DNA of 28,054 nucleotides. Source: a virus. Both the position numbers and the translations under genes were made by a program. This document shows, piece after piece, positions 1-28,054 of this stretch; position 1 is the stretch's first letter, and each line of letters opens with the position of its first letter. The stretch spans positions 1 through 28,054 of IMG/VR virus record IMGVR_UViG_3300025098_000220; one strand, 5' to 3'. The notes under the pieces were generated by a model. It saw only the letters and a program-made list of their open reading frames with translations, was not told the DNA's origin and did not search any database.

Positions 1-191
1 GGGTTGCACCCCACGCATGATTTTAGTCCCCATTTGTGGCCAGTCAAAACGCAGTGTCGTGTTGCTACCTCTTGAACGGTATTTACCCATTCATGGGTTC
101 CTCCACTATATTTCCCCCAACCAAGGAGGATTGACATTTCACGAATTTTGCCCCATTGGACTCTCTTTTCTTCTTCTGTCATTTCTGTCAT
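1..191 (-). CDS. Unknown protein, N-terminal part, runs off the left edge
   Basis: Reading leftward from an ATG at 191 gives 63 open codons with no stop before the window edge, so this is the 5' part of a gene. The protein begins MTEMTEEEKRVQWGKI and is rich in Trp and Gly, with Cys near the edge (HCVLTGHKWGLKSCVGC), so a zinc site is possible. An AGGTGA ribosome binding site lies about 8 nt before the ATG. The start overlaps the stop of the small upstream frame (188-307) as ATGA, the coupling seen throughout the window. It belongs to the leftmost cassette, whose promoter end faces the palindrome at 453-462. I do not recognise the family. Confidence 0.6.
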   Translation of the reverse strand, partial: MTEMTEEEKRVQWGKIREMSILLGWGKYSGGTHEWVNTVQEVATRHCVLTGHKWGLKSCVGCN

Positions 192-307
192 GGTTCTTCA
201 CCTATGGATATATTGAATCGGAGACACACCTTCGTTCCACTCTTTACTTCTTTCATTCGCTTACCGCTTCCGTCGCATTTCGTTCCAATGGCTTCACCAT
301 GGGTCAT
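188..307 (-). CDS. Possible 39-aa protein upstream of the partial gene
   Basis: This short frame begins MTHGEAIGTKCDGSGKR and ends in a TGA that overlaps the next ATG (ATGA), the arrangement used by most true neighbours here. The peptide is basic, with a Gly-rich turn (CDGSGKR) and a second Cys. Directly upstream a 26-codon frame (311-391, starting MHPSLTKR) ends one codon before it, and could be a further microprotein or leader. No family is recognised. Support is the overlap and position in the cassette, not conservation. Alternatively 192-440 is a long untranslated leader. Confidence 0.35.
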   Translation of the reverse strand: MTHGEAIGTKCDGSGKRMKEVKSGTKVCLRFNISIGEEP

Positions 308-443
308 CACTCAATGTTCTATTCTGCTTTCGTGTCGGGATTCGCCTATTTCTGTCGTCGGGTGTGTTCTTTTCGTCAAGGAGGGATGCATATCACTTGA
401 CTACACCAATGCGGGAGGAATTACCTTGAAAACGGGGTATCTG

Positions 444-472
444 CAAAGCATTACCATATGGTCGTATCTTTG
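444..472. repeat. Cassette boundary palindrome, copy 1
   Basis: CAAAG (444-448), 4 nt, the perfect palindrome ACCATATGGT (453-462), 5 nt, CTTTG (468-472). It separates the leftmost cassette from the one coding 510-890. Copies 2-5 lie at 940, 1411, 2117 and 2508. It could be a recombination site, a protein-binding operator, or both. Confidence 0.8.
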
Positions 473-484
473 AGGATAACGGAA

Positions 485-502
485 GGCGACCCGAAGGCCG
501 CC
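485..502 (-). terminator. C(UUCG)G hairpin ending the 510-890 gene
   Basis: Read on the minus strand this is a 7-bp GC-rich stem (one G-U pair) capped by a UUCG tetraloop, starting 8 nt after the stop codon of the 510-890 gene. Equivalent hairpins close the other three complete cassettes (976, 1456, 2488). The very stable tetraloop suggests transcript-end formation or 3' protection; there is no long U tract. Confidence 0.6.
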
Positions 503-509
503 GCTTTTC

Positions 510-890
510 TCACTTCCATCGGTTGCGAGACTCCTCCCAGAGAGCATCTAACTCTTTTTCGGTCATGCCCTCCAATTCGCTCATTATTTTCCAAAGAGGT
601 TTAAGGTCAGGAAAATCCTCAATTTCGCTAACACCATAAGAACACTTTCCATACCCAAAGATGATGGTTCGGTATCGTTGTTGTAGCATATTAGCAGTTT
701 GCATATGAATATGCTTTTCCTTCTTTTCTTCCTCAGTTGCGTGGTGGTGGTTGTAGGTCGAAAATCCATCATAGCAAACAGGACACTTACATTCTGATGA
801 ATCCCTAAGCCATGCGCTGTAAGTATTCAATGCCGTTTGGTGGCGGTGGAACATAATGGTATTTTCCAATGCTTCTTTGAGGGTAATCAT
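510..890 (-). CDS. Unknown 126-aa cassette protein with Cys/His-rich segment
   Basis: The chosen start is the ATG at 890 (MITLKEALENTIMFHRHQ). An in-frame GTG at 932 would give 140 aa, but a TATA-like box (TATAATT, 911-917) lies 24 nt before the ATG at 890, fitting a leaderless mRNA. The protein has a CKCPVC motif near residue 37 followed by an HHH stretch and HIH, plausibly one zinc site, and a charged helical C-terminus (MTEKELDALWEESRNRWK). It is the only gene in its cassette, flanked by palindrome copies 1 and 2 and followed by a UUCG hairpin. I do not recognise the family; it is probably an accessory protein. Confidence 0.7.
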   Translation of the reverse strand: MITLKEALENTIMFHRHQTALNTYSAWLRDSSECKCPVCYDGFSTYNHHHATEEEKKEKHIHMQTANMLQQRYRTIIFGYGKCSYGVSEIEDFPDLKPLWKIMSELEGMTEKELDALWEESRNRWK

Positions 891-910
891 GTTAATTCTT
901 GACTTTAGGG

Positions 911-917
911 AATTATA
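911..917 (-). promoter_or_regulatory. TATA box of the 510-890 gene
   Basis: TATAATT on the minus strand, centred about 24 nt before the ATG at 890. In archaea transcription starts roughly 25 nt from the TATA box, so the mRNA would begin at or next to the start codon. The cassette palindrome lies about 35 nt further upstream. Confidence 0.5.
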
Positions 918-939
918 GGGTTGCCGTTCCACTAAGCAT

Positions 940-970
940 CAAAGACCTGCAACCATATGGTCTTGCTTTG
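940..970. repeat. Cassette boundary palindrome, copy 2
   Basis: CAAAG (940-944), 7 nt, ACCATATGGT (952-961), 4 nt, CTTTG (966-970). This 7/4 asymmetric spacing recurs in copy 3 and, read in reverse with 7/3 spacing, in copy 4. It separates the 510-890 cassette from the two-gene cassette 993-1369. Confidence 0.8.
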
Positions 971-975
971 CGTAA

Positions 976-987
976 GGCCCGAAGGCC
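976..987 (-). terminator. C(UUCG)G hairpin ending the 993-1369 cassette
   Basis: On the minus strand GGCC-UUCG-GGCC, a perfect 4-bp stem with a UUCG tetraloop, 5 nt beyond the stop codon at 993-995 and 5 nt from the CTTTG arm of palindrome copy 2. Confidence 0.6.
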
Positions 988-992
988 CCCAA

Positions 993-1139
993 TCAAGGGA
1001 ATTCTTGGCGTTCTCGGTGTATCTCAATTGCCACATCAAGCGGCAAAACCCACCCACACGAACAAATCCATGCCTCTTCATCAGCACCCGCATAAGGCAC
1101 AATTGAAGCACATATGGGACATATCACGGTGTCGTTCAT
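993..1139 (-). CDS. 48-aa zinc-ribbon microprotein
   Basis: The protein begins MNDTVICPICASIVPY and has two knuckles, CPIC (residues 7-10) and CSCG (26-29), spaced as in a minimal zinc ribbon, followed by a helical tail ending QEFP. Its ATG shares one base with the stop of the 1139-1369 gene (TGATG). The GAGGAAGAAGAA run ending that gene provides a Shine-Dalgarno sequence, so the two are translationally coupled. It completes a two-gene cassette between palindrome copies 2 and 3. The function is unknown; a nucleic-acid or protein adaptor would fit the fold. Confidence 0.7.
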   Translation of the reverse strand: MNDTVICPICASIVPYAGADEEAWICSCGWVLPLDVAIEIHRERQEFP

Positions 1140-1369
1140 CATTCTTCTTCCTCTCCATACGCTGAACGCTTGATTTCATCCCAGTTAATCAAACCAAAGT
1201 TGATGTAGTCGTTGAAAAACAGACCGTAGCCTTCTTTTGTGATTTTGTCCCATTCCTCTTTAATGGATTCCTTGATAAAATCCCAACCATGAGGTTTAGC
1301 GATAATATCGCTAAAATAAACAACAACAAGCCAAGTTTCTCTATTAGTCCATCCGTTATAATCAGTCAT
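1139..1369 (-). CDS. 76-aa phage-type NGWTNRETW protein
   Basis: The sequence opens MTDYNGWTNRETWLVVVYF. The NGW-x-N-x-ETW signature followed by hydrophobic residues occurs in a widespread small protein of phages, archaeal viruses and plasmids whose function is not established; I think it is the DUF7249 family, from memory. The C-terminus is YGEEEE, whose codons double as the ribosome binding site for the overlapping 993-1139 gene. A TATA-like CATAAATGG lies about 23 nt before the ATG, implying a leaderless transcript. Confidence 0.8.
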   Translation of the reverse strand: MTDYNGWTNRETWLVVVYFSDIIAKPHGWDFIKESIKEEWDKITKEGYGLFFNDYINFGLINWDEIKRSAYGEEEE

Positions 1370-1387
1370 AATATGTCTTAACTTAGG

Positions 1388-1396
1388 CCATTTATG
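1388..1396 (-). promoter_or_regulatory. TATA-like box of the 993-1369 cassette
   Basis: CATAAATGG on the minus strand, centred about 23 nt from the ATG at 1369 and about 27 nt from palindrome copy 3. The spacing matches the promoters at 911-917 and 2159-2165, which is the main support for it. Confidence 0.45.
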
Positions 1397-1410
1397 AGGT
1401 AATGCAGATT

Positions 1411-1441
1411 CAAAGATACATTACCATATGGTGTTGCTTTC
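1411..1441. repeat. Cassette boundary palindrome, copy 3
   Basis: CAAAG (1411-1415), 7 nt, ACCATATGGT (1423-1432), 4 nt, CTTTC (1437-1441, one mismatch to CTTTG). It lies between the promoter end of the 993-1369 cassette and the hairpin end of the 1501-2022 cassette. Confidence 0.8.
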
Positions 1442-1455
1442 GCACACAACCCAAG

Positions 1456-1473
1456 GCCCCCCCGAAGGAGGGC
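1456..1473 (-). terminator. C(UUCG)G hairpin ending the 1501-2022 gene
   Basis: On the minus strand a 7-bp stem (one U-G pair) with a UUCG tetraloop, 28 nt downstream of the 1501-2022 stop codon and 15 nt from palindrome copy 3. The arm sequence differs from the other cassette hairpins but the C(UUCG)G cap is kept. Confidence 0.6.
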
Positions 1474-1475
1474 AA

Positions 1476-1490
1476 CAAGGGTGATGCAAC
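1476..1490 (+). repeat. 15-bp inverted repeat flanking the 1501-2022 gene, left arm
   Basis: CAAGGGTGATGCAAC here is the exact reverse complement of GTTGCATCACCCTTG at 2060-2074. The two arms bracket the gene just inside the palindrome boundaries. This could be an additional end of the mobile unit or a regulatory site present on both sides. Confidence 0.7.
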
Positions 1491-1500
1491 TCACTCAAAC

Positions 1501-2022
1501 TCATTCTTCCTCGGAAACCTCCGAGATATCGGCCTTAGTCGCCGTTGGGACGATTTGTGGGGAATTGCCGTCCATAGAGAGGGCATCCCATCGCTTGTCC
1601 TTGATGGCTGTTTTCATAACATTCTGTGCTTTACGCACTTCATCGTCAATCATGGCTTCATAGTCGGCAAACTCGCCGCCGGTTCGTCCATGGGGAATCT
1701 TGACCTTCAAGAGCATGTCATGGTATTCAGTAGGGATTGACGCATAAACAGAGCGAACCGCATTCACAACAGTGAGAATGTTCGCTTCCTGTTCGGCCGT
1801 ATAATTCTCCGAAGGACGACCGGCAAAAGAGGGAAACCCCTCAAGTCCTTTACCCATGTTTCTAACGGCAGTCCAATAAACTGTTCGCATTTCATCGTTT
1901 TCTGCTTGGTCGCCAAGGTTAAGGGTTCCAATCAGCGTGGCTTTGTGTAGGTTATCGTCCTCCACATTGTCCAAGTGTAGTCGGACAATTGCAGAGTTTC
2001 GCTTCCAGTTGTTTTCTTTCAT
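1501..2022 (-). CDS. Unknown 173-aa cassette protein
   Basis: The start is the ATG at 2022 (MKENNWKRNSAIVRLHL), preceded by AGGAAGTGA; an in-frame GTG at 2031 lies inside that ribosome binding site. Unlike the other cassette genes it has a leader of tens of bases. The protein is mixed alpha/beta with no Cys-rich motif, ending VSEEE although no gene follows. Its C-terminal half (region ending VMKTAIKDKRWDAL) can be aligned loosely by eye with the protein at 3314-3772 (VKKTRSALTKQFKAGEWDG), so the two may be distant paralogues. I do not recognise the family. Confidence 0.7.
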   Translation of the reverse strand: MKENNWKRNSAIVRLHLDNVEDDNLHKATLIGTLNLGDQAENDEMRTVYWTAVRNMGKGLEGFPSFAGRPSENYTAEQEANILTVVNAVRSVYASIPTEYHDMLLKVKIPHGRTGGEFADYEAMIDDEVRKAQNVMKTAIKDKRWDALSMDGNSPQIVPTATKADISEVSEEE

Positions 2023-2059
2023 ATTTTTCACTTCCTGTGAGGTGGGTTGGTTTTTGTTT

Positions 2060-2074
2060 GTTGCATCACCCTTG
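2060..2074 (-). repeat. 15-bp inverted repeat flanking the 1501-2022 gene, right arm
   Basis: Perfect inverted partner of 1476-1490. It lies in the leader or promoter region of the 1501-2022 gene, between its ribosome binding site and a TATA-like stretch (TTTCATATCATAA, minus strand) near 2082-2095. Confidence 0.7.
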
Positions 2075-2116
2075 AAGCAATTATGATATGAAAATCTCGC
2101 TTAAACTTAGGGTTTG

Positions 2117-2146
2117 CAAAGCCAACCATATGGTGTTATAACTTTG
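2117..2146. repeat. Cassette boundary palindrome, copy 4 (inverted)
   Basis: CAAAG (2117-2121), 3 nt, ACCATATGGT (2125-2134), 7 nt, CTTTG (2142-2146). The 3/7 spacing is the mirror of copies 2 and 3, so the element is reversed, at exactly the point where gene orientation flips. Both neighbouring genes point away from it. Its right arm matches copy 5 in inverted orientation (ATAACTTTG versus CAAAGTTAT). Confidence 0.8.
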
Positions 2147-2158
2147 TCAATAACGCCC

Positions 2159-2165
2159 CATAAAA
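2159..2165 (+). promoter_or_regulatory. TATA-like box of the 2186-2485 gene
   Basis: CATAAAA centred about 24 nt before the ATG at 2186 and 25 nt after palindrome copy 4. There is no ribosome binding site before that ATG, so a leaderless transcript is the simplest reading. Confidence 0.45.
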
Positions 2166-2185
2166 CGCCTAAGTCTCGGATTGGC

Positions 2186-2485
2186 ATGAACACCCACGAA
2201 TTGCGACAGATGAGGAAGAGCGAGGTAAGCGCACTTTGGCAGAAGATAGCCGAAAGCGACGGTAAAGATGAAATGGCGATTTTTGACCAAATCCAAGAGG
2301 TTGAAGCCCACTACCAAATTCTCATCAAGGAAAGCGGCATTCTCAATGATTGGGGGATTCCTGCTGAAGAATGGGCCACACTTTCTCAAACCATGAAGAA
2401 AATCATCGTGGACATGTCAGAAGAAGCCAACCGCTACGAGCAACTTCGTGATGATTTGCACGGGTGGCTTGAGCAAGCCCCCTAA
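2186..2485 (+). CDS. Unknown 99-aa helical protein, inverted cassette
   Basis: The start MNTHELRQMRKSEVSALWQKI at 2186 is preferred: an upstream in-frame TTG would translate through the palindrome, and the ATG sits 24 nt from a TATA-like box. The sequence is almost wholly helical and acidic, with heptad-like spacing (IFDQIQEVEAHYQIL; MSEEANRYEQLRDDL), suggesting a short coiled coil or helical bundle. It is the only cassette gene on the plus strand, bounded by inverted copies 4 and 5 and ending in a UUCG hairpin. No family is recognised. Confidence 0.7.
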   Translation: MNTHELRQMRKSEVSALWQKIAESDGKDEMAIFDQIQEVEAHYQILIKESGILNDWGIPAEEWATLSQTMKKIIVDMSEEANRYEQLRDDLHGWLEQAP

Positions 2486-2487
2486 AC

Positions 2488-2499
2488 GGCCTTCGGGCC
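2488..2499 (+). terminator. C(UUCG)G hairpin ending the 2186-2485 gene
   Basis: GGCC-TTCG-GGCC, identical in sequence to the hairpin at 976-987 but on the opposite strand, 2 nt after the stop codon. It lies just inside palindrome copy 5, keeping the cassette order gene, hairpin, palindrome. Confidence 0.6.
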
Positions 2500-2507
2500 A
2501 ATAGCCA

Positions 2508-2527
2508 CAAAGTTATGACCATATGGT
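2508..2527. repeat. Cassette boundary palindrome, copy 5 (end of array)
   Basis: CAAAG (2508-2512), 5 nt, ACCATATGGT (2518-2527). The right arm lacks a clear CTTTG (AGGAAAG follows). There is no gene immediately to its right, so it marks the edge of the cassette array next to the repeat-rich non-coding region. An operator-only function is less easy to accept for this copy. Confidence 0.75.
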
Positions 2528-2529
2528 AG

Positions 2530-3240
2530 GAAAGAATGCAAGTATTTCTTATTCCGTATTTAAAGAACCCCTCTCAATCGGTAAAATAAATTATGCCGAC
2601 CACAATAACACAAACAAAGAGTGGTGTTCAATTGGATGTATTTCAAATAACAATAATATAGAATATCTAATATCCAATATATCATATAATATAGATTGTT
2701 CAATCCGTCTCACGCTGGATAGGGAATGAGACGGATTGTATTAGATGAGGATAGGGGTAGTTGTGTATCACAACTACATATTTCTAATCAATACATCTCA
2801 TATATCTCATATCTCATATCTCATACTCTCTCTGTGAAAGTGCTTGTATGGGCTTTAGCATAAGTGCTTCTCATAAGTCCCCCTATTAGATAGAGAGACC
2901 TTGTGAGAGAGGGAGAGGTAGGATGAGATATGAGATGGATGAGATGCATTGTCGGAAAATTGTTGTTTTGGGGTCTATTGGTAAGACTTGTGTTGCACAA
3001 CTGTTCGTCTCATGGTTTGCTGATTTTTGAGACGGATGATGAGATGCATTCGCCATGAGACGCATTTTCTCCTATTGACTGGAATTAAATTGGGCTAAAT
3101 ATATTCAATTGCCTTTGTGAGATAATTGTTAGCATTAGGTGTTTTTAATCAACAGTCATCGGATGGAGACCGATGGGGGTTCTATTGCCCAACTAAAACA
3201 ATTATCCATAAGTCGCCCTATTGGGGTGTCCTCTAACTTC
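2530..3240. other. Non-coding repeat-rich region, candidate replication origin or partition site
   Basis: I find no convincing gene in about 780 bases. It holds: a 12-bp inverted repeat with 14-nt loop (2701-2712/2727-2738, CAATCCGTCTCA); a 9-bp inverted repeat with 3-nt loop (2757-2765/2769-2777); clustered ATCTCATA units around 2795-2825, with complementary TGAGAT units near 2932-2945; a 13-bp direct repeat GATGAGATGCATT at 2938 and 3038, exactly 100 bp apart; further TGAGACG words at 3006 (reverse), 3028 and 3055; a 6-bp hairpin at 3157-3175; and CATAAGTCSCCCTATTRG at about 2871 and 3208. AT-rich tracts at 2640-2700 could be an unwinding element. Iterons plus AT-rich DNA are typical of origins and centromere-like sites; the function is inferred. 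Confidence 0.6.
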
Positions 3241-3242
3241 TT

Positions 3243-3258
3243 TAGCGGGCTTTATATG
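3243..3258 (+). promoter_or_regulatory. Promoter of the 3314-3772 gene (TAGCGGGCTTTATAT)
   Basis: TTTATATG at 3251-3258 is a good archaeal TATA box. The 12 bases TAGCGGGCTTTA (3243-3254) recur exactly at 10235-10246 before the ubiquitin-like gene. Expected transcription start is near 3279, which puts the hairpin TCCCCG-aatga-CGGGGA (3281-3297) at the extreme 5' end of the mRNA, where it could protect the transcript. The ATG follows at 3314. Confidence 0.65.
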
Positions 3259-3313
3259 TGTTTAACCACATGTTAGGTCATCCCCGAATGACGGGGAATG
3301 GAGTTGAAAAAAT

Positions 3314-3772
3314 ATGGAAAACACCGAATGGGATAGCCTAGTGCTTGATGTGAACGAATACCTTGAGGCCGCAGACCTTGAGGCTGGACTTAGCCAAGTC
3401 ATCAGCCTCAACCTTGAGATTGGAACGAATGATGCCGCAGAGCGTGAGAATTGCCGAAATGCAATCAAGGCTCTTTTGCGAGGCCGTGATGGAACACCCT
3501 TCCGCAAGGGAAAGAAGCCATCTGTTCCTACCTCTGTCCGTGTGTCTATTGACAAAATCTGTGGAGTTGTGAGCGAAGCCGCCACCAACTACTACAACCA
3601 TGATGCCATTATTGCGAGCGTTTCTTTCGCCCGTGGTGGAGCGTTGTATGATACAGCAGAAGAATATGCTTCTTCCGTTGTGAAGAAAACCCGAAGTGCC
3701 TTGACTAAGCAGTTTAAGGCTGGCGAATGGGACGGTAGCGTTGCCTCTCTTCTTTCCTCGGAAGAAGAGTGA
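3314..3772 (+). CDS. Unknown 152-aa protein in its own strong transcription unit
   Basis: The protein starts MENTEWDSLVLDVNEYLEA and ends SSLLSSEEE-like with an acidic tail (LLSSEEE). It is helical and acidic at the N-terminus with a basic middle (LRGRDGTPFRKGKKPSVP). GGAG lies about 11 nt before the ATG. A conserved TATA promoter, a 5'-end hairpin, and two 3' hairpins frame it as a single-gene, probably abundant transcript. No family is recognised. By eye the C-terminal half shares a loose pattern with the cassette protein at 1501-2022. Abundant viral roles such as a virion, DNA-binding or inhibitor protein are possible but not shown. Confidence 0.75.
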   Translation: MENTEWDSLVLDVNEYLEAADLEAGLSQVISLNLEIGTNDAAERENCRNAIKALLRGRDGTPFRKGKKPSVPTSVRVSIDKICGVVSEAATNYYNHDAIIASVSFARGGALYDTAEEYASSVVKKTRSALTKQFKAGEWDGSVASLLSSEEE

Positions 3773-3789
3773 ACCAATAAGCCTAAATC

Positions 3790-3848
3790 CAGTCTTTTAG
3801 ACTGAACAACAGAGGATGGGGGGCCAAGGCCCCCTGTCCTCTCCTTTT
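3790..3848 (+). terminator. Double hairpin terminator after 3314-3772
   Basis: A 5-bp hairpin CAGTC-tttta-GACTG (3790-3804) is followed by a long hairpin at 3812-3841: a 12-bp stem with GU pairs, GAGGATGGGGGG against its complement, and the loop CCAAGG. TCCTTTT follows. This is the strongest terminator-like structure in the window, alongside the one at 10523-10566. Confidence 0.7.
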
Positions 3849-3950
3849 CAATGGGGAGTTTGGCTAAATTAAAAAAACCTAACGGGTTTCTTCGCTAAGG
3901 GTTGCGTTCTTTGACCTAAGGTTTTCTCCCCACCTCTTTGAGGTATTGTT

Positions 3951-4199
3951 ATGAAATTAATTGAAGAAGTCTATGTCAAGGCAGATAAAAACACTATTTG
4001 TCAAACTTGTGGAATTGATATTCCCGAAGGAACAAATCATTTACTTGAGACTTATGTTCATCAAGGTAATTTACTAGTTAGCCACTATTGCTTGAATAAG
4101 AAGTGCAACCCTCCCAACAATGTTAGAAGTCGCCTAATGTGGGGCTTTGGCATAATCATCGTAATTGGAGCAATCGCCTTAGAAAGAGGAATGTTCTGA
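3951..4199 (+). CDS. 82-aa zinc-site and membrane-anchor protein
   Basis: The N-terminal domain has CQTCG at residues 18-22 and a second Cys pair in HYCLNKKC (about residues 46-53), a likely zinc ribbon. A single hydrophobic segment near the C-terminus (WGFGIIIVIGAIAL) is followed by a short charged tail, so the protein is probably membrane-anchored with the zinc domain on the N-terminal side. GAGGT 6 nt before the ATG supports this start. It stands alone between the 3812 terminator and the tRNA-Leu region. No function is recognised. Confidence 0.75.
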   Translation: MKLIEEVYVKADKNTICQTCGIDIPEGTNHLLETYVHQGNLLVSHYCLNKKCNPPNNVRSRLMWGFGIIIVIGAIALERGMF

Positions 4200-4217
4200 A
4201 TTAGCATCTATATCTGA

Positions 4218-4251
4218 GGGGGTCGGGTGTTCAGTCCCCCTTATAAGGGGG
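4218..4251 (+). promoter_or_regulatory. Mutually exclusive G5/C5 hairpins before tRNA-Leu
   Basis: GGGGG (4218-4222), CCCCC (4236-4240) and GGGGG (4247-4251). The central C run can pair with either G run, giving a 13-nt-loop hairpin or the perfect palindrome CCCCCTTATAAGGGGG. It follows the 3951-4199 gene by about 20 nt, so it may simply be that gene's terminator; a two-state switch is possible. The rest of 4252-4333 shows no gene, only a TATA-like CATAAATG at 4303-4310, about 28 nt before the tRNA. Confidence 0.4.
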
Positions 4252-4333
4252 TCGCCGCCCGTCCTGTTGATGATGGGCGAAACCGTCAGTTGCTACTATA
4301 GACATAAATGCGGCTGCTTAACATCAAACAAAC

Positions 4334-4417
4334 GCTAAGGTGGTGGAGCATGGTTAAACACGCAGGGCTTAAATTCCTGTCCGTAATGGTTCGCAGGTTC
4401 AAATCCTGCCCTTAGCA
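4334..4417 (+). tRNA. tRNA-Leu (anticodon TAA)
   Basis: The acceptor stem GCTAAGG/CCTTAGC (4334-4340/4410-4416) is fully paired, with discriminator A at 4417. The anticodon arm CAGGG-CTTAAAT-TCCTG shows anticodon TAA. The variable region is long, as in type II leucine tRNAs. The T arm is GCAGG-TTCAAAT-CCTGC. No CCA is encoded. It reads UUA codons, which are common in the AT-rich genes of this window, so it may help translation of the element's own genes. Confidence 0.92.
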
Positions 4418-4527
4418 CTCACATCATGGGGAAGTTGCAGAACAGGGGCAACAATGAAGTATGCCGATTAATTTCGGTTTGTTCTCCTTCCCCTCCTATT
4501 CAAATAAAAGTAAAAGAGGTAATAAAA

Positions 4528-4719
4528 ATGAACAAAGAAGAAAAAGAAATGGTGGATTCACTAGTTGAACACATCAAGCAACAAGAAAGAAATAAACAAA
4601 CAAAGTCATTAATGGAAATGCGTAAGGTATTCTCCGATTACTTGACTTCCCAAGGTATGGAAATGCCCGAACTTTTTAAGCGAGGGGATTTTATTTCTTT
4701 TTTCTTAAATAACAATTGA
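4528..4719 (+). CDS. 63-aa charged helical protein upstream of the helicase
   Basis: The ATG at 4528 is preceded by GAGGTAATAAAA, the same leader that precedes the helicase at 4730, so it is preferred over an in-frame ATG at 4426 that lies directly after the tRNA. The protein begins MNKEEKEMVDSLVEHIKQQE and is helical and highly charged, with a hydrophobic end (FISFFLNNN). It lies 10 nt before the helicase and is probably co-transcribed; it might be a helicase partner. No family is recognised. Confidence 0.75.
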   Translation: MNKEEKEMVDSLVEHIKQQERNKQTKSLMEMRKVFSDYLTSQGMEMPELFKRGDFISFFLNNN

Positions 4720-4729
4720 GGTAATAAAA

Positions 4730-6160
4730 ATGAAATATACAGAACAACAAGAGAAGATTTTCCACAGTATTGTGGAAACTGAGAGCCATGTGATTGTGAT
4801 TGCTGGAGCAGGAACAGGAAAGACTTCAACCATCGTTGAATCCGCAAACCGCATTGATTCAAACAATGCAGCATTCCTTTGTTTCAACAAATCAATTCAG
4901 ACCGAATTGCAAAGCAGATTGCCTGATAATGTGGATGCGAAAACATTCCACGCTTTTGGCTTTGCCGCAATCCGAAACGCCGGTGTCCGAACAAAGGTGG
5001 ACGGTCGTAAAACCCACTACATTATTCAAGAATTATTGGGTAAAGACTACTACACACAACCATTGTGCAAACTAGTTTCCTTAATCAAGGGTTCTTTGGT
5101 TGATGCAACCGATAAGAAGGCAATTCGTCAATTAATTGACCAATATAACATTGTTTTTGAGTCAAGTCGTGAAGAAAACCAAGCCATTGGTGCGATTCCT
5201 GCTATTCTCAACCTCGCAAAGTCTCAAACAAACAAGATTGACTTTGATGACATGATTTGGCTTCCCTTGGTGAACAATTATCCAATGCCTCATTATGATA
5301 TTCTTTTTGTGGATGAAGCACAGGATTTCAACGAAGCACAGCGAGAATTAATTTCCCGTGTGGTGAATGGTGGGCGATGCGTTATTGTTGGCGACCCTAA
5401 TCAAGCAATTTACGGATTCCGTGGTGCTGATAGCAATTCGATGAATATGTTCAAGCAACGATTAATGAAGGAATCAGACCGTGAAATTGTTGAATTACCT
5501 TTGAGCATTTCATGGCGTTGCCCAACTAATGTTGTAAAAGAGGCTAACCGATATGTTGCTAACTTCCATCATGCTCCGAACGCTATTGAGGGAAAGGTCG
5601 TTGTTGATGCGCCTTTCAGCCCTCAAAGAAACGATATGGTTCTATGTCGCTACAATGCGCCGTTGGTTTCAGCGTTTTATGACTTGATTTCACAAGGTAA
5701 ATCTGCATACATCCTCGGAAGGGATATGACAAAAGGACTCATCAATGCTGTCAAAAAAATCACCAAGAACAACAACATGGGTGTTGTTGAATTCAGTGGT
5801 TTGTTTCAAGCAGACTTTGAATACAACCACAAGCGTTTGATGCAACAGGAAAAAACCAATCAAGCATTCGCTCTTGAGGATAAGGCTGCTTGTATTCGCA
5901 TCTTCATTAACAAGGCAGAAACAGTTGGTGGTATCATTGAGGAAATCAAGCGTGTGTTTGATGCTAATGACAAAGGAGAAATTATGCTCTCAACCGTTCA
6001 TAAATCAAAAGGTCTTGAAGCCAAGAGAGTATATATTCTCGCAACAGAACGAATGCCTCACCCTAAGGGTGGGCTTGAGGAAAACAATATTTGCTATGTG
6101 GCAATCACAAGGGCACAAGAAAGTTTATTCTATGTTGGCCCTCGCCCATCAATTAACTGA
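4730..6160 (+). CDS. SF1A (UvrD/Dda-like) DNA helicase
   Basis: All core superfamily 1 motifs are visible in 476 aa: Q-motif TEQQ (residues 4-7), Walker A AGAGTGKTST (25-34), motif II FVDEAQDF, motif III VGDPNQAIYGFRGA, motif IV with SWRCP, motif V STVHKSKGLEAKRVYIL, motif VI YVAITRAQESL. The length is nearer the compact phage Dda type than host UvrD/Rep (about 700 aa). It should be an ATP-driven 5'-3' or 3'-5' DNA helicase for replication restart or recombination; polarity cannot be told by eye. The 3' flank carries two tandem copies of the pseudoknotted RNA element. Confidence 0.93.
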   Translation: MKYTEQQEKIFHSIVETESHVIVIAGAGTGKTSTIVESANRIDSNNAAFLCFNKSIQTELQSRLPDNVDAKTFHAFGFAAIRNAGVRTKVDGRKTHYIIQELLGKDYYTQPLCKLVSLIKGSLVDATDKKAIRQLIDQYNIVFESSREENQAIGAIPAILNLAKSQTNKIDFDDMIWLPLVNNYPMPHYDILFVDEAQDFNEAQRELISRVVNGGRCVIVGDPNQAIYGFRGADSNSMNMFKQRLMKESDREIVELPLSISWRCPTNVVKEANRYVANFHHAPNAIEGKVVVDAPFSPQRNDMVLCRYNAPLVSAFYDLISQGKSAYILGRDMTKGLINAVKKITKNNNMGVVEFSGLFQADFEYNHKRLMQQEKTNQAFALEDKAACIRIFINKAETVGGIIEEIKRVFDANDKGEIMLSTVHKSKGLEAKRVYILATERMPHPKGGLEENNICYVAITRAQESLFYVGPRPSIN

Positions 6161-6186
6161 CTCCAAGGGACTTACCTCGCCCTACA

Positions 6187-6242
6187 ACGGTATATGCGTG
6201 AGCCGTGGGATTTTGACGCACAGAAAGGTGCAACGCCTTTCT
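6187..6242 (+). ncRNA. Pseudoknotted RNA element, copy 1 (tandem with copy 2)
   Basis: Hairpin A is ACGG/CCGT (6187-6190/6203-6206) with a 12-nt loop. Its loop bases TGCGT (6195-6199) pair with ACGCA (6216-6220), forming a pseudoknot. Hairpin B follows: AGAAAGG-TGCAACG-CCTTTCT (6222-6242). The 7-nt loop TGCRANG and the adjacent AGG/CCT closing bases are shared by all three copies, while stems and pseudoknot change sequence but keep pairing. It lies 27 nt after the helicase stop. I do not match it to a known riboswitch or ribozyme class. Confidence 0.7.
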
Positions 6243-6270
6243 CTTTACTACTGTAAAGATGAACTAAATG

Positions 6271-6330
6271 CGGTTGTAAGCATGAACCGATTCAAAGGAA
6301 TTTGATGCTCAAATAGGTGCAAAGCCTATC
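6271..6330 (+). ncRNA. Pseudoknotted RNA element, copy 2
   Basis: Hairpin A is CGGTT/AACCG (6271-6275/6285-6289). Loop bases AGCAT (6279-6283) pair with ATGCT (6305-6309). Hairpin B is ATAGG-TGCAAAG-CCTAT (6313-6329). It ends 21 nt before the ATG at 6351, with the ribosome binding site AAAGGAG between, so it could control translation of the 6351-7955 gene run. With copy 1 it forms a tandem pair, an arrangement familiar from some riboswitches; alternatively both are 3' processing signals of the helicase mRNA. Confidence 0.7.
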
Positions 6331-6350
6331 CATTTAAAGGAGAAATAAAA

Positions 6351-6563
6351 ATGAAATACGAAAACTTTATGAAAATTACAGATAGATGGTCAGATGATGA
6401 CCGAATAACTTTCTTAATGGAATACCCATTGTGGAATGAAATGGTGATTCGTTTTATTATGCATAAGTGGCGTGATGGTGTAGTTGAAGCAGAACATATT
6501 GCATGGTTCGCTAATGACCATTATATTATGGAAATAACAGATTTGCCGGAGGCAGAAGAATGA
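6351..6563 (+). CDS. Unknown 70-aa acidic protein
   Basis: It begins MKYENFMKITDRWSDDDRI and ends EAEE, with an excess of aromatic residues (WRDGVVEAEHIAWFANDHY). GGAGAAATAAAA precedes the ATG, a leader also found before 8583. It is the first gene after the tandem RNA elements and leads a chain of overlapping genes to 8068. Its stop overlaps the next ATG, and the GGAGGCAGAAGAA coding its last residues serves as the next ribosome binding site. No family is recognised. Confidence 0.75.
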   Translation: MKYENFMKITDRWSDDDRITFLMEYPLWNEMVIRFIMHKWRDGVVEAEHIAWFANDHYIMEITDLPEAEE

Positions 6564-6745
6564 GTTGCCAACACGACGATTACGAATTGACAGCAGAAGA
6601 TTTGGAACCTGATTTTGATTCGGGCTACAATATCATTCATCAACATTTTAAGTGTTATGAATGTGGTGCAATCGGAAACAGGACCTACAGAATCCCTGTT
6701 GAGATAACTTGGAATGGAAATCAAACTAAGTTGGACTTGGAATGA
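6560..6745 (+). CDS. 61-aa Cys/His microprotein
   Basis: It begins MSCQHDDYELTAEDLEPDF. The Cys/His residues are C3, H5, H27, H29 and CYEC (32-35) followed by G, consistent with one zinc site. It overlaps both neighbours by 4 nt (ATGA). It is one of a run of small zinc-binding proteins between 6560 and 8902 whose individual roles are unknown. Confidence 0.75.
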   Translation: MSCQHDDYELTAEDLEPDFDSGYNIIHQHFKCYECGAIGNRTYRIPVEITWNGNQTKLDLE

Positions 6746-6984
6746 TATTCAAGTGGTTGAGAAAATTCAAGGTGGTCGAAAAAACCATCATCCGTTGCGG
6801 AAGTTGCTTTCTTGAAGCAAACCGCTACATGCAAATAAGGTTTCAGCCAATTGGCGAGAAGCCGTCAAATGACAAAATAATAATCCCAATATGTGATGAT
6901 TGCTATGAAGAAGTATATGAAAGATATAATCCACAAAGACTCCCTGCGCCTGTTCAAGTCGGAATATTTGAACAGACCGATTAA
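6742..6984 (+). CDS. 80-aa zinc-ribbon protein
   Basis: It begins MIFKWLRKFKVVEKT. CGSC (residues 19-22) and CDDC (about 51-54) are spaced as in a zinc ribbon, with a basic amphipathic N-terminus before it. It overlaps the previous gene by ATGA. The C-terminal part after the ribbon is Pro-rich (YNPQRLPAPVQ). The function is unknown. Confidence 0.75.
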   Translation: MIFKWLRKFKVVEKTIIRCGSCFLEANRYMQIRFQPIGEKPSNDKIIIPICDDCYEEVYERYNPQRLPAPVQVGIFEQTD

Positions 6985-7087
6985 ACATGAAATTCGCAGA
7001 AAGGAAGTGTATAAAGAATTAAGAGGAATCGGTATGCCCTCTTGGAAAGCATATCAAATATCAATAAAAAAAATGGTGATAAAATGA
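6968..7087 (+). CDS. Possible 39-aa basic peptide, TTG start
   Basis: The frame ends MPSWKAYQISIKKMVIK, with its TGA overlapping the ATG at 7084, the usual coupling. The frame is open back to 6893, but most of that overlaps the 6742-6984 gene. A TTG at 6968 would reduce the overlap to 17 nt. The peptide is strongly basic and helical (HEIRRKEVYKELRGIGMPSWKAY). No clear ribosome binding site was found, so the start is uncertain and the gene is tentative. Confidence 0.45.
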   Translation: MNRPIKHEIRRKEVYKELRGIGMPSWKAYQISIKKMVIK

Positions 7088-7317
7088 ATACGAATGAAAT
7101 AAGAAAAGCACAGGTCGCTTCTTTTGGTGCGACCTACGAACCCATGGACGAAAACTCTGTTGAGGTTTATCGTCTTGAATGTAGGCAATATTTAGAACAG
7201 ACCTTTGAAAACTACTTGGAGAACCCAAGTGCTTCTAATTGGAATGCTATGATTCCTGCCATGATGTGGCACCAATATTGGACTCAAAAGGCAGTTTATG
7301 AGGTGATTGAAGAATGA
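7084..7317 (+). CDS. Unknown 77-aa protein
   Basis: The start at 7084 (MNTNEIRKAQVASFGATYEP) follows GGTGATAAA; the frame is also open upstream to 7042 but that part overlaps the previous frame. The protein is helical with many aromatics (MMWHQYWTQKAVYEVIEE). Its stop overlaps the ATG at 7314. No family is recognised. Confidence 0.75.
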   Translation: MNTNEIRKAQVASFGATYEPMDENSVEVYRLECRQYLEQTFENYLENPSASNWNAMIPAMMWHQYWTQKAVYEVIEE

Positions 7318-7955
7318 ATATCTTTGCACTATCAAAGAACCCTATTGAAGCAGCACAACAAATGCTAGACAAACATGTGGTTAAAATGCCAACCGAGAGT
7401 TGTCAAATGATTCACACAAATGCACTTTACTTTCAGTATCTTGCGAAGTATGGAAAGGAACCTTCCTTGCGTGAGTTGAAACAATTTCATGCTTGTTCTA
7501 ATTCAAAACTAATGAAACCGGCTATGCTTAATCATCCTTCAACTATTTGGGCAAGACAAAATCCAAACAATGCCGATTGGCTTATGCAGCACGCTCTTGC
7601 TCTTTGTGATGAATACACATACCGATACGGTAAAACCCACGGTAGTTATGCCCGCATTCTTCAAAAGTGCGGCGACAATTTCATGGAAGAAGGTTCTTGG
7701 AAAGAAGCCTCGCCAGTATCTATTGCCATGTTTGATGAATATAGAATACCCAACACCTTCTTGACTGAATGGGAATATGTCATTCAGTCTTATCGCCACT
7801 ACTATCTTGAAGGCAAGTGGAAGTTTGCCGAATGGCGAAACAACCGCCGACCAGCATGGTTTCCCGCAAACCAATATGCTATCAAATACAACCAATATGT
7901 GCAAGAATACAACGCACTGCAACCCAAATTCCCATTGAAGGAGATGAAAATATGA
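7314..7955 (+). CDS. Conserved phage-type protein with DKHVVKM motif, 213 aa
   Basis: The opening MNIFALSKNPIEAAQQMLDKHVVKMPTES-type sequence (residues 1-27) matches a family common in T4-like and other tailed phages: a short beta strand with IF, then (C/L)DKHVVKM, and a later Pro-Trp-rich segment (NNRRPAWFPANQYA). I know the pattern from phage genomes, where it is usually annotated as hypothetical; its activity is not established to my knowledge. Conserved His and Cys (HACSNSK) might form a catalytic or metal site. It is coupled by ATGA at both ends. Confidence 0.7.
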   Translation: MNIFALSKNPIEAAQQMLDKHVVKMPTESCQMIHTNALYFQYLAKYGKEPSLRELKQFHACSNSKLMKPAMLNHPSTIWARQNPNNADWLMQHALALCDEYTYRYGKTHGSYARILQKCGDNFMEEGSWKEASPVSIAMFDEYRIPNTFLTEWEYVIQSYRHYYLEGKWKFAEWRNNRRPAWFPANQYAIKYNQYVQEYNALQPKFPLKEMKI

Positions 7956-8068
7956 TATACTGTTGTGATGAATTTATGGAAATAATTGACACAAAACTCG
8001 GCCAACACAAATGCAAATGTGCAATATGTGGCAAAGTTGCTCTTTACCAACCTTACAGGGGTGATTAA
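7952..8068 (+). CDS. 38-aa Cys-rich microprotein
   Basis: It starts MIYCCDEFMEIIDTKLGQHK at 7952 after GAAGGAGATGAAA, with the ATG overlapping the previous stop. CC (4-5) and CKCAICG (near residues 21-27) give two Cys clusters, a likely single zinc site. The longer upstream reading in this frame lies inside the 7314-7955 gene and is not supported. Confidence 0.7.
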   Translation: MIYCCDEFMEIIDTKLGQHKCKCAICGKVALYQPYRGD

Positions 8069-8176
8069 GTGCCTAAAAGATGTATTGCTTGTAATGTAGT
8101 AATAGGGCACAAGAAACACTATTGTTTCCGTTGCTTAACCGAATTAACAGAAAAGACAGGTGAATATAATGAGTGA
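8069..8176 (+). CDS. 35-aa zinc-ribbon microprotein, GTG start
   Basis: It starts with GTG directly after the previous stop; GGGGTGAT lies 6 nt before it. The peptide is (M)PKRCIACNVVIGHKKHYC then FRC and an acidic tail: CIAC and CFRC knuckles form a near-minimal zinc ribbon. It overlaps the next ATG by 8 nt. Short length and GTG start would make automatic annotation miss it. Confidence 0.65.
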   Translation: MPKRCIACNVVIGHKKHYCFRCLTELTEKTGEYNE

Positions 8177-8474
8177 ATGTAAAAAATGTAATGGAAAAAT
8201 GAGTTATGTTGTTTTTGACCCGCATGCAGATGCCCCACTTTCCGTGGAATGTTGGGACTGTTTATCTGAATTGAATTATCAAGACAATGTAGCGCAGGAC
8301 TTATCTCGGCTGTTGCGAAAAGCAAGCCCTGAAAAACTTGCTCAATTGCTGGCTTCCCATGTTGTGGCTAAGGTCTATCGTGAGCGAGAGAGGGACTTAA
8401 GTAGGCTTGAAGATATGGTCAAGTCAAAGGATTTAGTCAATGCACTGGCTATTTGTAGTGCGTATATTGGCTGA
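8169..8474 (+). CDS. 101-aa zinc-ribbon protein with helical tail
   Basis: It starts MSECKKCNGKMSYVVFD at 8169, with GGTGA 7 nt upstream. CKKC (4-7) and CWDC (about 32-35) form a zinc ribbon. The remainder is a helical, basic-acidic tail (QDLSRLLRKASPEKLAQLL; VYRERERDLSRLEDM). It is the last gene before tRNA-Arg. A nucleic-acid-binding adaptor is plausible; the family is not recognised. Confidence 0.75.
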   Translation: MSECKKCNGKMSYVVFDPHADAPLSVECWDCLSELNYQDNVAQDLSRLLRKASPEKLAQLLASHVVAKVYRERERDLSRLEDMVKSKDLVNALAICSAYIG

Positions 8475-8484
8475 AAAAAATAAT

Positions 8485-8559
8485 GGGCGTATGGTGTAAT
8501 GGATAGCATTCGGGCCTTCTAAGCCTGAGATGGGGGTTCGATTCCCTCTATGCCCACCA
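8485..8559 (+). tRNA. tRNA-Arg (anticodon TCT) with encoded CCA
   Basis: Acceptor GGGCGTA/TATGCCC (8485-8491/8549-8555), anticodon arm CGGGC-CTTCTAA-GCCTG giving TCT, T arm GGGGG-TTCGATT-CCCTC, discriminator A8556 and an encoded CCA (8557-8559). It reads AGA, a frequent codon in these genes. It sits between genes without a separate intergenic space, so it is probably cut from a longer transcript. The encoded CCA contrasts with the tRNA-Leu at 4334, which has none. Confidence 0.92.
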
Positions 8560-8582
8560 TTCAAAAAAAAGGAGAAATAAAA

Positions 8583-8837
8583 ATGCAAATAAAACCAAAA
8601 AAAGTGGAATTTAGATTGATTGATAGCGAGACGATGCCTCCAATCGTTATCAGTTATAATGAGAATGACGAACCCAAGGTAGTGATTAACACATATCACA
8701 AACTTTGGATTAGCGTGAACCGGAGAACAATTGCCGGAGTGATTGAAGCACTCCAAGAAAAGATGGACACTATTTTACAGGGCTATCTAGTTGAGCAATT
8801 TAACTTTGAGAAAGAAGATAGGGAGTTTTTAGAATGA
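8583..8837 (+). CDS. Unknown 84-aa protein
   Basis: It starts MQIKPKKVEFRLIDSETMPP after AAAGGAGAAATAAAA. The frame runs back into the tRNA and is not used there. It is predicted beta in the first half and helical in the second (TIAGVIEALQEKMDTILQGY). The ATG of the next microgene overlaps its stop. No family is recognised. Confidence 0.75.
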   Translation: MQIKPKKVEFRLIDSETMPPIVISYNENDEPKVVINTYHKLWISVNRRTIAGVIEALQEKMDTILQGYLVEQFNFEKEDREFLE

Positions 8838-8902
8838 TGACTTGTGAAGTGTGTGGGAAACTACATGTTTCAAGGAGTCTTAAAAGAGAGGAATTAAAAT
8901 GA
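8834..8902 (+). CDS. 22-aa CxxC micro-ORF
   Basis: MMTCEVCGKLHVSRSLKREE then LK and stop. Its ATG overlaps the preceding stop (ATGA) and its own TGA overlaps the ATG at 8899, so both junctions look like genuine translational coupling. CEVCG with a following His offers half of a zinc site; two copies might share a metal. It could instead only be a coupling device that carries ribosomes to the 8899 gene. Confidence 0.45.
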   Translation: MMTCEVCGKLHVSRSLKREELK

Positions 8903-10128
8903 AAAGAGAATTAGGAAATGGACGATGGGATAAAATCCTCGTCAAAAGAATGACAGCATTATCTGTTGCCGACAATTACGAAGAAGCAAAGGAAGAATGG
9001 ATTGCTACTGGTGATGTTTGGTGGAGAGGTTCTGCTGATATGCCTGAGTGGGTAAGCACTTCTTCTCACCCAAACTACTGTCTTTGTGGGCACCCAATTG
9101 TCTATCATTTCCGTATTCAAAACACCGAAAATGGCGTTGAAGAAATTGTCGGAAGCGACCACATCAATTCATACCTCATTATGCGACAGATTGCCGAAGA
9201 GATGAAAGTTGATTTACAGACTGTATCTGATGAACAAGTAGAGCGTTGGTTGAAAGAGCGTGTGGGTTCAATGAAAGCAGAAGCATGGTGGGCTGAAAAC
9301 GGATTATCATTCACAACCATGTTTGATGCAGTTAAGGAGATTGATTTGTGGCATAATGTTCACGAAAAAAATGTGGTGTATGACACCAAATACCGAAGAT
9401 ATGAAACCCAAAAGGTCTTGAGAAAGAAAGGTAAGGGCCAATTCGGTATTGACTATGATATGGCTTCTATTGTTTGGCGGTGGAATCACCCCGACAATCC
9501 AAAGGCTCAAATCAAAACCCGTGGCTACCCCAATGATAAATTAATGATGGATTTGTCTTTGTTCTTTGCTCAATCTGTTTCCATGCGCCCTGCATTTGAA
9601 GCGTGGAAACAAGAGCGTAAAGACCGTTTGGTATTCTTGGAAGAGAAAAAAAGGCAAGAAGAACGCCGAAAGCAAGAACGCTTAGAAAGGCAAAGATTGG
9701 CTCAAATTGAATGGGAGAAAGGCGCACCTGAAAGAGAGCGTTTAGCGAAAAAGAGAAAAATGGAACAAATGCTAGAAGCAAAGAGAAGGGACGAGAGACA
9801 ACTACAAAAGGCTCTAAAAGACCTTGCTCTCGCACCCTCTGAATCTTTTAAAAATATGTGTGATTTTTATGGTTTCCCAGTATTTGATGATTCATTTCCA
9901 TCTAACCTCTGGGAAGCACGATTCTTAGTAAGCATCAGAGAGAAACTAAATAAGCGTGGTGAATTGACTACTGCTCAATTTGTTTCTATGAAGGACATCA
10001 TGTTGGAAAAACCTCCGACTGATAAACAGGTCAAGTATTTGCGAGACTTAGGTTGGGAAGGAGAAATACCTTCTAAACAATTCGCAAGCACAAAAATTGG
10101 AGAAATTTTAGAAAATAAAGGTGAATGA
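8899..10128 (+). CDS. 409-aa CLCGH-domain, coiled-coil protein
   Basis: Three parts are visible. Residues about 55-95 carry CLCGHPIVYHFRIQNTENG then VGSDHI, a pattern shared with small phage proteins of unknown function (C-x-CGH ... N-x-x-NG ... VGS). Residues about 230-310 are a charged coiled coil rich in EERRKQERLERQRL. The C-terminus PPTDKQVKYLRDLGWEGEIP resembles the TxKQxxYLxxLG tail module found on several phage and bacterial nucleic-acid enzymes. The function is unknown; a scaffold or DNA-associated protein is likely. It overlaps the micro-ORF before it by ATGA. Confidence 0.75.
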   Translation: MKRELGNGRWDKILVKRMTALSVADNYEEAKEEWIATGDVWWRGSADMPEWVSTSSHPNYCLCGHPIVYHFRIQNTENGVEEIVGSDHINSYLIMRQIAEEMKVDLQTVSDEQVERWLKERVGSMKAEAWWAENGLSFTTMFDAVKEIDLWHNVHEKNVVYDTKYRRYETQKVLRKKGKGQFGIDYDMASIVWRWNHPDNPKAQIKTRGYPNDKLMMDLSLFFAQSVSMRPAFEAWKQERKDRLVFLEEKKRQEERRKQERLERQRLAQIEWEKGAPERERLAKKRKMEQMLEAKRRDERQLQKALKDLALAPSESFKNMCDFYGFPVFDDSFPSNLWEARFLVSIREKLNKRGELTTAQFVSMKDIMLEKPPTDKQVKYLRDLGWEGEIPSKQFASTKIGEILENKGE

Positions 10129-10129
10129 A

Positions 10130-10237
10130 ATGAGAATGATAAAGAATATTATTTATGGGGCAATTGCGATAACTGTCCCTGTTGTTGGCGTAGCATTGGT
10201 CGGACTTTTGTATGACGGCGACGACCCCGAGGTATAG
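10130..10237 (+). CDS. 35-aa single-pass membrane peptide
   Basis: MRMIKNIIYGAIAITVPVVG continues hydrophobic to LVGLL and ends in an acidic tail YDGDDPEV. AAAGGTGA lies 6 nt before the ATG. One transmembrane helix with a positive N-terminus and acidic C-terminus predicts N-in topology. The stop codon TAG (10235-10237) is the first three bases of the shared promoter word that drives the next gene. The role is unknown. Confidence 0.65.
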   Translation: MRMIKNIIYGAIAITVPVVGVALVGLLYDGDDPEV

Positions 10238-10250
10238 CGGGCTTTAAATA
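10235..10250 (+). promoter_or_regulatory. Promoter of the ubiquitin-like gene (TAGCGGGCTTTAAATA)
   Basis: TTTAAATA (10243-10250) matches the archaeal TATA consensus. The upstream and overlapping word TAGCGGGCTTTA is identical at 3243-3254. Expected transcription start near 10272 gives a leader of about 16 nt containing AGGAAGTGA before the ATG at 10288. Confidence 0.65.
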
Positions 10251-10287
10251 GGAAACAGAACATAGGAGAACATAGGAAGTGAAAATT

Positions 10288-10494
10288 ATGATTACACTAC
10301 GAATTTTGAACGAGATGGGGCACACCACCCTTAGCATTGAAGCAACGGAAGTCATTGAACATATCCACACACACCCAACTCATTGGGTTTTCGTGGACGG
10401 AGAAATGGTAGCCCGTGAAGGAATTGATGAAATTAACTGGGACACTGTTCAGTCTGTGGACTTGACTCCCGCAATTGTTGGAGGCCACTATTGA
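10288..10494 (+). CDS. Ubiquitin-like / MoaD-ThiS-like protein ending GG-HY
   Basis: The 68-aa sequence starts MITLRILNEMGHTTLSIEA and ends DLTPAIVGGHY. The pattern fits a beta-grasp fold: beta hairpin (2-16), helix (19-28), strand HWVFVDGEMV (32-41, the FVDGE turn as in MoaD/ThiS), short helix, and final strand leading to GG at 65-66. Two residues (HY) follow GG, so processing would be needed before E1 activation; a JAMM peptidase is encoded at 15854. The protein contains no lysine. The start at 10288 follows AGGAAGTGAAAATT; an in-frame GTG at 10279 lies in that site. It has its own promoter and terminator, suggesting high expression. Alternatives: a sulfur carrier for tRNA or cofactor thiolation, or a non-Ubl beta protein. 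Confidence 0.7.
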   Translation: MITLRILNEMGHTTLSIEATEVIEHIHTHPTHWVFVDGEMVAREGIDEINWDTVQSVDLTPAIVGGHY

Positions 10495-10522
10495 GCCTCC
10501 TCTAATTGTTTCCTATACCCTT

Positions 10523-10566
10523 GGGGGTGTCGCCATGTCCGACCACATGGAGGCATCCCCTTTTTT
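10523..10566 (+). terminator. Strong hairpin plus T6 after the ubiquitin-like gene
   Basis: A 16-bp imperfect stem with 13 standard pairs (arms 10523-10538 and 10545-10560, loop CCGACC) is followed directly by TTTTTT (10561-10566). It isolates the ubiquitin-like gene as a single-gene transcript. The next gene starts 5 nt after the T run, so read-through may feed downstream genes. Confidence 0.7.
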
Positions 10567-10571
10567 GGGTG

Positions 10572-10952
10572 ATGAAGATAGATTACAAGTTTTTTATATC
10601 GCCCAATGCCCTACAACTCCAACTTGATATTCTGGGTTGGAAACTTATGAATCCCTATATCCATGAGGATGTAGCGGTATTCAAACCTGACTTTTATCCA
10701 AACAACCATGTTATCGCTTTAGCGAATCGTGGTTATATTTGGGCTAAAGGATATACTCTTATTGAGTATAAACAACAACAATTTAATTCAGTTAATGATT
10801 TATTGGACGAATGGGATTACGCATTAAATGATTTTGAGAACTGGAATTTCTTAGCAGAAAAAGAATGGGTCTTAACGAAGGACGGTAAAGAGAGTCTTTA
10901 TTTCTTTGATTCCCTTCAACAGATACCCCTGCGAAGAAAATACAGGTGTTGA
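10572..10952 (+). CDS. Unknown 126-aa protein
   Basis: It starts MKIDYKFFISPNALQLQLDI at 10572, after GGGTG. The in-frame upstream part would have to be translated through the terminator hairpin and is rejected. The protein is rich in Trp and Tyr (WAKGYTLIEYKQQQF; LLDEWDYALNDFENWNF). No metal site or membrane segment is seen. Its stop is 3 nt from the TTG start of the next gene. Confidence 0.7.
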   Translation: MKIDYKFFISPNALQLQLDILGWKLMNPYIHEDVAVFKPDFYPNNHVIALANRGYIWAKGYTLIEYKQQQFNSVNDLLDEWDYALNDFENWNFLAEKEWVLTKDGKESLYFFDSLQQIPLRRKYRC

Positions 10953-10955
10953 GTT

Positions 10956-11303
10956 TTGCGAGACAAAGAGAAGGCTTGTAGGCTTATCAGTGATTGTGTT
11001 CAATTATTTAATGAATTAGATGAGAAAAACTTTAGAGGAATTAAAAGGTGGGCCAAATATGCTAAGATTGATGAATCATATTTTAACCCCTTCTCTCTTA
11101 CTCAAAGCATCTATGATTGTCTTTGGGATGTTCCCGAAGCAATAGACGAAGGTTTTTCTAAATACCTAGAAAGAAGAAAAAAGGAATACAATGAAATGTT
11201 GGCCTATCACAACAAAAACTGCGAAACAACATGTTTAGTTTGTGATGATAGGCAAGTTATCAAAGATTTATTGGGGATTGATTATGAAAGAAAAGAATCC
11301 TGA
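10956..11303 (+). CDS. Unknown 115-aa helical protein, TTG start
   Basis: The frame opens at TTG 10956 ((M)RDKEKACRLISDCVQLFNE), with AGGTG about 10 nt upstream. It is helical and charged with a late Cys cluster (NCETTCLVCDDRQ) that could bind zinc. It overlaps the next gene by about 20 nt. The family is not recognised. Confidence 0.7.
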   Translation: MRDKEKACRLISDCVQLFNELDEKNFRGIKRWAKYAKIDESYFNPFSLTQSIYDCLWDVPEAIDEGFSKYLERRKKEYNEMLAYHNKNCETTCLVCDDRQVIKDLLGIDYERKES

Positions 11304-11445
11304 ATACATTCAAAACAATAGAAAAGGCAACAAAGTTGCCACCATGTGCCGAGTATGCGGCAATAAATTATACTCACCAATTGAAATACAAAATGAGATG
11401 CATGATGCATGCAACAAAGATAACACTAAAATATATATGATGTGA
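11284..11445 (+). CDS. 53-aa zinc-finger microprotein
   Basis: It starts MKEKNPEYIQNNRKGNK at 11284, inside the end of the previous gene. CRVCG (residues 21-25... by count near the middle) and a later H-x2-C (MHDACN) fit one C-C-H-C zinc site. A shorter start at the ATG just before CRVC (11344) is possible. Confidence 0.6.
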   Translation: MKEKNPEYIQNNRKGNKVATMCRVCGNKLYSPIEIQNEMHDACNKDNTKIYMM

Positions 11446-11450
11446 AAATT

Positions 11451-12602
11451 ATGAATGTAAATATACGAATTAACAAAATAGACGATAGCAACGACTTTTT
11501 CTATACCCATATTGAATCGGATATTCTAGAATGGAATAGGCCTTCAATGCTTAACGGTTTCCTAACCATTGGTAGGGGAAATCCTCGTGCGAAAGACCCC
11601 GCCCATGATGGAATCAAAAGAGAATTCTTGTCAATTTTTGCGAAGAGAACAAAACGATATCACCGATATAGAATCCCAAAGAGTTTTTCCACCTCCTTTA
11701 AAATAAAGGACTTGGCTATTTTTATACAAAAGAAAAATGGACGACATGCAGTGAATGGTGTCTATGTTTCTTTAGATAACATGTGCGATGTTTTGGCAAG
11801 AGTTTTGTATAGGAGTTGCTTTACTGATGATGTTGCTACTTTGAATAAAGTCCTTTGGAAGTTTTTACAAATACCTGAAAATGTAGCATATGCTATGGAA
11901 AACCGTGTTCCTTATTTCTTTTACTCGGAATATCAACGCCACGATGTTCGTCTAAATGTTCAAAGAATAGACCATTCCACTGTTGCTATTGAGATTAGCG
12001 ACGGTATTTGGGGAGAAATGTCTTTTAAAGAATTAGATAAATATTGTAATTTTTATGTTCATTCTAAGAAGAGAGGTTCTTGGCCCTTCACCTCGCCAAA
12101 GAACCTATTCACCAAGTTGGTAGGAAGAGAACCTTCCGGTGCAGAATTAAATTTAATGATTGCTTTTCTTCAACAGAATAGAAAACAAGATATTGTGGAA
12201 AAGAAAGCATACCAACTCATAAGTGAGATGGTGGAACAGAGGCCTGAGAGATTATTTCCTGTTTGGACTGAAGATAATAAACTCTCTAGGCTTTTTGTTA
12301 GAGGTAATCATTACGACTGGTTGCTATCCAGCAAAAGATTGAAGGCTAGCGGAACACAAGATGTTCAGACTTTTGTCTATCAACCACAAGAAGGAAAGGA
12401 TGCATGGAAAGGCCCAATTTGCATTGATAATGCAAACAATGATTCTTCTATTGGCGACCAATTTGCCGCAAGAGCGATGGCTCTTTTGAATGATAATATG
12501 ACTCTAACAATGGTTAGCACAATCAACTCTTACATTAGAAGTGAACCAAATATAAATAGGGCGGATATGAATGAAGAAATGCGAAGAATGCGGCTTAAAT
12601 GA
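11451..12602 (+). CDS. Unknown 383-aa protein upstream of TFB
   Basis: It starts MNVNIRINKIDDSNDFFYTH at 11451 (an in-frame GTG at 11442 is close by); no strong ribosome binding site is seen. The central segment SPKNLFTKLVGREPSGAELN then AFLQQNRKQDIVEKKA recalls a domain of large phage proteins of unknown function, from memory only. The C-terminus overlaps the TFB gene by 32 nt, so the pair is co-expressed. There are no ATPase or metal motifs. It could be a partner of TFB, or simply adjacent. Confidence 0.7.
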   Translation: MNVNIRINKIDDSNDFFYTHIESDILEWNRPSMLNGFLTIGRGNPRAKDPAHDGIKREFLSIFAKRTKRYHRYRIPKSFSTSFKIKDLAIFIQKKNGRHAVNGVYVSLDNMCDVLARVLYRSCFTDDVATLNKVLWKFLQIPENVAYAMENRVPYFFYSEYQRHDVRLNVQRIDHSTVAIEISDGIWGEMSFKELDKYCNFYVHSKKRGSWPFTSPKNLFTKLVGREPSGAELNLMIAFLQQNRKQDIVEKKAYQLISEMVEQRPERLFPVWTEDNKLSRLFVRGNHYDWLLSSKRLKASGTQDVQTFVYQPQEGKDAWKGPICIDNANNDSSIGDQFAARAMALLNDNMTLTMVSTINSYIRSEPNINRADMNEEMRRMRLK

Positions 12603-13437
12603 TAGTAGTTTTGATGAAAATATGGGAGAACACATCTGTAATGGGTGTGGGCTTGTCATTATAACTGAAATGTTTGAAGAGACTGTTCATATTTTGAACA
12701 GTGCTGGTGAAAATATTCACTCTGCTGATAGGGGCCACTTAGGTTCTGTTATTACAGGAGAGGGTTCTTATAAGTTAAACCGGTTCAAGAGAGGAGTTAT
12801 TCCCCAAAACATTCAACAAGGGTTGCTACACTGCAACATGGTTTTGGCAAACTTCTCACCTTCACAATCTTCTAAAGAGAGAGTGGAAAAAATATACATG
12901 GAAGCATATCGTAAAGGCATCTTTGGGAAATTTTCTTTTGAAGATAGGGCGACGGCGGTAGTGTTCTATGCTCTCAAGGAGAGAGGGACACCAATACCTC
13001 TCAAAAAGGTCATGGAGGAGTTTGAAGTGAACCCAAAAAGGGTCCGTAAAATAGTCAAAAAATTAAACGGGCTTTATCGCAATCGGATTAATTTTACGGA
13101 AATTAATCCTGCTTATCAGTTAGAATATCATGTCTTGCAGATTACCAAAGACAGGACATATCTCCAACAATGCTTACAGGTATTGGCTCGTTTTGAAAAC
13201 ATAGTGAGTAATAGTAATTTTACAAAAAGCAAATCCTACTATGCTTCTATCTGTTGGATTACATCTAATGTTTTCCTGAGGAGTGAACCGACTCGTAAGC
13301 AAATTTGTGAAGCATGTGAGTATCATCATAGTTGTGTCTATGAGCAGACGAAATCCCTTTTAGCCTTGATTGGGAAAACTTCGGTTAAAGAATTAAGAGG
13401 CAAAGATGTAAATAAAATAGGTGAAACAAATGTTTGA
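12571..13437 (+). CDS. tfb: Transcription factor B (TFB/TFIIB) homologue
   Basis: The 288-aa protein has the TFB layout: zinc ribbon with C4, C7, C23, C26 (MKKCEECG ... ICNGCG), then a B-finger/linker region (SADRGHLGSVITGEG), then two cyclin-like repeats (about 85-180: SKERVEKIYMEAYRKGIFG; about 185-285: YASICWITSNVFLRSEPTRK). TFB joins TBP-bound TATA promoters to archaeal RNA polymerase. A virus-encoded TFB could redirect the host polymerase to viral promoters such as TAGCGGGCTTTAWAT. It overlaps the preceding gene by 32 nt and the next by 8 nt. Confidence 0.88.
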   Translation: MKKCEECGLNDSSFDENMGEHICNGCGLVIITEMFEETVHILNSAGENIHSADRGHLGSVITGEGSYKLNRFKRGVIPQNIQQGLLHCNMVLANFSPSQSSKERVEKIYMEAYRKGIFGKFSFEDRATAVVFYALKERGTPIPLKKVMEEFEVNPKRVRKIVKKLNGLYRNRINFTEINPAYQLEYHVLQITKDRTYLQQCLQVLARFENIVSNSNFTKSKSYYASICWITSNVFLRSEPTRKQICEACEYHHSCVYEQTKSLLALIGKTSVKELRGKDVNKIGETNV

Positions 13438-13753
13438 AAAAGAATGGAATAAATTAGCAAAGACGATTTACACCAATGCGGTGAATCATGGTTTTTGGAA
13501 GGAAGAGAGAAATGATGGTGAAGCAATTTCACTGATGCATTCGGAGTTATCCGAAGCACTTGAGGCTATGCGAAACGATAACCCTTCTTCGAATAAAATC
13601 ATTGAATTTAACAGCGTTGAAGAAGAATTAGCAGATGTAGTCATTCGCATAATGGATTATGCTTTTGGAAAGGACTTAGATGTAGCGGGTGCGATTCTCG
13701 CTAAGATTGAATACAATAAAAGCCGTGAGTTTATGCATGGCAAATCGTTTTAA
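13430..13753 (+). CDS. MazG-like NTP pyrophosphohydrolase
   Basis: The 107-aa protein begins MFEKEWNKLAKTIYTNAVNH. The metal-binding pattern of the MazG/dUTPase alpha-helical superfamily is present: HSELSEALEAMR (E39, E42) and EEELADVVIRIMDYA (E66, D69). These enzymes hydrolyse nucleoside triphosphates to monophosphates, controlling nucleotide pools or (p)ppGpp in phages. The start at 13430 follows AATAGGTGA; the in-frame GTG at 13421 is inside that site. Confidence 0.85.
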   Translation: MFEKEWNKLAKTIYTNAVNHGFWKEERNDGEAISLMHSELSEALEAMRNDNPSSNKIIEFNSVEEELADVVIRIMDYAFGKDLDVAGAILAKIEYNKSREFMHGKSF

Positions 13754-13765
13754 GGAGGAATAAAT

Positions 13766-14518
13766 ATGAGCAAAACAGTTAAAGATATGAAATGTGGTTT
13801 TTGTGGTGCTATTGGACACACCGCTAGAACCTGCGAAGAAAAGAAAAAGCAAGCAATTAAAGACGAAAGAAAAGCCAGAAGAAAACAGGCTAAAAAATAC
13901 TACTATTCCGATTCTAAAAGCCTTGCACCTCTTCTCGAAAAATTAACAGAAGAAGGAAAAACCGCATTATTGAATAATGGTTTTATGCGTAGCGCACACT
14001 TTTTGGTTCAAACAAAACCCGAAACTGCCATTCAAGAACTACTGGTTGAACCCATGATTGAGACTACCTCTACAAGAGCGAAAAGCGAAGGCCGTAGGGT
14101 TGAATTTAGTAGAGAGCCTCATTTTAAAACAGTGGATAACAAAAACAAGTATTTGGATTATTTACTCACTGTTTCTTTCAAGGGACACAAAACACCTATC
14201 AAGTGGCTAATTGAAGCAGAAGCACCCAATCAAACTCATAAGGGTATTGAGCAGGTAGAAGATTTTTTGGCTTCCGTCCCTAATGTGAATGAGTATCGTT
14301 TTATTGTGACGGACGGCTATTGGTATCATTTCTGCCTTCCTACTATTGATAGTGCCTTAGAGTGGACAAGCATCACTCTTGACGATAATAGTTTTTGGCT
14401 GGACAATAAAGTGAGTGCTATGTTTTTGGATATTAAAGCACTAGACAACATGAAACATTTAGCACTATGGGGAACTATCATAGGTGCGGCACTGGTATGG
14501 AACTACCTCTTAGTTTAA
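13766..14518 (+). CDS. 250-aa protein with CCHC zinc knuckle and C-terminal membrane segment
   Basis: CGFCGAIGHTARTC (residues 10-23) is a retroviral-type CCHC zinc knuckle, usually single-strand nucleic-acid binding. It is followed by a very basic stretch (KDERKARRKQAKKYYY). The middle is alpha/beta (KNKYLDYLLTVSFKG; KWLIEAEAP) and could be a degenerate nuclease-like core, but I cannot place it. The last 20 residues (HLALWGTIIGAALVWNYLLV) form one hydrophobic helix. The leader AAGGAGGAATAAATATGA is identical to those before 14531 and nearly identical before 14806. Confidence 0.7.
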   Translation: MSKTVKDMKCGFCGAIGHTARTCEEKKKQAIKDERKARRKQAKKYYYSDSKSLAPLLEKLTEEGKTALLNNGFMRSAHFLVQTKPETAIQELLVEPMIETTSTRAKSEGRRVEFSREPHFKTVDNKNKYLDYLLTVSFKGHKTPIKWLIEAEAPNQTHKGIEQVEDFLASVPNVNEYRFIVTDGYWYHFCLPTIDSALEWTSITLDDNSFWLDNKVSAMFLDIKALDNMKHLALWGTIIGAALVWNYLLV

Positions 14519-14530
14519 GGAGGAATAAAT

Positions 14531-14803
14531 ATGAAAAAAGAATTAAAAAATTATTGTGCGTTTTGTGATGAGGTTATGCAAGACTATGAATCAAACAACC
14601 CCGACCCTTTCATTTTTGAGAGCGACTATGATAGGGTCTGTAGGGATTGTGATAATCTAGTTATTGCCACAAGGATGCTATGCACGACAGAGGAACAAGT
14701 CAGTTTTATTCAAAACTTATTGATGATGAGTTTTAGCCTCAAAAAGGCTAGAAAGAAATCAATGGAGATATTTGAAGAAATGAATAAACAAAAGGAGGAA
14801 TAA
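14531..14803 (+). CDS. 90-aa zinc-binding protein before the E1-like gene
   Basis: CAFC (residues 9-12) and CRDC (about 37-40) form a treble-clef or zinc-ribbon-like pair around an acidic loop, followed by a helical C-terminus (LLMMSFSLKKARKKSMEIF). It lies 2 nt before the E1-like gene, under the same leader sequence. A RING-like or adaptor role in the ubiquitin-like pathway is conceivable, but four Cys only allow one zinc, so it is not a classical RING. Confidence 0.7.
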   Translation: MKKELKNYCAFCDEVMQDYESNNPDPFIFESDYDRVCRDCDNLVIATRMLCTTEEQVSFIQNLLMMSFSLKKARKKSMEIFEEMNKQKEE

Positions 14804-14805
14804 AT

Positions 14806-15366
14806 ATGAAAAGAAAAATATTGATAATTGGAGCAGGTGGAATTGGGAGTTTTCTAATTCCAATTTTACACAGAGCAGGATTGTATGACATTTCAGTTTC
14901 CGACCCAGATAAGGTGGAGCAAAAGAACCTGTCGTATCAAAACTTTAGGAAAGGTCATGTTGGGCAAAATAAAGCAAGTGTGATGCGAGACGAATATGGT
15001 TCTGTCAATCATTCAAGCCCATACCCAATTCTTGCAGAATCGCAAATGAAAGGGTATGATTTGGTTATTTGTTGTGTTGATAACATTGGGTTGCGACGAA
15101 CCCTTTACAACACAAGCATTAAATGGTTAGACTTGCGGGCGCAAGGTAGGAACGCCGCACTTGTGAGTCATAAAGCAGACCCGAAGATGTATGATATGCT
15201 TTTAGCCGGAGAAGAAGGTTCTTTCAGTTGTCAAGGAGATTCATGGGATGGAACAAATAAGGGTGTTCATTATATGCAAGTCGCAATTGCTGGATTGGGC
15301 GCACAATGGATTCAACGCTGGTTTAACGGCGAAGAAGTTAGAGAATATATGGTGGTGAATGTATGA
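14806..15366 (+). CDS. E1-like ThiF/MoeB-family adenylating enzyme, minimal 186 aa
   Basis: The Rossmann ATP-binding motif GAGGIGSF (residues 9-16), then SDPDKVEQKNLSYQNF (32-47, matching DxDxVxxxNLxxQ), VGQNKA (52-57) and DLVICCVDNIGLRR (85-98, the conserved D-N and Arg) identify an E1-type adenylation domain. It is shorter than MoeB/ThiF (about 250 aa), with no CxxC zinc motif. C142 in GSFSCQGDSWDG lies where an E1 catalytic or thiol-accepting Cys could sit; C89 and C90 are other candidates. It would adenylate the GG end of a ubiquitin-like protein, the 10288 product being the visible candidate. The ATGA overlap with 15363 leads to the JAMM gene. Confidence 0.85.
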   Translation: MKRKILIIGAGGIGSFLIPILHRAGLYDISVSDPDKVEQKNLSYQNFRKGHVGQNKASVMRDEYGSVNHSSPYPILAESQMKGYDLVICCVDNIGLRRTLYNTSIKWLDLRAQGRNAALVSHKADPKMYDMLLAGEEGSFSCQGDSWDGTNKGVHYMQVAIAGLGAQWIQRWFNGEEVREYMVVNV

Positions 15367-15857
15367 GCCGAGGAATAAAATGGACAAAAGAAGAAGAAGA
15401 ATATTTGTTAAAGTTGGAATACTCATCAGAGTTTGATTCAATTGCTAATAAGATTGAAGAAATTTCTGGGAATAGGCGTTCTGCACATGCTACAAAAATG
15501 AAGTGGAAGAAACTTCAAGAAACACTCGTAAAAGAAATCAAAACCTCGATTTATTCATCGGGTTGGGATGAAGAGAATGATTTCTTTTTGTTGGTTAATT
15601 TCTATGAAATGAGCATTGATGAAGTGCGTTCATGGTTTGGTTGTAGTTATGCTGAATGTGCTGGTCGTCTTGAGAAATTGTTTGATAGCACACAACTGTC
15701 TCACATAGAGTTGGTTAAGAAGGCCGCTATGACTGTCCGAGAACGAAAGGAACCCTACACGCCACGGCTTGCCTCAAGCCGCAAGGAGAAGCGTATTATC
15801 GCCAAAATAAACAAACTCCACGACAAACTCATGCACCTCCGAGGTGGAGAAGAATGA
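15363..15857 (+). CDS. 164-aa Myb/SANT-like helix-turn-helix protein
   Basis: IKWTKEEEEYLLKLEYSSEF (residues 5-24) followed by IANKIEEISGNRRSAHATKMKW-type sequence matches the Myb/SANT pattern, with W in helix 1 and RxxxxxxxxxxW in the third helix. A second similar unit begins at SGWDEENDFFLLVNFYEMS, then YAECAGRLEKL. Two tandem domains suggest DNA binding, or protein binding as in SANT. The C-terminal basic helix ends in RGGEE. It lies between the E1-like and JAMM genes with 4-nt overlaps at both ends, so it may regulate or serve the same pathway. Confidence 0.6.
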   Translation: MSRGIKWTKEEEEYLLKLEYSSEFDSIANKIEEISGNRRSAHATKMKWKKLQETLVKEIKTSIYSSGWDEENDFFLLVNFYEMSIDEVRSWFGCSYAECAGRLEKLFDSTQLSHIELVKKAAMTVRERKEPYTPRLASSRKEKRIIAKINKLHDKLMHLRGGEE

Positions 15858-16513
15858 GCAAAAGCGGAGATTGGTATATTCGGGAGAACCCTGAAGATGA
15901 CGATTCGGGATATGATGAATGGTTGATGGAACAAGGCTATCAAGATTGGCTAAAAAATAATGAAAAGGTGAAAGATATGAATTTTGCAGAAAAAATGAAA
16001 GAAGAAAGAAAGAAAATTGTGGAGGCAAGGATTGAAGCATGTCGCTATGTTGAATCAGTGTGGAAAAATATTTGTAAGGAGAATCCTACTAGTGATGATA
16101 AGCATCATATTGTTTCTCTTCACGATGCCATTTGGCACGCTTCAATAAATATTCTTCCTGCTTTTGAGGTTCAAGCAGTTATTGATACGAATGATAGAAT
16201 TTTTGTTTCCACGGGAACATCAGGCTATGTTGATTATTTGACAATTGACCCTTCAACGCTTATTGGGATGAAACTGCCTATCAAGTGTTGGATTCACACT
16301 CACCCATTTGGGGCTGCTTACTTTAGCGGAACAGACTGGAGAACAGTCAATATTTGGGGAGACAACATGGAATGTGCATATGTCCTTGGTAGTGAAATGT
16401 CTAGCAAGGGACACTATGGTTTTTGGGATAAATACGATAAAAACCAATTAGAAATTTATGTAAATGGAGAACACACACAAACACAAAAACAGATAGGAAG
16501 TGAAGAAGAATGA
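15854..16513 (+). CDS. JAMM/JAB-domain metalloprotease (deubiquitinase-like)
   Basis: The JAMM zinc signature is exact: H148-x-H150, seven residues, S158, two residues, D161 (HTHPFGAAYFSGTD), with E105 upstream (AFEVQAVI) as candidate catalytic base. JAB peptidases cleave after ubiquitin-like GG ends or trim precursors. Here the likely substrate is the GG-HY protein at 10288. Residues 1-60 are an acidic, Trp-rich extension. An internal ATG at 15977 has its own AAAGGTGA site and could give a 178-aa form holding the whole peptidase. It ends GSEEE, those codons serving as the next ribosome binding site. Phage tail-assembly JAB proteins are an alternative context, but no tail genes or NlpC domain are seen. 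Confidence 0.82.
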   Translation: MSKSGDWYIRENPEDDDSGYDEWLMEQGYQDWLKNNEKVKDMNFAEKMKEERKKIVEARIEACRYVESVWKNICKENPTSDDKHHIVSLHDAIWHASINILPAFEVQAVIDTNDRIFVSTGTSGYVDYLTIDPSTLIGMKLPIKCWIHTHPFGAAYFSGTDWRTVNIWGDNMECAYVLGSEMSSKGHYGFWDKYDKNQLEIYVNGEHTQTQKQIGSEEE

Positions 16514-16821
16514 GAGAAAGAATTACATCAAGACAGACCTATAAATCAATTAAAAGCGGATTAGATACTGCTGCAAAGTATGGTGATAGACCTATGAATG
16601 ATGAGCAGCCACTAACAGTGAAGGAGAGAATACTTCGCCACCAAACTGCCCATCCCAAAGACCATAATAGAAAAAAGGAGAACCGTGGTGTTCAGTGGGC
16701 TAAGTCAAAGAAAACTCAACGGGATAAGAAATTAAACGAGTTTTACAAGACCCATGTTTATACATGGATTTCAAACTCTCGTCGTGGTTGGATTGCCGTT
16801 CCTACGGAGGAAGAAGAATGA
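16510..16821 (+). CDS. Unknown 103-aa basic protein
   Basis: It begins MRERITSRQTYKSIKSGLDT and is rich in Lys, Arg and His (HPKDHNRKKENRGVQWAKSK), with a Trp-rich end (YTWISNSRRGWIAVP) and EEEE tail. The composition suggests nucleic-acid binding or a disordered basic protein. It overlaps the JAMM gene and the GroES gene by ATGA. It has many lysines and is a possible, untested, modification target. Confidence 0.7.
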   Translation: MRERITSRQTYKSIKSGLDTAAKYGDRPMNDEQPLTVKERILRHQTAHPKDHNRKKENRGVQWAKSKKTQRDKKLNEFYKTHVYTWISNSRRGWIAVPTEEEE

Positions 16822-17033
16822 GGGCCATGAATAATTTTGTAATTGTTGAGCAAGAAGTCCAAAGTCATGGGATTATCACCATGAAAGAAAACAACTTGGG
16901 CAAAGTATTGTCTTGTTCTTGTGATGAAGAATTGGTTGGTAAAACCATTATTTTCTCTATGGAGAAAACTATTCAAGAATACGATGGTTTCAAATTTGTG
17001 CCTTATGAAATGGTTATGGCGGTGTTGGAATGA
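16818..17033 (+). CDS. groES: Short GroES-like co-chaperonin
   Basis: The 71-aa sequence follows the GroES strand order: NFVIVEQEVQSHGIITM, GKVLSCSC, LVGKTIIF, YDGFKFVPYEMVMAVLE. It is shorter than bacterial GroES (about 95 aa), and the mobile loop that contacts GroEL seems reduced to the SHGIIT region. The start at 16818 (MRAMNNFV) follows GGAGGAAGAAGA; an ATG at 16827 is also possible. It overlaps the GroEL gene by 4 nt, the classic groES-groEL order, which supports the call. Confidence 0.75.
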   Translation: MRAMNNFVIVEQEVQSHGIITMKENNLGKVLSCSCDEELVGKTIIFSMEKTIQEYDGFKFVPYEMVMAVLE

Positions 17034-18514
17034 TTATCAACGGAGAAGAAGTAAAGAGAAAATTGTTGCAAGGAATTAACTTGGTGGCAGACACTGTTCA
17101 ACCAACACTTGGTCCTCAAGCAAAGACTGTTATTTTACAAAATAACCCACCAATTGTCATTAATGATGGCGTGACGATTACGAAATACATTTCTCATAAG
17201 GACCCTTATGTTCAAATGGGTGTGCAATTGGTTCAAAATCTAGCAAGTAAAGCCCAAGAGGGGTCAGGAGATGGAACAACAACGGCATGTATTCTTGCGA
17301 GAATGCTTTGTAAGAAAATCTCTTCATTACCAGAAATGAATGCTCATCAGTTTTATGAAACTCTTGATTATTTGAAGGTAAAAATGCTTCAAGGCTTGGA
17401 CGAATTATCAATTAAAATTGAGGATGATGACATTCTCAATGTTGCTACAATTGCGGCAAACAACGACCCGAATCTTGGGGCGTTGATTCAAGCGGGAATT
17501 GAAGAGGTTGGTCGTGAAGGTGCTTTGACTGTTGAAGAATCGAAAACCCATATTACTGAATTAGTTGTGCGGGAAGGAATGCAGATTCCCGAAGGCTACA
17601 TTAGCCACTTGATGGCGAACCAGCCTAACGGTAAAACCGTATTTGAGAATCCTTTAGTGTTCATGTCAAACATGAAATTCCGAAACTTCAAGGATATTAT
17701 TGGTTTATTGGAATATGCTGCAAACCAAAGCAGACCTCTAGTTATTTTCTGTAAGGGAATGGATGGTTCAGCCTTGAATAATCTATTGGCTAACATTATC
17801 AACAAAACTGTGGAGTGTGCAGTTATTCTTGCCCCTAACTTTGGCGACCAACAATTGGATGAATTAGGAGATATTCAATGTTTGATGGGCGGTAAAGTGT
17901 TCACCGAAGAAAGCAAGGATAGTGCTTCACAGTTTGTCAAGAACGATTTAGCAGAATGCGAGAGAGTCATTATTTCAAAAGAAAGAACGGTTTTGATTGG
18001 CGGTAAAGGCAATACCCTTAACCGTATAGATTACTTGAAGGAACAAGTCAAATCAATGGAAGGTTTTGAAGCGGCTCGCCTCAAGTCCCGTATTGTTCGC
18101 CTTCGTGGAAAGGTCGCTACAATTAAGGTTGGTGCTTCTTCATCTATTGAAATGCTTGAGAAGAAAGAACGCCTTGACGATGCTTTGAATGCAACAAAAG
18201 CCGCTTTGGAAGAAGGTATTGTTGTTGGTGGAGGTCGTGCTTTGATGGAAGTTGCTCGGAGAATTGATGCCCCGAATTGGTTTAAGGATGCTATGACTGC
18301 TCCTTATGAAGCCCTCTTTGAGAACAGCAATTTGCCCCCTGTTCCACCCGAAGAATATCCGATGGGCTTTAATGCTTTAAGTGGTAAAATGGCTAACTTG
18401 GAAGAAGAAGGAGTATTTGACCCAGTGAAGGTGGCTAAAAATAGCCTTCTCGCTGCCATGTCAATTGCTCAGTTGTTCTATTCAACAGAAGTTGCCGTTT
18501 TAGTGGAGGATTAA
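17030..18514 (+). CDS. groEL: Group I chaperonin GroEL/Cpn60
   Basis: This 494-aa protein has the GroEL marks: TLGPQAKTV (26-34), NDGVTITK (45-52), the ATPase loop GDGTTTA (80-86, with D81), apical entry REGMQIPEGYIS, hinge and equatorial DALNATKAALEEGIVVGGG, and the ending STEVAVLVED. It lacks the Gly-Met tail and about 50 residues of a bacterial GroEL. Group I chaperonins are mainly bacterial; most archaea use group II thermosomes, so with the TFB and RFC genes this suggests transfer. The likely role is folding viral proteins with the adjacent GroES. Confidence 0.95.
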   Translation: MIINGEEVKRKLLQGINLVADTVQPTLGPQAKTVILQNNPPIVINDGVTITKYISHKDPYVQMGVQLVQNLASKAQEGSGDGTTTACILARMLCKKISSLPEMNAHQFYETLDYLKVKMLQGLDELSIKIEDDDILNVATIAANNDPNLGALIQAGIEEVGREGALTVEESKTHITELVVREGMQIPEGYISHLMANQPNGKTVFENPLVFMSNMKFRNFKDIIGLLEYAANQSRPLVIFCKGMDGSALNNLLANIINKTVECAVILAPNFGDQQLDELGDIQCLMGGKVFTEESKDSASQFVKNDLAECERVIISKERTVLIGGKGNTLNRIDYLKEQVKSMEGFEAARLKSRIVRLRGKVATIKVGASSSIEMLEKKERLDDALNATKAALEEGIVVGGGRALMEVARRIDAPNWFKDAMTAPYEALFENSNLPPVPPEEYPMGFNALSGKMANLEEEGVFDPVKVAKNSLLAAMSIAQLFYSTEVAVLVED

Positions 18515-18516
18515 AC

Positions 18517-18624
18517 ATGGATAAAGAGATTGTTAGAATAACTACTGTTTATTCGGACGGGACTATGTGTATTCTCATTAAAGAAGATGATGGTCGCTTG
18601 AGAGTTGAATGGAGGAAACGCTGA
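18517..18624 (+). CDS. 35-aa peptide after GroEL
   Basis: MDKEIVRITTVYSDGTMCIL begins 2 nt after the GroEL stop, with AGTGGAGGA before its ATG. It is probably a beta-rich fold (two strands and a turn), ending in WRKR. Its TGA shares one base with the ATG at 18624. No family is recognised. Confidence 0.65.
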   Translation: MDKEIVRITTVYSDGTMCILIKEDDGRLRVEWRKR

Positions 18625-19022
18625 TGAAAGAAAAAGCAATCACTGTTATTTTACCTGCTCCACATAAAGCGCAAATCAAATGCCCTATTTGTGATGGAAA
18701 TAAATGCCATGTCTGTAAAATGTCAGGCTCATTGAAAATTGATGTCGCTCCAAAAATCCCGATTCAAAGAGCGCACATCATCAAATATGTGGCAGACAAT
18801 ATTAGAACAGTTGCCTCGGAATTAACCAAAAAGTATGGCTTAACGCCAGAAGTGAACACCGTTGAAGTCCTTGAAGTAAATAACGGCCAATACGAAGTTG
18901 TTCAAATATCTTCTTTAGGAGGGGCTTGTTGGATTGTGAACAGGTTAGATGATTTAGATACTCCAAGGTATTTTACATCAAAGCAAGAACTTGACAAATT
19001 TAAACAGGGGTGGATGAATTGA
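18624..19022 (+). CDS. 132-aa protein with DnaJ-type Cys motif
   Basis: It begins MKEKAITVILPAPHKAQIK. CPICDGNKCHVCKMSG (near residues 20-35) resembles half of the CxxCxGxG zinc repeat of DnaJ. It is followed by an alpha/beta domain (YEVVQISSLGGACWIVNRL). The start at 18624 follows GGAGGAAACGC. A role near the chaperonin pair is possible, but there is no J domain. Its end overlaps the TTG start of the next gene. Confidence 0.7.
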   Translation: MKEKAITVILPAPHKAQIKCPICDGNKCHVCKMSGSLKIDVAPKIPIQRAHIIKYVADNIRTVASELTKKYGLTPEVNTVEVLEVNNGQYEVVQISSLGGACWIVNRLDDLDTPRYFTSKQELDKFKQGWMN

Positions 19023-19234
19023 CGAAATACAATTTAAATTCCGGAGAAGAATGGGAAATAGCATTCTCTTTTATTAGGAGCAAAGACCTATTGGAAGAGT
19101 TTGAGCGTTTTAGAAAAACACAACTGGACAGACACTTAGACCTGTTAATTGAAAGAGCCAAATCCCAACACCAAAATTCTATTGTGGAATTCAATGAAAT
19201 GATGGCTAAGTTGTTAGGTGATAAGGATGAGTGA
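19019..19234 (+). CDS. Unknown 71-aa helical protein, TTG start
   Basis: TTG at 19019 overlaps the previous stop (TTGA) and has GGGGTGGAT at proper distance; a GTG at 19010 is the alternative. The peptide is helical and charged (LLEEFERFRKTQLDRHLDLL), likely a short coiled coil. TTGA-coupled TTG starts recur at 23942 and 27386. The function is unknown. Confidence 0.65.
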   Translation: MTKYNLNSGEEWEIAFSFIRSKDLLEEFERFRKTQLDRHLDLLIERAKSQHQNSIVEFNEMMAKLLGDKDE

Positions 19235-19433
19235 ATTAAGTATTACAGGAAGAATCATCCGAAACGAGAAGGATGAAATTATTGTCAAGTGCGGAACATA
19301 TTGGAATATTGAAGTGCTTGACATTCGTTGGTATCAAAACGATAAACCAACAAGGAAAGGTATTCGTCTAAACCTAGAAGAAGCACAGAAATTATACGAA
19401 ATATTAAGGAGAGAATTAAATGAAAACATTTAA
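19227..19433 (+). CDS. PC4/Sub1-like transcriptional coactivator
   Basis: The 68-aa protein starts MSELSITGRIIRNEKDEIIV. The C-terminal half, VLDIRWYQNDKPTRKGIRLN then EEAQKLYEILRREL, follows the PC4 pattern: strand VDIRxWY, turn, KGIxLxLEE, and a final helix. PC4-fold proteins bind single-stranded DNA as dimers and act in transcription or genome maintenance; homologues occur in phages. It starts at 19227, after AGGTGATAAGG, within the end of the previous gene. It may assist the viral TFB or bind unwound replication intermediates. Confidence 0.7.
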   Translation: MSELSITGRIIRNEKDEIIVKCGTYWNIEVLDIRWYQNDKPTRKGIRLNLEEAQKLYEILRRELNENI

Positions 19434-19704
19434 AAAACATACAGAAGAAGGAATGCGGAAAGCAGCCATTAAAAATGGTTGTAAAGGAAGAAGTATCACA
19501 TATGAAGCAGTTGGCAGAGCCAATCGCTATTGTGGAGAAATCCTTGATGAGTTTTTATTGTTCGTTGAACAATCAATGCCCCCTCTTGGTGGGCGAGGAA
19601 CCCGCATACAAAAAGAGAATGTTGAAAACGCATACAACCGATTTAGGGTTGCTTTGTTTGAAGCACTAAGAAATGCTAGTTGGGAATCGGAGGAAGAGGA
19701 ATGA
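19420..19704 (+). CDS. 94-aa candidate histone-fold protein
   Basis: Residues about 10-80 follow histone-fold order: helix 1 (EEGMRKAAIKNG), loop SIT, long helix 2 (YEAVGRANRYCGEILDEFLLFVEQSM), loop RIQ, helix 3 (KENVENAYNRFRVALFEAL). The loop 2/helix 3 start resembles archaeal histones (TIKAEDIELAVRRF). An insertion PPLGGRG lies before loop 2, and the tail is EEEE. It may bind DNA or dimerise with the 21885 product. The start at 19420 follows AAGGAGAGAATTAA. The family call needs a profile search. Confidence 0.5.
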   Translation: MKTFKKHTEEGMRKAAIKNGCKGRSITYEAVGRANRYCGEILDEFLLFVEQSMPPLGGRGTRIQKENVENAYNRFRVALFEALRNASWESEEEE

Positions 19705-20051
19705 CTGAAATCCTTTACCGAATCGCAACCAATGATGAGCGATTCAATGCTTGGGCCAAGAAGAAAAAGAGGAACCTTGAGGGGCGATTCTTGGAGATAT
19801 TTAATTTTGGCTACAATGAATCCGTAAATGCTGGACATCACACCCGATTGACATTTGTTTGTTATTGGGAAATTCAAGACAATGGTTCACTTGCCAAAGT
19901 CGCACCAGCAATTACCCAAGCATCATTGATGTTGCTTGGTCAAAGACTTCTTGAGCGAAACAAATTAAACGAAACAGAATTAGCACACAATATGTCTGTT
20001 AATTTTGCACGGCTTCTCGGCATATTAGGTGCTAAAGATGAAGAAGAGTGA
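19701..20051 (+). CDS. Unknown 116-aa protein
   Basis: It starts MTEILYRIATNDERFNAWAK at 19701, overlapping the previous stop as ATGA, with CGGAGGAAGAGG as ribosome binding site. The mix is basic N-terminal helix, a beta-like core (HHTRLTFVCYWEIQDNG) and a helical end. The tail is DEEE. No family is recognised. Confidence 0.75.
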   Translation: MTEILYRIATNDERFNAWAKKKKRNLEGRFLEIFNFGYNESVNAGHHTRLTFVCYWEIQDNGSLAKVAPAITQASLMLLGQRLLERNKLNETELAHNMSVNFARLLGILGAKDEEE

Positions 20052-20265
20052 TTGGGTCTATTTGGCGAATGCCATGTGGACTTATTCTGAAAAGAATGAA
20101 GGAAGAATCAGTGTCCTTCTAAAACAACTGATAAAAGAAATAAACAACAATAAGGAGATGATTACAAATGGCATGGACGAATTTAGCGAGACTACTACAA
20201 GCAACAGAAAGAATGAAACCAACACAGGCAGTGAAGATGTTTTCCGAGGGAATGGGGAGTTTTAA
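20038..20265 (+). CDS. 75-aa protein overlapping the ligase start
   Basis: It starts MKKSDWVYLANAMWTYSEKN at 20038, after TTAGGTGCTAAAG. The first 40 residues look like a normal helical protein, but the frame runs 98 nt into the ligase gene, where it reads a Thr/Asn/Glu-rich tail (ETTTSNRKNETNTGSED). This is the largest coding overlap in the window. Either the tail is a low-complexity by-product of the overlap or a mutation has removed an earlier stop. Confidence 0.55.
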   Translation: MKKSDWVYLANAMWTYSEKNEGRISVLLKQLIKEINNNKEMITNGMDEFSETTTSNRKNETNTGSEDVFRGNGEF

Positions 20266-21712
20266 CACATTAACTAGCCCAAGATACACGGTATTTTGTA
20301 TCTTAGACAAGGACTCTTTGAGGGCCAACAGTATCGCTTTAGCAAAAGCAAAGAAATGGATTTCAAACATTTTCAATATGTTCGATGATGAGATTGATAA
20401 TGAGTTATATCTGCATAACGATTTGGGAGAAGTAGTCTATCAGTTGGACCCTTCCGCAGAGACACAAAAGAAATACACAATAAATTATGTGCATCGTCTT
20501 TTAGAATTGAATTGTGGTAAGTTTGATTCAAAGCAGTATAGAATGATAGAACAGGCTATTCTGAATATGTCAGCAAATGAACGCCGTTGGTTTGTTCGTT
20601 ATTGGTTGCGGAAACCCCGAAACGGGATAAATCGGGGGACTGTTGAGAAAATAATGGCCTCTTATTACCTTAAAAAAATCGCAGATGTAAAGAAGGATTT
20701 GAATTTCAACTCAGTGGAGATTGTATCGCAATACTACGATATGGGACAAAAACCCCCGACCACTCTAAGTCATGGCGGTTTTGTTAAGCCTATGCTTGCG
20801 AAAGATTTGCCTATGAATAAGTGGCCCACAAATAAAATTGTTGATTTCAAATACGATGGAAACCGATATCAAATCCATAAAGAAGGAGAATCTGTTATCA
20901 TCTTCAATCGTAAAGGAAAGATTGTGTCAAAGCAATTCCCAGATATTTCAGAGATTGTGCGTAATTATGAAGTTGATAATGTCATTTTTGATGGTGAGAT
21001 TTATCCCATCAATGAGGACGGTTCACCTGCCGAACACAAACTCATGGGAACCCGTGTTCATTCAAAAAATGTGGAAGAAGCCATGGAGAGAGTCAAGGTA
21101 AAATGGGTCATTTTTGATTGTTTAAAGTGGGCTGGCGAGACGATTATGGGCTTGCCCTATGACCAACGCCTTGAGAGATTTAAGGGGAATCCTGACCAAG
21201 CACAACGAATGCCCGAAGGTGGAGATGTGTTGGCTTTTTACAATGTAGCAATTAATGAAGGGTTTGAAGGAATTATTGTGAAAGATGCTTCTCTGTCATA
21301 TGAGGCTGGAAAGCGTTCAAAGGGTTGGGCGAAATATAAGCCTCCTTTGATTGAGTTAGATGTAGTAATTCTTTCAGCCCAATACGGTGAAGGTAAAAAA
21401 TCAAATGTCTTTGCTACATTCGAGATGGCTGTAGCCACAGATGGAGATTTCCAAAGTATTGGTTATGTTGGAACAGGCTTTAGCGATATGGATTTAATCT
21501 CCTTAACCAACACACTACGAAAAAACATCATTTCCTATGAAGGTAATTCCTATAATGTGAATCCTGTTGTTGTCCTTGAAGTGAGAGCGGATTTAATTTC
21601 AAGAGATGCGGCGAATAATATTGGTTTGCGTTTCCCACGATGTAAGCGTATTCGTGATGATAAGTTTGTTTCGGACATTAACACTCTAGAAGATTTGGAG
21701 GCCATGGAATGA
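20168..21712 (+). CDS. ATP-dependent DNA ligase
   Basis: The 514-aa protein has an N-terminal DNA-binding domain (about 1-200), then the nucleotidyltransferase motifs: I DFKYDGNR with catalytic K228, III FDGEIYP, IIIa WVIFDCLKW, IV EGIIVKD, V GWAKYKP, and a C-terminal OB fold (VDVVIL-like start at IELDVVILSAQYGEGKKSN). The layout matches archaeal/eukaryotic ligase I. It seals nicks during replication and repair. GGAGATGATTACAA precedes the ATG at 20168. Confidence 0.95.
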   Translation: MAWTNLARLLQATERMKPTQAVKMFSEGMGSFNTLTSPRYTVFCILDKDSLRANSIALAKAKKWISNIFNMFDDEIDNELYLHNDLGEVVYQLDPSAETQKKYTINYVHRLLELNCGKFDSKQYRMIEQAILNMSANERRWFVRYWLRKPRNGINRGTVEKIMASYYLKKIADVKKDLNFNSVEIVSQYYDMGQKPPTTLSHGGFVKPMLAKDLPMNKWPTNKIVDFKYDGNRYQIHKEGESVIIFNRKGKIVSKQFPDISEIVRNYEVDNVIFDGEIYPINEDGSPAEHKLMGTRVHSKNVEEAMERVKVKWVIFDCLKWAGETIMGLPYDQRLERFKGNPDQAQRMPEGGDVLAFYNVAINEGFEGIIVKDASLSYEAGKRSKGWAKYKPPLIELDVVILSAQYGEGKKSNVFATFEMAVATDGDFQSIGYVGTGFSDMDLISLTNTLRKNIISYEGNSYNVNPVVVLEVRADLISRDAANNIGLRFPRCKRIRDDKFVSDINTLEDLEAME

Positions 21713-21888
21713 TTGATAATTACAAACATCTTTGTGTTGAACAAGTCGCAGAATTAATGACAAAACTAAAGGCAGAAGTCAAGCAGTTGCGATTCATCGT
21801 GAATACCATACCTAATGAAGTGTGGGAAGATATGAAAACATGGGAGAACACGAAACTACTGAAAGCGATGCAGGAAGTGATGGAATGA
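21709..21888 (+). CDS. Unknown 59-aa helical protein
   Basis: MIDNYKHLCVEQVAELMTKL and on: two charged helices separated by IPNEVW. Its ATG overlaps the ligase stop (ATGA) and its stop overlaps the histone-fold gene (ATGA), good evidence that it is translated. It has coiled-coil character (LMTKLKAEVKQLRF). The function is unknown. Confidence 0.7.
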   Translation: MIDNYKHLCVEQVAELMTKLKAEVKQLRFIVNTIPNEVWEDMKTWENTKLLKAMQEVME

Positions 21889-22337
21889 TTGAAGTCGGCG
21901 CACTGACTATTATGGTAAGTAATGGAAAAAGAAACACCTATCATTGTCTTAAAATTGAAAATGGTATTGCTCATCTCAAGAACATTTTGCATGAGCAGGG
22001 CCGACCAACAAAAATCCCTGTCAAAGAATGCCCTTACATGGAGGACGGGAAACTCATCGTTCCCGAAAAGGTTGTTGAAAAGCGACCACGAACACGAAGC
22101 AAACTCAACCTCACCAGTATTTTGAAGGATAATACCGACCTTCAAATTTCAAGAACAGCAAAGAATTTTCTTTATGAATGGGTGGAAACAGCCATAGCAA
22201 ATGTCATAACCAATGCCGAGCAGAACGCTTTAGAGCGTGGTGATGCCCGAATCACCGCCGCACATATTCATTGGTTAGAGACAAATCAAAGAGTTAAAGG
22301 TTATTGGAAAGAACATGAGCATTATATCAAGGACTGA
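21885..22337 (+). CDS. 150-aa protein with C-terminal histone fold
   Basis: Start MIEVGALTIMVSNGKRNTYH at 21885 (ATGA overlap). Residues 1-75 look beta-rich, with a basic linker (VVEKRPRTRSKLN). Residues about 76-140 read as a histone fold: short helix 1 (LTSILKDNTD), QIS, long helix 2 (RTAKNFLYEWVETAIANVIT), the RGDARITAAHI loop 2/helix 3 start typical of archaeal histones and TAF-like proteins. A histone fold fused to another domain suggests a chromatin-like, TAF-like or replication-associated role. It lies between the ligase and clamp-loader genes. Confidence 0.62.
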   Translation: MIEVGALTIMVSNGKRNTYHCLKIENGIAHLKNILHEQGRPTKIPVKECPYMEDGKLIVPEKVVEKRPRTRSKLNLTSILKDNTDLQISRTAKNFLYEWVETAIANVITNAEQNALERGDARITAAHIHWLETNQRVKGYWKEHEHYIKD

Positions 22338-22341
22338 TTAG

Positions 22342-22701
22342 ATGTTTATTTATCCAGAACTTAATAAATTACTTGCGGCTTTTGAAAAGGTCAGGACTTT
22401 CACTTTCTTTGTTTTTGGTTCCCCCAATACCGAAGAAATAGACATTTTGAACAGAGGGCTCTATCATAGAATTATTCATGCAACCGAAATTATGAAGGAA
22501 AGAGTTGTGATAATCATAGAACCTATTTTAGAAGAACAGGCCAATCTTTTAGATTGCTTTCAAGGAACACGGATGATTTTTGGTATTGCTCAGAACGACA
22601 TTGATGAGAAATTAGTTTGCGAAACGCTTCTTGATGGTTTCGACTTTTTAAGATATAAAGTAGATTATCTTGGATGTAAGGAGACTGAGAGCCATGTTTA
22701 G
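22342..22701 (+). CDS. Unknown 119-aa protein
   Basis: It begins MFIYPELNKLLAAFEKVRTF, alternating strands and helices (FTFFVFGSPN; RVVIIIEPILEEQ; RMIFGIAQND), suggesting a small alpha/beta fold. The ribosome binding site is weak (GGACTG). Its end overlaps the next gene by 8 nt. No motif identifies it. Confidence 0.7.
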   Translation: MFIYPELNKLLAAFEKVRTFTFFVFGSPNTEEIDILNRGLYHRIIHATEIMKERVVIIIEPILEEQANLLDCFQGTRMIFGIAQNDIDEKLVCETLLDGFDFLRYKVDYLGCKETESHV

Positions 22702-23125
22702 TCGAGAAACATTAGCAGGAATACTTCTTGCAAAGGGGCAATTCTTCTGTAATGTTCAAATAGATGAGAAAATGCGAATTGGTTATTCTGTTAAACTTGG
22801 TATTGATATAAGAATGGACTCTTATGAATTTCTTTCGGGAATGCAAAGAGCGTTTCAAACTTATGGTGTTGAAAGCAAACTCAAAGAAAGGGAATCGGCA
22901 ACACGAAAAAGACCTATTCTTAAAATAAGAGGAGTCTCAAACATTGAGAAAGTATCGGATATAATTTATGGTCTCACGCTTAATTGGCGAAACCATGATG
23001 ACACTCTTGATTCATTCATCACAATATTAGGACTTGTGTTGATGAAGAAACACCGCACGATGGAAGGATTAGAATTAATATTAGAAATAAAAGGGGTATT
23101 ACATGAGCCTAACAAATATGAATAA
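22694..23125 (+). CDS. LAGLIDADG-like protein, catalytic acid apparently lost
   Basis: The start at 22694 (MFSRETLAGILLAKGQFFCN) follows GGAGACTGAGAGCC; an in-frame TTG at 22670 is possible. ETLAGILLAKGQFF aligns with the LAGLIDADG helix and first strand (LAGFIDGEGSF), but the catalytic acidic position is Ala or Lys. SVKLGIDIRMDSYEFLSGMQ and the following strand fit the rest of one such domain. Homing-endonuclease folds are also reused as DNA-binding regulators, which is likely here as the protein is free-standing, not in an intron or intein, and sits next to clamp-loader genes. Confidence 0.5.
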   Translation: MFSRETLAGILLAKGQFFCNVQIDEKMRIGYSVKLGIDIRMDSYEFLSGMQRAFQTYGVESKLKERESATRKRPILKIRGVSNIEKVSDIIYGLTLNWRNHDDTLDSFITILGLVLMKKHRTMEGLELILEIKGVLHEPNKYE

Positions 23126-23945
23126 AAAAAGACCAATACTACTTACTGGAAAAATAGGCACTGGGAAAACACGAAAGGCAAAAACTTTCGTTAATGACCC
23201 CGTGATTTTCTATGCTAATTCAATTGATTACGACATAGGTTCAATACCGACAGAATGTGGAATCATTATTGAAGATGTGCATCATAAACCAGAAAAAGAG
23301 GCTATTCTAACAATACTTAGAAATTATCGTGGTCAAATAGTATTGACCTCAATCAATGAGAAAAGTGTTCCTAAGGACATTAAAACCATGTGCCAAATCA
23401 AAAGAGCAGGTTCTAAGAATTACCTTAGAGAGAAAATAGAAGCCTCAGCACCGAGAAGTGAACCACCCTTTTCCTATGAAAGAGACACCTTTTCTCTTGT
23501 AATGGATTTTCTAAAAACAAAAGATAGGGACTTTGTTTGCGACCTTATGCTTTTCAATAAGCCATCAGATACTCAAATATTAACATGGCTAACAGAAAAT
23601 ATGCATCCTAATAGATTAATATTCATTGATGGTGTTGTAAGAAGGAAATGGAGCCAACGATACTTTTATGAAATGCTTTCGTATGCTCACATGGGAAACA
23701 TGGTTGGGCGAATACAGATGCCAAGAAGAGGAACCTACTCAAAAGTCCCAAGTCTTTCAAGAAGGCTCGGTGTCAAAAATCCTAAATTGCTATCTCAGTT
23801 ATTTGAGGATGACAGTTTCAGGGACTGGGCAAAGACTAAGTTGAACAACGCAGAGTGCCGCCTACTCAAACTTGGCGAAAAGAAGAGAAGAAAGAAAACG
23901 GACCCTGTAAGGGTCCAACAAAAATCGTTGGAGGAATTCATTTGA
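23103..23945 (+). CDS. Clamp-loader large-subunit-like AAA ATPase with PIP box
   Basis: Walker A GKIGTGKT (residues 16-23), a Walker-B-like CGIIIEDVHH (52-61, ED rather than DE), a possible sensor strand QIVLTSINEK, and a helical C-terminal half with basic RRKKTD. It ends QKSLEEFI, a PCNA-interacting (PIP) box of the form Qxx(L)xxF at the extreme C-terminus, as in archaeal RFC large subunits (QxxLxxFL). At 280 aa it is shorter than RFC-L (about 450-500). With the RFC-S-like gene at 24085 it probably forms the clamp loader. The start at 23103 (AAAGGGG upstream) overlaps the previous gene by 23 nt; MNKKRPILL at 23118 is an alternative. Confidence 0.75.
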   Translation: MSLTNMNKKRPILLTGKIGTGKTRKAKTFVNDPVIFYANSIDYDIGSIPTECGIIIEDVHHKPEKEAILTILRNYRGQIVLTSINEKSVPKDIKTMCQIKRAGSKNYLREKIEASAPRSEPPFSYERDTFSLVMDFLKTKDRDFVCDLMLFNKPSDTQILTWLTENMHPNRLIFIDGVVRRKWSQRYFYEMLSYAHMGNMVGRIQMPRRGTYSKVPSLSRRLGVKNPKLLSQLFEDDSFRDWAKTKLNNAECRLLKLGEKKRRKKTDPVRVQQKSLEEFI

Positions 23946-24079
23946 CTCCAACTTGGAAAATGAAAAAATGCCCCAACTGTGGAAACACAAGAATAACTCT
24001 GGTAAGGAATTGTTTTTGCAATCTTTGTCGGAGACACACACATAAATGTAAAATGCACATTATAGAATTTATACGGTGA
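23942..24079 (+). CDS. 45-aa zinc-ribbon microprotein, TTG start
   Basis: TTG at 23942 overlaps the previous stop (TTGA), with GGAGG 8 nt upstream. CPNCG (about residues 9-13) and CNLC (about 25-28), plus further CRRHTHKCKMH, give one or two zinc sites in a basic peptide. It is inserted between the two clamp-loader genes. The role is unknown; it may bind DNA or the loader. Confidence 0.65.
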   Translation: MTPTWKMKKCPNCGNTRITLVRNCFCNLCRRHTHKCKMHIIEFIR

Positions 24080-24084
24080 TTAAA

Positions 24085-24996
24085 ATGCTATGGACAGAAA
24101 AATACAGACCAAATAAAATTAACGATATCAAGGGACAAGAACACTTTGTAATGGATGCTCAATCTTGGATTGAGACAAAAGATATGCCAAATATCCTTCT
24201 TTACGGAAATCCGGGAAATGGGAAAACTTCCGCAGCAATTGTTATTGCTAAGGAATTTTTGAAGGATAACTTCAAAGATAACTTCTTTGAAGTAAATGCT
24301 TCTGATGATAGAAGGCTTGAAACAGTTAGAACAACTATTCGCCAAGTAGCACAAAGTGGGACTATTGGAGATGTTCCTTTTCGTATGATGCTTCTCGATG
24401 AGATGGATGGAATGACAACAGATGCTCAAAACGCTTTAAAGCGTATCATGGAGCGATATGCTAGTAATATTCGTTTTATTATCACTTGCAATGATAGAAA
24501 TAAAATTATCTTTGCACTACAAAGTCGCTGTGCTAATTATCATTTTAAGGCTATATCTAATAATAACATGTTAGACATGGTGAAGAATATTCTTCTAAAA
24601 GAAGGAATAAACCGCTTTAGCGACGAAGAGTTAGCGGCCTTTATATATTCTATGAATGGTGATATGCGGAGGGCAATCACCGAGATTCAAGCAGCGAAAG
24701 CGAGCAACTCAACCCTTCAACGACAAATTGATGTATCACTGGAAGAATACCATAAAATATTAATTAAAATTACAAATAAGAATTCAAATGTATTGGGTGA
24801 ATTACATGATTCGTTATACAAAGGCAGAACAGTTAAAGAAATCTGTCTTGGTTTGCATGATGCAATCATTAATTCAAAAGGGCTTGATAGCAATTTGAAA
24901 TTTAAGTTTCTCCGAACAATCGGAGAATGCGAATACCGCTCCAACAGTATGACACCAAAAGTGCTTTTATCATGGATGGTCGGACAACTGTTGTAA
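24085..24996 (+). CDS. rfcS: Replication factor C small subunit
   Basis: The 303-aa protein has the RFC boxes: WTEKYRPNKINDI (3-15), Walker A YGNPGNGKTSAA (40-51), Walker B LLDEMDGM (DEMD in place of DEAD), sensor I IITCNDRNKI, the arginine-finger SRC motif (QSRCANYHF), and sensor II MNGDMRRAI. It lacks nothing obvious, though slightly short of the usual 315-330 aa. It loads the sliding clamp at primer ends. The ATG at 24085 follows ACGGTGATTAAA. Confidence 0.95.
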   Translation: MLWTEKYRPNKINDIKGQEHFVMDAQSWIETKDMPNILLYGNPGNGKTSAAIVIAKEFLKDNFKDNFFEVNASDDRRLETVRTTIRQVAQSGTIGDVPFRMMLLDEMDGMTTDAQNALKRIMERYASNIRFIITCNDRNKIIFALQSRCANYHFKAISNNNMLDMVKNILLKEGINRFSDEELAAFIYSMNGDMRRAITEIQAAKASNSTLQRQIDVSLEEYHKILIKITNKNSNVLGELHDSLYKGRTVKEICLGLHDAIINSKGLDSNLKFKFLRTIGECEYRSNSMTPKVLLSWMVGQLL

Positions 24997-25031
24997 AAAC
25001 AAAAAAAAACAAAAAATGGAAGTGAAAAAAC

Positions 25032-26246
25032 ATGGAAGAAAAAACTATGAAAGAAATAGAAGCAGGTGCTAAGATTCTTGGTCTTACCACTGAAGAGGCA
25101 AACGCCAAGTTTGCTGAAATTTGTGGTGAAAGCCACATTGAAACGAACAACCCCATCGGTCTTGGGCTATGGAGAAATTATGTTGCTAATGCAAAGCGTT
25201 CTGCTTCAAGCGGAAAGAAGCAGCAGCAACAAAGCGATTCTCTTTTCAAGCCAGCATTCGGATTCTTTTTGTCTCTTGATGCACCAAGAGATATGATGAG
25301 TTGGAACAGAAACAAGGCGAAAGAGGAATTCCTTCGTGATTCCGATAACGCTCTTGAGAATGGGATTGTTGCTGTAGCAACAGAAAATGCTCTTGGGAAA
25401 TTTACCGTTTCCCGTTATTATAACGGAAACTATGAAGAAAAGGTTGTGGAAAACCTACCCGACGGAGCAGAAACTCTTGAAGATGGCCGGATTTATATCC
25501 CTCTTGAAGCCACCGCTACCTACATGAATGGTGGAAAGAACAACAATTACGGCAAGCCCCTTCCAAAGGAACAATTCCGACGAAGCGGTATTTTCTTTGG
25601 TTCTGTTGCCGGTGGAGAAATGCAACCATATTTCTTCTCCTACAAAAACCAAGGAGGAATTGACTTTGCACCAAGCACCTTTGAATGGGTTCATTTCATT
25701 TGTGTCGCAAACGCAAATGGAACGGACATTTACGGTGCAACCGATACGACACTCAAGAGCCTACTCATCAATTCGGAAATTGACCCCGAAGCAGATGCAT
25801 ACCGAGATATGTCTGGCTTCTCTTATGAAGAGTGTTTGAAAGAACACTTTGAAAAGCATATCACTGCTTTGGTTGAAATTGACAAGGCCCATATTATGCT
25901 TCAAAGCAGCCCATCAAAAGAGCGTTTCATCATTACTGATGGAACGGTGTGCAATATGAATATGACACCAACCAAGAACGGAAATCGAATCATCAACATT
26001 ACTGACTTAAATGCCGAAGTGGACTTTGAATCGGATAGCATGACGACTTGCTGGATTCCCGAACACATTAATTTGGATTTCGGGATTGGTTCAACAGTTA
26101 TCGTGATTGGCCGAACAAGCCAAAGAATGGTTGATGGTGAAGCCGAACCGACAACAATCAATGTTGCTGGTGTGCTTTGTGTTGAGCGTGTAGGTTCTCC
26201 TGTTGAATCCGCACAACCCGTGGAGAAAGACTTTGATTGGTTTTGA
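25032..26246 (+). CDS. Probable single-stranded DNA-binding protein, 404 aa
   Basis: The protein starts MEEKTMKEIEAGAKILGLTT and ends VEKDFDWF, an acidic aromatic tail like those of SSB and phage gp2.5/gp32-type proteins that recruit partners. Strand-rich segments (KLGKFTVSRYY-like region near 125; STVIVIGRTSQRMVDG near 355; NVAGVLCVERV) suggest OB folds. A Gln/Ser-rich linker (SSGKKQQQQSD) follows an N-terminal helical part. Position between the clamp loader and a RecA-like ATPase supports an RPA/SSB role, but I see no diagnostic motif, so the call is inferential. GGAAGTGAAAAAAC precedes the ATG. Confidence 0.5.
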   Translation: MEEKTMKEIEAGAKILGLTTEEANAKFAEICGESHIETNNPIGLGLWRNYVANAKRSASSGKKQQQQSDSLFKPAFGFFLSLDAPRDMMSWNRNKAKEEFLRDSDNALENGIVAVATENALGKFTVSRYYNGNYEEKVVENLPDGAETLEDGRIYIPLEATATYMNGGKNNNYGKPLPKEQFRRSGIFFGSVAGGEMQPYFFSYKNQGGIDFAPSTFEWVHFICVANANGTDIYGATDTTLKSLLINSEIDPEADAYRDMSGFSYEECLKEHFEKHITALVEIDKAHIMLQSSPSKERFIITDGTVCNMNMTPTKNGNRIINITDLNAEVDFESDSMTTCWIPEHINLDFGIGSTVIVIGRTSQRMVDGEAEPTTINVAGVLCVERVGSPVESAQPVEKDFDWF

Positions 26247-26273
26247 TTCCTCCCTTGCGCTGGAAACCTAGGG

Positions 26274-26326
26274 AACCGTGTATATGTGGCGGTTGAATGA
26301 CATACGGATAGGTGCGATGCCTATCG
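26274..26326 (+). ncRNA. Pseudoknotted RNA element, copy 3
   Basis: Hairpin A is AACCG/CGGTT (26274-26278/26290-26294), with the pairing reversed relative to copy 2 (CGGTT/AACCG). Loop bases TATGT (26283-26287) pair with ACATA (26300-26304). Hairpin B is GATAGG-TGCGATG-CCTATC (26307-26325). It begins 27 nt after the stop of the SSB-like gene, the same distance as copy 1 from the helicase stop, and ends about 18 nt before the TTG at 26344, similar to copy 2 before 6351. Confidence 0.7.
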
Positions 26327-26343
26327 TTCAAAAGGTGAATAAA

Positions 26344-26592
26344 TTGAAAGAATTAATCGGAGATAGATTTTTAGTGAAGAAAAATGCATATGTTGTTGAT
26401 TTAGCAAATGTAGATTTTATTACTTATAAAGAAAACGAAAATGAAATGGGGACTTACTGGGTTAAGTTTCATATTGGACAAAAAGAAGCAAGGTATGTCT
26501 GTTATGACCTTGAATCGCTTAGAGATATAATCCAATATTGGACTATGAGTAAGAATTCAAAAACTAGAATAGAAGAAAACAAATTGGTGTGA
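26344..26592 (+). CDS. Unknown 82-aa protein, TTG start after RNA element
   Basis: The frame is open from 26278, but that part is the RNA element. AAAGGTGAATAAA directly before TTG at 26344 marks the likely start ((M)KELIGDRFLVKKNAYVVDLA). It is beta-rich in the middle (TYWVKFHIGQKEARYVCYDL) with a basic helical end. Expression may be controlled by the RNA structure. No family is recognised. Confidence 0.65.
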   Translation: MKELIGDRFLVKKNAYVVDLANVDFITYKENENEMGTYWVKFHIGQKEARYVCYDLESLRDIIQYWTMSKNSKTRIEENKLV

Positions 26593-26597
26593 TAAAC

Positions 26598-27389
26598 ATG
26601 GGACTAACAAATAATAAAGGAAATGCCTTACCAAGCGAAACATTCTTGGAATTGCATAAGAAACAAATGGAGAAGAAAAGAGAGAACAAAAAATCAAGAA
26701 TGGTTTTAGGAATTTGGGGCATTCCCAAATCTGGTAAAACTGGTCTTGCCTTAGATTTTCCTGATAGGAAAATCTATGTTCTTGATTGGGATAGTGGTGT
26801 GGAATCCACATGGATTACTTGCCACGATGCAACAGAAAGAATTGAAGTCTTTGACCCTATTGTTCAAGACAAAGAAGCACAATTGGATATTCACAAGTCC
26901 GAGCAAAACTCAAGAGACTTTGTGAAGTATGTTCATTCAAAGATTGAAGAAGGAGAAAATCCTATCTTTGTTATTGATGGTGTGGACACTTGGTTTAACA
27001 GTTGCATTCTCAAGGTCAATCCTGACCCAACGAAGGTGACGAAAATTATGCCGTTTCAATACGGTGCAAGAAATAAAACATTTGAGGCCCTAATGGTTTC
27101 TATTTATCGTTTGAAGTGTGATGTCATTTACATCACGCACGAATCGGAAAAATATGTGGATAATGTTCCTGTTGGTGTTCAACCTAACTGGCGTGATTGG
27201 GGCGGAAAACTTGAACAAGAGATTCACTGCACCCGAAAGAATATCAAAGGTGAAATGCATTATGTCGCACAATTGGTTGGCTCAAGAACAAATGGAAACT
27301 TGGTGGGAACCAAGTGGACAGTCCGTGAAGGAACTCCACCAAATGTTGTTTGGAACGGTATTCCCGAATTACGGGAGGGTAAAATTTGA
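26598..27389 (+). CDS. RecA-fold ATPase (phage Sak4 / AAA_24-like)
   Basis: After a basic helical start, Walker A WGIPKSGKTGLA (residues 40-51), acid-rich strand YVLDWDSGVES (60-70), Walker B PIFVIDGVDTW (about 117-127) and a sensor-like VIYITHES fit the RecA-like ATPase family common in phages (Sak4-type), used in recombination and ssDNA annealing. The length of 263 aa fits that group rather than full RadA, which has an N-terminal HhH domain. The start at 26598 follows GGTGTGATAAAC. Confidence 0.78.
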   Translation: MGLTNNKGNALPSETFLELHKKQMEKKRENKKSRMVLGIWGIPKSGKTGLALDFPDRKIYVLDWDSGVESTWITCHDATERIEVFDPIVQDKEAQLDIHKSEQNSRDFVKYVHSKIEEGENPIFVIDGVDTWFNSCILKVNPDPTKVTKIMPFQYGARNKTFEALMVSIYRLKCDVIYITHESEKYVDNVPVGVQPNWRDWGGKLEQEIHCTRKNIKGEMHYVAQLVGSRTNGNLVGTKWTVREGTPPNVVWNGIPELREGKI

Positions 27390-27856
27390 AACCGAAACAA
27401 TGTTGCGGTATCAATTCTTCCAGTGGTGGTGGCTCTAAAAAAGGAGACAGATGTAAAGTCATGGTAAAGGATTTTGATATCAGACTTAAGAAGTGCCTTA
27501 ACAAAAATAAAGACTTGTGCTTTATGCACTGTGATTGTGCATATTGTTTAGATACTTACGAAACCCGAAGTAATCGGGGAAAGAGGCACAAATCAACACT
27601 TTACGAAGGAAAGGCTCCCATTGGCTATCTATTTGACCGTTGGAGTTCTATAAATTTGGATGCTCCAGACTTTCTCTTGAAAGAAAAGGATATTGAAAAA
27701 TTAAGAAGCATTTGTTTAGTCGTATATAAAGAGTATAATCATCTTTGGTCGGATATTGTTTCTATGGCTAAGAAAAGAAAAGAGAACAAGAAAACCCTGC
27801 AAAAAATAGCAGAATTGGAATTAGAATTAAACAAACTAAAGGAGAAATTACAATGA
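27386..27856 (+). CDS. 156-aa Cys-rich protein with C-terminal coiled coil, TTG start
   Basis: TTG at 27386 overlaps the previous stop (TTGA), with GGGAGGGT before it. The N-terminal 55 residues hold eight or more Cys plus His (CCGINSSSGGGSKKGDRC; CFMHCDCAYC), as in a double zinc finger of the CCGxxxxxGxxC type; similar Cys-rich beginnings occur in eukaryote-like virus proteins. The C-terminus is a Lys/Glu coiled coil (KIAELELELNKLKEKL). It overlaps the clamp gene. The function is unknown. Confidence 0.7.
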   Translation: MKPKQCCGINSSSGGGSKKGDRCKVMVKDFDIRLKKCLNKNKDLCFMHCDCAYCLDTYETRSNRGKRHKSTLYEGKAPIGYLFDRWSSINLDAPDFLLKEKDIEKLRSICLVVYKEYNHLWSDIVSMAKKRKENKKTLQKIAELELELNKLKEKLQ

Positions 27857-28054
27857 AATTTACAGTTAGCGCAAAAGAATTAGAACAAGCCATTGAAAGT
27901 ATTCGTGTCAAAGGAAAGTCATTGACCTCAAAGGGTTTTGGCAACGCTTCAATGGGCGACTACATCTATGTTGTTCTTGAAGGAAACACCCTTTCAATCG
28001 TGAATGGTTCAGCCATCTTCATGGCTAAAATTACTCTTCCCGTTGTTGGTGAAG
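27853..28054 (+). CDS. Sliding clamp, N-terminal fragment (runs off right edge)
   Basis: 67 codons are present, starting MKFTVSAKELEQAIESI and including YVVLEGNTLSIVNGSAIF and ITLPVVGE at the edge. The opening strand-helix and the L-x-I-x-N/T-x-S...LPVxGE pattern are closer to the bacterial beta clamp (DnaN) first domain than to PCNA. Position after the clamp loader and SSB-like gene supports a clamp. AAAGGAGAAATTACA precedes the ATG. The class (beta versus PCNA) cannot be settled from the fragment. Confidence 0.55.
   Translation, partial: MKFTVSAKELEQAIESIRVKGKSLTSKGFGNASMGDYIYVVLEGNTLSIVNGSAIFMAKITLPVVGE

What the first reader, a model, noticed from the sequence alone, without database searches (positions are those of the whole stretch)
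6187..6330. New pseudoknotted RNA motif with full covariation, tandem copies
Three copies (two here, one at 26274) share hairpin A, a loop-to-linker pseudoknot and hairpin B with loop TGCRANG. The 5-bp pseudoknot is TGCGT/ACGCA, AGCAT/ATGCT and TATGT/ACATA: three different sequences, each perfectly paired. Hairpin A is ACGG/CCGT, CGGTT/AACCG and AACCG/CGGTT. Such compensatory change is strong evidence for a selected RNA structure. I do not recognise the class; the topology vaguely recalls small pseudoknotted riboswitches and pistol-type ribozymes, but their conserved bases are missing.
Basis: seen in the sequence. Interest (0 to 1): 0.9.

Follow-up and report, generated by a model that had tools for sequence, protein, structure and literature searches.

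The report
New pseudoknot RNA in magrovirus leaders
Tailed viruses of abundant ocean archaea carry a previously uncatalogued, tightly folded RNA of about 55 letters just in front of the start of certain genes; its shape is kept while its letters change, so it is almost certainly functional, most likely as a switch or aid for making the next protein.

Summary
The window is an IMG/VR contig of a magrovirus (tailed virus of Poseidoniales, Marine Group II archaea). All three copies exist as described. A pattern with the pseudoknot letters left free gave 125 distinct matches; 122 form the 5-bp pseudoknot, in 33 different sequences. On a 60-row alignment the pseudoknot helix is 100% paired, all four variable pairs covary, and G-U wobbles occur on the sense strand without A-C. 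Hairpin B is a 5-bp stem capped by U-GCR-A-N-G, which fits the T-loop consensus. 35 of 36 magrovirus records carry it, ending about 20 nt before a start codon with a Shine-Dalgarno between; 113 of 122 copies precede one small gene ('D') in front of a Sak4-like gene. It also occurs in 10 of 293 Poseidoniales genome bins, five of which hold a T7-like RNA polymerase. Rfam 15 has no match. Best reading: a new family of cis-acting translation-control leader (H-type pseudoknot plus T-loop hairpin) answering to something in the shared host. The effector, and the direction of control, are not shown. A self-cleaving ribozyme is not supported.

The parts
6187..6242 (+). Copy 1: stem A 6187-6190/6203-6206, loop UAUA 6191-6194, pseudoknot 6195-6199/6216-6220, T-loop hairpin B 6222-6228/6236-6242
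   Evidence: 41.2 bits
6243..6258 (+). Small hairpin CTTTAC-TACT-GTAAAG between the tandem copies; not a constant part of the family
6271..6329 (+). Copy 2: stem A 6271-6275/6285-6289, loop UGUA 6275-6278, pseudoknot 6279-6283/6305-6309, T-loop hairpin B 6313-6317/6325-6329
   Evidence: 37.1 bits
6337..6342 (+). Shine-Dalgarno AAGGAG between copy 2 and the start codon at 6351
   Evidence: sequence
6351..6563 (+). 70-aa gene of unknown function, target of the tandem copies; relatives in L004, L005 and L008 also follow a copy
   Evidence: no Pfam or PHROG match
26274..26325 (+). Copy 3: stem A 26274-26278/26290-26294, UGUA 26279-26282, pseudoknot 26283-26287/26300-26304, T-loop hairpin B 26307-26312/26320-26325
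   Evidence: 65.4 bits
26330..26338 (+). Shine-Dalgarno AAAAGGTGA after copy 3
   Evidence: sequence
26344..26592 (+). Gene D (TTG start here, ATG in relatives), small protein with a PH-like predicted fold; the usual target of the element
26589..27389 (+). Sak4-like AAA_24 gene following D, probably in the same operon

Best explanation
It is a new family of cis-acting 5'-leader RNA of magroviruses and related Poseidoniales elements that controls translation of the gene right after it. SHOWN: stem A (4-5 bp) carries the loop UGUA-N4U-(G, GG, UGG or GAA); N4U pairs with A-N4 downstream (H-type pseudoknot); a conserved C follows, then a hairpin of about 5 bp with a T-loop-like cap (U-GCR-A-N-G); selection acts on the sense-strand RNA; the hairpin ends about 20 nt before the start codon with the Shine-Dalgarno in between. 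INFERRED: pseudoknot and T-loop pack into a compact receptor, as T-loops do in tRNA and riboswitches; whether it is folded sets how easily the ribosome reaches the adjacent Shine-Dalgarno, perhaps because the CCU/GCCU 3' strand of hairpin B, or C-rich letters just after it, can pair with AGG(U) of the Shine-Dalgarno when hairpin B is open. The effector is probably something both element lineages meet in the shared host (a metabolite, a host factor, possibly the ribosome) rather than one virus-specific protein. Which of these, and whether it turns translation up or down, is not shown.
For: Pseudoknot kept in 122 of 125 distinct matches to a pattern that leaves its letters open, against 24% when strands are dealt anew within the family. 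96.8% of cells paired against 71.9% shuffled and at most 54% slid; pseudoknot 100%, all four variable pairs changed on both sides. Mutual information ranks the four pseudoknot pairs among the top six. 46 G-U cells against 1 A-C fix the sense-strand RNA; the linker length varies in all three frames, so it is not coding. GCC-to-start distance mostly 18-24 nt while the upstream stop is 12-239 nt away. Seven different downstream gene groups, so the element is a portable leader. T-loop consensus from PMC2258182. Shared by magroviruses and other Poseidoniales elements. Leader letters pair with the Shine-Dalgarno somewhat better than shuffled ones (9.4 against 8.1, replicate sd 0.3).
Against: No expression, probing or ligand data. 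The Shine-Dalgarno pairing signal is weak, comes from related sequences, and several leaders show none. Target genes share no known function, so nothing points to a ligand. The constant position could equally serve an unregulated enhancer.
Confidence: 0.5

Rival explanations
1. Unregulated translation enhancer or mRNA 5' shield: the fold needs no ligand; it docks on the host ribosome (the T-loop imitating a tRNA elbow) or slows 5'-3' decay, raising output of the next gene.
For: Constant spacing to the start codon, varied target genes, host-restricted spread.
Against: Usually only 1-3 copies per genome of about 100 genes; conserved unpaired letters and tandem copies before one gene look more like a receptor than a simple block.
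Confidence: 0.22
2. Translational operator for a viral protein, most simply the D protein acting on its own leader and on a few other genes, as T4 gp32 does on its pseudoknot.
For: 113 of 122 copies precede D. The 35 of 36 magrovirus records with the motif are the same 35 that have D; G019 lacks both. Precedent in PMC535899.
Against: D was not found in any of ten Poseidoniales bins that carry the motif; two genomes have D with no motif in its leader; the predicted D fold is PH-like with background-level scores and suggests no RNA binding.
Confidence: 0.17
3. RNA-processing element: a self-cleaving ribozyme or an endonuclease site that makes mRNA 5' ends between co-transcribed genes.
For: Sits between co-oriented genes; some copies directly follow tRNA genes, whose processing would leave the motif at the 5' end.
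Against: No Rfam ribozyme model scores; spacing is tied to the start codon and not to the upstream gene.
Confidence: 0.08
4. Not a real RNA feature: chance, a coding constraint or a DNA palindrome.
For: Copies are short and the contigs partly redundant (effective number about 32).
Against: Pseudoknot kept in 122 of 125 open-pattern matches; none of the strong descriptor hits in reversed sequence; G-U against A-C asymmetry and frame-breaking linker lengths.
Confidence: 0.02

Closest known systems
Phage T4 / RB69 gene 32 translational operator (PMC535899)
   Same: An RNA pseudoknot 5' of the Shine-Dalgarno in the leader of a gene of a tailed virus
   Different: No T-loop hairpin, downstream UUAAA/UAAA repeats instead; bound by the product of the gene; found in some T4-like phages, not archaeal viruses
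Compact H-type pseudoknot riboswitches (SAM-V, SAM/SAH, preQ1)
   Same: Small pseudoknot next to the ribosome binding site with conserved loop letters
   Different: None matches by Rfam model; here a separate T-loop hairpin stands between pseudoknot and Shine-Dalgarno; no metabolic genes and no known ligand
T-loops of tRNA and of AdoCbl, FMN and TPP riboswitches (PMC2258182)
   Same: U-GNR-A with two 3' bulged letters on a five-pair stem
   Different: A structural part, not a class; here it follows an H-type pseudoknot
manA and wcaG motifs (PMC2864571)
   Same: Candidate structured RNAs of marine metagenomes carried by marine viruses
   Different: Cyanophage and bacterial; different structures and genes; no Rfam match here
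Pistol ribozyme
   Same: A hairpin loop pairs with a downstream linker
   Different: No Rfam hit; context fits translation, not cleavage

Membership tests
Structured cis-regulatory leader RNA (general kind) | Conserved RNA structure supported by compensatory change | tested here: met
Structured cis-regulatory leader RNA (general kind) | Sense-strand position just upstream of the controlled gene, linked to its start | tested here: met
Riboswitch (as a mechanism) | Binds a small molecule and changes expression | not testable with these tools
   needs probing and reporters
Any known RNA class in Rfam 15 | Covariance model reaches the curated score | tested here: not met
   pseudoknots are not modelled by Rfam but hairpins and conserved letters are
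T-loop motif | U-GNR-A plus two 3' bulged letters on a stem | tested here: met
   sequence TGCRANG in all pattern hits and in the earlier copies; definition; the 3D fold itself is not tested
H-type pseudoknot | Hairpin loop pairs with letters 3' of the same hairpin | tested here: met
   (122 of 125)
Self-cleaving ribozymes (pistol, twister, hatchet, hammerhead and others) | Match to the family model | tested here: not met
Self-cleaving ribozymes (pistol, twister, hatchet, hammerhead and others) | Cleaves itself in vitro | not testable with these tools
   needs an in-vitro assay
T4 gene 32-like autogenous operator | Bound by the product of the gene it precedes | not testable with these tools
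   indirect evidence is mixed: co-occurrence with D fits, motif carriers without D do not

The most novel reading that the evidence does not exclude
A new riboswitch class of Poseidoniales viruses: an H-type pseudoknot with a T-loop hairpin that senses a host-cell metabolite and times translation of viral replication-region genes, found so far only in viruses and mobile elements tied to one archaeal order.
Probability: 0.3. Interest if true: 0.92.

Novelty: new variant of a known kind. Interest (0 to 1): 0.75.

Why it matters
Magroviruses infect some of the most abundant surface-ocean archaea and none is cultured. A well-supported RNA family present in nearly all of them gives a handle on their gene control that can be tested in vitro without a culture. 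It would be an uncatalogued cis-regulatory RNA of archaeal viruses, and because two different element lineages share it, it points to a common host signal or host machinery. The covariance model can also serve as a marker for Poseidoniales-associated elements.

Tried and rejected
Rfam at curated scores and at loose E-values: nothing but tRNAs above threshold. A constant extra hairpin upstream of stem A ('P0'): enriched (14.2 against 10.8 shuffled) but made of different things, among them tRNA T-arms, so not claimed. A first MAFFT alignment was wrong because linker lengths differ; seeding with trimmed linkers fixed it. Host copies: a stringent pattern in about 85,000 genomes gave 90 hits, nearly all chance; the convincing ones (L379, L382, L416) lie on contigs that look viral; L381 also pairs 4/4 but has no leader context and is taken as chance. 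D and the 404-aa gene have no relative by sequence in the PDB; D models as a PH-like fold, but with scores at background level, so no function is inferred. T7-like RNA polymerase as a partner of the motif: not found in 15 magrovirus genomes. Literature searches found no earlier report, but the library lacks key papers on Poseidoniales viruses.

Full report
What the window is. The contig is a 28,054-base IMG/VR virus record. It encodes a UvrD-like helicase, a TFB-like Zn ribbon, a cpn60 chaperonin, an RFC-like AAA protein, an ATP-dependent ligase and a Sak4-like AAA_24 protein, the kind of gene set described for magroviruses, tailed viruses of Poseidoniales (PMC10768690).

The observation. All three copies are present with the pairings claimed and are the only AGGTGCRANGCCT sites of the contig. 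Two lie in tandem before the 70-aa gene at 6351; the third lies between a 404-aa gene (25032-26246) and a small gene called D here.

Relatives. Two protein searches brought 160 loci. The hairpin B loop with a stem of at least 5 bp occurs 63 times on the gene strand against 8 on the other. A descriptor of the full fold found 25 strong hits and none in reversed sequence. A covariance model of the two hairpins, without the pseudoknot, found the element in most relatives that share the site, always on the gene strand.

Covariation. On a 60-row alignment the four variable pseudoknot pairs are paired in 219 of 219 cells, and each changes on both sides; the whole structure is 96.8% paired against 71.9% shuffled and at most 54% slid. 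A caution: the 24 seed sequences had been picked by a descriptor that demands the pseudoknot; the other rows had not. Counted over all loci then held, 125 distinct matches contain complementary strands in 122 cases, with 33 different pseudoknot sequences. Of the three others one is an unrelated virus and two look mis-registered. Re-dealing strands among family members gives 24%. Mutual information on the 122 (effective number 32) puts the four pseudoknot pairs and a stem B pair in the top six. G-U wobbles (46) with one A-C mismatch show that the sense-strand RNA is selected; the linker varies in all three frames, so it is not coding. Counts are not independent events, because many contigs are close relatives.

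Consensus. Stem A of 4-5 bp; UGUA; N4U; G, GG, UGG or GAA; the 3' strand of stem A; a linker ending in UG; A-N4; C; five more letters; GG-UGCRANG-CC. The pattern imposed the spacing of six letters between pseudoknot and GGUGC, but nearly all the copies found earlier by other means keep it too. The 7-letter loop fits the T-loop definition (U-GNR-A with two 3' bulged letters) given in PMC2258182. Another covarying pair of positions (two letters after the first pseudoknot strand, and the letter before UGA: G/A or A/U) may mark a tertiary contact.

Context. In 122 copies the distance from GCC to the start codon is 8-35 nt, mostly 18-24, usually with a Shine-Dalgarno in between, while the upstream stop lies 12-239 nt away. 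113 precede D; the rest precede six other gene groups, several of them at a second site behind UvrD. Of 36 magrovirus records 35 have the motif and the same 35 have D; G019 has neither. Most carry 1-3 copies; one 184-kb record carries five. In G001 and G002 the D leader holds no motif, which sits behind UvrD instead. In L203, L043, L046 and L030 the copy directly follows tRNA genes or what reads as a tRNA 3' part.

Beyond magroviruses. Of 293 Poseidoniales genomes 10 have a hit at E of 0.001 or better. Several lie near ThiF-like, JAB-like and Zn-ribbon protein genes, and five of the ten bins hold a T7-like RNA polymerase gene on the same contig, directly before the motif in three. Two (L436, L437) have a long neighbour that looks chromosomal by eye. 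D was not found in any of the ten bins. The weaker of these hits were judged by score and leader context only.

Mechanism. The near-fixed relation to the start codon, sense-strand selection and varied target genes make translation control of the next gene the best reading. A receptor built of an H-type pseudoknot and a T-loop is inferred. The 3' strand of hairpin B (GCCU) could pair with the Shine-Dalgarno, and leaders pair with it somewhat better than shuffled ones, but this is weak. Because two element lineages that seem to share mainly the host carry it, the effector is more likely a host molecule, the ribosome included, than one viral protein. An autogenous D operator remains possible for magroviruses; the T4 gene 32 pseudoknot is the precedent (PMC535899).

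Comparison and novelty. No Rfam 15 family matches the element in the window or in further loci, and no report was found in the searched library, which lacks some relevant papers. The kind (cis-regulatory leader RNA) is known; this family and its architecture appear new. What is established is the structure and its position; function rests on inference.

Noticed in passing
L434:264-4112, L435:5086-8916, L429:3394-7014, L433:1695-5210: T7-like single-subunit RNA polymerases (PF00940 for L434 and L433, E about 1e-43 or better) on contigs binned with Poseidoniales archaea, together with the motif; such an enzyme would be unusual for elements of archaea.
   Followed up: partly
window 14806-15366 and 15854-16513: A ThiF/E1-like gene (PF00899, 5e-19) and a gene with a weak Prok-JAB match and an HTHP...D motif nearby; the same kind of pair recurs in the Poseidoniales-bin elements (L431, L434), and L436 has both parts in one protein.
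   Followed up: partly
window 25032-26246: 404-aa protein conserved upstream of D, with an acidic C-terminal tail ending in DFDWF like single-strand-binding proteins; no Pfam, PHROG or PDB-sequence match supports this.
   Followed up: partly
L446 (G001:C1:51700-53200, minus strand, before the D genes): Here the leader between the 404-aa gene and D is about 120 nt long, has no copy of the motif and no Rfam match, and may hold a different structured RNA.
   Followed up: partly
L379 (Maricaulis MAG), L416 (Altibacter MAG), L382 (Thalassarchaeum MAG): Contigs in public genome bins that carry a perfect copy of the motif and look viral; the two bacterial ones are probably mis-binned magrovirus pieces.
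   Followed up: partly
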